64,000 nucleotides of DNA from Terriglobia bacterium (GTDB lineage: Bacteria; Acidobacteriota; Terriglobia; Bryobacterales; Bryobacteraceae). Shown here piece by piece: positions 1-64,000 of this stretch. The first letter of the stretch is position 1, and each line of letters opens with the position of its first letter. The notes under the pieces were generated by a model, which saw only the letters and a list, made by a program, of their open reading frames with translations, was not told the origin of the DNA and ran no database searches. A program made the position numbers and the translations under genes. The stretch spans positions 1-64,000 of the forward strand of contig JAIQEX010000018.1 of the NCBI GenBank assembly GCA_020073615.1, given 5' to 3'.

Positions 1-1
1 T

Positions 2-184
2 TTCTGCACCTCCACAGGTGTCCTCGAGGCTGGCTGCAAGGTGGCGATTGGCACCCGGCTTAAGCGGGCCGGCATGCACTGGACCGTGCATGGCGCAAAC
101 GCAATTATCGCCCTGCGGTGCTCTAAGCTCAGCGGACGATTTGAGGACTTCTGGGAGCGTCGCCGGGACCGGGCTGCCGCCTGA
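2..184 (+). CDS. ISKra4-family transposase, C-terminal fragment (cut by window edge)
   Basis: Frame 2 is open from the window edge to a TGA at 182-184 and encodes 60 residues. They include the stretches GVLEAGCK, GMHWTVHGANAIIALRC and LSGRFEDFWE, which I recognise as the conserved tail of ISKra4-family transposases (a DDE-type enzyme that moves its own element). The start lies outside the window, so completeness cannot be judged. A different reading frame of the same bases also encodes a 72-residue peptide, but it has no family resemblance. The position next to an IS66 remnant marks this edge as an insertion hot spot. No terminal inverted repeat could be identified in 185-310. Confidence 0.75.
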   Translation, partial: FCTSTGVLEAGCKVAIGTRLKRAGMHWTVHGANAIIALRCSKLSGRFEDFWERRRDRAAA

Positions 185-319
185 TCCCCTCAAATCCGAC
201 GTGCGCCCTGTTCCGCCCACCGGCAAACTCATATAAATGAGCGCACGACCCAAACGATTGAGAGACCCCTCACGCCAAGCGAGCACTGGTTCGCCCGGGC
301 GGCACATATTTTGGAGCTG

Positions 320-763
320 ATGTTTCCGATGTTACACACCCTCCGTCTGCAAAACTATCGGTGCTTTCGCGACCACACCGTCACGTTCCACGCCAGCACG
401 GTCGTCGTCGGGAAGAACAACGCCGGCAAAAGCACCATCGTGGAAGCACTCCACCTCATCGCCGCCATCGTCAACAGAAATGGCGCAAGCTTCGTCAGGC
501 CGCCACAAATCCTGGACTTGGGACACTTCCAACGGTGCATCGCGCCCAGCATCGCGCATCTCGACCTCAACCTCAAGACCGCCTTTTACCGGTACAGCGA
601 CCCGCCCGCCATCATCACGGCAACCTTCACCAACGGCGCAATCATCACCGCTTACCTGCACAAAGACGGCGTCCACGCGACGATCCATACCGCCAAAGGA
701 TGGATCACGACCGGCACCGGCTTTCTCGGCCTGAAAACCCCGTACGTTCACATCCTCCCGCAG
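320..763 (+). pseudogene. AAA-family ATPase, N-terminal fragment interrupted by IS66 remnant
   Basis: About 148 residues read like the start of an AAA_21/OLD-type ATPase. They begin LHTLRLQNYRCF and carry a Walker A loop GKNNAGKST about 35 residues in. Similarity stops at YVHILPQ near 763, exactly where the antisense IS66 tnpC sequence begins; the frame then runs into transposon DNA to 1093 without meaning. Walker B, the signature motif and the C-terminus are missing, so the product should be inactive. A TTG at 311 and ATGs at 320 and 329 are possible starts; GGAG at 313-316 sits just upstream. Such ATPases are common in phage-defence modules, but the partner is gone. Confidence 0.7.
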
Positions 764-764
764 T

Positions 765-1427
765 GGTCTTCCGCGAGATATCCACACCGTGCCGCTCAAA
801 GATCTTCTCTTGCCGGTGCAAGGGCAGGTGGTCGACCGTTTTGGCCACGATCACCTGCGCCAACAGATTCGCTCCGGCGGTGCTCTTTTCGATCGGTTGC
901 GGCGGCTTGGTGGCGGTCTTCACGGTGCAGCCGCAAGCGTATTTCTTGCATACATCCTCGATCACCATCAGCTGTGCCGGAATGTATTCGTAGCGCTCGC
1001 TCGACTCTTCCCCGATGGGCCGCAAGTCCTGCGCACAAGCCTCGCAATGCTTTTCCGCATCCGTCAAATCATGCACGATGCGCTCGCGTTTGAGATGCTT
1101 CGCCAGCGGCTGCCGACCGCCATTGTTCTTCTTCGGAGCCGTTGGGCCTGCGTCTGGCTTGGTATCGTTATCCGGATCCTTCGGACCCTCGGTAGGCTTG
1201 GACTCCTCGGCTGCCTGCCGTGCTTCCCAGGCGGCTGCGAACAGCGCCAGTTGATCCACCGATAATTGCTCACTCTTGCGGTTCCGCCTGGCGTCCAGCA
1301 ACTCGCGCAGCATGGCTTCGATCTTGTGGCGCTCGGCGGACTCGTGATCCAATTGTGCCATCAGGTCCAGCACCATCTTCTGCAAGACCGCTGGATCGTC
1401 CGGGAGATGTTGGGAGTCGATAGCCAC
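765..1427 (-). pseudogene. tnpC: IS66 transposase TnpC, N-terminal ~220 residues only
   Basis: From a GTG at 1427 the frame encodes the N-terminal coiled-coil part of IS66 TnpC (MVLDLMAQLDHESAERHKIE). It continues through the zinc-binding stretch (HCEACAQDL, YACGCTVKTA) and the start of the DDE region (VDHLPLHRQEKIFERHGVDI). Full-length TnpC is usually above 500 residues; here homology stops after about 220 and the last 18 codons of the frame read into the ATPase fragment. The catalytic DDE residues are therefore absent and the protein cannot transpose. It lies downstream of tnpB with a gap of about 75 bases. Confidence 0.85.
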
Positions 1428-1503
1428 GTAAGTGAGTCTTCTCTGTCAGTGTACTCACTTATTCACTATCTGACAAGCAAAAACGAGCAAAGATAGAAAT
1501 GTT

Positions 1504-1860
1504 TTAGTCAGAGAGCTGATACCGCTTGCGCCGTTTGGCCTGGCTCAGGTCAATTCCACTCAGCACAGCCCCCAACTCTTGCACCGTGATCTCCCGCCGG
1601 CGCTCCTTAGCGCTGTCGCCAAACGGCACCGCGTACGTGCCCTCCTCCAAGCGCTTGCTCCACACCGCGAATCCGTCGCGGTCCCAATACAGAATCTTGA
1701 CGCGATCGCGCCGCCGGCTGGTGAATACAAAAAGATGCCCAGCGAACGCGTCCAGTTCCAGGTGCTCCCGCACCAAGGCGTGCAACCCGTCGAAGCTCTT
1801 GCGCATGTCGCAGGCCGTCAGGCACAGATACACCCGCACGCTAGCCGGCAGGTGGATCAT
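1504..1860 (-). CDS. tnpB: IS66-family accessory protein TnpB (IS66 Orf2)
   Basis: This 118-residue protein is the normal length for IS66 Orf2. It carries the family hallmarks YLCLTACDMRKSFDGLHALV and LFVFTSRRRDRVKILYWDRDGF, and ends with a basic tail (QAKRRKRYQLSD). The ATG at 1858-1860 is favoured because it overlaps the tnpA stop as ATGA, the usual translational coupling in this family. A longer frame upstream to 2181 runs into flanking DNA. TnpB is required for IS66 transposition but has no activity alone; with tnpA and tnpC broken it is a relic. Confidence 0.9.
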   Translation of the reverse strand: MIHLPASVRVYLCLTACDMRKSFDGLHALVREHLELDAFAGHLFVFTSRRRDRVKILYWDRDGFAVWSKRLEEGTYAVPFGDSAKERRREITVQELGAVLSGIDLSQAKRRKRYQLSD

Positions 1861-1937
1861 GCGCGCAACGCGTCCAGCACGGTGCGTAAGGTTGCGGTGT
1901 CCACCCCAGCGCCGATACGCAGGAGTTCGCGCTGGTG
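1857..1937 (-). pseudogene. tnpA: IS66 TnpA, last 26 codons
   Basis: Reading minus-strand codons into the TGA at 1859-1857 gives a C-terminal peptide containing RELLRIGAG and VDTATLRTVLDAL. This resembles the end of the small IS66 Orf1 protein. The stop overlaps the tnpB start (ATGA). Upstream of 1937 the similarity ends and unrelated sequence begins, so the gene has lost most of its 5' part. Confidence 0.6.
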
Positions 1938-2311
1938 ACGAATGGGCACTTCGGGAAATCAGCAAGCTCTTGGCAGTTGACGAGAGCAAGTTCGGACGGC
2001 TTGTTGGGCGCACGTTCGACAATGCCGGGAATTGGCGAAACCCCTTCACCGTCGCATACCGGGGTCTCGAACTTGGCAACGAAGCGGTTTCCCGAGGCAC
2101 GGTGGCGTGGGTGGAATCCGCATTGGTATCGGACAGAATGCAGAGGACGTGGGCGGAAGCCATGTTGGACAGGTACGGCAAGGTGCCCGGTGATTCTGAG
2201 TGGGCGACTGACCCACTAGTTTCCGGGTTGAAGCATGGGGCGTCAACGGAACTACGGCAGAGCGTAATGCGACTGGCCGTCGAAGCTCAGAGCAAGCGGA
2301 CAGGTCGTTAG
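1937..2311 (+). pseudogene. C-terminal fragment of an unrecognised protein, cut by IS66 remnant
   Basis: A plus-strand frame of about 124 codons runs from the IS66 boundary to a TAG at 2309-2311. Its composition (LLAVDESKFGRLVGRTF, AEAMLDRYGKVPGDSEW) looks like ordinary soluble protein rather than random GC-rich reading. I do not recognise the family. There is no start codon with a ribosome site at its beginning, so it is best read as the surviving tail of a gene disrupted by the insertion. It shows no Walker B or other motif that would join it to the ATPase head on the other side of the element. Confidence 0.4.
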
Positions 2312-2440
2312 CGGTGCTGACGAAGCAGTCGGTACCGTCAACGTAGCCGGGCTTCATGTGTCGGGAACGTCGCCTCCGCCGTGTCTGCTTCGGTTGATCA
2401 CGGACAGCCCGTTCCACGGTAGCCGTGCTACAGTGATTAT

Positions 2441-2674
2441 GTGCACAGGAACCTGACGCTCACCCTGGACGAGCAGCTTCTGCGCGCCGCCCGCAAAGCG
2501 GCCATCGACCGGAACACCTCGGTCAACCAGCTGGTCCGCGATTTTCTCGCTCGCCTGGTGCGCGAATCGGACCTTCAACAGACCGCCATGGCGAACCTGG
2601 ACGAGCTCTTCCGCACCAGCCGCGTTCGCGTCGGACGCCGTACCTGGAAGCGCGAGGATCTCCATGAGCGCTGA
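2441..2674 (+). CDS. Ribbon-helix-helix-like antitoxin (VapB-type)
   Basis: This 77-residue protein starts with a short beta-strand-like segment (NLTLTLDEQLLRAARKAA) followed by helices (NTSVNQLVRDFLARL), the pattern of ribbon-helix-helix DNA-binding antitoxins such as the DUF6364 group. It begins at a GTG at 2441; no in-frame ATG lies upstream. Its last codons overlap the following PIN-toxin gene by 11 bases, the usual coupled antitoxin-toxin arrangement. By family analogy it should bind and neutralise the toxin and repress its own promoter, which must lie in 2312-2440. Confidence 0.75.
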   Translation: MHRNLTLTLDEQLLRAARKAAIDRNTSVNQLVRDFLARLVRESDLQQTAMANLDELFRTSRVRVGRRTWKREDLHER

Positions 2675-3110
2675 CGCGCCGCCGGTCTGTTTCGTCGACA
2701 CCAACATCTTTGTCTACGCACTCGCGGCCGACGATGCCCGCCGTTCGCCCGTGGCGCAGGCATTGGTGCGCGAGTTGATGGCGGCGCAAGCCCTCCACAC
2801 CAGTACGCAAGTGCTCCAGGAGCTGTTCGTCACGCTTACCCGCAAAATCAAGACGCCCCTGACGCCGGACCAGGCTCTGCGGTACCTGGATCAGATCGCC
2901 GCCTGGCCGGTGACGGTCCTGGATTATGGCTCCGTCCGGGCGGCGGTCGAGCTCGCCGCGGCCGCCAGCCTGTCGTTTTGGGATGCGCTGGTGGTAGTGG
3001 CCGCCGCGCGGTCCGGGGCCGGGCGCCTCTACACCGAGGATCTGCCGCACGGCCGGACGATTCTGGGCGTGGAGATCGTGAATCCGTTCCGTCTGGAAAA
3101 GAAGCGGTAG
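2664..3110 (+). CDS. vapC: PIN-domain ribonuclease toxin (VapC family)
   Basis: A 148-residue PIN domain. Acidic metal-binding positions are visible in FVDTNIFVYAL near the N-terminus, STQVLQELF in the middle, SFWDALVVVAAA, and LYTEDLPHG near the end. PIN toxins cut tRNA or rRNA when freed from the antitoxin. The ATG at 2664 overlaps the antitoxin stop, supporting this start and a bicistronic mRNA. The module lies directly beside the mobile-element graveyard, consistent with acquisition by transfer. Confidence 0.85.
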   Translation: MSADAPPVCFVDTNIFVYALAADDARRSPVAQALVRELMAAQALHTSTQVLQELFVTLTRKIKTPLTPDQALRYLDQIAAWPVTVLDYGSVRAAVELAAAASLSFWDALVVVAAARSGAGRLYTEDLPHGRTILGVEIVNPFRLEKKR

Positions 3111-3121
3111 CCGCACCGGCC

Positions 3122-3964
3122 TTACTGCGCCAGCTCCTGGCACATGCCCGGCACGCCGCGCGCGAACATGGCGCCGGGGGTGAGGCCGAGATCCGACAGG
3201 TCGACCCGCTTGGCGGCGTCGGCGGCGCCTCCCGCGCAGGCCTTGCGCACGTGCTCGCGCACGGCGGCGACGGTCTGAATGTACTTCGCCAGATCGGCCT
3301 TCTTCCCCACCGGACCGTGGCCGGGAATCACCACGTCGAAATCGTAGGCCATGGCTTTCTCCAGCGTCTTGTCCCACTCCTTGATGCTGCATCCGGCGGT
3401 GGTGTCGCAGAACGGCGCTCCGTTGACGAAGAGATCGCCCATATGCAGCGCGCGCTCCGACGGAAAGTAGATCACCGCGTCTCCGTTGGTGTGCCCGCGG
3501 CCCAGGTGGCGCGCCACCACCTCCTTGCCGCCCAGAAACACCTGCGACTCCTCGTTGAAGGTGATGCGCGGCAGCCCCGGCTGCTTGCCCGCCACCATGT
3601 TGGCGCGGGCGTTTTTCTGGATGATGATCTCGGCCTGGGCCGCCAGCAGGGCTTCGTTGCCGCCCGTGTGATCGGGGTGCTGGTGGGTGTTCAGCACATA
3701 GCGGATCGGCTTGTCGGTGACCGATCTCACTTTGGCCGCGATTTCCGGCGCGTCGACGGCGAACTTGTCGTCCACCAGGATCACGCCCTCGCTGGTCGGT
3801 ATAAACGCCACGTTGCCGCCGTCGCCCACGATCACGTACAGGTTGTCGGTCACCTTCTGCAGGGTCAGCGGATTGGGCGGGTTTTGCGGCCAGGCGAGCC
3901 ACAGCCCCGCGAAAGCCACCAGAACGGCCGCCGGACGAACAATCATCTCTTTGCGGACAGACAT
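3122..3964 (-). CDS. Secreted metallo-beta-lactamase-fold hydrolase
   Basis: The 280-residue protein has an N-terminal hydrophobic signal segment (residues about 8-25, PAAVLVAFAGLWLAW). The MBL zinc site follows: H94-x-H96-x-D98-H99 in NTHQHPDHTGG, H158 in GRGHTNGD, D177 in MGDLF and H216 in PGHGPVG. This matches periplasmic MBL hydrolases of the SoxH/quinoprotein-associated type more than true beta-lactamases; the substrate cannot be told. The ATG at 3964 is preferred over much longer open frames upstream, which have no family similarity. It converges with the PIN toxin and diverges from the alpha/beta hydrolase at 4022. Confidence 0.85.
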   Translation of the reverse strand: MSVRKEMIVRPAAVLVAFAGLWLAWPQNPPNPLTLQKVTDNLYVIVGDGGNVAFIPTSEGVILVDDKFAVDAPEIAAKVRSVTDKPIRYVLNTHQHPDHTGGNEALLAAQAEIIIQKNARANMVAGKQPGLPRITFNEESQVFLGGKEVVARHLGRGHTNGDAVIYFPSERALHMGDLFVNGAPFCDTTAGCSIKEWDKTLEKAMAYDFDVVIPGHGPVGKKADLAKYIQTVAAVREHVRKACAGGAADAAKRVDLSDLGLTPGAMFARGVPGMCQELAQ

Positions 3965-4021
3965 GTCTAAAGAATATAGCGCGGGCGCGTCCTTAAATGC
4001 GATAGAATCGCGATCTTCCCC

Positions 4022-5116
4022 ATGAAAAAACTTCCTCTTCTGTTCTTGCTTTCCCACATGCTGATGGCTCAGAACGCCGCGGCTCCTCCCGCGGCCGCGA
4101 GCGCCGAGCGCCATGAGTTTGCGATCCCGAACTTCCGCACCGAAAGCGGCGTGACGCTGCCCGAGGCGCGCATTGTCTACGGGACCTACGGCCATCTGAA
4201 CGCCGCCCGGGACAACGCCGTGCTCCTGCCATCGCACTACATGGCCAACTTCCAGGGCTACCAGTGGCTGATCGGGCCGGAGCGCGCGCTCGACCCCTCC
4301 CGCCTTTTCCTGGTCGCGACGGAGCTGTTCGGCAATGGCCGCTCCTCCTCCCCCAGCAACACTCCGGAGCCCTACCACGGCCCGCGCTTCCCGGTCATGA
4401 CCATCCGCGATAACGTCGAGGCGGTGCATCGCCTCCTGGTCGAGGAGCTCAAAATCACGCACCTGCGCGCCATCATCGGCTTTTCCATGGGCGCCCAGCA
4501 GGCTTTTCAATGGGCGGTCAGCTACCCGGACTTCGCCGGCCGGATCGTGGCGACCTCGGGCACGGCGAAGACCTACCCGCATGGAATCGTGCGCCTGGAA
4601 GGACAGATCGCCGCGCTGACGGCCGACGCCGCCTTCCAGGGTGGGGATTACACCGCCCCGCCCAGGAAGGGCCTGGAGGCTTTTGGCATGGTATGGGCGG
4701 GCTGGCTCTTCTCCCAGGAATGGTGGCGCCGCGAGCTGTGGCGCGCCGCCGCGAGCCCCGGCACCACCTTCGAGCAGTTCATGAACGGGTTCCGCACGCG
4801 CTTCTCCGCCGATGCCAACGACTACATCCTGCAGGCCCGCACTTGGGAGAAACACGATGTCGGCGCCACGCCCGGTTTCGGCGGAGACGTGGAGCGCGCG
4901 CTCCGTTCCATCAAAGCTCCGCTCTTGTACATGCCCTCGGAGACGGACCTCTATTTCCCGATCGGCGACGCGCGCTATGAGGCGGCATTTATCCCGGGCG
5001 TCACCCTGACGCCGATCCCCTCGCTCTGGGGCCACACCGCAGGCGCCGCCAGCAACCCCGCGGACGGCAAATTCCTGAACGAAACCATCGCCCGCTTCCT
5101 GTCCGCGCAGCGGTGA
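4022..5116 (+). CDS. Exported alpha/beta-hydrolase of the homoserine O-acetyltransferase (MetX) fold
   Basis: The 364-residue protein has a short signal peptide (MKKLPLLFLLSHMLMAQ). An alpha/beta-hydrolase domain follows with the layout of MetX: LPEARIVYGTYGHLN, an oxyanion/Asn region FGNGRSSSPSNT, the nucleophile elbow GFSMGAQQ (Ser155), then an acid in PSETDLYF and a histidine in WGHTAGA near the C-terminus. Cytosolic MetX acetylates homoserine for methionine synthesis. The signal peptide and a run of small substitutions argue that this copy is a secreted hydrolase or transferase with another substrate. No methionine genes are nearby. Confidence 0.8.
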   Translation: MKKLPLLFLLSHMLMAQNAAAPPAAASAERHEFAIPNFRTESGVTLPEARIVYGTYGHLNAARDNAVLLPSHYMANFQGYQWLIGPERALDPSRLFLVATELFGNGRSSSPSNTPEPYHGPRFPVMTIRDNVEAVHRLLVEELKITHLRAIIGFSMGAQQAFQWAVSYPDFAGRIVATSGTAKTYPHGIVRLEGQIAALTADAAFQGGDYTAPPRKGLEAFGMVWAGWLFSQEWWRRELWRAAASPGTTFEQFMNGFRTRFSADANDYILQARTWEKHDVGATPGFGGDVERALRSIKAPLLYMPSETDLYFPIGDARYEAAFIPGVTLTPIPSLWGHTAGAASNPADGKFLNETIARFLSAQR

Positions 5117-5150
5117 GATTGCCCGCGGCTCGGTTTCCAGGTTGCGCGCC

Positions 5151-5678
5151 TCAGGTCACCCCCGGTGGCGCCGTGGATTCAATCCACGGGCCCGAGCCCA
5201 GCTTTTGCAGGGTGACTATGGCCTGCGATTCGGCGGAGCGCCCTTCGCCTACCGGTCCCACCTTCTCCGCGGTCTTGAATTTCACCGAAACCCGGTCCGT
5301 TGTGAGCGCGAGCGTCTCCGCCAGTTTGTCGCGCATCGCCTCCCGGTAGTACTGCAGTTTTGGCCGCTCCAGGATCACCGTCGCATCCACATTCACAATG
5401 CGGTAGCCCAAGGCCTCCACGTGCTCTTTGGCGTGCCGCAGAAAGACCAGGCTGGCGCAGTTCTTCCATTGCGGATCGCTGTCGGGGAAGTGCATGCCGA
5501 TATCGCCCAGGGCGGCGGCTCCCAGGATGGCATCGGTGATGGCATGGGCGAGCACGTCGGCATCCGAGTGGCCTTCCAGGCCGAACTCGGAGGGCACGGC
5601 CACGCCGCCCAGAATCAGCGGCCGGCCCGCCGCCAGGCGGTGCGAGTCCCATCCCAACCCCGTCCGATACTCGCTCAA
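5151..5678 (-). CDS. ispF: 2-C-methyl-D-erythritol 2,4-cyclodiphosphate synthase
   Basis: IspF closes CDP-ME 2-phosphate to the cyclic diphosphate with loss of CMP, the fifth step of the MEP isoprenoid pathway. At 175 residues it is slightly longer than the usual ~160. The zinc-site motif GWDSHRL near residue 10, the conserved LEGHSDADVLAHA, GDIGMHFPDSD and FKTAEKVGPVGEG are all present. The ATG overlaps the ispD stop by four bases (ATGA), indicating translational coupling behind ispD. Confidence 0.95.
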   Translation of the reverse strand: MSEYRTGLGWDSHRLAAGRPLILGGVAVPSEFGLEGHSDADVLAHAITDAILGAAALGDIGMHFPDSDPQWKNCASLVFLRHAKEHVEALGYRIVNVDATVILERPKLQYYREAMRDKLAETLALTTDRVSVKFKTAEKVGPVGEGRSAESQAIVTLQKLGSGPWIESTAPPGVT

Positions 5679-6415
5679 GGCTGCGCTTCCTTGGCGGTCT
5701 GCGAGCCGAAGAAGAGGCGCGCCAGGTCCATGTCAGCCGGCTTGGTGATCTTGATGTTGCGGTCGCTGCCCAGCACCACGCTCACCTCCACATCCAGGCG
5801 TTCCAGCAGGCTCGCTTCGTCGGTGCCGAGGAACCCGTCCTGGAGCGCCGCGGCGAACGCCCGCCGCAGCAGATCGGCGTGGAACACCTGCGGGGTCTGC
5901 GCCAGCACCAGCTTGTCGCGGGGCAGGGTGGCGCGGATGCGCACCCGTCCCGTGCCGCGGCTGACCTGCTTGACCGTGTCCACGGCCGGCACCGCCACAA
6001 TGGCCGCGCCGGTCTCTTCGGCTTCGTCGAATACCTTGTGAATGGTCTCCAGGTCGATGAACGGCCGTACGGCGTCGTGCACCGCCACCAAGCCCGCCTC
6101 CGGCCCCAGCGCGGCCAGCGCATTGGCCACCGATTGCTGCCGGCTGTTGCCGCCTTCCACGGCGCGCACCCGCCGCGCCGGAAACTCGCGCGCCAGCATG
6201 CCCTCGACCCACTCCAGATCTTCGGCGCGCACCGCCACCACGATCTCCACCACCCGGTCCGAGGCCGCGAACTTGCGCACCGTGTGCATCAGGATGGGCG
6301 ACCCCTCGAGCAACATAAACTGCTTGCGGCTGGTGCCCGCCCTCTCCGCGGAGCCCTTGCCCATACGGGTGCCCAGCCCCGCCGCGGGCAATATCACGGC
6401 GACTTTCATGTGCAT
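5675..6415 (-). CDS. ispD: 2-C-methyl-D-erythritol 4-phosphate cytidylyltransferase
   Basis: IspD transfers CMP from CTP to MEP. The glycine-rich nucleotide loop LPAAGLGTRMGKG with the following RKQF, the VHDAVRPF motif and LAQTPQVF are intact; the length of ~245 residues is normal. Starts at 6415 or, two codons in, 6409 are both ATG. The former overlaps the upstream stop as TAATG. It is the middle gene of an operon (PIN/TRAM, ispD, ispF), each pair overlapping. Confidence 0.95.
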   Translation of the reverse strand: MHMKVAVILPAAGLGTRMGKGSAERAGTSRKQFMLLEGSPILMHTVRKFAASDRVVEIVVAVRAEDLEWVEGMLAREFPARRVRAVEGGNSRQQSVANALAALGPEAGLVAVHDAVRPFIDLETIHKVFDEAEETGAAIVAVPAVDTVKQVSRGTGRVRIRATLPRDKLVLAQTPQVFHADLLRRAFAAALQDGFLGTDEASLLERLDVEVSVVLGSDRNIKITKPADMDLARLFFGSQTAKEAQP

Positions 6416-7494
6416 TACGATTCTATCGTGGTTTTTTCGGGACCGAGATTGGTCACCGGCTGCGGATCGCTCTTGCGCACCGGACGGTCGTGCCGCTCCA
6501 CGGTGACCGGCCCGTGCATGCGCTCGTCGAACTTGCCGAAGATCATCTTCCCCGCCGTGGTCTGCAGCACGCTGGTCACCGAGATGTCGATGGTCTTGGA
6601 GATCATCTTCTTGGCGTTATCCACCACCACCATGGTGCCGTCGTCCAGGTAAGCCACGCCCTGGTTGTACTCCTTGCCTTCCTTCAGAATGAACACGCGC
6701 ATGGTTTCGCCCGGCAGCACGATGGGCTTCAGCGAGTTGGCCAGTTCGTTGATGTTCAGCACCTCGACGCCGTGAAGCTGCGCCACCTTGTTCAGATTGA
6801 AGTCGTTGGTGATGACTTTGCAGTCATAGACCTTGGCCAGCTCGATGAGCTTCATGTCCACGTCGCGGACATGCGGGAAATCCTCCTCCACGATCTGCAC
6901 GTGCAGGTGGGCCATCTTCTGTATGCGCTGCAGGATATCCAGGCCGCGGCGGCCGCGATTGCGCTTCATGGAGTCGGCCGAGTCGGCCACCAGTTGTAAC
7001 TCGCGCAGCACGAACTGCGGAATCACCAGGACGCCGTCGAGAAAGCCGGTCTCCGCGATATCCGCGATGCGTCCGTCGATAATCACGCTGGTATCCAGGA
7101 TCTTGAACGACTTCTTGGACGATTTCTCGCCCCCGAAGATACCGCCCAGCGCCGCCAGGTTCAGCATCTCTCCCTTGGCCGCCCCTACGATCAGGCCCAC
7201 GTAAGTCATCAACATCAAAAGACAGATGTGTAAGAACGGCTGGGTGGTGGCGATACTCAGCACCTTGGACATGATAAATGCCCCAAGGATTCCCATGACC
7301 GAGCCAAAAGCCGCCCCGATCAGACGCTTCAGGGTGATCCGTTCCAGCCGGATTTCAAAAAAGATGATGCAGCCGCCCAGGGCCAGCCCGCACAGCGCCG
7401 CCAGCCAGCGCGGAAGGTCGAACGGGGGCAAGGCATACGCCGAAATCGCCAGAACCAGGATGAAGATGGCGCGTACTATAATGAGGTCGAGCAA
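6415..7494 (-). CDS. PIN/TRAM-domain membrane protein (YacL-like)
   Basis: The 359-residue protein has four predicted membrane helices in its first ~115 residues. A PIN nuclease domain follows (ILDTSVIIDGRIADI, VADSADSMKRNRGRRGLD, CKVITNDFNLNKVA), then a TRAM RNA-binding-like domain (GETMRVFILKEGKEYNQGVAYLDDGTMVVV) and a charged tail. This is the architecture of Bacillus YacL. In Bacillus yacL also precedes ispD-ispF, so the synteny is conserved across phyla. Its RNA substrate is not known to me. It is the first gene of the operon, 1-base overlap with ispD. Confidence 0.9.
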   Translation of the reverse strand: MLDLIIVRAIFILVLAISAYALPPFDLPRWLAALCGLALGGCIIFFEIRLERITLKRLIGAAFGSVMGILGAFIMSKVLSIATTQPFLHICLLMLMTYVGLIVGAAKGEMLNLAALGGIFGGEKSSKKSFKILDTSVIIDGRIADIAETGFLDGVLVIPQFVLRELQLVADSADSMKRNRGRRGLDILQRIQKMAHLHVQIVEEDFPHVRDVDMKLIELAKVYDCKVITNDFNLNKVAQLHGVEVLNINELANSLKPIVLPGETMRVFILKEGKEYNQGVAYLDDGTMVVVDNAKKMISKTIDISVTSVLQTTAGKMIFGKFDERMHGPVTVERHDRPVRKSDPQPVTNLGPEKTTIES

Positions 7495-7583
7495 GAGTAC
7501 ACCCCCTTAGGGTGAGTACAGGATCCGGAGTGGGTCGCATTACCGGCATTTGTATTCGCGATAACACGCGATTAGCACCGCGC

Positions 7584-7596
7584 CAAGAGTATACCA
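7584..7596 (-). promoter_or_regulatory. Candidate extended -10 promoter for the PIN/TRAM-ispD-ispF operon
   Basis: On the minus strand the bases TGGTATACT (TATACT at 7593-7588, with an upstream TG) resemble an extended -10 element about 95 bases before the ATG at 7494. No convincing -35 box is visible. The 151-base gap 7495-7645 separates this operon from the divergent YihY gene and contains nothing else I recognise. Confidence 0.3.
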
Positions 7597-7645
7597 TTTT
7601 TGGAAGCCCGACGCGTCGCGAGCTTCCTTCGTACTAACCTGAAAT

Positions 7646-8485
7646 GTGATCCCCCTGAATCCTCCGGATGTCCCGCCGCGCTTGGCGCGCTGGCGTCCGA
7701 CGGCCCGTTACCTGGCGCAAACCGAAGCGCACGTCTATGCCCTGGCGATTGCGGCCAGTGTTTTGCTTTCCTTTTACCCCTTCCTGACCGTAATGCTTTC
7801 GTTCTGCCACAATGTGCTGCACTGGCGTGCCGCCGAAGAAGCCATCTACCTGGCACTGGGCGATTTTTTCGCCGGAGAGCCCGGCCGGTTCATCGTGCGC
7901 AACCTGCAGCCGTGGATGGTCGGCAAGATCCACATCACGGCCATGGTGCTGCTGCTGTTCACCGCCAACGGTATCTTCGAGCCGCTCGAGGTGGCGCTCA
8001 ACCGCGCCTGGGGCGTGGCTGTCAACCGCTCGTATCTGAAGAACCAGCTGGTCAGCCTGGGGTTGATCTTCTCCTGCGGCGGCCTGGCGCTGCTCTCCTT
8101 GATGCTCACCGCCATGAACAAGGAATGGATCTCGCGATGGGCGGGACGGGGTGCATTTCAGGTGTGGATGAACCTGCTGATCTTCAAGGTGGCGGCGCTT
8201 CCCATCTCGATTCTGGCCCTGTTCCTGGTCTACTGGCTGCTTCCCAACCGCAAGATTCCGCCCGCCCGCGTGGCTCCCGCCGCGATCCTCGTAGGCCTGG
8301 CGCTGGAAGCCTTGAAATATGTGAACCTGCTGGTCTGCGAGCTGCTGGAAACCAAGCTGGCCAATGAGTACGCCGTCTTCAAGTACTCGGTCACCATTCT
8401 GCTGTGGAGCTTCGCGGCCGCCATGATCGTGCTGGCGGGCGCGGAGTTCAGCGCGCGCCGCGGCGCCCCAGATCCGCTATCTTAG
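7646..8485 (+). CDS. YihY/BrkB-family inner membrane protein
   Basis: The 279-residue protein has about six transmembrane helices and the family signatures (ASVLLSFYPFLTVML near the N-terminus, NGIFEPLEVALNRAWG, FKYSVTILLWSFAAAMIVLAGAEF at the end). The family was once called ribonuclease BN, but that activity belongs to another protein; the true role is uncertain, possibly transport. The start is a GTG at 7646, since no ATG precedes the conserved region. The gene ends seven bases before the small AtzG-like gene, so it may be cotranscribed with the amidase pair. Confidence 0.85.
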   Translation: MIPLNPPDVPPRLARWRPTARYLAQTEAHVYALAIAASVLLSFYPFLTVMLSFCHNVLHWRAAEEAIYLALGDFFAGEPGRFIVRNLQPWMVGKIHITAMVLLLFTANGIFEPLEVALNRAWGVAVNRSYLKNQLVSLGLIFSCGGLALLSLMLTAMNKEWISRWAGRGAFQVWMNLLIFKVAALPISILALFLVYWLLPNRKIPPARVAPAAILVGLALEALKYVNLLVCELLETKLANEYAVFKYSVTILLWSFAAAMIVLAGAEFSARRGAPDPLS

Positions 8486-8492
8486 AGGTACC

Positions 8493-8663
8493 GTGAAAGA
8501 CTGGAGAATGATCGCCAAGGCCGGGGGCCTGGAGATTCCCGCCGGCGATTTCGATCGCATTGCGCCGCCGCTGGATGCCCTGGAGGCGGCCTTTCGTCCC
8601 CTGGTCGAGGACCTGCCCTACGACCTGGAGCCGGCGACCGGAGTGCTGGAGGACGGCGAGTGA
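8493..8663 (+). CDS. Small AtzG/DUF4089-like amidase partner
   Basis: This 56-codon frame starts at GTG 8493 and ends in a TGA that overlaps the amidase start as GTGA. The product, beginning MKDWRMIAKAGGLEIP and carrying a DFDRIAPPLDALEAAF helix, resembles the small GatC-like subunits (AtzG, DUF4089) that bind and stabilise AtzE-type amidases. The shape, order (small subunit first) and four-base overlap match those operons. The frame is too short for most gene finders. Assignment rests on pattern and context, not on a search. Confidence 0.6.
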   Translation: MKDWRMIAKAGGLEIPAGDFDRIAPPLDALEAAFRPLVEDLPYDLEPATGVLEDGE

Positions 8664-10042
8664 CACTCCGGGAGGCCGCCGAAGCGCTGCGCGCGCATCG
8701 CGTCTCCTCGGTGGATCTGACCAACGCCGCCCTGGCGCGCATCGATCGCCTCAATGCGTCGCTGCGGGCGTTCATCACCGTTACCCGGGAGCCTGCCCTG
8801 CTGCGCGCGCGGCAGGCCGATAGCGAGCTGGGCAGCCGCGACCGCAGCCCGCTGCACGGCATCCCGGTGGCAGTGAAGGACCTGTTCCTCACGCGCGGCG
8901 TACTGACCACCGGCGGCTCGCGCATCCATGAAACCTTCGTTCCGCGCACCCATGCCACCGTAGTGGAGCGGCTGGAGGCGGCCGGCGCCGTGATGCTGGG
9001 CAAGCTCAACATGCACGAGCTGGCCTATGGCATCACCTCGGCCAACCCGCACTTCGGGACGGTGCGCAATCCGTGGAACGTCGCCCATACCCCCGGCGGG
9101 TCGAGCGGCGGCTCTGGCGCGGCGGTGGCCGCGGGCATCGTCTACGCCGCCCTGGGCAGCGATACCGGAGGCTCCATCCGCATTCCCGCGGCCTTTTGCG
9201 GCATCGTGGGGTTGAAGCCCACCTACGGACGGGTGAGCCGCCACGGCGCCCTGCCGCTGGCGTACTCGCTCGACCATATGGGGCCGCTGGCGCGCTCGGT
9301 GCGCGACGCCGCCATCGTGCTCAACGCCATCGCCGGTCACGACCCGCGCGACCGGACCTCGTCGCGCCATCCGGTGGTGGACTTCGTTCCCGAGGACGGC
9401 TGCTCGATCCGCGGTCTGCGCCTGGGCTTTCCGCAAAATTTCTACTTCGAGCGGCTGGATGGCGACGTGGAATCGGCGGTGCGCGGCGCCATGGCGCGCG
9501 CCGAATCGCTCGGCGCCGAAATCAAGCCCGTGGTGGTGCCGGACATCGCCGCGCTGAATGCCGTCTCCCGCGTCATTCTGCTGGCGGAAGCCTCGGCCAT
9601 CCTGGAGCCGCACCTCTCCCAGCGGCACCGGTTTGGAGCCGATGTGCTGGCGCTCCTCGATCAGGGCCGCCTGTTGCCCGCGGTGGACTATATCAACGCC
9701 CAGCGGCTGCGCACACGGATGCGCCGCCAGTTCGCAAAACTATGGTCCGCGGTGGACTGCCTCATCACCCCAACCACGCCCAACACGGCGCCGCGCATCG
9801 GCGAGGACACCATCCGCCTGGGCGGCCGCGACGAAGACGTGCGCCTGGCCAGCACGCGCCTGGTCCGCGGGATTAACGCGCTGGGGCTCCCGGCGCTTTC
9901 CATCCCTTGTGGGTTGAGCGCGAGCGGGCTGCCCATCGGGCTCCAGATCGTCGGACCGGCCTTTGACGAAGCTACCATCCTGCGGGTGGGCGCCGCGCTC
10001 GAAGACGGCGGGGTCGGGATTCCCCCGTGCCCGGACGTATGA
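8660..10042 (+). CDS. Amidase-signature family hydrolase (AtzE/GatA-like)
   Basis: This 460-residue amidase has the full Ser-cisSer-Lys triad: K73 (VAVKDLF), S148 (GGSSGGS) and nucleophile S172 (TGGSIR). Spacings of 75 and 24 residues are those of the family. It hydrolyses a C-N bond in an amide or carbamoyl substrate. It lacks gatB next door and is preceded by an AtzG-like subunit, so an AtzE-type carboxamide hydrolase or orphan amidase is more likely than the Glu-tRNA amidotransferase. The GTG start at 8660 is coupled to the small gene. Confidence 0.88.
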   Translation: MTLREAAEALRAHRVSSVDLTNAALARIDRLNASLRAFITVTREPALLRARQADSELGSRDRSPLHGIPVAVKDLFLTRGVLTTGGSRIHETFVPRTHATVVERLEAAGAVMLGKLNMHELAYGITSANPHFGTVRNPWNVAHTPGGSSGGSGAAVAAGIVYAALGSDTGGSIRIPAAFCGIVGLKPTYGRVSRHGALPLAYSLDHMGPLARSVRDAAIVLNAIAGHDPRDRTSSRHPVVDFVPEDGCSIRGLRLGFPQNFYFERLDGDVESAVRGAMARAESLGAEIKPVVVPDIAALNAVSRVILLAEASAILEPHLSQRHRFGADVLALLDQGRLLPAVDYINAQRLRTRMRRQFAKLWSAVDCLITPTTPNTAPRIGEDTIRLGGRDEDVRLASTRLVRGINALGLPALSIPCGLSASGLPIGLQIVGPAFDEATILRVGAALEDGGVGIPPCPDV

Positions 10043-10130
10043 GGTAGTACTGCGACGGGGTTCGGGTCGATTGCCTACCGCAATCGGTAAAACGGCGTAC
10101 AAAATCTCATATGCTTACTAAGGTGCTAAG

Positions 10131-10145
10131 TTAACAATGAGTTAA
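10131..10145. promoter_or_regulatory. Inverted repeat TTAAC-N5-GTTAA upstream of receptor 1
   Basis: TTAAC (10131-10135), five bases, GTTAA (10141-10145). Copies with the same five-base spacer lie upstream of the next two receptors at 15832-15846 and 19575-19588. It sits about 120 bases before the sigma54-like promoter at 10267, a usual distance for an enhancer-binding protein. A looser copy (TTAAC-AAAAC-GTTAC) is near 10407. The rest of the 402-base gap 10043-10444 holds no gene that I can see. Confidence 0.45.
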
Positions 10146-10266
10146 GCCGGGCTGGCGGCGGAATACACGGTCCGCACGTGGTGCTGCGGAATCCGCATAC
10201 GGAAAACGCGCCCCTTAACTCTCGCGAAAACTACTTATTTATCAATGATATCCAGGAAATGTTAAC

Positions 10267-10284
10267 TTGGACCCAGAGTTGCTG
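10267..10284 (+). promoter_or_regulatory. Sigma54-type -24/-12 promoter match for receptor 1
   Basis: TTGGACCCAGAGTTGCTG carries the invariant GG and GC separated by exactly ten bases (GG 10269-10270, GC 10281-10282), with the TTGC half intact. The -24 half (TTGGAC) is one step from the TGGCAC consensus. It lies about 160 bases ahead of the ATG at 10445 on the correct strand. The same pattern precedes three further receptors. Confidence 0.55.
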
Positions 10285-10444
10285 ACCCTCTGGACACTAG
10301 CTCCAGTTGTTGATTTCAGGGTATATGGAAGAACCACCTATCCGCTGCGATCTGTTGCCGTCAAAGGTTTCCGCAGGCATAATCGGGACGGGTTGCCGCC
10401 ATATTTAACAAAACGTTACAGGGTTTGTTGAGGAGGAATACAGG

Positions 10445-13400
10445 ATGTCAACGAGGATAAAAACGGTACTGCTATCGGTCGCGCTCCTGTTGATGGTGTC
10501 TGCGCTGTGTTTGCAGGCGCAGGATATCACCAAGGGCACAATTTCGGGGGTGGTACGCGACGCCTCCGGGGCTATCGTAGCCGGCGCGAAGGTGAAGCTG
10601 GACTCGCCCAACGGCGATCGCGACACGATCACCAACGGGCTGGGCGAGTATTCCTTCGCCAACCTGGTGGTGGGCAACGAGTACACCATCAGCGTGGAAC
10701 AAACCGGCTTTGGCACCGCCAAGGCCACGAAGATCTCCGTATCGATCAACGGTCGCACCACGCAGGATTTCACATTGCAGGTGGGCGCGACCAGCACCTC
10801 GGTTGAGGTTACCGGCGCCGCGGCCGCCATCGACCTGGGCACCACCAACGTGGGCGCCACTTTGGACGAGTCGCTTTACAAGAATGTGCCCGTGGGGCGA
10901 AACATCTCGGCCCTGATTAACATGTCGCCCGGCGTGGCCGACAGCGGCGGAGCGGGTGCCGCTAACCCTTCGATCAACGGCGCATCCGGTCTGGAGAACC
11001 AATACGTCATCAACGGCGCAAATGTTACCGACCCCGCTTTCGGCGGATTCGGCACCTACAGCCGCGTCTTCGGACCGTTGGGCAACGGCATCAACTTCGA
11101 CTTCATCCAGGAGGTCCAGGTGTTGTCCGGCGGCTTCGAGGCGCAGTACGGCCAGGCGCTCGGCGGCGTAGTCAACGTTCTGACCAAGAGCGGCGGCAAC
11201 ACCTACCATGGCTCGTTCTACGGCTATTTCGCGCCGCAGCAATTCGAAGGCACGCGCCCCGATTTGAACCAGCAACTCTCCAACAAGGTCACCTACCTGC
11301 AACATGTGGGAAGCTACGACTTTGGCGGCGACATGGGCGGCCGCATCAAGAAAGACAAGCTGTTCTGGTACGGTGGCTTCAACCCGCGCTTCGACCATGT
11401 TTACGACCACGCCGCGGCGGGTTTCGCCAACTTTGCCCTCGGCACCGTGGATGTGAAGACGACCACGCTCAACTACGTGGGCAAGATCAACTACAATATC
11501 AACTCGAGAAACCAATTGGAAGGCTCCGTCTTCGGCGATCCCGCCAGCACTCCCACCACCTTCAACCGCGGCCTCAATACACTGCTCACGGGCCCGCCGG
11601 ACTTCCTCAGAACCAGCAAACTGGAGTATGGCTCGCGCACCTGGACCGGCCGCTATAACGGCACGATCAACAACCACTGGGTTGTGACGGCGAATTTCAG
11701 CGACTACTTTAACAAGCTGCAAGAGACGCCGAAGGCCAACGGGTACCGCATCTCCGATGTGACTCCGAGCCAGGACGGCACAGGTTCCAACTTCTCCTTT
11801 AACGGGCTGGGCTTCCTCGAGAACAGCGACGCCACGGTGCATCAGTTCACCGTGACCAGCTCCCACGTCTTCTCCTTCTTGGGCGGCCACACCTTCGAGT
11901 ACGGCTACCAGTTCGAAGACCAGAACTACGACGATATCAACCTGAATACCGGCGCGGACTTCACGCTGCCCAATCTTCCCGCGTTCAAGGATGCCGCCGG
12001 CAAAGTCCAGCACGGCGCGGCATTGACGCGGACCCATCCGAGCGTCAAGGAGCAGGGTTTAACCGGACTGCCGGCTTCCGCCGTGGTCCTGCGCGTGACC
12101 CGCGGCAATTATTCCACTCCCGGGGTCCAAACATTGAGCCGCTACAACGCCGGCTTCGTACAGGATAGCTGGACCATTGGCCGGAGACTGACTATCAAGC
12201 CGGGTCTGCGCTTCGAGCAGCAGGCCATGTCGGGCAACTCCCTGCGCTATGTCTTCGCTCACAACTGGGCGCCGCGCCTCGGCGTCATCTTCGACCCGAG
12301 CGGGAATCGCAAGTCCAAGTTCTTCGCCAATTGGGGCCGCTTCTACGAAAAGGTCCCCTCGGACATCTCCATCCGCTCGTTCTCCTTCGAGACCAGCGTG
12401 ACTGGCGCCTTGTACAAGGATCCCGGCGCGGGCAGCGGCTCACCCGACCTGTCGGCGGCCAACTTCATTCCCGGCAGCGTCCTCTCCTTTCAGGGCAGCC
12501 CCTCCAATCTGACCCTGGTCGCCGGCGGCACCGGCGCGCAATACCAGGACGAAGTGGTGGGCGGCTACGAGCACCAGTTCAATGACGGCTTCACTTTCTC
12601 CAGCCGGTTCGTCTACCGGCACATGCGCCGCATCATTGAAGACATCTCGGGCATCAGCGTGACGCAGGCTCTGGCGGGAGTGACCCAGCAGTACGTGGTC
12701 TCCAACCCCTCGGCCAAGCTGGACATCTTCAAGAACGCGCTCCCGTGCACTCCCGGCTCGGCGCCCAATTGCGACGACTTCGGCGGAGGCGTAGGGTTCA
12801 CCGACATCGGCGACAACCCGCTCGGCTCCGACGGCATTTCCGATGGCTTCCCCAATGCCAGCCGCATCTACAAATCCATGGAGTTTGTGGTCAGCAAGCG
12901 CTTCTCCAACAACTTCCAGGTGTACGCCAACTATACGCTTTCGAAGCTCTACGGCAACTTCCAGGGCTCGTTCCGCGGCGACAACGGCCAGACCGATCCC
13001 AACATCAGCTCGCTGTTCGATTTCACCAATTCCGACGGCCTGCTGACCGACCAGTTCCGCCCCGGCGTGCTGCCCACCGACCGCCGCCATCAGATCAAGC
13101 TCTTCAGCAACTATGCATGGAAGAACCTGAATATGGGGCTGGGCTGGAGCATCATCTCCGGTACGCCGATCAGCAATTTCCTCGATCACCCGGTCTATGA
13201 GAATGCGGGTGAAGTTCCGGTTGGCGGGCGTGGCTCGGAGGGCCGGACACAGTGGACCTTCCCGCTCAACCTGCATGCCGACTACGCCATCAAATTCGGC
13301 GAGCAGCGGCGATTGAAGCTCCTCGCCGACTTGTTCAACGTCGGAAACCAGACGCGCCCCTTCAACATCATCCAGTCCTCCGAAGTGGATGGCGCGCCCG

Positions 13401-13483
13401 GCACTCCGAACCCGGACTTCCTCAAGACGGCATCGTTCCAAGCGCCGTTCAGCGCGCGCCTGGGCGTTCGCTTCGAGTTCTGA
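10445..13483 (+). CDS. TonB-dependent receptor, Oar-like, with carboxypeptidase-regulatory domain (receptor 1)
   Basis: This 1012-residue outer-membrane protein has a signal peptide (residues 1-26, ending LCLQAQ). A carboxypeptidase-regulatory/CNA-B-like beta domain follows (about 30-110, GTISGVVRDASGAIVAGAKV), then a TonB plug (about 125-260, ending VNVLTKSGGNTYHGSFYGYF). A long beta barrel ends in the OMP-type terminal Phe (GVRFEF). Such proteins take up or bind large ligands using TonB energy; no SusD partner is present, as usual in Acidobacteriota. The start is set by a strong ribosome site (GAGGAGGA, 10430-10437). It is followed by a strong terminator, so it is probably monocistronic. 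The ligand is unknown. Confidence 0.9.
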   Translation: MSTRIKTVLLSVALLLMVSALCLQAQDITKGTISGVVRDASGAIVAGAKVKLDSPNGDRDTITNGLGEYSFANLVVGNEYTISVEQTGFGTAKATKISVSINGRTTQDFTLQVGATSTSVEVTGAAAAIDLGTTNVGATLDESLYKNVPVGRNISALINMSPGVADSGGAGAANPSINGASGLENQYVINGANVTDPAFGGFGTYSRVFGPLGNGINFDFIQEVQVLSGGFEAQYGQALGGVVNVLTKSGGNTYHGSFYGYFAPQQFEGTRPDLNQQLSNKVTYLQHVGSYDFGGDMGGRIKKDKLFWYGGFNPRFDHVYDHAAAGFANFALGTVDVKTTTLNYVGKINYNINSRNQLEGSVFGDPASTPTTFNRGLNTLLTGPPDFLRTSKLEYGSRTWTGRYNGTINNHWVVTANFSDYFNKLQETPKANGYRISDVTPSQDGTGSNFSFNGLGFLENSDATVHQFTVTSSHVFSFLGGHTFEYGYQFEDQNYDDINLNTGADFTLPNLPAFKDAAGKVQHGAALTRTHPSVKEQGLTGLPASAVVLRVTRGNYSTPGVQTLSRYNAGFVQDSWTIGRRLTIKPGLRFEQQAMSGNSLRYVFAHNWAPRLGVIFDPSGNRKSKFFANWGRFYEKVPSDISIRSFSFETSVTGALYKDPGAGSGSPDLSAANFIPGSVLSFQGSPSNLTLVAGGTGAQYQDEVVGGYEHQFNDGFTFSSRFVYRHMRRIIEDISGISVTQALAGVTQQYVVSNPSAKLDIFKNALPCTPGSAPNCDDFGGGVGFTDIGDNPLGSDGISDGFPNASRIYKSMEFVVSKRFSNNFQVYANYTLSKLYGNFQGSFRGDNGQTDPNISSLFDFTNSDGLLTDQFRPGVLPTDRRHQIKLFSNYAWKNLNMGLGWSIISGTPISNFLDHPVYENAGEVPVGGRGSEGRTQWTFPLNLHADYAIKFGEQRRLKLLADLFNVGNQTRPFNIIQSSEVDGAPGTPNPDFLKTASFQAPFSARLGVRFEF

Positions 13484-13504
13484 TTCGGACAGTCTCGCAT
13501 ACCC

Positions 13505-13536
13505 AAGGGGAGGTCTTCGGACCTCCCCTTTTTTTT
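13505..13536 (+). terminator. Rho-independent terminator with UUCG loop after receptor 1
   Basis: Stem AAGGGGAGGTC / GACCTCCCCTT with a TTCG tetraloop (13516-13519), followed by a T run to 13536. An 11-bp perfect stem and a UUCG loop make this a textbook strong terminator. Confidence 0.9.
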
Positions 13537-13608
13537 GGGGATAGGCTTCCCGGCCCGTCCCCGCGCGGAACGCGCGCCTGAGGCAGGCTTGGAGGACAAT
13601 AGAGCTAT

Positions 13609-15561
13609 ATGCCCCGTATTGGGATCACCGTCTGCTGCCTGGCGCTTGCCCTGGTGTCGCTGGCCTCGGCCGCCAAACTACCGCCGAAATACGCCAAGTG
13701 GCTGGATGAAGACGTCATCTATATCATCACCAGCGAAGAGAAGAAGGACTTCCAGAAGCTCACCAGCGACGAGGCCCGGGACAAATTCATCGAGGAGTTC
13801 TGGGAAGTCCGCAATCCGGCGCGCGGCGCGAAGCAGAACAGCTACAAAGAGGAGCACTACCGGCGCATTGAAGAGGCCAACCAGTTGTTCGGCCGGAAAT
13901 CGAATACCCCCGGCTGGATGACCGACATGGGCAAGACCTGGATCGAGTTCGGCAAACCGGAGTCGCGCCATCCCTTCACCGGCTACGGCCAAATCTACCC
14001 CCTGGAGCTGTGGTTCTATTCCAATACCCTGGGCGACCCGGCGCTGCCTCCTTTTTTCTACGTCCTCTTTTTCATGCCCGAAGACATCGGCGAGTACCGC
14101 TATTACCGGCCCAGTCTCGATACGCCGATGAAACTGGTGCGCGGCTCGCAGTTCAACTCGTTCAAGGATGTCTACCAGTTTCTCAAGCCACTGGGCGGCG
14201 ACGTGGCGCACGCCGCTCTGTCGCTGATCCCCAGCGAGCCCATCGATACCACGGACTACAACATCTCGCTCACCAGCGATATCCTGGTCAACCGCATTTC
14301 CAACTTCGCCAACGAACCGTTTAACGTGCGCCGCATCCGCGAGCTGCGGACGTTGCGCGCCAAGGTGACCTCGTGGTTCCTCACCGCCGAGCAGCAGCCG
14401 CTCGATATCGAGACCATCGTGTTGACCGACCCGGTGGGACAACGCTGGCTGGACTACGCCGTTTCCATTCCGGAGGCCCATCTCGGCACGCCCAACGGAG
14501 ATCAGCTCTCGGTCAGCATGGCATACCGGCTCACCACGGAAGCGGGCGAGCTGATTGCCGAGGATGAGGAGCGCCGCGCTTACCCGGCCTTCCAGGGGGC
14601 GGGCGAGCAGAGAGCGTTCCGCCCGTTCCAGATCGCGGGACGGCTGCCCCTGATCCCCGGCTCCTACAAGCTGGCCATCGAGGTGAACAACCGCGCCGCG
14701 GGCAAAAGCTATCGCGGCGAAAAGAAGATCGCCGCACCGGGCGCCGGCCAGGCCCTCCTCACCGGCCCGCTGTTTGTGGCGTCGGTGGAGCGCGCCGGCA
14801 CGCCCGACCCGTTCACGCCGTTTCAGTATTTCGGCGTCCAGTTCCACCCCGCGCCGCGCCGCATCTCCTCCCACCCGCCGTTCCGGCTGCTGTTTGAAAT
14901 CGACCTGCCCGAGGCGCGGGCGTGCGAGCTGGACTATGTGCTCGGCCAGATCAACAACCGCGACGTGCGCAAAACCTGGACCGACAAGGTGGACGCCGCG
15001 GAATTCCGCGACGGGCGGCTGCTCAAATCGAAAACCATCCCCCTCACCGAACTGGAGCCGGGAGACTACCGGCTGGCGGTGAACCTGCACGCTGCGGGCT
15101 CGCCCCAGGTGCTCGCCTCGGCCACGGTTCCGGTGAAGGTCACCGAGGAGGACGCACCCACTGCGCTGTATTTCCTGGGCAACGCGCGGCAGATCGCCAA
15201 TCCCGCCGTGGCCGATTATCTGCGCGCCCTGGAAGCGCTGGCGCAGAAGGACGATCAGCAGGCCGCGCTGTATCTCCGGCAGGCACTCGACCACAATCCC
15301 GCCAATACCTTCGCCGGCGATCAACTGGTGCACCTGTACTTTAACAACCGCCAGTACGGGCCGGTGGGAGAGATCTACCGCCGTTTCGGGGTGACCCCGT
15401 TCAAGTCGTCGGCTGAAACGATGGCGCAGATTACCGTCAGCCTCTGGCAGTCGGGCGACGCAGCCACAGCCAAGGAAGTGCTCCGTGCGGCGCAGGAGTA
15501 CTTTCCCCAAGATCCGTTGGTACTGGCCGCCGCCCGCAGCATCGAGCGCAACGCGCGCTGA
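13609..15561 (+). CDS. GWxTD-domain secreted protein
   Basis: This 650-residue protein has a signal peptide (residues 1-21) and an N-terminal GWxTD domain. EEFWEVRNP and YKEEHYRRIEEANQLF precede the name motif TPGWMTDMGKTWIEFG near residue 105, and LELWFYSN follows. The rest has beta-rich stretches and a TPR-like helical end (ALEALAQKDDQQAALYLRQAL). GWxTD proteins are abundant in Acidobacteriota and Bacteroidota and are of unknown function. It lies between two receptor genes, transcribed in the same direction behind a terminator; GGAGG at 13591 precedes the ATG by 13 bases, rather far. Confidence 0.85.
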   Translation: MPRIGITVCCLALALVSLASAAKLPPKYAKWLDEDVIYIITSEEKKDFQKLTSDEARDKFIEEFWEVRNPARGAKQNSYKEEHYRRIEEANQLFGRKSNTPGWMTDMGKTWIEFGKPESRHPFTGYGQIYPLELWFYSNTLGDPALPPFFYVLFFMPEDIGEYRYYRPSLDTPMKLVRGSQFNSFKDVYQFLKPLGGDVAHAALSLIPSEPIDTTDYNISLTSDILVNRISNFANEPFNVRRIRELRTLRAKVTSWFLTAEQQPLDIETIVLTDPVGQRWLDYAVSIPEAHLGTPNGDQLSVSMAYRLTTEAGELIAEDEERRAYPAFQGAGEQRAFRPFQIAGRLPLIPGSYKLAIEVNNRAAGKSYRGEKKIAAPGAGQALLTGPLFVASVERAGTPDPFTPFQYFGVQFHPAPRRISSHPPFRLLFEIDLPEARACELDYVLGQINNRDVRKTWTDKVDAAEFRDGRLLKSKTIPLTELEPGDYRLAVNLHAAGSPQVLASATVPVKVTEEDAPTALYFLGNARQIANPAVADYLRALEALAQKDDQQAALYLRQALDHNPANTFAGDQLVHLYFNNRQYGPVGEIYRRFGVTPFKSSAETMAQITVSLWQSGDAATAKEVLRAAQEYFPQDPLVLAAARSIERNAR

Positions 15562-15829
15562 GCGGGCGCGCAGTACGGCGGCATCGCCCACGCGGCGGAG
15601 AGGTTCTCGCCGCAACCTCGTTCGCCCCGCCAAACCGGCCAGGCAATCTCGAAAATCGTATTCCGTTGTTTCAAATGTCATAAGTTCGGCAAGGGCGTAT
15701 AAGCCGCTCGTAAGTAACAGCTTACGGACATCAGACAACGTCGGTATCCCTGCCCCCCGGCGCTGCAATGGCATAGCTCTCGCCGAACTGCGCACTCTTT
15801 GACTCGTTCAAGTCATTGACAATCAATAG

Positions 15830-15848
15830 CCTTAACATTAAGTTAAGG
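15830..15848. promoter_or_regulatory. Perfect inverted repeat CCTTAAC-N5-GTTAAGG abutting the receptor 2 promoter
   Basis: CCTTAAC (15830-15836), ATTAA, GTTAAGG (15842-15848) is a perfect 7-bp inverted repeat and ends exactly where the sigma54-like promoter begins. It is the best copy of the motif found upstream of receptors 1 and 3. In the same 500-base gap (15562-16061) a second inverted repeat, TGACT-N6-AGTCA, lies at 15800-15815, and CGTAAG-N6-CTTACG at 15709-15726. The gap has no convincing gene. Confidence 0.5.
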
Positions 15849-15866
15849 TTGGCAGGCAAGTTGCAT
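15849..15866 (+). promoter_or_regulatory. Sigma54-type -24/-12 promoter match for receptor 2
   Basis: TTGGCAGGCAAGTTGCAT has TGGCA at -24 and TTGCAT at -12, with GG (15851-15852) and GC (15863-15864) ten bases apart. This is nearly the consensus TGGCAC-N5-TTGCA. It lies on the coding strand about 200 bases before the ATG at 16062. Confidence 0.7.
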
Positions 15867-16061
15867 AGGCACGGGCAACTCGTACAGCGTAAGCCTCGGC
15901 TCCACTGTTAGATACCTCACGTCCTGCCAGTGTAAGTCGTGTGCACACGTAGGGCGCGCCTTTGGGATTGGCGCGCCGGAATCGCGGTTTCCGTTGCAAG
16001 AAAGGGGTCACGGGAACCTGGGGCGTGGAATCAAGGAGTTCAGTCCTAACAAGGAGGGGTA

Positions 16062-19000
16062 ATGAAACGAGTATTTGTTAACGAGCGAACACTCACGGCG
16101 CTTCTGGCGGTCTTGCTGGTTGCGCTGCTGGCGCCTTCGCTGACAGCCCAATCGCTCACCTCGGGCGATATCGTGGGAACCGTCAAAGATCCAAGCGGCG
16201 CGGTGGTGCCCAACGCTACCGTCACTTTGAAGAGCCTCGACACGGGAAGCACGCAGAGCAGTACGACCGACTCGACGGGCGAATTCCGCTTCCGGTTGTT
16301 AAAGACCGGCCAGTATACGCTGGCGACCAGTCCGGCGGGCTTCGCGCCGTTGGAGCAACGGGTGGAAGTGGCCGTCGGATCGGTGGTGACGGTCAACCTG
16401 GCATTGCAGGTGGGCACCGCCACGCAGACCGTGGAGGTGTCGGCGGCGGCGGTCATGTTAAATCCCGAGCCCAGCATGAACACGCCGTTCACACCGCAGC
16501 AACTGGCGCAACTACCGGCCGCGGGCGGAGACATCACCAACATCGCCTTCACCGTTCCCGGCGTTACGGTCAACGTGACGGGCGGCTTCGGCAACTTCAA
16601 TATCAACGGACTGCCGGGCACGTCGAACCTGTTCACCGTGAACGGGGAAAACGACATGGACCCGTACTTCAATATCAACAATTCGGGCGCTTCCAATCTG
16701 ACCATCGGCGCCAACGAACTGCAGGAAGCCACGGTGATCGGCAACCCGTACGGCGGGCAGTATGGACAGCTTGCCGGCGCGCAGGTGAGCTACGTGACCA
16801 AGTCGGGCACCAACCAGTTCCACGGCAATATCCAGTACCTGTGGAACGGGCGCGCCATGAATTCCAACAACTGGTTTAACAACGCCACCGACACTCCGCG
16901 GGCGTTCTCCAACGCCAACCAGTGGGCGGCCTCGGTCGGCGGACCGATCCGCAAGGACAAGACGTTCTTCTTCGTGGACACCGAAGGCCTGAAGTTCGAG
17001 CTGCCGAACGTAGATTCGGTGACTATTCCGTCGACCGCGTTCTCCAACGCGGTGCTGGCCAATGTCACGGCGAGGCAGCCGAACGAAGCCGCTGCCTACA
17101 AGACCATGCTAGGGCTGTGGGCCAACGCTCCGGGCGCGGGCAACGCCGAGGCGATCCCCAACAACAGCGCCTGCAATTCGCTCAGCCTGGCGGGTTTCAA
17201 TCCGTCCACGACGGCTTGCGCCGCCCGCTTCCAGGCGACCCCCAACGCACTGGGTTCCGAGTGGATCCTGGCGGTCAAGGTGGACCAGAAGATCGGCGCC
17301 GACGATAGCGCTTCGTTCCGCTACAAGGGCGATCACGGAACACAGCCCACGACCCTCGATCCGATCAGCTCGAATTTCGACGCGCTCTCCAAGCAGCCCT
17401 CCTACGACTTCCAGTTCCAGGAGACGCACATCTTCGGACCGCGGTCGACCAACCAGTTCGTCTCATCGCTGAGTCACTACGTGGCCCAGTTCCAGCAGGA
17501 CGCGGCCCTGGTGCAGAGCACGTTCCCCTTTGCGATTGCAACCTCTTCCCCGGTGGTGTTCACCGGCTTCAACGCGCAGGGCTCGTTCCCGCAGGGCCGG
17601 AATATCACGCAGTACCAGTTCATCGACGATTTCACGCTGACGCGCGGCAGGCAGAACTTCAAGTTCGGCCTCAACTTCCGCCGCTACGACGTGAGCGACC
17701 ACAACTTCTTCTTCAACAATCCGCAGGTCTTCTTCGGCCAGGTTGCGGCCGGCCTGCAGAACTTCGCCAACGGCGTGGCCTTCCAGTACCGCAAGACCCT
17801 GAATCAGTCCGCCGACGTTCCCATCGCCTTGTGGGGAATGGGACTGTACGCGCAGGATGAGGTGGCCGTGAAGCCCAACCTGAAACTCACGCTGGCCTTG
17901 CGGGCCGAGCGCAATTCCAACCCGGTGTGCCAGTTCAACTGCTTCGCCAACCTCACCGGGCCGGCCTCCACGCTGGCCAGTTTCACGAGCGCGACCCCTG
18001 GCAACGTCCCCTACAGCAGCGACCTCAATGTAGGACAGCACCAGGCGTATCAGGGCGTCGATCCCCTGGTGTGGTCTCCGCGCATCGGCTTCAGCTATTC
18101 GCCGGGGAGCGATCACAAGACGGTGATCAGCGGCGGCTTCATGCTCGCCTACGACAATCCTCCGGCCGGCCTGGTGGACGATCTGCTGGCCAACCCGCCT
18201 GCGGCGGTGGCCATCCGCGTCCGTCCGACCGCCGGAACCTTGGGATTCGATCCAGCCGGCGGGGCGGCCACATGGCAGGCTTCGGCCAATGCCTTCGCCC
18301 TCAACAAGACCTTCTCCCAGCTTTCCTCGCAACTGGCGGCGCTGGGTTCGGTGTTCACGGCCCCGGCGGTTACCGGCCTGGTGGGAACCATTCACGCCCC
18401 CATGTGGCGCGAATGGAACCTGCAGGTGCAGCGGCAACTGAGCAACAGCCTGGTGCTGACGGCCAATTACGTGGGCAACAGCGGCACGCGCCTGCTCTAT
18501 TCCAACGCGTGGCCCAACGCCTTCGACCAGTTCGGCCTCTACCCGGGCGTCCCCGGCATCCCGGCAAACGTCCCCGTGGCAAACTATGGAACCGTGACCA
18601 CCGTTCAAAACGGCGCAATTTCCAACTACAATGGACTGAGCGTAACCCTGACCAAACGGTTCTCCAACTCGGTCTCCTTCCACTTCAACTACACCTGGGC
18701 GCACAACCTGGACGAGTGCTCCAACGGCTGCCTGTTCAGCGATGGAAACGCCGTCACGGTCGGCGGGCAGATCAATCCTCTTAGCTTGAGGGCCAACAAT
18801 TACGGCAACGCCGACTACGACATTCGCCACAATTTCAGCGGCGATTTCCTCGTGAACCCGACGTTCAAGGGCGGAAACCGCGTGCTGCGGGCGATTGGCA
18901 ATAACTGGCAGCTCTCCGGCAAGGTGTTCTGGCGCACCGGGATGCCCTTCACGGTTTCCGACGGCAATTCCGCATTGGGCAACGGCGGCGGAGCAATCCT

Positions 19001-19421
19001 CGCCACGCCGCTGGGCACAGGTTTCGGCGGCAGCAGTTGCGGCTCCGCCAATGCTTTTACCGGCGGCGCCGTGGTGCCGTGCGTCAATTCCGCAGCGTAC
19101 CTCGACAGCTCGGTGATCAACAACTTCACGGCATGGTCGCCGCAGACGCGCAACCAGCTTCGCGGACCCCACTACTTCGACATGGACATGAACCTGTTCC
19201 GCAACTTCCGGATCGCCGAAAAGGCGAGCTTCGGAGTCGGCCTGCAGGCCTTCAACGTGTTCAACCACCCCAACTTCGCCAACCCGGACGCAACGATTGG
19301 CGATTCCACCTTCGGGACCATCTCCAGCATGGTGAATTCGCCGACCAGCCCCTACGGCTCCTTCCTGGGCTTCGACTCTTCGGTGCGCGTGGTCCAGATC
19401 TCGGGCAAGATCGTGTTCTAA
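16062..19421 (+). CDS. TonB-dependent receptor, Oar-like (receptor 2)
   Basis: A 1119-residue outer-membrane receptor. It has a signal peptide ending near LTAQS and a carboxypeptidase-regulatory domain (GDIVGTVKDPSGAVVPNATV, about 35-115). The plug contains FNINGLPGTSNLFTVNGEND and AQVSYVTKSGTNQFHGNIQY, and the barrel ends in Phe (SGKIVF). The ribosome site AAGGAGGGG precedes the ATG. It is a clear paralogue of receptor 4 (23426-26752): the two share the LTSGDI start, the SNLFT-NG-ND plug region and GQYGQLAGA. The duplication is therefore older than, and separate from, receptors 1 and 3. Ligand unknown. Confidence 0.9.
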   Translation: MKRVFVNERTLTALLAVLLVALLAPSLTAQSLTSGDIVGTVKDPSGAVVPNATVTLKSLDTGSTQSSTTDSTGEFRFRLLKTGQYTLATSPAGFAPLEQRVEVAVGSVVTVNLALQVGTATQTVEVSAAAVMLNPEPSMNTPFTPQQLAQLPAAGGDITNIAFTVPGVTVNVTGGFGNFNINGLPGTSNLFTVNGENDMDPYFNINNSGASNLTIGANELQEATVIGNPYGGQYGQLAGAQVSYVTKSGTNQFHGNIQYLWNGRAMNSNNWFNNATDTPRAFSNANQWAASVGGPIRKDKTFFFVDTEGLKFELPNVDSVTIPSTAFSNAVLANVTARQPNEAAAYKTMLGLWANAPGAGNAEAIPNNSACNSLSLAGFNPSTTACAARFQATPNALGSEWILAVKVDQKIGADDSASFRYKGDHGTQPTTLDPISSNFDALSKQPSYDFQFQETHIFGPRSTNQFVSSLSHYVAQFQQDAALVQSTFPFAIATSSPVVFTGFNAQGSFPQGRNITQYQFIDDFTLTRGRQNFKFGLNFRRYDVSDHNFFFNNPQVFFGQVAAGLQNFANGVAFQYRKTLNQSADVPIALWGMGLYAQDEVAVKPNLKLTLALRAERNSNPVCQFNCFANLTGPASTLASFTSATPGNVPYSSDLNVGQHQAYQGVDPLVWSPRIGFSYSPGSDHKTVISGGFMLAYDNPPAGLVDDLLANPPAAVAIRVRPTAGTLGFDPAGGAATWQASANAFALNKTFSQLSSQLAALGSVFTAPAVTGLVGTIHAPMWREWNLQVQRQLSNSLVLTANYVGNSGTRLLYSNAWPNAFDQFGLYPGVPGIPANVPVANYGTVTTVQNGAISNYNGLSVTLTKRFSNSVSFHFNYTWAHNLDECSNGCLFSDGNAVTVGGQINPLSLRANNYGNADYDIRHNFSGDFLVNPTFKGGNRVLRAIGNNWQLSGKVFWRTGMPFTVSDGNSALGNGGGAILATPLGTGFGGSSCGSANAFTGGAVVPCVNSAAYLDSSVINNFTAWSPQTRNQLRGPHYFDMDMNLFRNFRIAEKASFGVGLQAFNVFNHPNFANPDATIGDSTFGTISSMVNSPTSPYGSFLGFDSSVRVVQISGKIVF

Positions 19422-19442
19422 CAAATTCGGCCCTGTAACAAG

Positions 19443-19478
19443 AACCGGCCGCGCGCTCCGATGGGGCCGCGGCCGGTT
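19443..19478 (+). terminator. Hairpin terminator after receptor 2
   Basis: AACCGGCCGCG (19443-19453) pairs perfectly with CGCGGCCGGTT (19468-19478) around a 14-base loop. The following T run is poor (TTTGTAT counting stem bases), so termination may be partial. Confidence 0.6.
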
Positions 19479-19572
19479 TGTATCAAACTTCACCTTCACT
19501 CTCCGGGCCTCCCGCAAAATTCCGGCAATCGGTAAACTCCCATATTGAATCCCATAGCGCGTTAAACCTTCA

Positions 19573-19590
19573 CCTTAACAGCAGGTTAGG
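19573..19590. promoter_or_regulatory. Inverted repeat CCTTAAC-N5-GTTAGG upstream of receptor 3
   Basis: CCTTAAC (19573-19579), AGCAG, GTTAGG (19585-19590). It is the receptor 2 motif with one half-site base lost, placed about 112 bases ahead of the promoter match at 19702, as for receptor 1. The remainder of the 362-base gap 19422-19783 shows only the receptor 2 terminator and the promoter. Confidence 0.4.
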
Positions 19591-19701
19591 CGCGATGTTC
19601 AGGAGCTGGAGGCGATCCGTCCCTTCACTTACTCACGAATTGCGGGCGACACACTTACGGCAAACACCGTGTTAGTCAATTGGTTAAGAGTACCCGCCCG
19701 C

Positions 19702-19719
19702 TTGGCAGTCGAGTTGCAC
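19702..19719 (+). promoter_or_regulatory. Sigma54-type -24/-12 promoter match for receptor 3
   Basis: TTGGCAGTCGAGTTGCAC keeps TGGCA and TTGCA with GG (19704-19705) and GC (19716-19717) ten bases apart. It differs from the receptor 2 promoter mainly in the spacer, although flanking DNA differs. It lies about 67 bases before the ATG at 19784. Confidence 0.7.
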
Positions 19720-19783
19720 AGGCAACGCCACTCGCTGTTGCTGCTGTTAGGGGATACACATACATTTTGGAGGGGAAATTCGC

Positions 19784-22700
19784 ATGAAGAGACGAATTCT
19801 TGCGCCAGGAGTAGTGTGTCTTCTGCTGGCCGCATTTGGGTTGTTAACGCCGACCCTTTTCGGGCAGGCAAGCGACAGTATCATTGTTGGTACCGTAACC
19901 GACAGTAGCGGCTCCGCTGTCCCGAGCGCCGCGATTACCGCCACCAACAAGGATACCGGTGTTAAATACTCAACGCTGACCAATTCCACCGGCGAGTACC
20001 GCCTGAACAACATCCCGGTGGGCCACTACGACATTTCAGCCTCGGCCAAGGGGTTCACTCCCGCCACCATGGCCAACGTGGAGCTGCAACTGAACCACAC
20101 GGTTCCGGTGAACCTTATCCTCGCGGTGGGAACGGTCAACACCACCGTGGATGTGACCGAGGCCGCTGCCATGATCGATACCTCGACGGCGCAGGTGCAG
20201 ACCACTTACGATTCCAAGGCGGCCACCGACATGGCAATGGCCGGTATCTCGAAAGTGGTCAATGGCGCGGGTATCTATAACCTGAGCCTGCTCGGCGCCG
20301 GCGTGACGTCCTCGGGCGGCGTGGGACAGGGCACCGGCCCCAGCATCGCCGGGCAGCGCCCCGAGAACAACGCCTTTAACATCGATGGCGTGATGAACGA
20401 CGCGCACTACACCACCGGACCGCAGATCTACGTATCCAACGAAGCGGTGGCCCAGTTCAACTTGGTGCAGAACCAGTTCAGCGCGGAATTCGGCGCCGCT
20501 TCGGGCGGCGTGTTCAACGCCATTGTGAGAAGCGGCACCAACCAGATTCACGGGTCGGCGTATGAGTACATGCAGAATCGCAACCTCAACGCGGTGGACG
20601 CCACCGAGGTGCAGCAGGGCCTGCGCTCCAACCCGCGCTTCGACAACAACCGTTTCGGCGGCACCATCGGCGGCCCCATCAAGAAGGACAAGCTGTTTTA
20701 CTTCGGGAACTTCGAGTACAATCCCATCGGCCAGGCGTCGCAGCCGGGACAGACCGTGTTTGCGCCCACCTCCGCCGGCATCGCCGTTCTGAACGGCATG
20801 GGCAACCTCAGCAAGACCAACCTCGGCGTCTTCACCAAGTTCGTCCCGGTGGCTCCCACGGCCGACCCCACCAATCCCATCACGGTGAACGGCGTGAACA
20901 TCCCCGACGGCCCGCTTTCCTTCGCTTCGCCGAATTTTAACAACAACACCAATGTGGTCGGCGCCGTGGACTGGAATGTCAGCAGCAGCGACCAGGTGCG
21001 CGGCCGCTACTTCTACAACCGTACCCGCGGCCTGGATTTTCTGGCCGCGCTGCCGGTGTTCTTCCAGCCCCAGCCCGTCACCAATAACGGCGTGTCGGTT
21101 TCGGAGTTCCACAATTTCTCGCCTTCGCTGGAAAACGAGCTGCGCGTATCCTACATCCGCGACAACGCCAGCACCGGGGCCGGCAACTTCCAGTTCCCGG
21201 GCCTCGATGTGTTCCCCAACATCTCCATCGACGACATTCAGTTGCAGCTTGGACCCGACCCCAATACCCCCACCGGGCAGATTGAGAACCTGTCGCAGCT
21301 CCAGGAAAACATCACCAAAACGTGGGGAAGGCACACCCTCAAGGCCGGCTACAACGTGGCCGACGTGATCCTGAGCGGCTTCTTCGTGCAGCGCGCGCGC
21401 GGCGACTACGATTACGCCTCGCTCGAGGAGTTCCTGCTCGATAACCAGCCGAGCGGCGGATCCCTCAGCGGCGTGCAGGGCGAGCGCAGCGTGGGCACCG
21501 CCAACGGCGTGCCCTTCGGCTTCGTCCAGCATGCGGCGTACGCCAACGACGATTACCGCATCCGGCCCAACCTCACCCTGAACCTGGGCCTGCGCTACGA
21601 GTACGTCACCGTGCCGGTGGGATCGCGCGCGCAGCAGTTCAACTCCATCGCCAACGTGCCCGGCGTGATCACCTTCGCCGCGCCGAAATCGGATACCAAC
21701 AACTGGGCGCCGCGCATCGGCTTTGCGTATTCGCCGGGAAAGAGCGGCACCTGGTCCATCCGCGGCGGCGTCAGCCGCTCCTACGACAACACCTATATCA
21801 ACCTCAACCAGAATGCATCGCCGCCGTTCTACCAGACCACCGTCGACGTCAACGGGAACAACCCGGTCTCCAACTTCCTGGCCAACGGCGGCCTCAAGGC
21901 GGCGCTGGCAACCGGCACGCCCTCGGTGGCCGACGCGCGCGCGGCGACCGCCTCCTACACCTTCGATCAGCACCGCCCCTACGCCCTCACCGGGACCATC
22001 GGCGTGCAGCGCCTTCTGGGCAAGGACTACACCATCGAGGCGCGCTACGTCTACACCAAGGGCGTGCACCTCTGGAACCAGACGCGCCTCAACATCATTT
22101 CGCCGGTGACGCCCACCACGTTCATCCCCACCTACTTCACCACGCCGACCGCGGCCCAGTTGGCCGCCAACACCCTGACGCTGGGCGCCCTCAAGGGCAT
22201 TGTGCGCCCCGGCACCACCGCCGATCTGCCCTTCAACGATCTGGCCGCCTTCGGGTTCAACCAGGCCCTCACCGGCTACCACCCCTGGGGCAACTCGCGC
22301 TACAACGGCCTCGCCTTCCAGATGAACAAACGCTACTCGAAGAATTTCTCCTACACCCTGGCGTACACTTGGAGCCACAACTTCGACGATTCCACGGCCA
22401 CCAACTTCTCCACCATTCTGTCGCCGCGGCGCGCCCAGGATTTCCAGAACATGCGTGCCGAGTGGGCCTCCTCGGCGCTCGACCGGCGCCAGCGCTTCAC
22501 CTTCGCGCCCATCTATGACTTCCGCCCGTTCGCGCACGGGAGCTGGCTGATGAAGAACCTCGTCGGCAACTGGAACATCTCCGGCGTCTACACCTTCCAG
22601 TCGCCGGAATACGCCACCGTGCAAAGCGGCGTCGATTCCAACCTGAATAACGATTCGGCGGGCGACCGCGCCATCGTCAACCCCGCCGGCGCCGCCAATG

Positions 22701-23119
22701 TCGGCAGCGGCGTCACCGGCTTGAACGCCGCCGGGCAGGCGATGGCGGCCAACGACCCGAGCATTGTGGCCTACGTGGCCAACAATCCCAACGCCCGCTA
22801 CGTGGTGGCCGGCGCCGGCGCCCTCGCCAACGGCGGCCGCAACACCTTCGCCATGGCGCACACCAACAACTTCGACGCCTCCCTGATGAAGCGCATCGGC
22901 TTCGGCGAGGCCCGCAGCTTCCAGGTGGGCGTGCAGGCCTTCAACCTGTTCAACCACGCGCAGTTCGTCGGCGGTTACCTCTCCGATGTTTCCGCCTTCT
23001 CGACGGCCGCCATCAGCCGCAATTTCCTGGTGCCGAGCAGCCCGTTCTTCAGCCAGACCGACCAGTTCTTCGCCAGCAACTCCCGGCAGATGCAGCTCGT
23101 CGCGCGATTCGTCTTCTGA
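19784..23119 (+). CDS. TonB-dependent receptor, Oar-like (receptor 3)
   Basis: A 1111-residue receptor. It has a signal peptide ending near LFGQA, a carboxypeptidase-regulatory domain (VGTVTDSSGSAVPSAAITAT) and a plug (RPENNAFNIDGVMNDAHYT, GVFNAIVRSGTNQIHGSAYEY). The barrel ends in Phe (QLVARFVF). The start is fixed by TTGGAGGGG nine bases upstream. A 1103-codon antisense frame overlaps almost the whole gene; that is a codon-bias shadow. It is followed by a strong terminator, so it is a single-gene unit. Ligand unknown. Confidence 0.9.
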   Translation: MKRRILAPGVVCLLLAAFGLLTPTLFGQASDSIIVGTVTDSSGSAVPSAAITATNKDTGVKYSTLTNSTGEYRLNNIPVGHYDISASAKGFTPATMANVELQLNHTVPVNLILAVGTVNTTVDVTEAAAMIDTSTAQVQTTYDSKAATDMAMAGISKVVNGAGIYNLSLLGAGVTSSGGVGQGTGPSIAGQRPENNAFNIDGVMNDAHYTTGPQIYVSNEAVAQFNLVQNQFSAEFGAASGGVFNAIVRSGTNQIHGSAYEYMQNRNLNAVDATEVQQGLRSNPRFDNNRFGGTIGGPIKKDKLFYFGNFEYNPIGQASQPGQTVFAPTSAGIAVLNGMGNLSKTNLGVFTKFVPVAPTADPTNPITVNGVNIPDGPLSFASPNFNNNTNVVGAVDWNVSSSDQVRGRYFYNRTRGLDFLAALPVFFQPQPVTNNGVSVSEFHNFSPSLENELRVSYIRDNASTGAGNFQFPGLDVFPNISIDDIQLQLGPDPNTPTGQIENLSQLQENITKTWGRHTLKAGYNVADVILSGFFVQRARGDYDYASLEEFLLDNQPSGGSLSGVQGERSVGTANGVPFGFVQHAAYANDDYRIRPNLTLNLGLRYEYVTVPVGSRAQQFNSIANVPGVITFAAPKSDTNNWAPRIGFAYSPGKSGTWSIRGGVSRSYDNTYINLNQNASPPFYQTTVDVNGNNPVSNFLANGGLKAALATGTPSVADARAATASYTFDQHRPYALTGTIGVQRLLGKDYTIEARYVYTKGVHLWNQTRLNIISPVTPTTFIPTYFTTPTAAQLAANTLTLGALKGIVRPGTTADLPFNDLAAFGFNQALTGYHPWGNSRYNGLAFQMNKRYSKNFSYTLAYTWSHNFDDSTATNFSTILSPRRAQDFQNMRAEWASSALDRRQRFTFAPIYDFRPFAHGSWLMKNLVGNWNISGVYTFQSPEYATVQSGVDSNLNNDSAGDRAIVNPAGAANVGSGVTGLNAAGQAMAANDPSIVAYVANNPNARYVVAGAGALANGGRNTFAMAHTNNFDASLMKRIGFGEARSFQVGVQAFNLFNHAQFVGGYLSDVSAFSTAAISRNFLVPSSPFFSQTDQFFASNSRQMQLVARFVF

Positions 23120-23157
23120 GTTTTGGGGCGGGCCGTAACGGCCCGTTGCAGGCACTT

Positions 23158-23189
23158 TGGGGCCGGCCCTTTTGGGTCCGGCCCTTTTT
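23158..23189 (+). terminator. Rho-independent terminator after receptor 3
   Basis: GGGCCGGCCC (23158-23167), loop TTTT, GGGTCCGGCCC (23172-23182) with one bulged T, then seven T residues (23183-23189). It is very stable and well formed. Confidence 0.88.
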
Positions 23190-23329
23190 TTGTGCGCCAC
23201 GGTGCAGTTCTCGAATCCATAGGACTCGCCTTCCGTTTCCCATAGCCGGACCGTGTTCGGCCGCGCGCCGTGGTGCGATTCAGAACCGGTCAGAACTTGT
23301 TTGCAGTTCGACGCGTCGCGGAAAGCACC

Positions 23330-23346
23330 TTGGAGACACTCCTGCA
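23330..23346 (+). promoter_or_regulatory. Weaker sigma54-type promoter match for receptor 4
   Basis: TTGGAGACACTCCTGCA has GG (23332-23333) and GC (23344-23345) ten bases apart, but the rest of both boxes is only partly conserved. It lies about 80 bases before the GTG at 23426. The TTAAC-N5-GTTAA motif is not seen here; instead GTTAAAA (23362-23368) and TTTTAAC (23379-23385) form another inverted repeat downstream of it. The 306-base gap 23120-23425 has no gene. Confidence 0.35.
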
Positions 23347-23425
23347 CCCGTTCTCCCGAACGTTAAAACAGAGCGCCTTTTTAACACGGCGATTCTGTTC
23401 TAACTCTCACAGGGAGATCAAACAC

Positions 23426-26400
23426 GTGTTTAACAATTCACTCAACGGGAAGTTTCTCCACGTCGCCGCCTGCCTGATGTTACTGGCGCCTGAGCTGCTG
23501 GCGCAGTCCTTGACATCGGGCGATATCTCCGGGAACGTCACCGATCCAAGCTCGGCGGGCGTGCCCAACGCCGCAGTAACCGCCACCAACAAGGTAACCG
23601 GCGCGGTCCAGTCCACTACCACCAATTCCACCGGTTTCTATCATTTCGCCTTCCTGCCGCCGGGGCCGTACCAGGTGGAAATCAAGGCCAAAGGTTTCGG
23701 AGTCACGCAAAAACTCACCGAGGTGCAGGTAGGCCAGGCCACTCCGGTCAACGTGCAGCTCGCGCTCGCGTCGGCATCGCAAACCGTGGAAGTAACGGAG
23801 GCGTCGGGTTCCGTGAAGGCCGAGAATGCCGACCTGACCACCAACGTCACCAACCAGCAGATCGCCAACCTGCCTAATTCCGGCAATGACATGACCTATG
23901 TCGCGCTGGTCTCGGCGGGCACGGTCATGAGCACCAGCGGCGGCTTTGGGAATTTCACCACTTATGGAATCCCGGCCACGTCGAACCTCTTCACGCTCAA
24001 CGGGCAGAACGACAACGACATCTTCTTTAACATCGGCAACAGCGGCGCCTCGAACCTGATGCTGGGCGCGAACGAGCTGTCCGAGGCCACCGTGGTCAAT
24101 AACGGCTACTCGGGCCAGTACGGGCAACTCGCCGGGGCCAATGTGAATTACCTTACTAAGTCGGGCCAGAACCAGTTCCACGGCAATGCGCTATGGATGT
24201 GGAACGGCAGCTATTTGAATGCCAACGACTTTCTGAACAACGCCGCGGGCGTGCCCACGCCCTTTGCCAACGCCAACCAGTGGGCCACCAGCCTGGGCGG
24301 GCCCATCTGGAAGAACCACACCTTCTTCTTCTTCGACTACGAAGGGCTGCACAACGTGCTGCCCACCGGCGTGCTCGCTAAAATTCCCAGCCCGCAGTTC
24401 GAGACGGCCACCATCGACAACCTGACGGCGACCGGACAAACCGCGGCCGTGGCGCTCTATCAGAAGGCATTCGCCTTGTATAATGGTGCGGCCGGCGCGG
24501 GGAGCGCGGTGCCCGTACCGGGCGGCGGCTGCGGCACCGGCTTCACGGTGCTCGGCGCCGGCGTCCCCTGCGCCCTGCAGTTCCGCGCCACCAACGGCAA
24601 CATCACCAAGGAGTATCTCTGGTCCACGCGCGTGGACCATCACTTCAGCGAGAACGACCAGGGTTACATCCGGCTGTGGCGCGATAACGGCACGCAGCCG
24701 ACCTTCACCGACCCGATCAACCCGATCTTCAACGACTTCAGCCCACAGCCGCAAATGCAAGGGCAGTTCGGCGAGACCCATACGTTCAGCCCCACCGCCG
24801 TCAACCAGTTCATCTTCTCCGCCTTCTACTACAGCGCGCGCTTTGGCCCGCCGGATGAGAACGCCGTGCTGGCCGCCTTCCCGACCACCATCCGCTTCAC
24901 CCCGGCGCTGTTCAGCAACATGGGCGGCACAGCGTTCAACTTTCCGCAGGGGCGCAACGTGCAACAGTTCCAGGTGATCGACGACTTTTCCAAAACCTGG
25001 CGCAACCACTCGTTGAAGTTCGGCATGAACTTTCGCCGCTATGACCTCAACGACCTGAATTTCGGAGTTCTGACTCAGGGCCGGATCACGGAGCTCAACT
25101 TGACCGACTTCTTCAATGGCGGCGGCACGGGGAATAACCTGCAACAGCGCTTTCCCACGGCCAACGAGCAGTTACTCCAGATCTACCAGTTGGGCGGCTA
25201 TGTGCAGGACGAGTGGGCCGTAAACCGGAACCTGAAGGTGACCCTCTCGCTGCGCGCCGATCATAATTCCAACCCGGTCTGCCAGCGCGACTGTTTCGCG
25301 CGCCTGTTCGTGCCTTTCAACGACCTGAACCACGACCCCAACCAGCCCTTCAACGCCGCGATCGCAGCCAACCAGCAGCAGGCGTTCACGGGGGTCGACA
25401 AGGTGGACCTGCAGCCGCGGTTCGGCTTCGCGTGGTCGCCGGGAAAGAACGGCAACACCGTGATTCGCGGCGGATTCGGTCTCTTCGCCAACGGTCTGCC
25501 GGGCGACGCCTCCGATGCCATCGCGCGCAACACTCCGTCGCTGAACTCGTTCCTGGTCGGCAACGGCAAGATCACGCCCGGAGCGCCGGGCAACCTGTTC
25601 GCTATCGCCGCCGGCGCCAACCAGTCGCTGCTCACCAGCTTCGGCTCGGGCGCGACCCTGGCGTCCATTCAGGCGGCCAATCCCTTCTTCTCACTGCCGG
25701 GCTTCACCACCACCGATGCCAAATTCCGGACGCCGGTCTACCAGGAGTGGAACTTCGAGATCCAGCGGGCGCTGCCCCAGAAGATGACCTTCAGCGTCAA
25801 CTACGTGGGCAACCACGGGATCCACGAGATCGTCCCCAACAACAACATCAACGCCTTTTGCGATCAGGCCAGCTGCGGCGGATTCGGCGGGCTGCCCACG
25901 GCTGCCCCGGACGCGCGCTTCGGCATCGTCACCCAATACATGAACGCGGGGGTGTCCAATTACAACGGCGTCACCCTGAGCCTCAACCGGCGTTTCGCCG
26001 CCGGCTTACAGTTCGCGATCAACTATACTTATAGCCACGCGCTCGACGACGTGTCCAACGGAGGGCTCAATGCTTACGATCTATTGAGCGCGCCCAGCAT
26101 TCTGAATCCCGAGGATCCCAATAACATCCGCGCCCATAACTACGGCAACGCGGACTACGATGTCACTCACTATGTCAATGCAAACTACGTCTGGTCGAAC
26201 GCCCTGCGCCACCTGTTCAAGGGAGGGCCCAACCTCCTGTTCAGCGGCTGGACGATCTCCGGCACGCTCTATCACCGGACCGGCTTGCCGTTCACGGTGG
26301 TGGACTCCAACGTCTTCGGCGCGCTGGCCGCATTCAATTATGGCGGCGCCTCGATCTTCGCGCAGCAGGTTGGGCCGGGATCGATGAACTGCGGCAAGTC

Positions 26401-26752
26401 GGCTGTCGGCACGCCGTGCTTCGGCGACTCCATGTTCACCGATCCCACGGCCTTTTCCGGTCAGACCCGCAATCAGTTCCGCGGGCCGGGGTACTTCAAC
26501 ACCGATCTCAGCGTGCTGAAGGAGTTCGCCCTTCCGCACTGGGAAGGTGCCCGGCTGCAGATCGGAGCGCAGGCGTACAACCTGTTCAACCATCCGAACT
26601 TCGATAAACCGGTCAACGATTTCGCGGCCGGCCCGGGCACGTTCGGGATGATCCAATCGACGGTCAGCCCGCCTACCAGCGTCTATGGAGCGTTTGTAGG
26701 TTCGGCCGTTTCCGGCCGCCTGCTGCAGTTGAAGGCCGAGTTCGTATTCTGA
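23426..26752 (+). CDS. TonB-dependent receptor, Oar-like (receptor 4)
   Basis: A 1108-residue receptor. It has a signal peptide (residues 1-28, ending ELLAQ), a regulatory domain (GDISGNVTDPSSAGVPNAAV) and a plug (GIPATSNLFTLNGQNDNDIF, ANVNYLTKSGQNQFHGNALW). The barrel ends in Phe (QLKAEFVF). The frame is open from 23270, but a GTG at 23426 gives a clean signal peptide and follows AGGGAG, so the longer start is rejected. It is closely related to receptor 2. Ligand unknown. Confidence 0.88.
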   Translation: MFNNSLNGKFLHVAACLMLLAPELLAQSLTSGDISGNVTDPSSAGVPNAAVTATNKVTGAVQSTTTNSTGFYHFAFLPPGPYQVEIKAKGFGVTQKLTEVQVGQATPVNVQLALASASQTVEVTEASGSVKAENADLTTNVTNQQIANLPNSGNDMTYVALVSAGTVMSTSGGFGNFTTYGIPATSNLFTLNGQNDNDIFFNIGNSGASNLMLGANELSEATVVNNGYSGQYGQLAGANVNYLTKSGQNQFHGNALWMWNGSYLNANDFLNNAAGVPTPFANANQWATSLGGPIWKNHTFFFFDYEGLHNVLPTGVLAKIPSPQFETATIDNLTATGQTAAVALYQKAFALYNGAAGAGSAVPVPGGGCGTGFTVLGAGVPCALQFRATNGNITKEYLWSTRVDHHFSENDQGYIRLWRDNGTQPTFTDPINPIFNDFSPQPQMQGQFGETHTFSPTAVNQFIFSAFYYSARFGPPDENAVLAAFPTTIRFTPALFSNMGGTAFNFPQGRNVQQFQVIDDFSKTWRNHSLKFGMNFRRYDLNDLNFGVLTQGRITELNLTDFFNGGGTGNNLQQRFPTANEQLLQIYQLGGYVQDEWAVNRNLKVTLSLRADHNSNPVCQRDCFARLFVPFNDLNHDPNQPFNAAIAANQQQAFTGVDKVDLQPRFGFAWSPGKNGNTVIRGGFGLFANGLPGDASDAIARNTPSLNSFLVGNGKITPGAPGNLFAIAAGANQSLLTSFGSGATLASIQAANPFFSLPGFTTTDAKFRTPVYQEWNFEIQRALPQKMTFSVNYVGNHGIHEIVPNNNINAFCDQASCGGFGGLPTAAPDARFGIVTQYMNAGVSNYNGVTLSLNRRFAAGLQFAINYTYSHALDDVSNGGLNAYDLLSAPSILNPEDPNNIRAHNYGNADYDVTHYVNANYVWSNALRHLFKGGPNLLFSGWTISGTLYHRTGLPFTVVDSNVFGALAAFNYGGASIFAQQVGPGSMNCGKSAVGTPCFGDSMFTDPTAFSGQTRNQFRGPGYFNTDLSVLKEFALPHWEGARLQIGAQAYNLFNHPNFDKPVNDFAAGPGTFGMIQSTVSPPTSVYGAFVGSAVSGRLLQLKAEFVF

Positions 26753-26778
26753 CGGCCGCAGTGTGACATCCGCTTGAC

Positions 26779-26828
26779 CGCTCCCCGGCGCGGCGCGCAA
26801 CCGCACGCTTCGCCGGGGAGCGTTTTTT
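26779..26828 (+). terminator. Rho-independent terminator after receptor 4
   Basis: CGCTCCCCGGCG (26779-26790) pairs with CGCCGGGGAGCG (26811-26822), a 12-bp perfect stem with a 20-base loop, followed by six T residues. Confidence 0.85.
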
Positions 26829-26893
26829 GTCGAAGAGGCGCGGGGCAGTGCCGCGGTGTATCCTGAACGGTAAGCAGTCTTGCCGCCACGGCC

Positions 26894-29377
26894 ATGCCGC
26901 TGCGCATCCACATTCCGCGAGTCCTGTTGGGACTCTTCTTTTTTCCCGCGTTGCTGCCGGCCCAGGTGACGGTCTCCGGCCGCGTGGTGGATGAGACCGG
27001 CGCGGGCATTGCCGGGGCGCGCGTCGAGTTGCGCTCCGCCGCGGACGCGCCGCCGGTGGCGGCGTCGTCGGACCTGGCGGGGAATTTCAACCTGAGCCTG
27101 CCCGCCGCCGGGGAGTACGAAATCCGCGCCGAGCGCCAGGGCTTCTTTGTCTTCCGCGGCCGCGGCCAGCGGTTTGACGCCGCCGCTCATCAGCTTACGA
27201 TTACCCTCAATCACGTGCAGGAGCTTTCCGAGCGGGTCGAAGTGACTTACTCGCCGCCGGCTATCGATCCGCAGCAGTCCTCCGACCACAAAGAACTGGA
27301 CAATACCGAAATTCAGGCGATCCCCTACCCCGCGCCACAAGACTACCGCGGCGCCCTGCCGCTGATGAACGGCGTGATCCAGGACAATGCGGGACGCGTC
27401 CACTTTAACGGCGGCGACACCAGCCAGACGAATTACACGCTCGACGGCTTCAATATCTCGGACCCGGTGACCGGGCGCCTGGAGACGCGCCTCAATATCG
27501 ACACCATACAGTCGATGGACCTGGAAAGCGGACGGTTCGCCGCCGAAAACGGGCGCGGCTCGGCGGGCGTGCTCGATTTGAAAACCAAGATGGGCGACGA
27601 CCGGTGGCGGTTCGGCGGCACCAATTTCATCCCCGGTGTTTCCTCCGATGGCGGTCTGTACGTGAACAAATGGACGCCGCGGCTGGATTTTTCCGGCCCG
27701 CTGGTCAAAGGCCGGGCGTGGTTTCACGACGGATTCGACGCCTTCTACAGCGACGATGTGGTCCACGGCTTGCCGGCCGGGCAGAACCGCGCCACCGGGC
27801 TCACCACCAGCAACCTGAGCCGCTTTCAGGTGAACCTGACGCCCTCCAATATCCTGACCGGCGGCTTCCTGTTCAACCTGGCCGATGACAACCGCACGGG
27901 CCTGAGCATTCTGAGCCCGGTCGAGACCACGACCAATCATCGCCAGACGCTGGACATGAGCAGCATTCGCGATCAGCACTACTTTGCCGGCGGGGCGCTG
28001 CTCGAGGTGGGCTTCGCCGACAGCCGCGCCGTGCTCAGCGATGCGCCGCAAGGCAGCCAGCTCTACCAGATCACCCCGTTCGGCAATCGCGGCAACTACT
28101 TCGTCAACGCCGGCCGGCACTCGTACCGCGACCAGTGGATCGCCAATCTCTTTCTGCCCACACTTCATCTGCACGGCGCGCACCAGTTGAAGTTCGGCAT
28201 CGATTTCGAGCGGGAAGCGTTCCACCAGACCACCACGCGCCACGACTACGAAGTTCTGCGCGACGACAACTCCGTGGCGCGGCTGGTCTCTTTCGCGGGC
28301 AATCCGTTTCAAGCGCGCAAGAACTTCGAAGGGGCGCAGTACCTGGAGGACCACTGGATTCCGTGCGAGGGGCTCTCGCTCGAAGCGGGCGTGCGCGTGG
28401 AGTGGAATGAGGTGGTCCGCGACCTGGAGGTGGCGCCGCGCCTGGCGGCGGCCTGGGCGCCGAAGTTTCTCGGCGATACCAAAATCTCCGCCGGGTGGGG
28501 CATCTATTACGATGCCATCAGCCTGGCCACCATTACCCGCCAGCAGGACCAGGTAAGCCTGGCGACCTTCTTCCAGCCCGGGGGCTTGGCCAGCGGGCCG
28601 CTCGAAACGGCTTTCCAGGTCAACGAGCGTTCGCTCGAAGCCCCGTATTACCGGGTGGCCGGCATCAGCGTGGAGCGGAAGTTGCCGCGCGCCTTCTATC
28701 TCAAGACCGGGTACACGCGCCGCGCCGGGGACCGCGGATTCACCTTCGCGCCCGTGGCGCCGGATGCCGCCGGCCTGGCCGCAGGCAACTCGGTTTACAA
28801 TCTCTTCAACACCCGCCGCGACCGCTACGACGCCTTCGACGTCGCACTCCGGCATACGTTCGCCGGCCAGTACGAATGGTTCGCGGGCTACGTCCGTTCC
28901 AGCTCGCGGTCCAACGCGGCTGTGGACTACAGCCTGGAGAACCCCATCTTCGCGCCGCAGATGCCCGGACCGTTCCCCTGGGACACGCCCCATCGCTTTC
29001 ACATGTGGGGGTGGGCGCCGCTGCCCAAACGCCTCCTGCCCGAGACCCTCCGTTTCCTCACGCGCAACACCACGGCGGCCTACCTGGTGGAATACCGCAC
29101 CGGGTTCCCCTTCGGCGTGGTGGATGAAGAAGGGTTTCTGATCGGCCGGCCCAACTCGCGCCGCCTCCCCGGCTACTTCAGCGTCAACCTGCATTTCGAG
29201 CGTAAGTTCCGGGCGATTCATTACCTTTGGGCGTGGCGCTTCGGCTTCGGCAACATTACCAATAACGGGAACCCGAACGTAGTGAATAATGTCGCTGGCA
29301 CCCCGCAATTTCTTACCTATGGCAGGGGCCAGGCCCGGGCATTTAGTATGCGTTTACGCTTTCTGGGGCGCAAGTAA
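26894..29377 (+). CDS. TonB-dependent receptor-like outer membrane protein, divergent (receptor 5)
   Basis: At 827 residues this is much shorter than its neighbours. It has a signal peptide (ending LLPAQ), a carboxypeptidase-regulatory domain (VSGRVVDETGAGIAGARVEL), a plug with VHFNGGDTSQTNYTLDGFNI, and a barrel with conserved late strands (TTAAYLVEYRTGFPFGVV). It ends RLRFLGRK, so the terminal Phe recognised by the BAM complex is three residues from the end instead of last. No sigma54-like promoter was found in the 141 bases upstream, unlike receptors 1-4. It may therefore be regulated differently or bind a different class of ligand. Confidence 0.82.
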   Translation: MPLRIHIPRVLLGLFFFPALLPAQVTVSGRVVDETGAGIAGARVELRSAADAPPVAASSDLAGNFNLSLPAAGEYEIRAERQGFFVFRGRGQRFDAAAHQLTITLNHVQELSERVEVTYSPPAIDPQQSSDHKELDNTEIQAIPYPAPQDYRGALPLMNGVIQDNAGRVHFNGGDTSQTNYTLDGFNISDPVTGRLETRLNIDTIQSMDLESGRFAAENGRGSAGVLDLKTKMGDDRWRFGGTNFIPGVSSDGGLYVNKWTPRLDFSGPLVKGRAWFHDGFDAFYSDDVVHGLPAGQNRATGLTTSNLSRFQVNLTPSNILTGGFLFNLADDNRTGLSILSPVETTTNHRQTLDMSSIRDQHYFAGGALLEVGFADSRAVLSDAPQGSQLYQITPFGNRGNYFVNAGRHSYRDQWIANLFLPTLHLHGAHQLKFGIDFEREAFHQTTTRHDYEVLRDDNSVARLVSFAGNPFQARKNFEGAQYLEDHWIPCEGLSLEAGVRVEWNEVVRDLEVAPRLAAAWAPKFLGDTKISAGWGIYYDAISLATITRQQDQVSLATFFQPGGLASGPLETAFQVNERSLEAPYYRVAGISVERKLPRAFYLKTGYTRRAGDRGFTFAPVAPDAAGLAAGNSVYNLFNTRRDRYDAFDVALRHTFAGQYEWFAGYVRSSSRSNAAVDYSLENPIFAPQMPGPFPWDTPHRFHMWGWAPLPKRLLPETLRFLTRNTTAAYLVEYRTGFPFGVVDEEGFLIGRPNSRRLPGYFSVNLHFERKFRAIHYLWAWRFGFGNITNNGNPNVVNNVAGTPQFLTYGRGQARAFSMRLRFLGRK

Positions 29378-29462
29378 GTTCGAAATCGGACAACTGATTT
29401 GGCCCGTGGCGTGCCCGGTAACATCAGTGACAAGCGATAATGTCAACCAGGAGGGTAATCGC

Positions 29463-30170
29463 ATGAGGTATGTAGCTGTTGCGGTGTCGTTTCTCGCAGG
29501 CACGGCGGCGATGATGGCCGCCACCACGCAGGAACGCTTGAACGATGCGGCGGGCCTTTTCTCCGAGATCATGAGTACGCCGGACAAAGGGATTCCGCAG
29601 GACTTGCTGGCCAAGGCCGAATGCGTGGTGATCGTACCGGGGATGAAGAAAGCCGCGTTCGTCGTCGGCGGAGAATACGGGCGTGGTTTCGCGGAGTGCC
29701 GCAACCCGAAGGGAACGGGATGGGGCGCGCCCGCGGCGGTGCGCATGGAAGGCGGCAGTGTCGGCTTCCAGATCGGCGGCTCTTCCACGGACCTGGTGCT
29801 GTTGGTGATGAGCAGGCGCGGCATGGACAAGCTAGTCCAGGACAAGTTCACTTTGGGGGCCGACGCTTCGGTGGCGGCAGGACCGGTGGGACGCACGGCG
29901 AACGCCGGCACCGACGTGAAAATGACGGCCGAGATTCTGGCGTGGTCGCGCGCCAAAGGACTGTTTGCGGGCATCTCGCTCAATGGCGCGACGCTGCGCA
30001 GCGACGACGACCGAAACCAGGACCTGTACGGCCGGAAGATCACCAACAAGGAGGTGCTGGAGAGCGGTATGAAGCCTCCGGAATCGGCGCGGGCGTTGAA
30101 TGAAGCGCTGGACAAATACTCCATGCGCCGGGAGGGTCCCGATGCCGAGCGGAGCGTCCGCGATCACTAG
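29463..30170 (+). CDS. SYLF/Ysc84-domain lipid-binding protein
   Basis: This 235-residue protein has a signal peptide (MRYVAVAVSFLAGTAAMMA) and the SYLF domain (DLLAKAECVVIVPGMKKAAFVVGGEYGRG, VGFQIGGSSTDLVLLVMS, DVKMTAEILAWSRAKGLFAGISLNGATL). Eukaryotic SYLF domains bind phosphoinositides and actin; bacterial secreted versions are thought to bind lipid in the envelope. The ATG at 29463 follows CAGGAGGG and is chosen over a frame open from 29289. A weak -24/-12 match lies at 29399-29414 (GG and GC ten bases apart). It converges with the permease gene. Confidence 0.88.
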   Translation: MRYVAVAVSFLAGTAAMMAATTQERLNDAAGLFSEIMSTPDKGIPQDLLAKAECVVIVPGMKKAAFVVGGEYGRGFAECRNPKGTGWGAPAAVRMEGGSVGFQIGGSSTDLVLLVMSRRGMDKLVQDKFTLGADASVAAGPVGRTANAGTDVKMTAEILAWSRAKGLFAGISLNGATLRSDDDRNQDLYGRKITNKEVLESGMKPPESARALNEALDKYSMRREGPDAERSVRDH

Positions 30171-30215
30171 CTTAGCGGCCGGGGCGGAAATCGGCCGCCG
30201 CGTGCACGACGCCCC

Positions 30216-32867
30216 CTAGTCGCTCCGCAGCGCGAGGGCGGGCTCGGCGGAAGCGGCCCGCCGCGCGGGAAGGAACCCTGCCAGGGCGCCGGCCGCGAAC
30301 AGAGTGCCGGTGGCGCAGACGATGGTCAGCGGGTCCGAGGGGCCCAGACCGAATAGCAGGCTCTTGACCAGCCGTGCCGCCGCCAGCGCCGCCGGCACCC
30401 CAAGGACGGCGCCGCCCGCCAGCAGGAGGCAAGTCTCGCGCATGATCAGCCACAGCACGTCGCTCCTCTGCGCGCCCAGCGCCATGCGGACTCCGATTTC
30501 GGCGGTGCGGTGCGCCACGCGATAGGCCACCATGCCATAGATGCCGATGGCGCCCAGGGACAGCGCCAGCAGGGCGAAGAAGCCGGCCAGCGTGGCGAAC
30601 ATGCGATCCTGCCGCAACTGGCCGCGGATTTCCTGGGGGAGGGTCCGGACCTCGGTGATGAGCACGTCGCTGTCGAGCGCCCGAATCTCGCGGCGGATGG
30701 ACGGCGCCAGGGCAGCCGGCGGGAACGCGGAACGTACGTGCAGCACCAGGGAATCCATCGCCTCTTCCTGCGAGAGCGGGTGGAAGACCATGGGCCGCAT
30801 CCGCTCGCGGACGGTCCCGTACTTGGCGTCCCCAACGACTCCCACCACCGTGTAACGGCCGCTCGAAGCGGGACCCCGGTCGCCAAAGCGCTGGCCGATG
30901 GCGTTGTCGCCGCCGAAAAAGCGGCGCGCAAAGGAACGGTTGACCAGCGCTACCGGCGGCGCGTTCTCGCGATCCTGCGCGCCGAACTCGCGGCCCGCCA
31001 GAACGGGAATGCCGGCGGCCGCAAAGAAGCCCGCACTCACGTGATTCTCGGACACATGGGTTTCCCGGGCGGGCTGGCCCGGACGTTCGATCCAAACCGA
31101 CTGGTTCCAACCCCCGTTGCCGAACACGGCGTCTCCCGCCAGCGCCAGCGAGCTTACGCCCGGCAGTTGCGGCAGACGCTCCATCAGCCGCGTCCAGAAT
31201 TGTTGCCGGGCCGCCGGCGTCTTCGCGGAAGGACTGACGTCGGCCAGCAGCAGCCGGTCGCGCGCGAAACCAAGGTCCGCGGCGCCCAGGTTGCGCAAAC
31301 TGCGCGCAAACAGCCCGGCGCCCACCAGCAGCACCAGGGAAAGCGCCATTTGAACGGCCAGCACCCCCTTGGCGAGCGGGATCTGCGCCGCTCCCCGTTG
31401 CCGGCTTTTGCCATTCAGCGCCCCGGCCGAGGCGGCCCCCGTGGCGCGGATGGCGGGCGCCAGGCCGAACACCAGGGCGGTGGCCATCGCCAGCGCCAGG
31501 GCCACGCACGGCAGACGGTAATCCAACCGGAAATCGAGGGCCGCGCTCTGCGGATCGCGAATCAGGAATCCCAGCATCGCGCCGTGGCACGAGACTGCGG
31601 CCAGCAACCCGAGCGCGCCGCCGCTGAGCGAGACCAGCAGGCTTTCGGTCAGCAGTTGCCGCACGATGCGCCAGCGGCCCGCTCCCAGTGCCAGCCGGAT
31701 GGCGATCTCCCGCGAGCGGGCGGCGGCGCGGGCCATCAGCAGGTTCGCCAGGTTGGCGCAGGCAATGAGCAGCACCAGGCCGGTCAGGCCGAGCAGGATC
31801 TTCAGGGTGCTGGGTCCTTTCCAGAACCTCCAGCGCAAGTCCGCGGTTCCCTGCCCGGCCGGGTTCACCAGAAGCTTCTGCGACAGAAACGCCTGGCGGT
31901 CTCGTGACGGCGCACGCTCCAGTTCCTTCTCCAGCGCCTGGCGGAACAGCGGACCAAGTTGCACCCGCGCCTGCGCCGCGGAGATGCCGGGTTTCAGCCG
32001 GCCCAGCACCCATGCCTGCGCGGCGGCCGGACCCGCGGCCAGCGGAATCCACAGGTCCGGAAGCTTGGAGCGGTCGACCCCGAAGAAGCCCGGCGGCATC
32101 ACGCCCACGACGGTGTACGCCTCGTCGGACAAGCGCACCGTGGCTCCCAGGATGGCGGGATCGCTTCCCATACGGCGGCTCCAGAACGCGTGGCTCAGCA
32201 CGGCTACGCGGCTGGCTGCGCCCGGCCGGTCGTCCTCCGGAGCGATGGTGCGCCCCAACAGGGCGTTGACTCCCAGGGCGGGGAAGAATCCGCCGGAGAT
32301 CCGGTGTGCCGTGGCCTGATCCGTTGCTCCGCCGCTCCGCAGGGCGAGGTCCGATGCCCAGAAGGCGAAGACGTCCGCGAGGGTGCTGCGATCCTGGCGA
32401 AAGCTGGTATAGACCGAATACGGAAGATTGGTCATCATGGCGCCATCGGGATGCGTGCGGACGAACTGCACCAGCTCCTGCGGGTTTTTTACCGGCAAGG
32501 CACGCAGCAGCATGACGTCCGCGAGGCTGAACAGAGCGGTATTGGCTCCGATGCCCAGGGCGAGCGAAAGCACCGCCACCACGGTGAACGCCGGCGTTTT
32601 CGCCAGCGTGCGGACGGCATAGCGGAGGTCCTGCCACAGCGTGTCGAGAGCGGCGAAAGTCCATAACTCGCGGCACGTCTCGCGCAGGCGCGCCGGGTTT
32701 CCGAATTGGCGCCTCGCCGCCAGGTGGGCCGCCGGACCGCCCCCCAACTTGGCGGCGCGCATGGCCAGGTGAAAAGCGAGCTCCTCGTCCAGATCGCGTT
32801 CCAGCTTCGCGCGATGGACCAGGGCCTTGACCCGCAGCCAAAGGGCGATAATGCGCTCGTGCGGCAT
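30216..32867 (-). CDS. MacB-like ADOP permease (acidobacterial duplicated orphan permease)
   Basis: This 883-residue permease has two FtsX/MacB halves, each with a periplasmic domain. The N-terminal ~75-residue cytoplasmic extension (ERDLDEELAFHLAMRAAKLG, ARRQFGNPARLRE) is typical of ADOP proteins. The first helix region contains TLAKTPAFTVVAVLSLALGIGANTALFS; conserved late motifs are LARSREIAIRLALGAG-like and HRTAEIGVRMALGAQRSDV. There is no ATPase gene alongside, hence 'orphan'. The PadR gene directly upstream (9-base gap, same strand) is the usual partner. Expected role: mechanotransmission or efflux driven by an unlinked ATPase; substrate unknown. Confidence 0.9.
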   Translation of the reverse strand: MPHERIIALWLRVKALVHRAKLERDLDEELAFHLAMRAAKLGGGPAAHLAARRQFGNPARLRETCRELWTFAALDTLWQDLRYAVRTLAKTPAFTVVAVLSLALGIGANTALFSLADVMLLRALPVKNPQELVQFVRTHPDGAMMTNLPYSVYTSFRQDRSTLADVFAFWASDLALRSGGATDQATAHRISGGFFPALGVNALLGRTIAPEDDRPGAASRVAVLSHAFWSRRMGSDPAILGATVRLSDEAYTVVGVMPPGFFGVDRSKLPDLWIPLAAGPAAAQAWVLGRLKPGISAAQARVQLGPLFRQALEKELERAPSRDRQAFLSQKLLVNPAGQGTADLRWRFWKGPSTLKILLGLTGLVLLIACANLANLLMARAAARSREIAIRLALGAGRWRIVRQLLTESLLVSLSGGALGLLAAVSCHGAMLGFLIRDPQSAALDFRLDYRLPCVALALAMATALVFGLAPAIRATGAASAGALNGKSRQRGAAQIPLAKGVLAVQMALSLVLLVGAGLFARSLRNLGAADLGFARDRLLLADVSPSAKTPAARQQFWTRLMERLPQLPGVSSLALAGDAVFGNGGWNQSVWIERPGQPARETHVSENHVSAGFFAAAGIPVLAGREFGAQDRENAPPVALVNRSFARRFFGGDNAIGQRFGDRGPASSGRYTVVGVVGDAKYGTVRERMRPMVFHPLSQEEAMDSLVLHVRSAFPPAALAPSIRREIRALDSDVLITEVRTLPQEIRGQLRQDRMFATLAGFFALLALSLGAIGIYGMVAYRVAHRTAEIGVRMALGAQRSDVLWLIMRETCLLLAGGAVLGVPAALAAARLVKSLLFGLGPSDPLTIVCATGTLFAAGALAGFLPARRAASAEPALALRSD

Positions 32868-32876
32868 GTGCTTCTC

Positions 32877-33215
32877 CTATGCGGTGTCCATGACTAGGGC
32901 AATGGCCGAGGTCATGAGCGTCCAGCGTTCCGATTCCGCGGCTAGTTGCTTCCGGCCGGCGCCGGTGAGCTGGTAGTATTTGGCGCGGCGGTTGTTTTCC
33001 GATACGCCCCAATCGGAGGCCAGCAGGCCCCGCAGTTCCAGGCGGTGCAGCGCCGGATACAGCGCGCCCTCTTCCACGCGCAGCACGTGGTTCGAGGTTT
33101 CCTGGATGAACTCGGCGATGGCGTAGCCATGCATGGCGCCCTGGTGTAGGGTCTTGAGCACCAGCATGTCCAGCGTGCCCTGGACCAGGTCTCCCGGCTT
33201 GTCCTGTGCTCCCAT
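32877..33215 (-). CDS. PadR-family transcriptional regulator
   Basis: This 112-residue winged-helix protein has the family pattern LVQGTLDMLVLKTLHQGAMHGYAI, VEEGALYPALHRLELRGLL and AKYYQLTGAGRKQL. It lies just ahead of the ADOP permease in one transcription unit, a pairing repeatedly seen in Acidobacteriota (TIGR03433 with TIGR03434). It probably represses this unit in response to a small ligand. It diverges from the S41-like gene. Confidence 0.92.
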   Translation of the reverse strand: MGAQDKPGDLVQGTLDMLVLKTLHQGAMHGYAIAEFIQETSNHVLRVEEGALYPALHRLELRGLLASDWGVSENNRRAKYYQLTGAGRKQLAAESERWTLMTSAIALVMDTA

Positions 33216-33341
33216 AAATCCTTTATGGATACAGTAGCGCCAAACCGCCCCGAATTCAAGAGATATTCGGGTTCTATTTTCTTGCCGGCAGGAACGGTCG
33301 GCTTGATTGGAGGTAAGCTATCAGTCAATCGGAGCTTGAGA

Positions 33342-34610
33342 ATGAAAAATCCGGATAGGAGCGCAAGTGGCTCAGTCAGGGCCATTCCCGGCGTATCGCG
33401 GGGCATGCGGCTTCTCGCCCGGGCGCTGGTTCTCATGGCCGGCACGCTGGCATTCGCACAAAACCTGCCCCCCGAAAAGTGGAAAGAGGATCTGGATTTT
33501 CTGACCCGTCAATTGCCCGCACGGCACAAGAACCTGTTCTACCGCCTGCGGCAGGAAGATTTCGCGGCGCAGGCCGCGAAAATTGCCGCGGACCTCCCGC
33601 ACATGAACGAGGCCGAGATCCGTACCGCGCTGGTTCGCCTGGTGGCATCGGCCGGAAATGCCCACACCAGCATCAATGCACTCAGCCGCACGCCCTGGTA
33701 TCCCATGCGCCTGGTGCAGTTCCCCGACGGGTTCTACGTGGTAGAAGCCGCCCCGGAATACCGGGATGCGATCGGCGCGCGGCTGGTATCGATTGGCGAT
33801 ACGGCGGCGGCGGTGGTGGCGGCGCGCCTGCGGCCGCTGGTCCCCATGGAGACGCCGCAGTGTGAGAAGACCTATATTCCTGGACTGCTGCGCTCGGCGG
33901 CCGCCCTCCAGGCAACCAAGGTGCTTCCGGACATGGCGGCCGGCGCGTTCCGCTTCGAAAAGGACGGCCGTACTTTCCAAGTCAGGGTGCGGGCGGTGGA
34001 GGGCGGGGCGTCCCCGATCCTCGAAGGATTCCCGTATTCGGCCCCTTTGTACCTGAGCGACCTGAAGTCGGCGTATTGGTTCCGCTATCTGCCATCGGAT
34101 CGGACCCTCTACATCCAGTACAACCGCTGCGAAAACGTGAAAACGCGGCCATTCGCCGATTTTGCCAACGAGGCCATGCAGGCCGCAGCCAGCAATCCCG
34201 TGGACAAACTGGTCGTCGACCTGCGGCACAATGGCGGAGGTAATTCGCAGGTAATCGACCCGTTGATCGCCGCCCTCAAGCGGCGCCCCCACCTGACGCG
34301 CAAAGGCCGCTTTTTTGTGCTGATCGGCCGCGATACCTTCTCCTCCGGCTTCATTGCGGCGTGGCAGCTCCGCAAGCAATTCCGCGCGCGGCTGGTGGGA
34401 GAGGTGTCCGCGCAGCGGCCCAATGGGTACGGCGATGTCGGTGTCTTCGAATTGCCCAACTCCGGACTGCGGGTCCGCTACTGCACGAAGTACTTTCGGT
34501 TCGTCAAAGGCGACCCAGATGCTCTGCCGGTCGATGTTCCCGTCGAGTTGACCGCGCGCGACTATTTTGCCGGCCGCGATCCGGTGCTGGAGAAAGTCCT
34601 CGGCCGCTGA
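33342..34610 (+). CDS. S41-family peptidase-like secreted protein
   Basis: About 422 residues. The C-terminal part carries tail-specific-protease features: VDKLVVDLRHNGGGNSQ, then FVLIGRDTFSSGFIAAW with the likely nucleophilic serine, and VGEVSAQRPNGYGD. The N-terminal helical region (ARHKNLFYRLRQEDFAAQ) is like that of other acidobacterial S41 proteins, and no PDZ domain is evident. ATG 33342 has GGAG seven bases upstream; ATG 33405 would begin directly at the signal peptide (MRLLARALVLMAGTLAFAQ) but lacks a ribosome site. The frame continues up to 33225 without support. Catalytic lysine not assigned. Confidence 0.75.
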   Translation: MKNPDRSASGSVRAIPGVSRGMRLLARALVLMAGTLAFAQNLPPEKWKEDLDFLTRQLPARHKNLFYRLRQEDFAAQAAKIAADLPHMNEAEIRTALVRLVASAGNAHTSINALSRTPWYPMRLVQFPDGFYVVEAAPEYRDAIGARLVSIGDTAAAVVAARLRPLVPMETPQCEKTYIPGLLRSAAALQATKVLPDMAAGAFRFEKDGRTFQVRVRAVEGGASPILEGFPYSAPLYLSDLKSAYWFRYLPSDRTLYIQYNRCENVKTRPFADFANEAMQAAASNPVDKLVVDLRHNGGGNSQVIDPLIAALKRRPHLTRKGRFFVLIGRDTFSSGFIAAWQLRKQFRARLVGEVSAQRPNGYGDVGVFELPNSGLRVRYCTKYFRFVKGDPDALPVDVPVELTARDYFAGRDPVLEKVLGR

Positions 34611-34685
34611 TCTGCCGGCCGGCCCGCGCCGGCCATCCTCCGCCGGGCTCAAGGGTTGGCCGTCCCGGCCGATTAGATAGGCGTG

Positions 34686-37600
34686 ATGACCACGCCTCGA
34701 CGGCTGGCATTCCCGGCGCTGTTGTGGATGGCGTGGCTGGCGCCCAGCCTGGACGCCCACCGCTACAGCTTCAAAATGTATACCCGGGAACAGGGGCTCA
34801 CCAACCAGGGTGTGCAATGCATGGCGCAGGACCGTCAGGGCTTCCTTTGGGTGGGCACGCAGGACGGGCTGTTTCGCTACGACGGCGAGCGCTTCCAGCG
34901 CGCACCGAGCGCCGGCTGGCGCAGCACCGACATGAAGTCCGTGCATGAAACCGCGGGTGGCATCCTGTGGGCGGGGACGCGCCGGGACCTGCTGCGGCGC
35001 GAGGGGGAATCGTTCGCGGCGGTCGATCTGGGCGACGCGGAGTTTTTCGGCTCCGGCGGCCTGGCTTCCGATCTCCGGGGGCGGCTGTACGCGGCCACCA
35101 GCAAGGGTCTGGCCGTAGTGGAACCAGCCGCGGCGGGCGGAGGATACGGCGTCCGGTGGATCTCGCGGCAGCCGGCCGCGGGCGTCCACGTGGATCCGGC
35201 GGGAAACGTCTGGTTCGGCTGCGGAACGGGATTGTGCCGCTGGGACGGCCGCCAGATTGCGGTGGTGGGCGCGGACCGGCAACTGCCCGCGGACCGCTGG
35301 AGCGCCGCCGCCACCGACGCGCAGGGCAACCTCTGGGTGCGCAGCGCCACCAGGCTGATGGAACTGCCCCGCGAAAGCCGCAACTTCGTGGCGCGCGGCG
35401 AGGGCATCGCGCCCATGACGGTGTTGGCCGCCTCGCTCTACCTGGCGCCCTCGGGCGACCTGTGGATTCCCACCGACAGCGGGCTGGCGGTATGGCGCGG
35501 AGAACGCGCGCAAATCGTCCCGCAGAGCGATGGCTTGCCCAGCGACAACCCCAGTTCGGTGGTGGAGGATCGCGAGGGATCGGTGTGGGTGGGCATGCGG
35601 GGAATCGGGGTGGCCCGCTGGCTGGGGTATCGCCATTGGGAGAGCTGGACCACGGCCGACGGGTTGTCCAACGACGTAATCTGGCCCATACGGCGGGTTT
35701 CCAGCAGCGCGCTTCTGGTGGGCACGAACCACGGGCTCAACATCATCGACGGTGCGCCGGGCGCGCGCGAGCCCTGCGTCCGGCCGGTGCGGTCAGTGAC
35801 CGAACGAGTGCGCGCGCTGGCCATCGACCCGCAAGGCCATGTTTGGGCGGGCAGTTCCACCGGCGGTTTGAAAGAGCTCGATCGCGAGTTGCGGCCGGCC
35901 GCCTCGTATGGCGCCGCCGCAGGGCTGAGCGATGTGCGCGTCAACGGCGTGGCCGCGGCCGGCGGCCGGCTGTGGGTGAGCACCGAGGGCGGTCTGTTTC
36001 GCAGCACCCCCACGGGAACCGGCGCGGCGGTCCGCTTCGCGCGCGAAGACGTCCCCGGCACCGGCGCCGACGAGATCTTCTACCAGGCGATGGAGGACCG
36101 CCGCGGCTGGCTTTGGGCGCCCGGCGCCCGCGGCCTGGCGTGGCGGCACGATGGCATCTGGACGCGGATGGGCCGCGCCCAGGGGCTGCTCAGCGACTCG
36201 GCCTACGCGGTGGCCGAGGCTGCCGATGGCGCGCTGTGGGTCGCGTACGCCGAGCCGCAAGGGGTCACCCGCATCGCCTTTTCCGGCGCCGCCTACACGC
36301 TCCGCCATTTCAACCGCAACAACGGCCTGCGGTCCGACAAGGTGTATTTCGTGGGGGCGGACCCGGCGGGCGGCGTCTGGGTGGGCACCGACAGCGGGGT
36401 GGATGCGCTGCTCGAAGGCTCCTGGCGCCATTACGGGCGGCAGGAGGGCCTGGTTTGGGAAGACTGCGACACCAACGGCTTCTTCGCCGACTCCGACGGC
36501 AGCGTCTGGATCGCCACCAGCCACGGGCTTTCCCACTTGCGCCCGGTACGGCAGGCGCTCCCGGAGGCCCCTCCCGCGGTATTGCTCACGGCGGTGATGC
36601 TGGGCGCGGCCGGCCGGCCGGTGGCGCCCCTGCTGGCGCCGTACTCGGACCAGTCCCTGTTGCTGCGCTTCGCCGCGCTCACCTTTCTGCACGAGCACGA
36701 TGTGGTGTTCCGCTATCGCATGAAGGGTCTGGAACAAGGCTGGACCGAGACCTCCCTGCGCGAGGCCCGCTACCAGTCGCTGGCACCCGGCACGTACCGC
36801 TTCGAGGTGATGGCCCGTAGCGGCGGCGCCAACTGGACGGCCGCGCCGGCCACCCTCGCCATCACCGTCACTCCGCCCTGGTGGAGCACCTGGTGGCTGC
36901 GCAGCACCGTCGTTCTCCTGGTGATCGCGGCCGCGTGCACCTGGTGGCGCCGCCGGTTACGGCGCATGACCGAGCAAAACAACCGCCTGGAGCGGGCCAT
37001 CGCCGAGCGTACCCAGGAACTGCTGGTGGAAAAGTCCCGGGCCGAGGAGGCCAATCACCTCAAGGGCGCCTTCCTGGCCAACATGAGCCATGAAATCCGC
37101 ACCCCCATGAACGGCATTATCGGGATGATGGAGCTGGCCCTCACCACCACCCTGACCGGCGAACAACGCGAGTACCTGGTGAGCGCGCGGGGATCCGCGC
37201 GCTCCCTGTTGAGCCTGCTCGGCGACATCCTGGATTTCTCCAAAATCGAAGCCGGCCGGCTGGAACTGAGCCCCACCCGGTTCCGCCTGGCCGAGTACCT
37301 GGAGAGCGCCCGCAACCTGATCGCCGTGCAGGCCGCCCACAAGAGCCTGGCGGTGACCCTCAGCGTGGCGCCGGAGGTTCCGGAGTGGCTGGAGGGCGAT
37401 CCGGACCGCCTGCGGCAGGTGCTCCTGAACCTGATGGGCAACGCCGTCAAGTTCACCGAGAAGGGGCACGTGGCCCTCTCGGTCGGCGTGGAATCGGTGG
37501 ACGCCGGCGGCATTGGCCTGACGTTCGCGGTGGTGGACACGGGCATCGGCATTCCCGAGGCCAAGCAGGCGGTGATCTTCGAGCCCTTCCGCCAGGTGGA

Positions 37601-38204
37601 CGGCTCCACCACGCGCAAATACGGCGGCACGGGCCTGGGCCTGGCCATCTCCGCGCGGCTGGCCGAGCTGATGGGCGGCCGCCTCCGCCTCGAAAGCCGG
37701 CCGGGGCGCGGCAGCACCTTCCATTTCACGGCCCGGTTCGGCGTCGTCGAGAGGCCCCCGGAGCCGCCGCCGGCGGCGCCCGCGGCGCTCGAGTGGCCCG
37801 CCGCCGGCGGCCGCAAGCTGCGCATCCTGGTGGCCGAGGATAACCCGGTGAACCAGGCCATCGCCCGCGGTCTGCTGGTGAAGCGGGGCTTCGAGGTCGT
37901 AGTGGCGGCCAACGGCCTCGAGGCGCTCGCGGCCCTCGATGGCGGGCGCTTCGACATCGTGCTCATGGACGTGCAGATGCCCGAAATGGACGGCCTCGAA
38001 GCCACCGCCGCCATTCGCGCCGCGGAGCGCGAGACCGGCGGCCACATTCCCATCGTCGCCCTCACGGCCCATGCCATGAAAGGAGACTGCGACCGCTGCC
38101 TGGCGGCGGGCATGGACGGCTACATCTCCAAGCCCATCCAGTTCGAGGAGTTGCTGGAGGCCATGCGGCAGGCGCAGGGGGCGCGCGCCGCCCAGCCGGC
38201 GTGA
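34686..38204 (+). CDS. Hybrid sensor histidine kinase with periplasmic two-component propeller
   Basis: About 1172 residues. A signal segment is followed by a beta-propeller sensor of repeated ligand-binding strands ([42 protein letters not shown]), a Y_Y_Y domain ([28 protein letters not shown]) and a membrane helix near 730-755. HisKA follows with the phospho-acceptor H802 ([13 protein letters not shown]), then HATPase_c ([30 protein letters not shown]) and a receiver with D1095 ([11 protein letters not shown]). This is the BT4673-like hybrid design that senses polysaccharide products in Bacteroidota. All catalytic residues are present. A GTG one codon earlier is an alternative start. No output regulator is adjacent. 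Confidence 0.92.
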
Positions 38205-38239
38205 GTCCGGGGAGAAGGCGCAGACTGTTCCGCGCGGCC

Positions 38240-38257
38240 GCACGCCCCCGGGCGTGC
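38240..38257. terminator. Hairpin between convergent kinase and glycosyltransferase genes
   Basis: GCACGCCC / GGGCGTGC form an 8-bp inverted repeat with almost no loop, in the 56-base gap between two converging genes. No T run follows on either strand, so it may be only a weak or Rho-assisted terminator. Confidence 0.3.
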
Positions 38258-38260
38258 CGT

Positions 38261-39364
38261 TCAACAGGATCCGGTGGCCGGGGAATCTGCGTTTTCCGCC
38301 AGCACCGCGGACATCTTGCGCACAAACTCGGCTTTGGAAAAACGCCGCGCGTGCTCCTGCAAAGCGGCCGGTTGGATATCGCGCTCCAGGTTCTCGAAGC
38401 GCTCCACGGCGCGGGCCAGATGGTCCGCCGACGGCTCGTCGTAAAAGATGCCGCCGGCGGGCGGAACCGTCTCCAGCACGCCGCCGCGGCCGAGCGCGAT
38501 CACCGGTTTTCCGCTGGCCAGCGCCTCCACCGGCGTCATGCCGAAATCCTCCTCCCCAGGCAGCAGAAGCGCCCGCGAGCGCGCGTAGAGATGGCGCAGT
38601 TCCTCGTCCGGCACGCGTCCCGCAAACTCGATGTTCTTCGCCGCCGCCCGGCGCAAGCTGCGGAATTCGGGGCCGCCGCCGGCGATCACCAGGCGCCGCC
38701 CGCTGCGCGAAAACGCCTCCACCGCCGAATCGATGCGCTTGTACGGAACCAGTTCGCTCACGATCAGGAAATAGTCTTCGGCCGGCTTCCAATAGAAAGC
38801 GTCCACGTCCACCGGAGGATGCACCACCTCCGACTCGCGGCGGTAGGTCCTCCAGATTCGCCGCCGGACGTTTTCGCTGTTGGCGATGAAGCGGTCCACG
38901 CGCGCCGCCGTGGCGTAATCCCAAAGCCGCAGATAGTTGGTGAGCGGCGTCATGGCGGCGCGTTTGAGGCGCGAACGGGTCCATTCATTGCGGTACGCGG
39001 GGTACAGGTCCCACAGATAGCGCATGGGCGTGTGGCAGTAGCAGATGTGCCGCGCCCCCGACGGCGCGATCACCCCCTTGGCCGGGCCGCTCTCGCTGGT
39101 GAGCACCAGGTCGTAGCCGCGCAGATCGAAGCTCTCGAGCGCCAGGGGCATCAGCGGCAGCAGCGACCGGTACCAGCGCCGCCAGGGATTGAGGAACGAC
39201 GCCGTAATCCGGCGCCCGCGCAGCGCCGGGCCCAGCGTTTCCGGATCGCAGAACAGCGTGAAGATGTCGGCCTCCGGCAGCATCCCGCAGAGCGCCTCGA
39301 GCACCTTCTCCCCGCCGCGCCGGTGCAGCAGCCAGTAGTGTACAATCGCCGCGCGCGTCTGCAA
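38261..39364 (-). CDS. Glycosyltransferase family 4 (WbaZ-like)
   Basis: This 367-residue GT-B fold retaining glycosyltransferase has an N-terminal acceptor domain (AIVHYWLLHRRGGEKVLEAL, HICYCHTPMRYLWDLYP). The C-terminal nucleotide-sugar domain has FLIVSELVPYKRIDSAVEAF, the GGGPE turn, and the E-x7-E motif in GEEDFGMTPVEALASGKPV. It is most like mannosyl- or rhamnosyltransferases for O-antigen or exopolysaccharide. It lies 3 bases downstream of the kinase-like gene at 39368 and is likely cotranscribed with it. No other polysaccharide genes are adjacent. Confidence 0.9.
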   Translation of the reverse strand: MQTRAAIVHYWLLHRRGGEKVLEALCGMLPEADIFTLFCDPETLGPALRGRRITASFLNPWRRWYRSLLPLMPLALESFDLRGYDLVLTSESGPAKGVIAPSGARHICYCHTPMRYLWDLYPAYRNEWTRSRLKRAAMTPLTNYLRLWDYATAARVDRFIANSENVRRRIWRTYRRESEVVHPPVDVDAFYWKPAEDYFLIVSELVPYKRIDSAVEAFSRSGRRLVIAGGGPEFRSLRRAAAKNIEFAGRVPDEELRHLYARSRALLLPGEEDFGMTPVEALASGKPVIALGRGGVLETVPPAGGIFYDEPSADHLARAVERFENLERDIQPAALQEHARRFSKAEFVRKMSAVLAENADSPATGSC

Positions 39365-39367
39365 CGG

Positions 39368-41746
39368 TCATTCCCCGCCGTGCTTGCCCGCCGCGGCCGG
39401 CGCCGGCGCCAGCGCCCTCAGGACCCGCTCCAGCTCCGGTTCTTGCAGCGGCTTGGGCAGCACGAACCGCCCTTCACCCTCGAAATCGGCCGACAATTCC
39501 GCGTCGTAGCCGTCCGCCAGGAGAATGAATCCGCCCACCCGCGTCTGCAACCTCTCCGATAGCTCCACCCAGTTCAACCCGGGCGCATGGACGGAGCAGA
39601 AGGCGGCGTCGAAACGCATGCGCTGCGCCAGCTCCAGCGCGGTGTCGGAGTTGTTGACCGGAACCACGCGGTAGCCGCGCGCCGCGAGCAGCCCCAGCAT
39701 CTGCCGTTGCAGCGCGTCGTCCGGCTCGATCACCAGCGCGGTCTTGCGCCCCGAGAAATCGGCCGCCGATCCGCCGGCCGAGGGGACCGACAGCGCCCGC
39801 TCGCGGGTGGGCGTCACCGGAAGTTCCACTTCGAAGCGCGGGTCGGCATTGCTCTTCTCGATCAGCCGCACCTCGCCGCCGTGGCCCGCGATCACGCTGC
39901 GCGTCACCCCCAGCACCGTCGCGGTCTCCTCGGACTTGCGCGGTTCCGGGCACGTGAACGCAATCTCCACCACCAGCCGCTTGCCCAGCACGCTGGTGCG
40001 TATGGTAATGGCCTTCTGCGGCGCGCCCGCCAGGGACTGCTCGGCATGCACCAGCAGATTGAGAAACACCTGCTCCAACTGGCCCTGGAAGCCCACCACA
40101 CAGATCGGCTCGCGCGTGGTCAGGTCGCGCACGCGGATGCCCGACGCTTTCCAATCGCCCCCGCGGAATTCGATCAGGTTGCGCAGCAGGGTGTTGATGC
40201 ACACCGGACGGGCATCCCCCTGCCCGGCCGCGGCGAAAGAGACCAGCCGCGCCACCATGGCCGCGGCTTTCCGGGCTTCCGATGCGATGGCCGCCACCTC
40301 CCGTTCGGCCAGGCCCCCGTGCGCCCTCTCCAGCGCCCGCTGCGCCAGGTCCGAGATGGAAGCGAGCGGCGTTTGCAGTTCATTCACCACGCCGGAGATC
40401 AGCCGCCCCACGGCAGCCATCTTCTCGGTGCGAAAAAGCTGTTCCTGCACGGACCGCTGGTCCAGCAGCCGCAGCGACACGCCGATCTGGTTGCCGAGGT
40501 GCTGCGCCATCGCCTGCTCATCGGCGGTGAAGTCGTGGACGTGGTTGTCCTGATCCAGCTCCAGCACGCCGATCACCTCGCCCTGCGCCAGCATGGGAAC
40601 GAACAGCAGCGACTTGGGCGCCCCGTCGCCACTTTTCGCCGCCAGGGGGAACGGGCTGCGGTCGATGTCCGGTATCACCAGCAGGGTACGGTAATGGAAG
40701 CACGCCACCGCGCCGGCCGCCGTTCCGCCGGGAGGGGAGGAAAGCGAAATCGAAGCGGGCGCCCCGTCGCCCGCGGCCACCGCGTCCAGCGTCTGCGCGG
40801 CCCGGTTATAGATGTACAGGTGGACGCGCGTGACGCCCAGAATGCCCGGCAGCGCTTCGCCGATGCGCTCCAAAATCGTCTCCGCCGATGCTCCGCCCAG
40901 CACCTCCTCGCCCAGTTGGTACGTCCTCTGCAGCCGTTCGCGCTGGTTGCGCAGCCGGTGTTCCCGGTTCCACAGGACAAAGCTACCGAGGAGCACGACG
41001 CTGAGCCCGGCCACCAGCGCCACCGGCGGAAAAAACCAGCCGCGCTCCGTGAGCACGATGTCCGACGGTGCGGCCAGCAGCAGTTCGAACCGCGCATTGA
41101 AAGGAGGGTACGGACAGTATTGCAGGGCTACGCCGGTGGCCTGCACCGTGTCGTCCGGCTTGAAGCCCGTGATGCTGCCCGCCGGTTGGTTGCGGGGGGC
41201 CGGGCAGAACAGCCGGTACGCGCTGCCCTGCGCCGCAATCAGCATGTAAGGGCCGGCCGTGGTGGTGTCGGTCTCGACCATGCGCCCGGACGTCCGGACC
41301 AGGCGTCCCAAATAGCGGAAGCCCTGCAGAGCGCGCGCCGCCACCTCGATGGCGGCCGGCGGCTCCCGGCGGCCGATCTTGTCGATGCGCGCCGGTGAAA
41401 TCGTCACCAGCCCGGCCACCGAGGATACCGTGCCCTCGACCTCGATTTCGTCGCCCGCCTCCCAGCCGTTCAGCCGGGCATCGTCGGCCGCCACGTCCAG
41501 GACGGCGCCGCTATGCCCGTCCTCGATGGCCAGCATGGTGTAGTTCGGAAAGTGAAAGGCCCGGGCGTTGACGATTCCGCGGACGGCCACCTTGGCGCCG
41601 GCATGAGCGGGGGTGAAATCGGGCGCCCGGCGCGCGTTCACCTCGGCCAGCGTAAGCCTGGTTTGCGCGCCGGCGGGGAGGCACGCCAGTGCCAGCGCCC
41701 ACGTGCCCAGAATACTCAGGCGGCCCGGTTTTGCGCGGCTAACCAT
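39368..41746 (-). CDS. GAF-domain hybrid histidine-kinase-like protein with degenerate catalytic sites
   Basis: This 792-residue protein has a signal peptide (1-28), an OB-like extracytoplasmic region (about 30-225), a membrane helix (about 238-260), a GAF domain (about 280-430), kinase core and receiver. The kinase is aberrant: the H-box reads SGVVNELQTPLAS, with Asn455 where His should be. The N-box reads FLNLLVHAEQSL (His567 for Asn), and no DxGxG loop is found. The receiver has Ser718 (AAFCSVHAPG) where the phospho-Asp should be, although Lys765 is kept. It should neither autophosphorylate nor accept phosphate, so it may act as a scaffold or allosteric sensor. It overlaps the HAD gene by 31 bases. 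Confidence 0.85.
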   Translation of the reverse strand: MVSRAKPGRLSILGTWALALACLPAGAQTRLTLAEVNARRAPDFTPAHAGAKVAVRGIVNARAFHFPNYTMLAIEDGHSGAVLDVAADDARLNGWEAGDEIEVEGTVSSVAGLVTISPARIDKIGRREPPAAIEVAARALQGFRYLGRLVRTSGRMVETDTTTAGPYMLIAAQGSAYRLFCPAPRNQPAGSITGFKPDDTVQATGVALQYCPYPPFNARFELLLAAPSDIVLTERGWFFPPVALVAGLSVVLLGSFVLWNREHRLRNQRERLQRTYQLGEEVLGGASAETILERIGEALPGILGVTRVHLYIYNRAAQTLDAVAAGDGAPASISLSSPPGGTAAGAVACFHYRTLLVIPDIDRSPFPLAAKSGDGAPKSLLFVPMLAQGEVIGVLELDQDNHVHDFTADEQAMAQHLGNQIGVSLRLLDQRSVQEQLFRTEKMAAVGRLISGVVNELQTPLASISDLAQRALERAHGGLAEREVAAIASEARKAAAMVARLVSFAAAGQGDARPVCINTLLRNLIEFRGGDWKASGIRVRDLTTREPICVVGFQGQLEQVFLNLLVHAEQSLAGAPQKAITIRTSVLGKRLVVEIAFTCPEPRKSEETATVLGVTRSVIAGHGGEVRLIEKSNADPRFEVELPVTPTRERALSVPSAGGSAADFSGRKTALVIEPDDALQRQMLGLLAARGYRVVPVNNSDTALELAQRMRFDAAFCSVHAPGLNWVELSERLQTRVGGFILLADGYDAELSADFEGEGRFVLPKPLQEPELERVLRALAPAPAAAGKHGGE

Positions 41747-42384
41747 GCGCTCAGCTCCTCGCTCAGAAAATTATCGACGGTAAGGTCCGCGCCCGGCAAG
41801 GTGGCGTGCGTGGTACGGATACCGACGACACGCGTACCGGCGGCGCGCGCGGCGTCGACGCCGGCGTAGGAATCCTCGAACACGATGCAGTCGGCCGGCG
41901 GCACCGACAGCAACTCCGCGGCGCGCCGGTAAATCTCCGGATCGGGCTTGGGATGGCGCACCTGGTGGCCGTCCACCAGCACCTGGAAATAGGGCCGTAG
42001 CCCGGCGCGATCCAGCAGGAACGCCACGTTCTCGGGCTCGGCGTTGCTGGCCAGCGCCATGGGCGCGGCGCGATAGCGCGCGAGCAGCGCACGCAAGCCC
42101 GGCACCAGAATCTCCTCGATGCGTCCCGCGATCATGCTGCGATACATCTCCTCTTTGGCCGCTCCCCGCCGCGCGATCTCTTCGGGCGGCAGCCCGGCGC
42201 CGAAGAAATCGCGAATGATTTCGTCGTTGCGCTTGCCGTACATGCGCTGCTGCATGGCTTCGGTGGTCGCCACGCCGAAGCGGCGGTTGAATGCCGTCCA
42301 AGCCTCGCGGTGGACCGGGTTGGAATCGACAATTACACCGTCCATATCGAAAACCAGGGCGAGACCGGGCGCCAACAAGTCCAA
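41716..42384 (-). CDS. HAD-superfamily phosphatase/phosphomutase (beta-phosphoglucomutase-like)
   Basis: 222 residues. HAD motif I is FDMDGVIVDSN, motif II is MALASNAEPEN, motif III is KPDPEIYRRAA, and motif IV is CIVFEDSYAGVDAARAAG. The alpha-helical cap between motifs I and II puts it in the subfamily with beta-phosphoglucomutase and phosphoglycolate phosphatase; the substrate cannot be fixed. The proposed start is TTG at 42384 (another TTG at 42378); the only nearby ATG is inside motif I, which would destroy the fold. The 3' end overlaps the next gene by 31 bases, indicating cotranscription. Confidence 0.85.
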   Translation of the reverse strand: MDLLAPGLALVFDMDGVIVDSNPVHREAWTAFNRRFGVATTEAMQQRMYGKRNDEIIRDFFGAGLPPEEIARRGAAKEEMYRSMIAGRIEEILVPGLRALLARYRAAPMALASNAEPENVAFLLDRAGLRPYFQVLVDGHQVRHPKPDPEIYRRAAELLSVPPADCIVFEDSYAGVDAARAAGTRVVGIRTTHATLPGADLTVDNFLSEELSAWLAAQNRAA

Positions 42385-42407
42385 ACCAGATTGTATCCGA
42401 TGTCACA

Positions 42408-42743
42408 CTAAAGTTCCCCGCTCCCGCTCCGGACACTGGCCTGGAGCCAGTCCAGGTATTGGGCCGAGCCCTCCACTACGGGAAGCGCCAGCACTTCGGG
42501 AACGTCGTAGGAGTGGGCCTTGGCGAGCGCGGCGTCCAGCGCCCCGAACAGGTCGTGCGAAGTCTTGACCAGGAGCAGGCACTCCCCGGCGCTTTCGATG
42601 GCGCCTTTCCAGCGATAGTAACTGCGCACGCGCGGCACCACGCTGACGCACGCCGCCAGCCGCTCGCCGACCAGAAGGCGCGCCAGCGTTTCCGCTTCCT
42701 CTTCTGTGGCACAAGTGGTAATTACAACAATCTTGTCAGTCAT
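42408..42743 (-). CDS. cutA: CutA1 divalent-cation tolerance protein
   Basis: This 111-residue CutA1 homologue is of normal length. Conserved stretches are IVVITTCATEEEAETLARLL, LAACVSVVPRVRSYYRWKG, LLLVKTSHDLFGAL and AHSYDVPEVLALPV. CutA1 forms very stable trimers and has been linked to copper tolerance, though its biochemical role remains unsettled. It is transcribed 23 bases ahead of the HAD gene and is probably the first gene of that unit. It diverges from ftsB. Confidence 0.93.
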   Translation of the reverse strand: MTDKIVVITTCATEEEAETLARLLVGERLAACVSVVPRVRSYYRWKGAIESAGECLLLVKTSHDLFGALDAALAKAHSYDVPEVLALPVVEGSAQYLDWLQASVRSGSGEL

Positions 42744-42799
42744 GGGAATCGGTCCTGCGAAAAAAGTGGGAAGCGAACCGGCCGAGCGATGTTACTATT

Positions 42800-43117
42800 A
42801 TGTTCCGGGCCCGAAACAACATGAAAGTTCCACTCGCACGTTTCGCCTACGTGACGGCATTCCTCATAGTAGCCGGTTATGCATTTGTCACGTTGCGCGG
42901 GCCGCGCGGCTTTCACGGGCTCGAGGAGAAACAGCAGCAGATCCAGCAAATGGAAAAGCGCAACGCCGCCCTGGCGCGCGAAGTGGAGCGGAAGCGGGAG
43001 CACATCCGGCGGTTGGGCAACAACCCCGCCGCGCAGGACCTGGAAATCCGCGACCGGCTCCACTTCGTGGGTCCTCAGGACAAGGTCTTCATCACCGGAG
43101 AGCCCGAGAAGAAGTAG
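42800..43117 (+). CDS. ftsB: FtsB/DivIC-type septum formation initiator
   Basis: This protein of ~105 residues has one N-terminal membrane helix (VTAFLIVAGYAFVTL). A coiled coil follows (LEEKQQQIQQMEKRNAALAREVERKREHI) with a short conserved end (AQDLEIRDRLHFVGPQDKVF), the layout of FtsB/DivIC. It would link FtsQ and FtsL in the divisome. An ATG at 42821 (98 residues) is an equally good start because a TACTAT-type -10 just before 42800 would leave no leader for the longer form. Confidence 0.85.
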   Translation: MFRARNNMKVPLARFAYVTAFLIVAGYAFVTLRGPRGFHGLEEKQQQIQQMEKRNAALAREVERKREHIRRLGNNPAAQDLEIRDRLHFVGPQDKVFITGEPEKK

Positions 43118-43157
43118 CTTTCAGGAAAGGCTCACCTCATACTCCGCACAGGCATAA

Positions 43158-43224
43158 ACCGCCGAGACGCCGAGGCGCCGAGAAAATGACAAATGTCTCT
43201 CTCGGCGTCTCTGCGCCTCGGCGG
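43158..43224. repeat. Long imperfect inverted repeat between convergent ftsB and alcohol dehydrogenase genes
   Basis: The left arm beginning ACCGCCGAGACGCCGAGG (43158-43183) is matched by the right arm ending GCGCCTCGGCGGT (43197-43224). Each arm itself repeats the unit CGCCGAGR. It lies between converging genes and could end transcription both ways, but it lacks a T run. The GACGCCGAGG-type unit resembles dispersed intergenic repeats; copy number elsewhere cannot be told here. Confidence 0.6.
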
Positions 43225-43237
43225 TGACATCTTTCAA

Positions 43238-44236
43238 TCAACTCACCGAAAGCACCGCGGCGCCGCGGATGGCGTCGTTCTTCAGCGCGTGCAGCGCCTG
43301 GTTGGCCTCGGCCAGCGCAAACTGCCGCACCTCGGTATGAATGGGGATGGCGGCCGCCAGCCGCAGAAAATCCTCCCCGTCGCGGCGCGTGTTGTTGGCC
43401 ACCGTGCGGATCGCGCGCTCGTGGTAGAGCAGGCCGTAATCGAGCGGCGGAATGGGGCTCATGTGGATGCCCCCCAGGGCGACGGTGCCGCCGCGCTTGA
43501 GCACGCGCAGGGCGGAGAGCACCAGTTCGCCGGCGGGGGCGAAGACCAGGGCGGCATCGGCCTGAGCGGGCGGAGGGTCGTCCGATCCTCCGGCCCACAC
43601 CGCGCCCAGATCGCGCGCCAGTTGCTGGTGGCGCGGGTCGCGGGAAAAGGCGTAGACCGCGATATTCCAGTGACGCGCCACCTGAATGGCCACATGGGCG
43701 GCGGCCCCAAAGCCGAACATGGCCAGGCTTCCGCCCGGCTGCACGCCGGAAAGCCGGAGCGTGCGGAAGCCGATGATGCCGGCGCACAGCAGCGGGGCGG
43801 CATGGAGGCTAGGGAAGCCCTCCGGGAGGGCGTACACGTAGTCCTCCGGCGCCACCGCGTATTCGGCGTATCCGCCGTCGGCCGTCCAGCCGGTGAATTC
43901 GGCGCGCTCGCAGAGGTTCTCGCGCGCCGTGCGGCAGTACTCGCACACCCCGCAGGTGCGGTGCAGCCAGGGAATGCCCACCCGCGCGCCGGCGGCGAAC
44001 CGGGTGGCCGCGGGACCGCCCTTTTCCACCACGCCTACCACCTGGTGGCCCGGCACCAGCGGCGATTTCCGGGGCGGCAGTTCGCCCTCGACCACGTGCA
44101 GATCGGTGCGGCACACACCGCAGGCCTGGACGCGCACCAGCACCTGGTTCCCGGCCGGCTCCGGCTTGGGCCAATCGACAAGGCACAGGGGGTTGGACTC
44201 GACGGGCGCCGGCGATGCCAGCACACAGGCTTTCAT
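43238..44236 (-). CDS. Zinc-dependent alcohol dehydrogenase (MDR superfamily)
   Basis: 332 residues. Catalytic zinc ligands lie in CGVCRTDLH and GHQVVG, and structural zinc cysteines in [17 protein letters not shown] Rossmann stretch is seen at [20 protein letters not shown]. It is closest to the AdhA-like branch oxidising primary alcohols or reducing aldehydes with NAD(P). It is 4.3 kb from the microcompartment operon on the same strand, with unrelated genes between, so a link to lactaldehyde reduction is only a thought. It ends beside the inverted repeat at 43158. Confidence 0.9.
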
Positions 44237-44294
44237 GATCCTATTCTTGCGCCGCTGCCGCCTGCGCTACAATCGGATTCGGCCCGGTTCCCCT

Positions 44295-44453
44295 ATGGCG
44301 AAAAGAGTGATGGTCGCAGTGGTAGGCGCGGGCCTGGGCTCGCTGGCCGGCCTGCTGATATCCTTTTTGGGCGCCGGCAATGCGGCCCTGTGGATTGGCG
44401 CGCTGGTGGGCGCGGCCGTTCCGCTGGCCGTGCTGGGCCCTCCCGGCCATTGA
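44295..44453 (+). CDS. Small membrane protein, 52 residues
   Basis: Starts at ATG 44295 (MAKRVMVAVVGAGLGSLAGLL). It has two short glycine-rich hydrophobic helices (about 6-24 and 31-47) with a tight turn between. I do not recognise the family; the pattern is that of small YtxH- or glycine-zipper-like envelope proteins. A TACAAT -10-like hexamer lies about 25 bases upstream (near 44269). It runs in the same direction as the zinc-ribbon gene 80 bases later. Confidence 0.5.
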   Translation: MAKRVMVAVVGAGLGSLAGLLISFLGAGNAALWIGALVGAAVPLAVLGPPGH

Positions 44454-44533
44454 TCTCCGGTACTTTTCCCGCGCTGTAATACTTGCAAACCCCACTGCCA
44501 GCAGATAAAGTGCGAGTGGAGGAGTGAACTGAA

Positions 44534-45040
44534 ATGCCATTCTGTGGAACTTGTGGCGCACCGGTGGAAGGAAGATTCTGCGCCAAGTGCGGCTCGTCGG
44601 TGGGCGCGGCTGCGCCGTCACCGCCGCCGGTGGGCGCCCCCGTGCCGCCGGCCGGCGCGTATGCGCCGCCACCGCCCCGGCCGGCTTCCGCCGCCGGATT
44701 GGCGGACAACGCCGCCTCGGCGCTGTGCTACGTTCTGGGCTTCATCACCGGCATCCTGTTCCTGGTGTTGGAACCCTACAAGAACAATCGCACCATCCGG
44801 TTCCACGCATTCCAGTCCATCTTCTTGAGCGTCGGCGTGATTCTGATCCGCTGGGTTCTCGGCATGCTCTTGTTTGGCATGCTGCATTCCCTGGGAGACG
44901 CCTTTGCCTTGTTCGGCCTGTTGTCGCTGGTATCCCTGGCCTGTTTCGCCTTGTGGCTCTTCATGATCATCGCCACCTATCAGGGCAAGCAGATCGTGTT
45001 GCCGATTATCGGACCGCTGGCCCAGCAGCAGGCGCGCTGA
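44534..45040 (+). CDS. Zinc-ribbon membrane protein (DUF4870/Tic20-like)
   Basis: 168 residues. It begins with a zinc ribbon (FCGTCGAPVEGRFCAKCG), then a Pro/Ala-rich linker (about 27-55). Three to four membrane helices follow with the DUF4870-type stretch ALCYVLGFITGILFLVLEP and TIRFHAFQSIFLS. The start follows GGAGGAG at 44518-44524. The function of this family is not established; the soluble ribbon may bind a partner. It lies 25 bases ahead of the POTRA-HEAT gene and is likely cotranscribed. Confidence 0.8.
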   Translation: MPFCGTCGAPVEGRFCAKCGSSVGAAAPSPPPVGAPVPPAGAYAPPPPRPASAAGLADNAASALCYVLGFITGILFLVLEPYKNNRTIRFHAFQSIFLSVGVILIRWVLGMLLFGMLHSLGDAFALFGLLSLVSLACFALWLFMIIATYQGKQIVLPIIGPLAQQQAR

Positions 45041-45065
45041 AATCCCGCAACAGGAGCGCGCCGCG

Positions 45066-46091
45066 GTGCGTCTGAGGAACATGATGCGAGCTCTATTGTT
45101 CGTGGCCCTGGTGTCGGGGGCCGCCGCCCAGGCGCCGCCGCACGTCGGCGATATCAATTTCTACGGCCTCCACAAAGTCTCGGCGGAGAGAATCCTGGAC
45201 ACCGTGAAGCTGAAATCCGGAGGCGCCCTGCCGCCGTCCAAGGGCGACCTCGAAGACCGCATCGCCAGGATTCCCGGGGTGCTCCTGGCGCACGTCGAAG
45301 CGGTGTGCTGCGAAGGGGCCGATGCCGTCCTCTTTATCGGCGTCGAAGAGCGGGGCGCGCCGCATGCCGCCTTTCGCACGGAATCGACCGGCGACGCGGC
45401 GCTGCCCGAAGGGTTGATCGATTCGTACCGCGAATTCCTGGCCGCAGTCGGGCGCGCGGCGCGCGAAGGCCGCGCGGCCGAGGACCTCACCGCCGGCCAC
45501 TCCCTGATGGCCGATCCGGCGGCGCGCGCCTTCCAGGAGCAGTTCGTCTCCTTCGCCGCCGATAACCGGGAACGGTTGCGCGAGGTGCTGCGCAACGCCG
45601 CCGATGACGGCCAGCGCGCCGTGGCGGCGGCGGTGATCGGGTACGCTCCGAAAACGCAGGAACTGGTCGACGCCCTGCAGGACGCCATGCAGGACCGCGA
45701 TGAATCGGTGCGGGCCAACGCCATGCGATCGCTCTCCGCCATCGCCGTGCTGTCCGCCAAACAGCCGGAGCTGGGGCTGCGCATATCGCCCACCTGGTTC
45801 GTCGAAATGCTGAACTCCATCGTGCTGAGCGACCGCGTGGAATCGGCCAGGGCGCTGCTCATCCTGACCGATGGGGGAAAGCGGGGCGCCCTCGATCTGA
45901 TCCGCGAGCGCGGGCTCGCATCCCTGGTGGAGATGGCGCGCTGGAAGACGCTGCGCTACGCGCTGCCGCCCTTCCTGCTGCTGGGACGGCTGGCGGGCAT
46001 GCAGGATGGCGCGATCCACCGCTTCTGGGAAGCCGGCCAGCGCGAGCCGGTAATCCAGAAAGCGCTGGGGACGTCCCGGAAGCGGGGGTAG
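45066..46091 (+). CDS. Secreted protein with POTRA-like N-terminus and HEAT-like repeats
   Basis: 341 residues. A signal peptide (MMRALLFVALVSGAAAQ) is followed by a POTRA-like module (VGDINFYGLHKVSAERILDTVKL, IARIPGVLLAHVEAV), as found in BamA and FtsQ. Helical HEAT-type repeats come next (LREVLRNAADDGQRAVAAAVIG, LQDAMQDRDESVRANAMRSL). The combination without a beta barrel suggests a periplasmic adaptor. GTG 45066 and ATGs at 45081 and 45084 compete as starts; the last has GAGG at ideal spacing. Confidence 0.65.
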   Translation: MRLRNMMRALLFVALVSGAAAQAPPHVGDINFYGLHKVSAERILDTVKLKSGGALPPSKGDLEDRIARIPGVLLAHVEAVCCEGADAVLFIGVEERGAPHAAFRTESTGDAALPEGLIDSYREFLAAVGRAAREGRAAEDLTAGHSLMADPAARAFQEQFVSFAADNRERLREVLRNAADDGQRAVAAAVIGYAPKTQELVDALQDAMQDRDESVRANAMRSLSAIAVLSAKQPELGLRISPTWFVEMLNSIVLSDRVESARALLILTDGGKRGALDLIRERGLASLVEMARWKTLRYALPPFLLLGRLAGMQDGAIHRFWEAGQREPVIQKALGTSRKRG

Positions 46092-46208
46092 GCCCGGCTC
46101 CGGGCGTGCGCCGCTTTGGGAAATCCGGATGGGACGCAAGCCTCTTCCGGTTCACCATGGTTGAACGAACCCCGCTCGCACGCTTGAGATGAGACACTGA
46201 GAGTGCGT

Positions 46209-47363
46209 ATGGAAGGTCGAATTCAGATTGACCGGTTTGCCGTGAAGAACTTTCGGAGCATTCAGGAATGCGACGTTGAGTTGGCGCCCCTCACGTTCTT
46301 CATCGGCGCCAATGCGTCTGGAAAGACCAGCTTCGTCGACGCGATTCTGTTCGTTGCATCAGCCGTTCGGGATTCGTTGCAGAAAGCCATCGCCGATCGG
46401 GGTGGAATCCATTCTATTCTGTACCAGCCCAAGGCGCTTCCGGCGAATTCGCAATTCGACTTCTATCTCTCGTCCTCGACGGGTCTTGCATGCGAATTCC
46501 ATCTGGTGTTGCGGGTCATTGAGGGGTGGTCGGTTTCCGTAGCTCGCGAAGAGTGCCGGATTCGCAACCCGGAAGGCGGCCAACATTATTACCTCGTCGA
46601 AAACGGGAGCGTCCAAGGTTCTGCAGCCGTTTTTCCCGCGGTCAGCGCCGATCGGATTTTTCTTTCGAACGCGTCGGGTCTTCCAGAGTTCCGCCTGCCG
46701 TTTGACTTTCTAGCCGGTATCGGCTCAACGGAGCCAACACCGCCCGGCATCTGGTACGGAGTAGAAGGATTGAGCCGTGCGTTTGGCCAGCACAAAGTTG
46801 AAGGCACGGGGTTGACGGCTCGTTTCCGCAAATTTATGAAGAGTCAGCCAAATCGACTGGATATCGTCCACCAGTACTTGCGCGCAATAGCGCCCCCGTT
46901 CGATCGCATTGAAGTTGTTGAATCGAACGACGGGCCGTGGCTGCGCTTCGTCGAGAAGTCTCGCTTGGGTGTGTCGTTAGGATTCTACCTTTCACAGGCG
47001 TCCGGCGGGTTGGTCAACTCGGCTGAGATTCTCCTGGAGCTGTTCGAACTTCCTGAGGAAGGTAGGCCTGCTTCCCCAGTTGTCATCGAAGAACCCGAAG
47101 CGCTCTTGCACCCCGGTGCGATTCAGGTGATTCGCGACAGCTTTCTGGAAGCGAATAGAACCCGCCAGGTGCTCGTCACGACCCATAGTCCCGATCTTCT
47201 CGACGATCCTAACATCCCTGCGGAGTGGATTCGAATTGTGTACCGAGACGATACCGGGACCCACATCGATGTTCCTGACCCAGCCACTAAATCGATCATT
47301 CGAGATCAGTTGTATACCCCTGGTCAATTGCTGCGGCAAGGCGGACTTATCTTGCATCCGTAA
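46209..47363 (+). CDS. AAA_21/OLD-like ATPase, first gene of a transferred two-gene island
   Basis: 384 residues. The N-terminus IDRFAVKNFRSIQ leads to Walker A GANASGKT (33-40). Late motifs are Walker B-like VVIEEPEALLHPGA and the switch region VLVTTHSPDLLDD. This is the SMC/RecF-like fold of OLD, GajA and AriA ATPases used in anti-phage systems. Its stop overlaps the next ATG as TAATG, so the two proteins are coupled. Base composition and codon use are visibly less G+C-rich than either flank, a sign of transfer. GTG 46203 is an alternative start. Confidence 0.82.
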   Translation: MEGRIQIDRFAVKNFRSIQECDVELAPLTFFIGANASGKTSFVDAILFVASAVRDSLQKAIADRGGIHSILYQPKALPANSQFDFYLSSSTGLACEFHLVLRVIEGWSVSVAREECRIRNPEGGQHYYLVENGSVQGSAAVFPAVSADRIFLSNASGLPEFRLPFDFLAGIGSTEPTPPGIWYGVEGLSRAFGQHKVEGTGLTARFRKFMKSQPNRLDIVHQYLRAIAPPFDRIEVVESNDGPWLRFVEKSRLGVSLGFYLSQASGGLVNSAEILLELFELPEEGRPASPVVIEEPEALLHPGAIQVIRDSFLEANRTRQVLVTTHSPDLLDDPNIPAEWIRIVYRDDTGTHIDVPDPATKSIIRDQLYTPGQLLRQGGLILHP

Positions 47364-47980
47364 TGGCTTCTGCACAAAGCGTCACGCTTGGTCTTATCGT
47401 TGAGGGTCATGGAGAGGAACAGGCGACCCCGGTCTTGATCCGGCACATCGCGCGTGCATGCGGTTTCCACAGCTCTATCAAATGCTCCGTGAGGCGCGTT
47501 CCCAAGTCACAGTTGCTCAAACCCCGAGAATTGGAACGGGCGGTGGAAGCCCTCACGCGGCAAATCGGCCGAAGTCAACCGATTTTGATCTTGTTAGACG
47601 CCGACGACGATTGCCCGAAAGAACTTGCCGCTAACCTTAAGGCCCGCTGTCAGGCCGAGCATGCCGATGTCACGATATCAATAGTAATTGCCAAAAAGGA
47701 GTACGAGGCATGGTTCTTGGCGGCCGCCAACTCACTGGCGGGGCACCGCGGCATGGCCGAGCACGTGAATCCTCCGAGCGATCCTGAATCAGTCCAAGGC
47801 GCGAAGGAATGGCTGACGGCGCACATGCCCTCAGACCAATGCTATTCTCCAACAAGGCATCAATCGGCGTATTCGGATCTGATGGATCTGTCGGGAGCAA
47901 GACTGGCGAGATCCTTCAGGAAGTTCGAGAAAGAGGTGAGCGGCCTGCTGGGATTGGAACTCCGACCGGTTAGAAGGTAG
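47363..47980 (+). CDS. DUF4276 TOPRIM-like nuclease/effector partner of the ATPase
   Basis: 205 residues. The start GLIVEGHGEEQATPVLIRHI carries the conserved glutamate of a TOPRIM-like fold. ILLDADDDCPKEL supplies the DxD acids, and AKKEYEAWFLAA follows. This matches DUF4276. Split ATPase-plus-TOPRIM pairs resemble a two-chain version of OLD/GajA or the AriA-AriB pair of PARIS, where the TOPRIM protein is a nuclease toxin freed on infection. The defence role is inference. Codon use matches the ATPase and not the neighbours. Confidence 0.78.
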   Translation: MASAQSVTLGLIVEGHGEEQATPVLIRHIARACGFHSSIKCSVRRVPKSQLLKPRELERAVEALTRQIGRSQPILILLDADDDCPKELAANLKARCQAEHADVTISIVIAKKEYEAWFLAAANSLAGHRGMAEHVNPPSDPESVQGAKEWLTAHMPSDQCYSPTRHQSAYSDLMDLSGARLARSFRKFEKEVSGLLGLELRPVRR

Positions 47981-48070
47981 AGCTGTGAGTCGAACAGTCG
48001 AACGCTGGCGGATCTGTTCTCGACCCGGCGCTCAAGTTGACGCGCCACGCACGCCTGCAGCGCCGCTTCG

Positions 48071-48502
48071 TAGCGCTGCCGTGAGTCCACAAGCTGGACC
48101 CTTCCGGTGGCTTTCGCCGCTCCCGCCATCTTCTCGCTCGATTCCTCGGGCGCGGGTGCGGCCGCCGTGCTGAACCAGGATAACTCGGTCAACGGTCCTG
48201 GCAATCCGGCGCCCCGCAGCAGCATCATTCAGATTTTCGCCACCGGGGTGAACGTTCCCGGCGCAGTGACGGGCGCCATCACCGGTGGCGCGAGCCAGTA
48301 CGCGGCTGCGCCCGTGAGGGTAACGCTGGACGGCGTCGACGCGTTCCTCCCCTACGCCGGGCCCGCGCCCGGCGAGGTGGCCGGGCTGTTCCAGGTGAAC
48401 GCCGTGGTGCCGGCGGGCGTCACTCCCGGCCCGGCCGTCCCCCTGGTTTTCTCCATCGGCGCCGTGCACAGCCAGAGCGGCGCGACCGTGGCCGTGCGGT
48501 AA
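48071..48502 (+). pseudogene. C-terminal half of a TIGR03437-domain protein, 5' end lost
   Basis: From an in-frame TAG at 48068-48070 the frame reads TSWTLPVAFAAPAIFSLDSSG, then AAVLNQDNSVNGPGNPA, IIQIFATGV and LFQVNAVVPAGV, to a stop at 48502. These are the last ~130 residues of the TIGR03437 domain, which is normally ~215-240 residues and follows other extracellular domains. No signal peptide or domain start precedes it. The GTG at 48107 could start translation, but half the domain would be missing. It borders the ATPase/DUF4276 island, so the insertion or a linked deletion probably removed the rest. Confidence 0.75.
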
Positions 48503-48505
48503 TTC

Positions 48506-48787
48506 TTACGATACGCCGGGCAGCAGCTCGATCTCGTCGATGTAGCCGATCACCGCCATGTCGATGGGTGACTGCGGCCGGCCCACCGCGGTCATGGCGC
48601 TGAAGCCCTCGGTGACCACCAGCACGCGATCGCCCACGCCCGCGTCCACCGCATCGAGCGCGATCACGGCGTCGCCGCGGTCGCTGCCGTCCAGGTTGAG
48701 CGGCTGCACCAGCAAAATCTTGCGGCCCTCGTGGCTCGCGTGCTTTTGCGTGGCCACCAGCTCGCCCACCACGCGGGCGATCAGCAT
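48506..48787 (-). CDS. BMC-P pentameric shell protein (EutN/CcmL family), copy 1
   Basis: 93 residues, the usual size for EutN/CcmL proteins that cap the vertices of microcompartments. Conserved features are MLIARVVGELVATQKHAS, LLVQPLNLDG, ALDAVDAGVGDRVLVV and AVIGYIDEIEL. Its ATG at 48787 overlaps the end of copy 2 by seven bases. It is last in the operon and abuts the TIGR03437 fragment head to head with three bases between stops. Confidence 0.93.
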   Translation of the reverse strand: MLIARVVGELVATQKHASHEGRKILLVQPLNLDGSDRGDAVIALDAVDAGVGDRVLVVTEGFSAMTAVGRPQSPIDMAVIGYIDEIELLPGVS

Positions 48788-49122
48788 GGCTTGCCCTTGC
48801 GCCGTGCCTTGCGGCCTCCCCCGCCGTGCGGAGGGGCGCCGGAGGGCGGCGCGGCCTCCCGCAGGTGCACGGAATCGACAATTCCCACTACGGTGGTATC
48901 CACGGGGGGCTCTTTGGGAAGGAACGGAAAGCTGGCCTCCTTGCCGCGCACCCAGTAGATGGTCTCGCCCGCGCCGGCCCCGGTGGTGTCCAGGCAAATC
49001 AGCCGCTTGCCGGTGTCCCGCAAGTCCGGCGTCAGCGGCTGGATCACCAGCATGCGCTGCCCTTCCAGACTCGGATCTTTCACGGTGGCCCAGACGCAGC
49101 CCACCACGCGGCCAAGATACAT
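48781..49122 (-). CDS. BMC-P pentameric shell protein (EutN/CcmL family), copy 2 with basic tail
   Basis: 113 residues. The core is MYLGRVVGCVWATVKDPSLE, LVIQPLTPD, CLDTTGAGAGETIYWV and VDTTVVGIVDSVHL. A ~25-residue tail rich in Pro, Gly, Lys and Arg (GGGGRKARRKG) follows that the other two copies lack. The tail could face the cytosol or lumen at the vertex and contact another component. It is coupled to copy 1 by overlap; the gap to copy 3 is three bases. Confidence 0.93.
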   Translation of the reverse strand: MYLGRVVGCVWATVKDPSLEGQRMLVIQPLTPDLRDTGKRLICLDTTGAGAGETIYWVRGKEASFPFLPKEPPVDTTVVGIVDSVHLREAAPPSGAPPHGGGGRKARRKGKPC

Positions 49123-49125
49123 GGG

Positions 49126-49392
49126 TCAGTCCAGGTGCACCTCGTCGACAATGCCCACGATGGCGCTGTCCACGGGCGTGTCCTTGCATCCCTCGGCCAT
49201 GCGCGCCGAGCTCCCGGCCACCGCGATGACGCGCTCGCGATAGCCCGCGCTCACCGTGTCCACCGACACTACGTAGCCCGCTTCGTCTTTTCCATCGGGT
49301 GAGACGGGCTTCAGGATGAGCAGCTTCTTGCCTTCCAGGCGAGGGTCTTTGCGCGTGGCAACTACCGTGCCCACTACACGGGCCAGAATCAT
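49126..49392 (-). CDS. BMC-P pentameric shell protein (EutN/CcmL family), copy 3
   Basis: 88 residues: MILARVVGTVVATRKDPRLE, LLILKPVSPDG, VDTVSAGYRERVIAV and VDSAIVGIVDEVHLD. The loop that reads GAGxGxxV in the other two copies is SAGYRERV here, so the pentamer surface or pore should differ. Three distinct pentamer genes in one locus are typical of the Planctomycetes-Verrucomicrobia (PVM) class of aldolase microcompartments. Confidence 0.93.
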   Translation of the reverse strand: MILARVVGTVVATRKDPRLEGKKLLILKPVSPDGKDEAGYVVSVDTVSAGYRERVIAVAGSSARMAEGCKDTPVDSAIVGIVDEVHLD

Positions 49393-49409
49393 GACAGGCC
49401 TGTCACCGG

Positions 49410-49709
49410 CTACTTGCCGGCGCCCTGCGCCTGCGATTTGCCGATGGGCAGGACGTCTTCCAGGCTCTGGTGCGGGCGCGGAATCACGTGCACCGCGATG
49501 AGCTCGCCCACGCGGCGCGCCGCCGCGGCGCCGGCGTCGGTGGCCGCGCGAACCGCCGCCACATCGCCGCGCACCATGGCGGTCACGTAGCCCGAGCCGA
49601 TCTTCTCCCAGCCCACCAGGGTCACCTTGGCGGCTTTTACCATCGCGTCGGAGGCCTCGATCATGGCCACCAGCCCGCGTGTTTCGATCATTCCCAGCGC
49701 TTCACCCAT
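49410..49709 (-). CDS. BMC-H hexameric shell protein
   Basis: 99 residues with a single BMC domain: [40 protein letters not shown], and [26 protein letters not shown]. The central pore loop is in KIGSGY. It is the only hexamer gene in the window, and there is no tandem (BMC-T) protein, so the facets must be built from this protein or from unlinked genes. It lies between the aldolase (20-base gap) and the pentamers (17-base gap). Confidence 0.95.
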
Positions 49710-49729
49710 CTATGCTCTCCCATTCCTCG

Positions 49730-50512
49730 TTATCCCAAACCGCGCGCCTTCAGCGCTTCATCCACCAGGCCGATCAGCTCCGAACGCGTCACGTAAAATC
49801 CGTCTTCGCCGCCGGCCTCCAGGTCCTCGGCCGCCACCGGGCAGCCCGGCTCGCCGCTCGACTTGGCCTTCACTCCATAGCGCGTGCGCGAATCGAGCAG
49901 CTTATCCACTTCCTGCCGCGGCAGCACCTTGGGACCGCCCAGCAGCTCCGCCACCAGCGCGATGCGCGCGAAGTGCTCCATGGTCTCCATGCGGAAGTAG
50001 GCTTTGTAGACGTCCTCGCCGTAGCACACCGCGCCGTGGTTGGCCATCAACAGCGCGTCGTATTTCGGAATCAGCGGCAGCATGGGCTCGGTCAGTTGCG
50101 GCGTCCCGGGCAGCCCGTATTCCGCCAGCGGCACGCAGCCCAGGCCAATCACCACCTCCGGCAGCAAGGCCAGGTTCAGCGACCGCCCGGCGGTGGCGAA
50201 CCCGGTGGCCACCGGCGGATGGGCGTGCACCACCGATTGGATGTCCGGCCGCATCCGGTAAATCGTCAGGTGCATGGCGATTTCGCTGGTCCGCTCGTGC
50301 CGCCCGGAGATCTTGTTGCCCTGCATGTCCACCACGATCAGATCGTCGACGTGCATCATCCCCTTGCACACGCCCGTGGGCGTCGCCAGGATGCGCTCCG
50401 CGTCCAGCCTGATGGTGATATTGCCGTCGTTGGAGGCAATCCAGCCCTTCTGAAACACCAGCCGTCCAATCTCGATGATGTCCTCGCGATGCTCGCGCTC
50501 CGTTTTCACCAT
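49730..50512 (-). CDS. Class II aldolase/adducin-family enzyme with C-terminal encapsulation tail
   Basis: 260 residues. The fold runs from GRLVFQKGWIASNDGNITIRL through zinc ligands in VVHAHPPVATGFA (HxH) and ANHGAVCYGED (His). Such enzymes split L-fuculose- or L-rhamnulose-1-phosphate into DHAP and L-lactaldehyde. FucA is ~215 residues; here a linker (about 205-232) and a terminal amphipathic helix (FYVTRSELIGLVDEALKARG) are added. That is the form of peptides that target cargo into microcompartments. It is first in the shell operon, so it is the probable signature enzyme. Sugar specificity is inference. Confidence 0.9.
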   Translation of the reverse strand: MVKTEREHREDIIEIGRLVFQKGWIASNDGNITIRLDAERILATPTGVCKGMMHVDDLIVVDMQGNKISGRHERTSEIAMHLTIYRMRPDIQSVVHAHPPVATGFATAGRSLNLALLPEVVIGLGCVPLAEYGLPGTPQLTEPMLPLIPKYDALLMANHGAVCYGEDVYKAYFRMETMEHFARIALVAELLGGPKVLPRQEVDKLLDSRTRYGVKAKSSGEPGCPVAAEDLEAGGEDGFYVTRSELIGLVDEALKARGLG

Positions 50513-50524
50513 GCGGGATCTTCG

Positions 50525-50531
50525 ATTGTAT
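50525..50531 (-). promoter_or_regulatory. Candidate extended -10 promoter of the microcompartment operon
   Basis: On the minus strand TGATACAAT (TACAAT at 50530-50525) resembles an extended -10 element within the 69-base gap between the divergent aldolase and rhomboid genes. It would give a very short leader before the ATG at 50512. No -35 box or operator is clear. Confidence 0.3.
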
Positions 50532-50581
50532 CAAAACATGCCGCGCGGGCTTGGAAACAGCGAGGTTGTATCATAAGGCAG

Positions 50582-51415
50582 ATGGATCCACGCCGCATGT
50601 GCCCGCACTGCCGGGCGTTCATCACCAACAAAGATCGCGTTTGCCCCTACTGTAATGAGACGGTCGGGCCGCGCGCCGCCGACCAGCGCAACCCGGCCGC
50701 GCTCCTGGGCGGGCTCATCCCTCCCGGCCGCTTCAACATCATCGCCATCCTGCTGGTCAACGTGGGGCTCTATCTCGCCACCACCATTTACAGCATGCGC
50801 AGCGGCAATAGCGAAGGCTTCATGAACATCGACGGGCGCACCCTGCTGGCCTTCGGCGCCAAGTACCCGCCGCTCATCGCCGCCGGCCAGTGGTGGCGCC
50901 TGGTCACCGCCGGCTTCCTGCACGGCGGCCTGTTCCACATCTTCATGAACAGCTACGTGCTGTTCGACGTGGGCTGGCAGGTGGAGGAAGTTTACGGCGC
51001 CAGCCGCATGTGGGTCATCTATTTCATCGCCAGCACCTTCGGCTTCTATGTGAGCTCGGTGTGGAGCAGCGCGCTTTCCGTGGGCGCCTCGGCCGGGTTG
51101 ATGGGCCTCATCGGCGCCATGATCGTGATGGGCATGCGCCACCGCAGCGCCCTGGGCGACGCCGTGCGCGGACACTACGTCCGCTGGGTGATCTGGATCC
51201 TGGTGATCGGCCTGCTGCCCGGCCTGCACGTCGACAACGCCGCCCACGTTGGCGGCCTGGCCGGAGGATTCGGCGTCGCCTGGCTGGCCGGCCAGCCGCG
51301 CCTGGGGGACTCCCTCCGCGAGCGGCTCTGGCGCGCCGCCTCCTGGTTTTGCATCCTGTTAACCGTAGTCAGCTTTCTAAAGTGGTACTTGTGGTTTTCC
51401 CAAGCCACGCAATAA
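50582..51415 (+). CDS. Rhomboid-family intramembrane serine protease with zinc ribbon
   Basis: 277 residues. A cytosolic N-terminal double CxxC ribbon (CPHCRAFITNKDRVCPYC) precedes six to seven membrane helices. Rhomboid marks are WWRLVTAGFLHGGLFHIFMN, the nucleophile Ser in SVGASAGLMGLIG, and the catalytic His in HVDNAAHVGGLAGG. It cleaves membrane proteins within the bilayer. ATG 50582 is chosen because longer frames run into the aldolase antisense. It diverges from the microcompartment operon, with no evident functional tie. Confidence 0.9.
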   Translation: MDPRRMCPHCRAFITNKDRVCPYCNETVGPRAADQRNPAALLGGLIPPGRFNIIAILLVNVGLYLATTIYSMRSGNSEGFMNIDGRTLLAFGAKYPPLIAAGQWWRLVTAGFLHGGLFHIFMNSYVLFDVGWQVEEVYGASRMWVIYFIASTFGFYVSSVWSSALSVGASAGLMGLIGAMIVMGMRHRSALGDAVRGHYVRWVIWILVIGLLPGLHVDNAAHVGGLAGGFGVAWLAGQPRLGDSLRERLWRAASWFCILLTVVSFLKWYLWFSQATQ

Positions 51416-51425
51416 TAAAGGACAT

Positions 51426-51608
51426 ATGAAACTTCGTACTCTCGCCCTGGCGCTGGCTCTGAGCTGCGGCCTGACCACGCTGGCCGTAGCCGCCGATCGC
51501 TCCGCGTCGCAACGCGTGAAGCCCCGCAAGGCGAAGAGATCCAATTCCAAGGCGGCCCGCGCCGCCAAGGCGCATAAGGCCCCCAAGGTCAAGCACCTCA
51601 AGCACTAA
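51426..51608 (+). CDS. Small secreted lysine/arginine-rich protein
   Basis: 60 residues. A signal peptide (MKLRTLALALALSCGLTTLAVAA) is followed by a 37-residue mature part. That part is mostly Lys, Arg, Ala, His and Ser (VKPRKAKRSNSKAARAAKAH) and has no acid after its single Asp. AAAGGA precedes the ATG. Possible roles are binding nucleic acid, polyanionic polysaccharide or membranes; I recognise no family. It is 10 bases after the rhomboid gene and probably cotranscribed. Confidence 0.6.
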   Translation: MKLRTLALALALSCGLTTLAVAADRSASQRVKPRKAKRSNSKAARAAKAHKAPKVKHLKH

Positions 51609-51655
51609 CGAGGTTGTGCCTCAGACCGGCCGGCACTCCCGGCCGCGTCCCACGG

Positions 51656-54097
51656 CTATTCCTCGCGCAGGGCCACGATGGGATCCACGCCGGTGGCGCG
51701 GCGCGCGGGAATGATGGTCGCCAGCAGGGCCGTGGCGGCCAGAATGACGGCCACGGCGCCGAACGTGGCGGCGTCGGTGGCGCGTACCCCGAACAGCAGG
51801 CCGGCCATCACCCGTGTCAGCGCCGCCGCGCCCGCCAGTCCGGCGGCGATACCGATCGCGGCCAGCCCCATCCCCTGGCGCACCACCAGCCCTACGATGT
51901 CGGCCGGGCGGGCGCCCAGCGCGACGCGCAGGCCGATATCGTGGACGCTTTGCGCCACCAGGTAGGACATGACGCCGTACACACCCACCGCCGCCAGCAG
52001 CAGGGCGAAGGCCGCGAACGCGCCCAGCATGGTGCTCGCGAAGCGCCGCCGGGCGAGCGAATCGTAGAGACGGTCCTGCATGGTGCGGATCTCATAGACC
52101 GCTACATTGGGATCCGCCGCGTGGATGGCACGCACGATCGGGCCGGCGAGCGCGGCCGCATCGGACGAGGTGCGCGCCACCAGGTACATGCCGTTCGATG
52201 CCTGCTGCTGGTGCGGAAAGTAGGTCACGATCTTGCCATCGGTGTCGAGCCCCTCCTGCTTGACGACGCCCACCACACCGGCGATCGTGAACGGCTTCCT
52301 GGGGTCGAACCACAGGTGCTTTCCCACGGGGTTGTCGTGCGGCCAGAAACGCTGCGCGAATTTCTGGTCGACGATGGCCACCTGCTGGCCGGCGCTGTCG
52401 TCGTGCTCGTCGAAAAAGCGGCCCCGGACGAGCGGAATTTCCATGGTGCGAAAATAATCCGCGCCGGCGATGCGCAGGTCCACCTGCAATTCCTGTCCGG
52501 GCGGTGGGGTGTAGCCCTCCACGTTGATGCCTCCCCAGCCGACTGACCCGGACAGCGGCAGGGGGGAAACCGTGCCCTCGGCCAGCACTCCCGGCAGGTG
52601 CGCGATGCGGCTGTCGATCTCGCGATAGAGCTGCACCACCGCTTTGTCGTCGCGGTACTTCGGACCCGTCGCCGCCACCTGCATGGACAGCACGCGCTCG
52701 GTGGTGAAGCCCGGCGGCACGCTCTCGAGCCGCACGAAACTGCGGATCAGCAACCCGGCGCCGGTCAGCAGGATCAGCGAGAGCGCCAGCTCGGAAACCA
52801 CCAGCAAGCCGCGCAGCCGCTGCCGCGACACGCGCAGCCCGGCATCGCCCTGGCCGCTGCGGCCTCCCGCCTTCAGCGAAGTGTTGAGGTCCACCTTAGC
52901 GGCGCGCCACGCCGGCGCTACGCCGAACAGGATGCCGGTGGCGAGCGAAATGCCGAAGGTGAAGGCCAGCACCGTACCGTTGATGCCGATGTCTTCGAGG
53001 CGCGGGATGTTGCCCGGATTCATGGTGCGCACCAGGTAGAGACTCCACCGCGCGACCGCCAGGCCGGCGGCGCCGCCCAGCAGGGCCAGCAGCACGCTCT
53101 CGGTGAGCAACTGCCGCACCAGCCGCTGCCAGCCGGCGCCCAGCGCGGTGCGGATGGCCACTTCCTTGGCGCGTCCGGAGGCGCGCGTGAGCAGCAGGTT
53201 GGCCACGTTGGCGCAGGCGATCAGCAGCACCAGCGCCACCGACCCCAGCAGCACCAGCAGCGCGCGGCGCACATCGCCCACCACCTGCTCCTGCAGGCCC
53301 ACAATGTGCATACCGAAGGTGCGGTCGCGCTTGTCCTTCTCGCGAATGCGGCCGGCGATGACGTCGATGTCCGCCTGCGCCTGCCGCAGGGACACGCCGG
53401 GCTTCAGCCGCACCAGGATGTTGAAGTTCTCATCCCCGCGCCGCTGCGCCGCATCGGGGCCCAGCGGCAGCGGCAGAATCACGTCCATCTTGTCCATCGG
53501 CCCTTCCGAAGGCAGCACCTCGCTCGACAGCAGAAACCCCGGCGCGAGCACGCCGGCCACGGTGTATGGATTCCCGTTGAGGGTGATGCTCCGGCCGATA
53601 ATCGCCGGGTCCGCGCTGAACAGGCGCCGCCAGAGACGGTCGGTGAGGATCGCGACCGCCGCCTTGCCGGGCTGGTCGTCCTCGGGCAGCAGCAGGCGGC
53701 CGTAGCGCGGCCGGGCGCCCAGCATGGCGAGCAGGCTGGATTGGGTGCGCATGGCATCGACCCGCTCGGGCTGGTCGCGGCCGGTGAGCGTGAAGCTCCG
53801 GCTCTGCGCCAGGGCCATCTGCTCGAAGGAGCGGTTCTCGTTCTGGAGGTCGATATACTGGCCCGGCGAAGGCCAGTCGCGGAAGATGCCGAGGGCCGGG
53901 GAATGCAGCCACACCGCCGCCAGCCGCTCGGGCTGCGGATACGGCAGCGGACGCAGCAGCAGCGCATCGACGACGCTGAAGATGGCCGAATTGGCGCCGA
54001 TCCCGATGGCCAGCGAGAGCACGATGACCACGGTCGAGCCGGCATTCTTGCGCAGCATGCGCAGGGCGTAGCGCAGATCCTGTAAGAGCGGGTGCAT
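51656..54097 (-). CDS. MacB-like ADOP permease, second copy
   Basis: 813 residues with two MacB/FtsX halves. It opens [18 protein letters not shown] and continues [26 protein letters not shown], with [23 protein letters not shown] in the first half and [20 protein letters not shown] in the second. Unlike the copy at 30216 it lacks the N-terminal cytoplasmic extension and has no PadR neighbour. ATG 54097 follows AGGAGGG; the longer frame from 54118 is rejected. No ATPase partner is linked. Substrate unknown. Confidence 0.9.
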
Positions 54098-54159
54098 GGT
54101 CCCTCCTGTATGAACCATATGGTGCCACAGCCGCCGCGCCGCGGGAGTATTCTGAGAAT

Positions 54160-56256
54160 ATGAGGTCTCATTATCTATTACAGTGGCCCCTGGTCGCGGC
54201 GCTATCTTCTATGACGCTGCTGCCGGCCGCCGAATACACCACCTACATCGGAGATGCCAACGAGTACCACATCGTGCGCGCCATCGCCGACGCCGCCGGC
54301 AACACTTACATCGGAGGAAGCCGCACGTTTCATATCGAGTCCCTGGCGCTCCACGACGTCTTCGTCATGAAGCTTGACGCATCCGGCAAGACCGTCCTGT
54401 TCGCCACCTTCACCGGGAAAGGCGACGACCAGGTCAAGGATGTCGCGGTGGACGCCGCCGGCAACATCTATGTGGCTGGCGCCACGACGTCGCCCGACCT
54501 CCCGCTGCACAACCCGATGCAATCGGCTCCCGGATCGGGCTTCCTGGCCAAATTCAGCGGGGATAGCGGGCAGGTGCTGTACGCCACCTACTTTCCGGAA
54601 GCCGTCCGGGGGCTGGCCGTGGACGCGGCGGGGAATATGTACGTCACCGGCTCCACGGTTTCGTCCGATTTCCCGGTCACCGCCGGATTGCCGGCTTCGC
54701 GCGTTGGCTTCCATGTGCCCATCATCACCGGGGCGTTCGTCACCAAGATCGCCGCCGCGGGCGACCGCATTCTCTACTCGACGGTACTGGCCGGCTCCGG
54801 GAAGGACTGCGGCGGGGGCAGCAGTTGCTTTACGGGCACGCGGTCCGCCGCCGGCGCCGCCATAGCGGTGGATGCCGCGGGCAATGCGTACTTCACCGGC
54901 AACACGGATATCACCAATCTGCCCACCACGCCGGGGGCCATGCTGGCCACGGGCCCGGGCGCGTTCGTGGGCAAGGTGAACGCGGCGGGCACGGCCCTTT
55001 CCTACCTTACCTATATCGGTCCCGGCAATCTGGCGTATGTGCCCTTTTCGTATCCCGCCAACAAGGCCAGCGCGATTGCCGTGGATGCGGCCGGGAATGT
55101 GTACGTCGTGGGCTCCACGTTCGACCCCCATTTCCCCGCCACGCCCGGTGCGTACCAAACTGTTTTCAACGGCCCCGCGGATCTGAGCGGGCTCATACCG
55201 CCCACGCCTCCCCCCGACGCTTTCGCCATCAAGATCAATCCCACCGGCTCCGCCGCGGTGTGGGCGACCTACCTCGGCGGCAAAGACGGGGACATCGCCA
55301 ATTCAGTCGCGGTGGACGGCGCCGGAAAGGTCTGGGTTTCGGGCAGTACCGCCTCCGCCGAGTTCCCGAATGCGCAGGGCTGGTCGACAGGCCAGGATTT
55401 CGTATTTGCCCTGAACCCCACCGGGTCCGCGCTCGCGTATTCCGGGCGCTACCCCAATGGCACGGCGTCGCAGACGGTCTCGGCCGATGCCGCGGGGTTG
55501 GTCCACCTGGCCGGGCCCGGTGGAATCGTCTCCGCCATCGCGCCCGCGGGGCGGCCGCTGATGCGCGTCTTCGGCATTGCCAATGCGGCCTTTGGCGATG
55601 TCGGCGGCCGCATCGCCCCCGGGGAGGTCATCTCCATCTATGGGCCGCATATCGGCCCGGCGCAGCCGGCCTTGTACACCGGCGATAGCTCCGGCGCAGT
55701 TCCTACACTGCTGGGCGGGGTGCAGGTCTATATCAACGACATTCCCGCGCCGCTGATCTACGTCTCCGATTCGCAGATCAACGCCGTGACTCCGTTCGGC
55801 ATCGCCGGCCAAGGCTCCGCGCGCGTGCGGGTAGTCTTCAACAATGACAGCACCCCGGACTTTCCGGCGGCGCTTCTCTTTACCGCGCCCGCCGTCTTCC
55901 AGAACCCGGACGGGTCGGCCGCAGCCATCAATCAGGACGGTACAGTCAACTCGCCCGATCATCCGGCGAAGTCCGGCACCGCCGTTTCCATCTGGGTCAC
56001 GGGGGTGCGGACGTTCGCGCTCACCGATGGGCAGATTGCCACCGCCGCGGAGAACTTTGGCTGCTGCCTGATTTATGCGGAGACCACAAGCAACCTTCTG
56101 CTGGTGCTCTATGGCGGCGCCGCGCCCGGCATGGTGGCCGGAGTGGTCCAGGTCAATTTCCGGCTGCCCGTGTACGAGAACTTCGGGTTGGCCGAAATTC
56201 TTCTCTACTCCGGCAGCCAATTCGCCAACCCGGTGACGATTTACGTCGCGCCATAA
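54160..56256 (+). CDS. SBBP-repeat propeller protein with C-terminal TIGR03437 domain
   Basis: 698 residues. After a signal peptide (ending LLPAA), beta-propeller SBBP repeats recur about every 50-70 residues ([60 protein letters not shown]). A TIGR03437 domain follows from about 460 ([58 protein letters not shown]). It is probably secreted or surface bound; TIGR03437 is a C-terminal domain seen in many copies in Solibacter and likely helps export or anchoring. No partner gene is evident. Confidence 0.85.
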
Positions 56257-56273
56257 GTAACAGCGCAGAGCCC

Positions 56274-56388
56274 GTGGGGCAGCTTGTCAAGCTGCGGGCC
56301 GATTGTCAATCGGCCCACGGCCGCCTTACAGCCGGAGTCAGATAGCGGCGGCAAGCAACCGCCGCGCAGGATTTTCATCCTGCCCCAC
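56274..56388. repeat. Multi-hairpin palindromic intergenic element
   Basis: Outer arms GTGGGGCAG (56274-56282) and CTGCCCCAC (56380-56388) are complementary. Inside are hairpins GCAGCTT-GTC-AAGCTGC (56279-56295), GGGCCGATT-GTC-AATCGGCCC (56296-56316), a small CGGC/GCCG stem, GCGGCGG-N7-CCGCCGC (56345-56365) and CAGGAT-TTTC-ATCCTG (56367-56382). The first two share the loop GTC with flanking TT/AA. The ends overlap the first and last hairpins, so a closed multi-branch form competes with the local hairpins. It fills much of the 271-base gap before receptor 6. Confidence 0.65.
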
Positions 56389-56527
56389 ACCCGCGTGGTG
56401 CTAAGTCACCTGCCCCTCTATTTCAGATTATTGGGTATTACAACACGAAAATCCTTGAATAACTGGCGAATTCGTGATACTTACGATAACGAAGTCTCGA
56501 AAAGTCAGGGTTTCAAGAGGTTACAGC

Positions 56528-59500
56528 ATGAAGAATGTGGTTTTGGCAGTAGCGCTCTGTATTCTAGTGGCGACCGGTCTGTTCGGCCAGATGACCTCCC
56601 TCACAGGGACGGTCACCGACCCCAGCGGCGCCGTGGTTCCCAACGCAGTTATCACCGTCGTCAACACCGAGACGGGCCTGCAGCGCCAGGACAAGTCCGA
56701 TGCCCAGGGACGCTACGGCATGGAGCAGTTGTCTCCGGGCACCTATAGGCTCACGGCGAAAGCCTCGGGTTTTGCCGATATCGTGATCAACCGGTTCGAG
56801 CTGCTGGTCAACCAGCCGGCCACGATGCCCATCACGTTCGAGAAGATCGGCGCCACCTCGACTACCATTTCGGTGGAGGCCAACGCCACGCAGGTCAACA
56901 CGCAGGACGCCTCGCTGGGCAACGCGGTGGGCACGCAGGCCATCGTGGAGCTGCCCTTCTTCGCGCGCAACGTGGCCAACCTGCTGCAGTACCAGCCGGG
57001 CGTCACCAGCTTCGGCACGAACAACGACGACCGCAACGGTTCGGTGAACGGCGGCCGTTCCGACCAGGGCAACGTGACGCTGGACGGCGCCGATGTGAAC
57101 AACGAGCACAGCCGCGCGGCGTTCACCAGCGTTCTGCGGGTGACCCTGGATTCGGTGGAGGAGTTCCGCAGCACCACCACCAACGCGGATGCCACCAAGG
57201 GCCGCGGGTCGGGCGCCGATGTGGCGCTGGTGACCAAGTCGGGCACCAACCAGTACCACGGCTCGCTGTACGAATACCGGCGCGGCACCGAGACCGCGGC
57301 CAACGGCTTTTTCAGCAACCGCGCGAGCGTGCCGCGGGCCGCGCTGCTGATCAACATCTTCGGAGGCAGCGCGGGCGGCCCCATCAAGAAGAACAAGGCG
57401 TTCTTCTTCCTCAACTATGAAGGACGGCGCGACGCCAGCGCCACCGTGGTGTCGCGCACCGTGCCCGCGGAAGCGACCAAGCAGGGCATCGTCCTGTACC
57501 ACGATGCGAAGGGCGTGCTGCAGCAGGTAAGTCCGGAGCAGGCCAAGGCCATCGACCCGTTGGGGATCGGCATCAACCAGGCCGCGCTGAAGATCATGCA
57601 GGGGTACCCGGCGGGCAATAACAACTCCGTCGGCGATGGGTTGAACACCCTCGGCTACACCTTCAATTCGCCGCAGCATTCCGACCAGAACACCTACATC
57701 GCCCGGCTGGACTACCACCTGGACGAAGCGGGCAAGCACTCCCTATTCTGGCGCGGCAATCTGCAGAACGACAGCCAGAACGGCACGCCGCAATTTCCCG
57801 GCATGATCCCGAACTCGGTGACCCTGGCCAACAACAAGGGCTTCGCCACCGGGTGGACCGCCGTGTTGACCCCCACCATGGTCAGTACGTTGCGCTATGG
57901 CCTGACGCGCGTCGGCGGCGAGACCACGGGCATCCTGAACAGCGGCTTTACCGCCTTCCGCGGGTACAGCACTCCCTTCGGCACCTCCACGGGGACGGCG
58001 CGCATCGTGCCCGTGCATACCCTCTCGGAGGATCTGTCCTGGAGCCACGGCGCGCACGACCTGCGCTTCGGCGGCATGCTGCGCCTGATCTCGGACCGGT
58101 CGATCAGCTTCGACCACTCTTTCAGTTCGGCCACCACCAATTCGAGCGGCATCAGCGGGAGCGGAGCGGACATCACGCCGGCTTCGCTCGGCATCAACAA
58201 GAACGACACCACCAGCTATCAGTACACCATGTCGGCGCTGCTGGGCATCATCGCCCAGGCCACCGGCAACTACAACTACCTGACCGACGGCACGGTGCTG
58301 CCGGTGGGTGCCCCGGTGACACGCAACTGGGTGGACCACGCAAGCGAGTTGTACGCGCAGGATTCCTGGAAGCTCAAGTCCAACTTCACCATGACCTACG
58401 GTGTGCGCCTGTCGCTCATGCCGCCGGTGCACGAGGCCAACGGGCAGCAGGTCTCGACCGACATTCCCATCGGCACGTGGTTCAACCAGCGCGGCGCGCT
58501 CATGGACCAAGGCAAGTCCGCATCGAGCATGCCCCCCATAACCTATGTGCTGGCCAACAGCGCCCAGGGGCGGCCGCTCTATCCCTACCACACGGCGGTG
58601 GCTCCGCGCCTGGCGTTCGCCTGGTCGCCGAATGCCAGCAGCGGGCTGGCCAGGTTCCTGTTCGGCGGCCCCGGCAAGACTTCCATCCGCGCGGGCGCGG
58701 GCATGTACTATGACGAGATCGGGGAGCCGCTGGCGGACAGTTTCGACAGCACCGCGTTCGGTCTGTCCACCTCGCTCAATAATCCGCTCAACGTGCTCGA
58801 CTCCACCCAGCTCCCGCGGTTCACGAGCTTCTTCACCTTGCCGGCGCAGTTGATACCCCCGGCGCCCAAGGGCGGCTTCCCCGTGTCGTATCCCGACGCT
58901 TTCGCCATCACCAACTCCATCGATGACCACTTGAAGGCGCCCTACACCATGAACCTGAACTTCAGCATCGGCCGCCAGTTCAGCCACGGCCTGTTTGTGC
59001 AGGCGTCCTACGTGGGCCGGCTGTCGCGGCACTCGCTGATCCAGCGCGATCTCGCCATGCCGGGCAATCTCAAGGACCCCAAGAGCGGCCAGACCTACTT
59101 TCAGGCCATGACCCAACTGGCCACGGCCATCGATTTCAAGAACCTCGCCACCGTAAATTCCAGCGGCCTCGCCGATGTTTCCAAAATCACGCCCATCCCG
59201 TTCTTCGAAAACATGTGGGCCACGGCCGCGGGCAAGGGCTTTAGCGCCACCCAGGTCATCGCCAAGGAATACCTCGAGAGGAACAACCAGGGCGACTTCA
59301 CCAGTGTCCTGGCCGATATGGACAATGGCGACAACTGCGGCGCCGCGGGCTCCGTCTTCAGAGCGGACGGCAGGATCAGGCAGACCGGCTGCGGCGTGCT
59401 GGGCGCTTACTCCATGTTTAGTCCGCAGTTCGCGGCGCTTTCCGCCTGGAGCTCGCTGGGCTCCGGCGCCTATCACTCCGCGCAAGTGACGGTCCGCAAG

Positions 59501-60241
59501 CAGACCAGCAACGGGCTGCTGTTCGACCTCAACTACACCTTCTCGAAATCGATCGACATCGGTTCGCACGCCGAAAGCTCCGACGCCTTCACCAGCGATT
59601 TCATGATCAATTCGTGGGACCCCAGCCAGCTTCGGGCCGTCTCGGGGTACGACGTGCGGCACAGTGTCAACGCATACATGGTGTGGCAGCTTCCGTTCGG
59701 CCGCAACAAGAAGTTCGCCCGCTCCATCAACCGGGCGCTGGACGCCCTCGTGGGCGGCTGGGAAATCAGCGGCACCTACCGCCAGACCTCCGGCCTGCCC
59801 TTCAGCGTCAGCGACGGCTCGCGCTGGGCCACCAACTGGCAGCTCAGCTCGTTCGCCACGCCCAACGGCACTCCGATTCCGCAGACCGTCAGCGCTCACA
59901 ATGCGCCCGGACTCAACGGCGTCGGCGGTCCGAATCTGTGGACCGACCCGGCCTCGGCTTTAGCCGGGTTCAGCGAAACCATGGCCGGCCAGACCGGGAG
60001 CCGCAACTCGCTCCGCGGCGAGGGCTTCTTCAATATCGATACGGGCCTGTACAAGAACTTCACCCTGGCGGAGGGCAAGAGGCTCCAGATCCGCTGGGAG
60101 AGCTTCAACGTATCGAACACGGTGCGGTTCGACCCGGCCTCGGCGAACCTGAGCCTGACCTCGTCGGGCAATTTCGGCAAGCTCACCGGACAGCTCGGGT
60201 CGCCGCGGCAAATGCAGTTTGCCATGCGGCTGAGCTTCTGA
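56528..60241 (+). CDS. TonB-dependent receptor, Oar-like (receptor 6)
   Basis: A 1237-residue receptor, the largest here. It has a signal peptide (MKNVVLAVALCILVATGLFG), a regulatory domain (LTGTVTDPSGAVVPNAVITV) and a plug (NGSVNGGRSDQGNVTLDGAD, ADVALVTKSGTNQYHGSLYEY). The barrel ends in Phe (FAMRLSF). ATG 56528 follows AGAGG and gives a clean signal peptide; the frame is open from 56474. No -24/-12 promoter match was found in the upstream gap, unlike receptors 1-4. It is isolated from the other five by 27 kb. Ligand unknown. Confidence 0.9.
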   Translation: MKNVVLAVALCILVATGLFGQMTSLTGTVTDPSGAVVPNAVITVVNTETGLQRQDKSDAQGRYGMEQLSPGTYRLTAKASGFADIVINRFELLVNQPATMPITFEKIGATSTTISVEANATQVNTQDASLGNAVGTQAIVELPFFARNVANLLQYQPGVTSFGTNNDDRNGSVNGGRSDQGNVTLDGADVNNEHSRAAFTSVLRVTLDSVEEFRSTTTNADATKGRGSGADVALVTKSGTNQYHGSLYEYRRGTETAANGFFSNRASVPRAALLINIFGGSAGGPIKKNKAFFFLNYEGRRDASATVVSRTVPAEATKQGIVLYHDAKGVLQQVSPEQAKAIDPLGIGINQAALKIMQGYPAGNNNSVGDGLNTLGYTFNSPQHSDQNTYIARLDYHLDEAGKHSLFWRGNLQNDSQNGTPQFPGMIPNSVTLANNKGFATGWTAVLTPTMVSTLRYGLTRVGGETTGILNSGFTAFRGYSTPFGTSTGTARIVPVHTLSEDLSWSHGAHDLRFGGMLRLISDRSISFDHSFSSATTNSSGISGSGADITPASLGINKNDTTSYQYTMSALLGIIAQATGNYNYLTDGTVLPVGAPVTRNWVDHASELYAQDSWKLKSNFTMTYGVRLSLMPPVHEANGQQVSTDIPIGTWFNQRGALMDQGKSASSMPPITYVLANSAQGRPLYPYHTAVAPRLAFAWSPNASSGLARFLFGGPGKTSIRAGAGMYYDEIGEPLADSFDSTAFGLSTSLNNPLNVLDSTQLPRFTSFFTLPAQLIPPAPKGGFPVSYPDAFAITNSIDDHLKAPYTMNLNFSIGRQFSHGLFVQASYVGRLSRHSLIQRDLAMPGNLKDPKSGQTYFQAMTQLATAIDFKNLATVNSSGLADVSKITPIPFFENMWATAAGKGFSATQVIAKEYLERNNQGDFTSVLADMDNGDNCGAAGSVFRADGRIRQTGCGVLGAYSMFSPQFAALSAWSSLGSGAYHSAQVTVRKQTSNGLLFDLNYTFSKSIDIGSHAESSDAFTSDFMINSWDPSQLRAVSGYDVRHSVNAYMVWQLPFGRNKKFARSINRALDALVGGWEISGTYRQTSGLPFSVSDGSRWATNWQLSSFATPNGTPIPQTVSAHNAPGLNGVGGPNLWTDPASALAGFSETMAGQTGSRNSLRGEGFFNIDTGLYKNFTLAEGKRLQIRWESFNVSNTVRFDPASANLSLTSSGNFGKLTGQLGSPRQMQFAMRLSF

Positions 60242-60255
60242 AGCTGGCAGAACAG

Positions 60256-60281
60256 GTGGGGCGGACCCAGATCCGCCCCAC
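60256..60281. terminator. Hairpin between convergent receptor 6 and DUF5666 genes
   Basis: GTGGGGCGGA (60256-60265), loop of six, TCCGCCCCAC (60272-60281): a perfect 10-bp stem in a 48-base convergent gap. There is no T run. It shares the GTGGGGC/GCCCCAC ends of the element at 56274, so it may be a short relative of that repeat rather than a simple terminator. Confidence 0.5.
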
Positions 60282-60289
60282 CGCTCCGC

Positions 60290-62515
60290 CTACCGGATGG
60301 CGAGCGTCACGTTCGCCGCGCTCGCCGTGTTGCCCGCTTTGACTCTCACCGCGACGGCGCTGCCGGTGGGGGCGTTCGCCGGGATGCGCACATTGATCTG
60401 TACGACTCCGGCGACCATCTGCGGAGCCATTCCCGCGAAGATTACCTCCCCCTCCATATCGCCGATCTCGACTTCGACCGGCTCTGCCAGCATGGTCTTG
60501 GCGTCTTCTACGACTTCGCCGTCATCCAGCTTGCGGTTGGCCATTCCGAAGCCGGTGGCGAACAGTTGCACCACCTCGCCGCGGCTGGCCTGCCGGGAAC
60601 TGGAATTCACCGAGCCGTCCTGGTTCAGGGCCGCCGCCTGGTCGTGCCCCGATGCATTGATGGTGAACAGGCCCGGGTGGGCATCGCCCACCGGAACACT
60701 CACCGCGTTGGACCACACGCCGTCATGCTCCACCTGAATCTGCGTGGCCTTCTTGCCCGCGACCGCGAATGGCACCACAACGTTGACCTGCCCGCCGGTT
60801 ACCGCCAGCAGGGGAGCGGGCTGGCCGTCGAACAGCACGCGCACGCCCGAGAGCGAAGTGGTCACCTTGCCATCGGACCCCACCTGGAGGGTGACGAGCC
60901 CCGAGGGACCGATCCGCATGCCGAACATGCTGACGATTTCCCCGGGCGATACCATGCCCGATGACATGCTCGCGGCATCCACCACGCCGGGCTCGCTGAT
61001 GCAGGTTCCCGAAATGGATTCCACCTCCACCTGGGTGGCGTTGAGCGATTGATCGGCGGCCAGCGTGCCCTTGGCTTCCACGCAGTCGCCCACCATCACG
61101 GCGCCATTTTCCTGCTTCACCTGGGTTCCGGGCAGCACGTGGACAATCTTCCCACTAACCTGCCAGTCGCTCACCAGCGTGCCGCCGGAGGGCAGTTTTT
61201 CCACCAGCCCCATGATCTCCGCTTCGGCCGGCGGGGGATTGGCGGCGCAGGCCGAATTCGCCTTGGCTTCGATGGACAGGGCATCGATGGAATGATCGGC
61301 CAGCATCTCGCCGTGCACTTCCACGCATTGCCCGGCGGCAAATGTCGAAGCGGGGTCATTCTCGATTTCCGTGCCGGGCAGCACGTGTACGGTCTGTCCG
61401 TTCACCTGCCAGTCGCCCACCACGCCCGAGGCCGGCAGCGATCCGATGGTGCCCTCCAGATCCACGTCCACGCCGCCGATGGCGGCCGCGCAATCCGAAG
61501 CCTGCCGCGTGTCGACTTCCGACGCATTGATGGAGTTATCCGACAGCGTGGCGCCATGCACGTCGACGCACGCACCCACGGTCAGCACGCCGTGCTCCTG
61601 ATCGATCATGGTGGTGCCGGCCACGTGCACCGTCCGCCCGCTCACCTGGAAGTCACCGGTGGTGCCCGATGCCGGCGCGGTCTGCACCAAGCCGACCAGT
61701 TCCTGCTGCTGGGGCGGCGGCGGGTGCACGCCGCATCCGGCCGAGCTCGACTCGACCTCGATTTTGTCGGCGTTGATGGAGCCGTCCGCCAGCCCCTGTC
61801 CTTGCACGTCCACGCAGGAACCCACCGCCGCCGGTCCGTGCTCCTGCTCGATCTCGGTGGCCGCGGAGACGTGCACCGTCTTGGTGTCGACCACCCAATC
61901 GCCCGTCCCCCCGGACGCGGGCAGGCTCTTGACCGTCCCCTGAAATTCGATGTCGTTATTGTTGCCCACCACAAGGCCGCAGGACGAACCTTGCTCGCTG
62001 TCGATCTCCGAAGCGGCGATCGTGCCATCGGCATTGAGCTGTCCTTTGACCTCGACGCACGAGCCCACGGCGATCGTTCCGTGCTCCTGCTTCACCTGGG
62101 TGGCCGCCGTGACGTGCACGGTGCGGCCGCCGATCGTCCAGTCGCCCGATGTCCCCGACGGCATGCTTTGGACCGCCGCGGTGAAGTCGACGTTATTGTT
62201 CTGCTTCGCCTGGCCGCAATCTTCGGCCTTCTGCGTCCGAACCTCGGACGCGTTTACCGAGGTGTCCGCCAGCGGTTGCCCCTTCACTTCCACGCACGCC
62301 CCCGTTACCGCCGGCCCGTCGTCCTGGCGGACCTGGGTCGACGCCGAGACGTGGACCGTGGTACCGCTTACCATCCAGTCGCCGATCAGCCCCGTGGGCA
62401 GCGATTGTACGAGTCCTTTGAAATCCGTTTCCTTCCCGTCGTCGTCAAAGCCGAATGCGATGGCAACTACCAGGAACGACATAGCGATCGTCCGTTGAAT
62501 CATCCCCATATCCAT
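60290..62515 (-). CDS. Six-repeat DUF5666 protein with C-terminal TIGR03437 domain
   Basis: 741 residues. After a signal peptide come six tandem DUF5666-like repeats of ~75 residues. Each starts like FKGLVQSLPTGLIGDW, passes a VSGTTVHVSASTQV strand and ends with GACVEVKGQPLADTSVNASEV. Every repeat keeps a Cys in the G-C-V-E-V strand and nearly every one a second just before the next repeat, suggesting one disulfide per repeat. A TIGR03437 domain (about 510-741; ASMSSGMVSPGEIVSMFGMR, AALNQDGSVNSSSRQASRG) closes it. Probably secreted. Starts at 62515 or three codons in. Confidence 0.82.
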   Translation of the reverse strand: MDMGMIQRTIAMSFLVVAIAFGFDDDGKETDFKGLVQSLPTGLIGDWMVSGTTVHVSASTQVRQDDGPAVTGACVEVKGQPLADTSVNASEVRTQKAEDCGQAKQNNNVDFTAAVQSMPSGTSGDWTIGGRTVHVTAATQVKQEHGTIAVGSCVEVKGQLNADGTIAASEIDSEQGSSCGLVVGNNNDIEFQGTVKSLPASGGTGDWVVDTKTVHVSAATEIEQEHGPAAVGSCVDVQGQGLADGSINADKIEVESSSAGCGVHPPPPQQQELVGLVQTAPASGTTGDFQVSGRTVHVAGTTMIDQEHGVLTVGACVDVHGATLSDNSINASEVDTRQASDCAAAIGGVDVDLEGTIGSLPASGVVGDWQVNGQTVHVLPGTEIENDPASTFAAGQCVEVHGEMLADHSIDALSIEAKANSACAANPPPAEAEIMGLVEKLPSGGTLVSDWQVSGKIVHVLPGTQVKQENGAVMVGDCVEAKGTLAADQSLNATQVEVESISGTCISEPGVVDAASMSSGMVSPGEIVSMFGMRIGPSGLVTLQVGSDGKVTTSLSGVRVLFDGQPAPLLAVTGGQVNVVVPFAVAGKKATQIQVEHDGVWSNAVSVPVGDAHPGLFTINASGHDQAAALNQDGSVNSSSRQASRGEVVQLFATGFGMANRKLDDGEVVEDAKTMLAEPVEVEIGDMEGEVIFAGMAPQMVAGVVQINVRIPANAPTGSAVAVRVKAGNTASAANVTLAIR

Positions 62516-62746
62516 AACCTCCCGATTTCAGGCAAAATTCGAGTTTCTGAAGTCGACCTGCTGCAAGAAAAAGCGCATCGCCGGTGAGAGCTTGACGATG
62601 ACGTAAGAGTTACGGGCGCGGACCCGATTCCGTGCTGCCAGTATAGTCGACCGGCCAAAAAGAGTCGGTGCGAAACAGACCCGTTTTGCTGTCCGGCAGC
62701 CATTTTTACAAGTGTTTTTGCAGCTCCATCATGTCTCCGCGCGGGG
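62516..62746. other. Intergenic stretch without recognised features
   Basis: These 231 bases separate two minus-strand secreted-protein genes and should hold the promoter of the DUF5666 gene and the end of the upstream gene. I found no clear promoter pair, terminator hairpin, small gene or repeat. Confidence 0.5.
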
Positions 62747-64000
62747 TCAGTTTCCGATGGCCACTGTGATTCCCGTCTGGCTCTGCTTGTCGCCCACCTG
62801 GATCGCCAGCGGCACCGCCGGACCGGACGGCGCGTCCGGCGGAACCTGCAGATTCACCTGCATTACGCCCGCGATGAGGCCCGGCGCCGCGCCCGCGTAG
62901 ATGACCGTGGCGGGCACGCCTCCGACGGTCGCGGTCACCTTCAGCAGCGGCTTGGGCAGCACGGCCAAAGCGATCGACCCTTCCACTCCGCCCGGGTTGG
63001 TCTGCCCTTCGCCGGTCATATAGACGGAGATGTACGATCCCTGCGGCGCCGGCGCTTGCGCGGTGTTGAGCGCCACCGTCCCGTCGTCATGCGCGTTGAG
63101 GATCGCTCCCGGCCCGCTGCCCGATGAGTCCGCGGCGAAGATGCCCGGCGCCGCGGCGGCCACATCCAGCCGGTACGGGTCGCTGCGCTGGCCGTTGTAC
63201 TCCACCACCATCAGGGTCGACGATTTGCCGTCCACGGCATAGGGCACAACCACGCTCACCTGCTGCTGCGAGGTGTAGATCAACGCTCCCGGCACGTTGT
63301 CGAACAGCACCCGCGTCCCGGCGAGAGAGGCCGGGAACTTTCCATCCGCGGCCGCGGCGCCCAGGGCGAATTGCTGCGGCCCCATGCGGTCCCCGAAAAC
63401 AGTCGCGATCAGGCCCGGCGACACCGCGACTGGCTTGTAAAATGCCGCGGGCGTCAGGGCCGCAACAGAGGGCGCGGTGATGGCCGCGGGGGCGCGCGCC
63501 TGGAAATTCGCCGTGATGCCGAGCGGCGCGGCCAGCGTCACCACTTGCGGATTCGCTGCCCCGCTCAGGCCGGCGGCCCAGCCGTTGAACTGGTAATCGG
63601 CGGCGGCTGTGGCGGTCAACTGCACCGAGGCGCCGGCGGGGTAGTAGCCGTCGGGCGAAAGCGGAACGGCCGCTACGTTCCCGCTCCCCGCCGGCGATAC
63701 CACGGCCGTCAGCAGATAATCCGTCGTGAAATTCGCCGTGTAGGTTGCCGCGCCGGAGGGCGCATTGAGTGTGTGTGTCTGCGGGCCCTGGTCGCTCCAG
63801 TTGACAAACGAGTGCCGTGTTCCGGCTGTGCCTTGGGGAGCGCTCACCGCGATGGTGTGAGTCGATCCGGCGGTCCAGTTGAACGTCTGCGGCGCGGTGT
63901 AGGTGGCGCCGTCCACGGTGACGCTCAGACCCGGCGGGTTGGTGGCCACGGTGATGCCCGCAAGCGCGCTGAAGCGCGCCGCGACCGTATGCGGCGCCGA
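62747..64000 (-). CDS. Secreted protein with InlB-type repeats and TIGR03437 domain (N-terminus outside window)
   Basis: The frame is open to the window edge (417 codons seen); the GTG at 63949 is internal. Two bacterial-repeat/divergent InlB B-repeat modules are visible (HTIAVSAPQGTAGTRHSFVNW and LTAVVSPAGSGNVAAVPLSP with YQFNGWAAGLSG). The TIGR03437 domain follows (PGLIATVFGDRMGPQQFALG, QQQVSVVVPYAVDGKSSTLM, GPGAILNAHDDGTVALN). It belongs to the same surface or secreted class as the genes at 54160 and 60290. Its length and the domains further upstream cannot be seen. Confidence 0.82.
   Translation of the reverse strand, partial: SAPHTVAARFSALAGITVATNPPGLSVTVDGATYTAPQTFNWTAGSTHTIAVSAPQGTAGTRHSFVNWSDQGPQTHTLNAPSGAATYTANFTTDYLLTAVVSPAGSGNVAAVPLSPDGYYPAGASVQLTATAAADYQFNGWAAGLSGAANPQVVTLAAPLGITANFQARAPAAITAPSVAALTPAAFYKPVAVSPGLIATVFGDRMGPQQFALGAAAADGKFPASLAGTRVLFDNVPGALIYTSQQQVSVVVPYAVDGKSSTLMVVEYNGQRSDPYRLDVAAAAPGIFAADSSGSGPGAILNAHDDGTVALNTAQAPAPQGSYISVYMTGEGQTNPGGVEGSIALAVLPKPLLKVTATVGGVPATVIYAGAAPGLIAGVMQVNLQVPPDAPSGPAVPLAIQVGDKQSQTGITVAIGN

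Follow-up and report, generated by a model that had tools for sequence, protein, structure and literature searches.

What does a hybrid histidine kinase become once its phosphotransfer residues are gone: a decaying gene, or a sensor that works by other means? The question is raised by a 792-codon gene in a 64,000-nucleotide stretch of genomic DNA from a Terriglobia bacterium (contig JAIQEX010000018.1; hereafter, the window). A preliminary description of the locus, made from the DNA sequence, proposed a pseudokinase/pseudoreceiver sensor that is kept by selection and works with the product of one of two nearby genes. The results below uphold the first half of that proposal, in that residue loss is family-wide and dN/dS is purifying, and give no support to the second. 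This soil-bacterium gene probably encodes a maintained non-catalytic sensor rather than being a broken gene, since nearly all relatives in the order have lost the catalytic residues while keeping the protein.

Domain layout and lost catalytic sites

The open reading frame contains no internal stop, and the frame is intact as originally described (Table 1). Pfam recognizes one domain above its cut-off, the GAF domain (49.9 versus 22.4 bits), which is likewise intact; HisKA (17.2 versus 26.9 bits) and Response_reg (19.7 versus 30.2 bits) score below theirs, and HATPase_c is absent from the matches at E ≤ 1 (it is weakly matched in two of 30 close relatives). Descent of the DHp, CA and receiver folds is visible in a profile match to ZraS (1.8e-19), in fold matches, and in alignment and trees with intact kinases, the model confidence for the DHp being low. 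The membrane anchor is present, as a hydrophobic stretch. The region preceding it, found in 75 of 134 family sequences, probably forms two OB-like beta domains, judging from the model and from weak Pfam OB matches in two of 30 relatives, and would lie outside the membrane.

Table 1. Coordinates of the dead hybrid kinase, its domains and replaced sites, and neighbouring genes (window positions unless a locus is named).
Feature	Position	Strand	Basis and remarks
Dead hybrid histidine kinase (pseudokinase and pseudoreceiver)	39368–41746	minus	792 aa; open reading frame and translation
Putative N-terminal extracytoplasmic region, residues 29–234	41045–41662	minus	AlphaFold2 beta-rich; block pLDDT ≥85 over residues 31–230
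Membrane helix, about residues 241–262	40961–41026	minus	Hydrophobic stretch; start of modelled helix 241–283
GAF domain, residues 287–425	40472–40888	minus	Pfam 49.9 bits; VIA Z 18.4 to PtsP GAF
Pseudo-DHp, residues 432–515	40202–40453	minus	Aligned to HisKA; pooled dN/dS 0.10
N455 at the phospho-accepting His site	40382–40384	minus	Read from DNA; alignment to intact kinases
Pseudo-CA (Bergerat-like fold, G1 and G2 boxes absent), residues 516–650	39797–40201	minus	VanS CA fold match and sequence
H567 at the N-box Asn site	40046–40048	minus	Read from DNA; alignment to intact kinases
F597 at the G1-box Asp site	39956–39958	minus	Alignment; F/Y in 121 of 134 non-gap sequences (of 141)
Pseudo-receiver, residues 669–785	39392–39742	minus	VIA Z 17.1 to PmrA receiver; pooled dN/dS 0.15
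S718 at the phospho-accepting receiver Asp site	39593–39595	minus	Read from DNA; alignment
HAD phosphatase, beta-phosphoglucomutase family	41716–42384	minus	TIGR02009 159.8 versus cut-off 153.35 bits; overlaps pseudokinase start by 31 nt
GT4 glycosyltransferase	38261–39364	minus	Begins 3 bases past the dead-kinase stop; neighbour solely in the window genome
Hybrid kinase	34683–38204		Full-scoring HisKA, HATPase_c and receiver domains (Pfam)
Small, probably secreted protein, example	L063:8366–8842	plus	
Small, probably secreted protein, window-genome copy on another contig	L304:1498–1968	minus	

Sites were assigned by aligning the 792-aa protein to intact kinases. Reading of the DNA together with this alignment bears out the three replacements first reported (His to Asn455, Asn to His567, Asp to Ser718) as well as the missing DxGxG loop: the glycines of the G2 box are gone and the G1 Asp is F597. 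Elsewhere in the receiver, the acid pair is disrupted (E674-P675) and Ala744 stands at the Thr position, whereas the Lys survives as Lys765. The original wording, that every phosphotransfer residue is replaced, holds for the His, N-box, G1, G2 and receiver Asp and is slightly too strong because Lys765 is kept. The protein lacks what defines a functional hybrid kinase: the phospho-His, the N-box Asn, the G1 Asp, and the receiver Asp with its acid pair. It has instead the features of a pseudo-histidine kinase—the phospho-His is missing across orthologues, and the protein is nonetheless maintained—and of a bacterial pseudo-receiver, a receiver-like domain in which at least one of the five active-site residues is missing. 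Here the second acid, the Asp and the Thr have all been replaced, the Lys remains, and PF00072 scores below cut-off.

HisKA domains without a His are put at 0.9% (722 of 76,471) in PMC12632262. Of the other Pfam HisKA matches in the window genome (E ≤ 0.001; the gene under study is not among them), 53 of 54 keep the His (positions checked for 30 of them), and its absence here is therefore not a matter of chance. The one exception, L298 (contig C56, 21628–21813), has Gly at the phospho-His position of a HisKA domain within a 934-aa open frame.

A family of dead kinases spread across the order

A relative of the window protein was found at E ≤ 1e-40 in 134 of the 257 genomes of the order (Bryobacterales, Acidobacteriota); the remaining 123 gave no match at this threshold. 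Each of the 134 genomes carries one match, except G226, whose frameshifted copy is in two pieces. Of 31 loci examined from the genome collection—MAGs of Bryobacterales, Solibacter and other Acidobacteriota—30 are dead-kinase relatives. Seven divergent relatives lie directly after a HAD phosphatase gene (see below) among 40 further HAD loci, which we selected from a longer set and which come from genomes without a 1e-40 match; together with the 134, they make up a family set of 141 sequences. A weak, distant match 2 kb after HAD (L211, 22.9 bits) was left out of the counts. A search of the phylum (396 genomes, E ≤ 1e-25) gave matches in 25 genomes, three in family f1, to which the window gene belongs, and 22 outside that family; outside the order, only general kinases were found. 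No paper on this dead hybrid kinase family was found in the open-licence PMC literature.

All four catalytic sites are aligned in 128 sequences, the other 13 of the 141 having been omitted because of gaps. Of the 128, 123 retain not one of the four residues, four retain one, and one retains all. What has replaced them varies. At the His site, the 141 sequences have N 44, S 27, A 24, T 18, G 14, R 4, D 3, E 3, H 2, Q 1 and one gap; at the N-box site, H 76, Y 14, L 13, Q 7, D 7, R 6, F 4, A 3, C 2, N 2, T 1 and six gaps; and at the receiver Asp site, S 64, A 53, D 5, T 4, C 2, four single others and nine gaps. The G1 Asp column reads F in 72 and Y in 49 of 134 non-gap sequences. Almost all members lack the catalytic residues; no fixed substitution stands in their place, though the G1 column has become aromatic. 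The preliminary description had suggested asking whether the same substitutions are fixed in orthologues under purifying selection: the exact residues are not, while catalytic absence is nearly so, and dN/dS is low.

A His stands at the catalytic site in 2 of 140 scored family sequences, one of them the intact relative L132 described below, and in 1 of 136 scored sequences within f1. The f1 copy in question, L083 of G226, is frameshifted just after the site, and its N-box Gln and receiver Ser are as dead as those of its relatives. A His occurs at column 451, a single helical turn earlier than the dead site, in genus g8 (L126, L130, L135, L137, L138, L141, L142 and L168).

The reading frames are largely preserved. 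At least 90% of residues 290–780 is filled by 105 of the 134 open frames; the others run into contig ends, have a shorter CA domain, or are broken. Among 135 matched rows, nine contain a stop that the match reads through, and in one of these, G194, the frame is plainly truncated.

Purifying selection on the dead domains

Rates of substitution were pooled over 17 close pairs, picked by eye from 49 for low divergence; the 32 dropped pairs include the frameshifted pair L022–L083, the pair L138–L168 (dS 1.43), and some in which saturation pushed dN/dS above 1. The pooled dN/dS is 0.101 (0.081–0.124) for the DHp, 0.163 (0.140–0.190) for the CA and 0.147 (0.124–0.175) for the receiver, with 0.131 for the GAF domain and 0.227 for the outer region (nine pairs). 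Every dead domain is under purifying selection in these 17 pairs, each with a lower value than the outer region. Medians over all 49 pairs, saturated ones included, are 0.33 (DHp), 0.44 (CA), 0.36 (receiver), 0.29 (GAF) and 0.36 (outer region), and dN/dS exceeds 1 in highly diverged pairs. Between the window and its nearest relative, dN/dS is 0.13 for the DHp, 0.36 (0.18–0.70) for the CA and 0.20 for the receiver, with HAD at 0.18 and CutA at 0.47. The claim that the gene is not simply decaying is sustained: 123 of 128 sequences are catalytically dead, yet the frames are kept and the domains are under purifying selection.

The former catalytic columns are now ordinary or nearly so in variability: within their own domains, columns 455, 567 and 718 lie at the 67th, 49th and 27th entropy percentiles, respectively. 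Among the most constrained positions are, in the receiver, R693 (invariant), P696, W726 and P675 and, in the CA, G624 and A568; the residue-597 aromatic is constrained too. W726, P675, P696 and the 597 aromatic are conserved and absent from intact L132, W726 being absent from the f3 relatives as well; R693 is not new, because L132 also has Arg there.

An AlphaFold2 model built from 30 sequences (mean pLDDT 79.5, pTM 0.39) contains a beta-rich outer region, a long helix running from membrane to coil, the GAF domain, a helical pair around the dead H-box (of low confidence at 436–451), a CA-like domain and a complete receiver fold. In the modelled CA, only residues 598–604 join strand 590–597 to helix 605–621. 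Structure comparison matches CA residues 512–645 to the VanS CA (Z 18.8, rmsd 2.1 over 129 residues), and DivL (4q20), the RetS–GacS complex (7n0e) and ShkA (6qrj) are among the fold matches. The CA, GAF and receiver folds are predicted to be intact (see also the Z scores in Table 1).

Probable origin of the family from active kinases

An orthologue with intact His and Asp, which the preliminary description had named as evidence against its proposal, was found once. It is L132 of genome G238, which belongs to a different family of the order (f2); its His, N-box, G1, G2, acid pair, Asp and Lys are all in place. For comparison, an outgroup pool was assembled of 29 kinases from the phylum matches, related matches, one f3-family genome and two window-genome kinases, all of which show the His and the N-box Asn. 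A larger tree combined 62 family rows (of 134 passing a length filter, from the 141) with 12 of the 29 outgroup rows, and a smaller one combined 28 f1 rows, three f3 rows, L132 and eight outgroup rows. The whole family forms a single clade with respect to the 12 intact-type kinases. L132 groups with the three degenerate f3 sequences (support 99/94; 95 in the larger tree), and the two together are sister to the sampled f1 rows (100/99).

An active ancestor is suggested by this one relative in another family that keeps all four residues; L132 is a single sequence in one MAG (81% complete). A grouping of f1 and f3 to the exclusion of L132 is disfavoured (AU p 0.029), and since L132 also groups with f3, catalysis probably disappeared on two or more occasions, one of them preceding the radiation of f1. 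One loss common to f1 and f3 is disfavoured on the same two grounds; the joint presence of P675 and P696 in f1 and most of f3, and their absence from L132, speaks the other way.

Genomic neighbourhood

Neighbouring genes were tallied over 130 non-redundant loci. The HAD phosphatase gene lies directly upstream of the dead kinase, on the same strand, in 98 of 130 loci with upstream sequence, and in 38 of the 44 kinase-bearing f1 genera. (L166 was scored as lacking HAD because of a long-running frame; its HAD lies about 320 bases upstream, which would give 99 of 130.) The linkage is missing in 32 of the 130 loci, and nine of those genomes (G170–172, G174 and G177–181) keep the dead kinase and give no HAD match at E ≤ 1e-20. 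HAD itself is present in 207 of the 257 genomes of the order, and it occurs without the dead kinase in 33 of the 40 chosen loci (two of these loci, L209 and L224, hold at most 800 bases downstream). L132 and its three f3 relatives have no HAD upstream. The neighbours of L132 are instead two genes that we take, from their sequences, to encode an ArsR-type regulator and an arsenite-methyltransferase-like protein.

Downstream of the dead kinase, 49 of 134 loci, from many genera, carry a gene for a small protein of about 160 aa, whose N-terminus suggests secretion. It belongs to no Pfam family above cut-off, its model is of low confidence (mean pLDDT 40.8 from a two-row alignment), and it occurs in 202 of the 257 genomes of the order (E ≤ 1e-10). 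In 17 of the 33 HAD loci without a dead kinase, it directly follows HAD. Since HAD and the secreted protein also stand side by side without the kinase, the latter is placed like a cassette inside a HAD–secreted protein unit.

A proposed sensor without phosphotransfer, and its alternatives

Taken together, computation supports an old, maintained, non-catalytic hybrid kinase family. We give a probability of roughly three in four to the reading that this order-wide family consists of membrane sensors that signal by contact, without phosphotransfer. Computation also supports an ancestor with intact residues that lost the phospho-His, N-box Asn, G1 Asp, G2 box and receiver Asp before f1 radiated, the folds staying under purifying selection. 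On this account, the present protein would be a membrane-tethered dimer in which a ligand is sensed by the GAF domain and, in some genera, also by the outer OB-like module; the signal would be a change of shape passed through the coiled coil, dead DHp, CA and receiver, and partner proteins would bind the dead domains and read that change. The protein itself would neither use ATP nor pass on phosphate. Its partner could be a second sensor kinase or a response regulator, as with DivL and RetS, or else the HAD phosphatase, whose gene overlaps from upstream. Against the reading stand the low model confidence around the H-box and for the overall arrangement, the damaged copies, the loci without HAD, the higher medians over all 49 pairs, the CA value of 0.36 (0.18–0.70) in the window's own closest pair, the Arg that L132 shares at R693, and the dependence of the intact ancestor on one relative in one MAG.

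Ordinary decay, in which the gene is a kinase on its way to loss, would account for the free drift of columns 455 and 567, for the rows that read through a stop and the frameshift in G226, and for the many genomes without a 1e-40 match. It is very unlikely, given that the core is filled in most frames and several of the others are cut only by contig ends, that conserved residues have appeared which intact L132 lacks, and that pooled dN/dS is 0.10–0.16, well below 1, in all dead domains of close pairs, an outcome that counts as refuting decay. Less credible still is a misalignment that hides a catalytic His or Asp nearby in an active protein. Doubt of the same kind was raised for Caulobacter CCNA_03265 (PMC11481889), and the His at 451, one helical turn early, in the eight g8 sequences would fit it; however, the H-box, N-box and receiver anchors align to the 29 intact-type kinases (21 with an aligned receiver), and the G1 and G2 boxes are missing too. 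A conserved His elsewhere, which the preliminary description had named as contrary evidence, is absent from the DHp: the columns of residues 262–785 with His in more than 30% of sequences are 416, 567, 622 and 692. The HisKA phosphatase motif consists of Glu or Asp at +1 and Thr or Asn at +4 from the His. The window protein has E456 and T459, and +1 is E/D in 134 of 141 sequences, so that a response-regulator phosphatase activity relying on these residues rather than on the His could have been retained; the His is described as contributing to this activity without being essential (PMC12632262). Position +4 is T/N in only 32 of 138 sequences, however, and the residues of the nucleotide pocket are lost; we consider retained phosphatase activity improbable.

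As for a partner, the dead kinase might mainly regulate the HAD phosphatase of its own operon, as a membrane anchor or allosteric partner. The frequent upstream position of HAD in f1, and its absence beside L132 and the f3 relatives, agree with such a role, while the unlinked loci, the nine genomes that keep the dead kinase without a HAD match, and the persistence of HAD without the kinase do not; we regard it as a tentative possibility, the strongest of the alternatives and well short of even odds. HAD as an obligate partner is not supported, because some lineages lack it. The partners first proposed fare far worse. It is true that in the window the glycosyltransferase gene is adjacent, beginning 3 bases away, and that the hybrid kinase listed at 34686 is intact, with full-scoring HisKA, HATPase_c and receiver domains. 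Across the 134 loci, of which 118 extend 500 bases or more downstream of the dead kinase, however, the glycosyltransferase is adjacent in one, the window itself, and so falls outside the conserved unit; linkage of the hybrid kinase is not conserved either, with scattered matches at differing places in seven loci, the window's own included; and the closest relative (83% identical) has different genes downstream. Both are rejected on synteny, and cooperation of the dead kinase with either is scarcely credible. A heterodimer with a paralogue bearing the same outer region was also considered; the window genome holds no other such gene at E ≤ 0.01.

A more elaborate picture is speculative, and we hold it doubtful as a whole: HAD, dead hybrid kinase and secreted protein would form an order-wide module in which a former phosphorelay sensor became, probably in two separate events (f1 and f3), a transmembrane switch that does without phosphate, with an aromatic filling the old ATP site and newly conserved residues marking the pseudo-receiver; as its output, the switch might directly control either a metabolic phosphatase or another kinase.

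Relation to known pseudokinases and pseudo-receivers

The nearest worked-out case in kind is DivL of Caulobacter, in which, as described in PMC4211667, the phospho-His is replaced across orthologues and the kinase core is kept as a protein-binding module. DivL combines PAS domains with a kinase module that keeps the N, G1, F and G2 boxes (PMC4211667), whereas the window protein has lost these boxes and carries a dead receiver; with N455 in place of the Tyr of the DivL orthologue group, it does not belong to that group. By comparison with DivL, which keeps its ATP-site motifs, the dead hybrid kinase family goes further. RetS of Pseudomonas is described as a hybrid membrane sensor kinase that acts on another kinase, blocking GacS autophosphorylation; it has GacS to interact with, whereas the window protein is not known to interact with a kinase. 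A pseudokinase variant of ChrS in Corynebacterium has a beneficial effect, and ChrS forms heterodimers with its paralogue HrrS, but according to PMC9491836 the variant is a laboratory-selected frameshift rather than an old natural family. ShkA of Caulobacter contains a pseudo-receiver that controls the kinase by ligand binding and is itself an active kinase, in the account of PMC7010744. Bacterial pseudo-receivers surveyed in PMC12632262 have the receiver fold without the Asp, and in about 80% of them the second acid is non-acidic, as here; in the window protein, the kinase that would feed the receiver is also dead, in the same chain.

The switching mechanisms of bacterial pseudo-receivers are called still a mystery in that 2025 review (PMC12632262), and pseudo-histidine kinases and pseudo-receivers have so far been known from individual cases. 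The present family is a large natural series—141 sequences from one order, with both halves of a hybrid kinase dead in one chain—and comes with its own material for comparison: one intact relative, and 17 loci in which the HAD and secreted-protein genes adjoin without a kinase. It lets one ask what a two-component sensor does once the phosphate is removed.

Other genes in the window

Two further groups of genes in the window may be recorded. At 48506–50512 (minus strand), microcompartment shell genes—one BMC and two EutN/CcmL—lie beside a class II aldolase gene, and the group looks like part of a sugar-degrading bacterial microcompartment. At 46203–47980 (plus strand), genes for an AAA ATPase and then a DUF4276 protein have one base in common, a pair that we take to resemble known ATPase/DUF4276 pairs.
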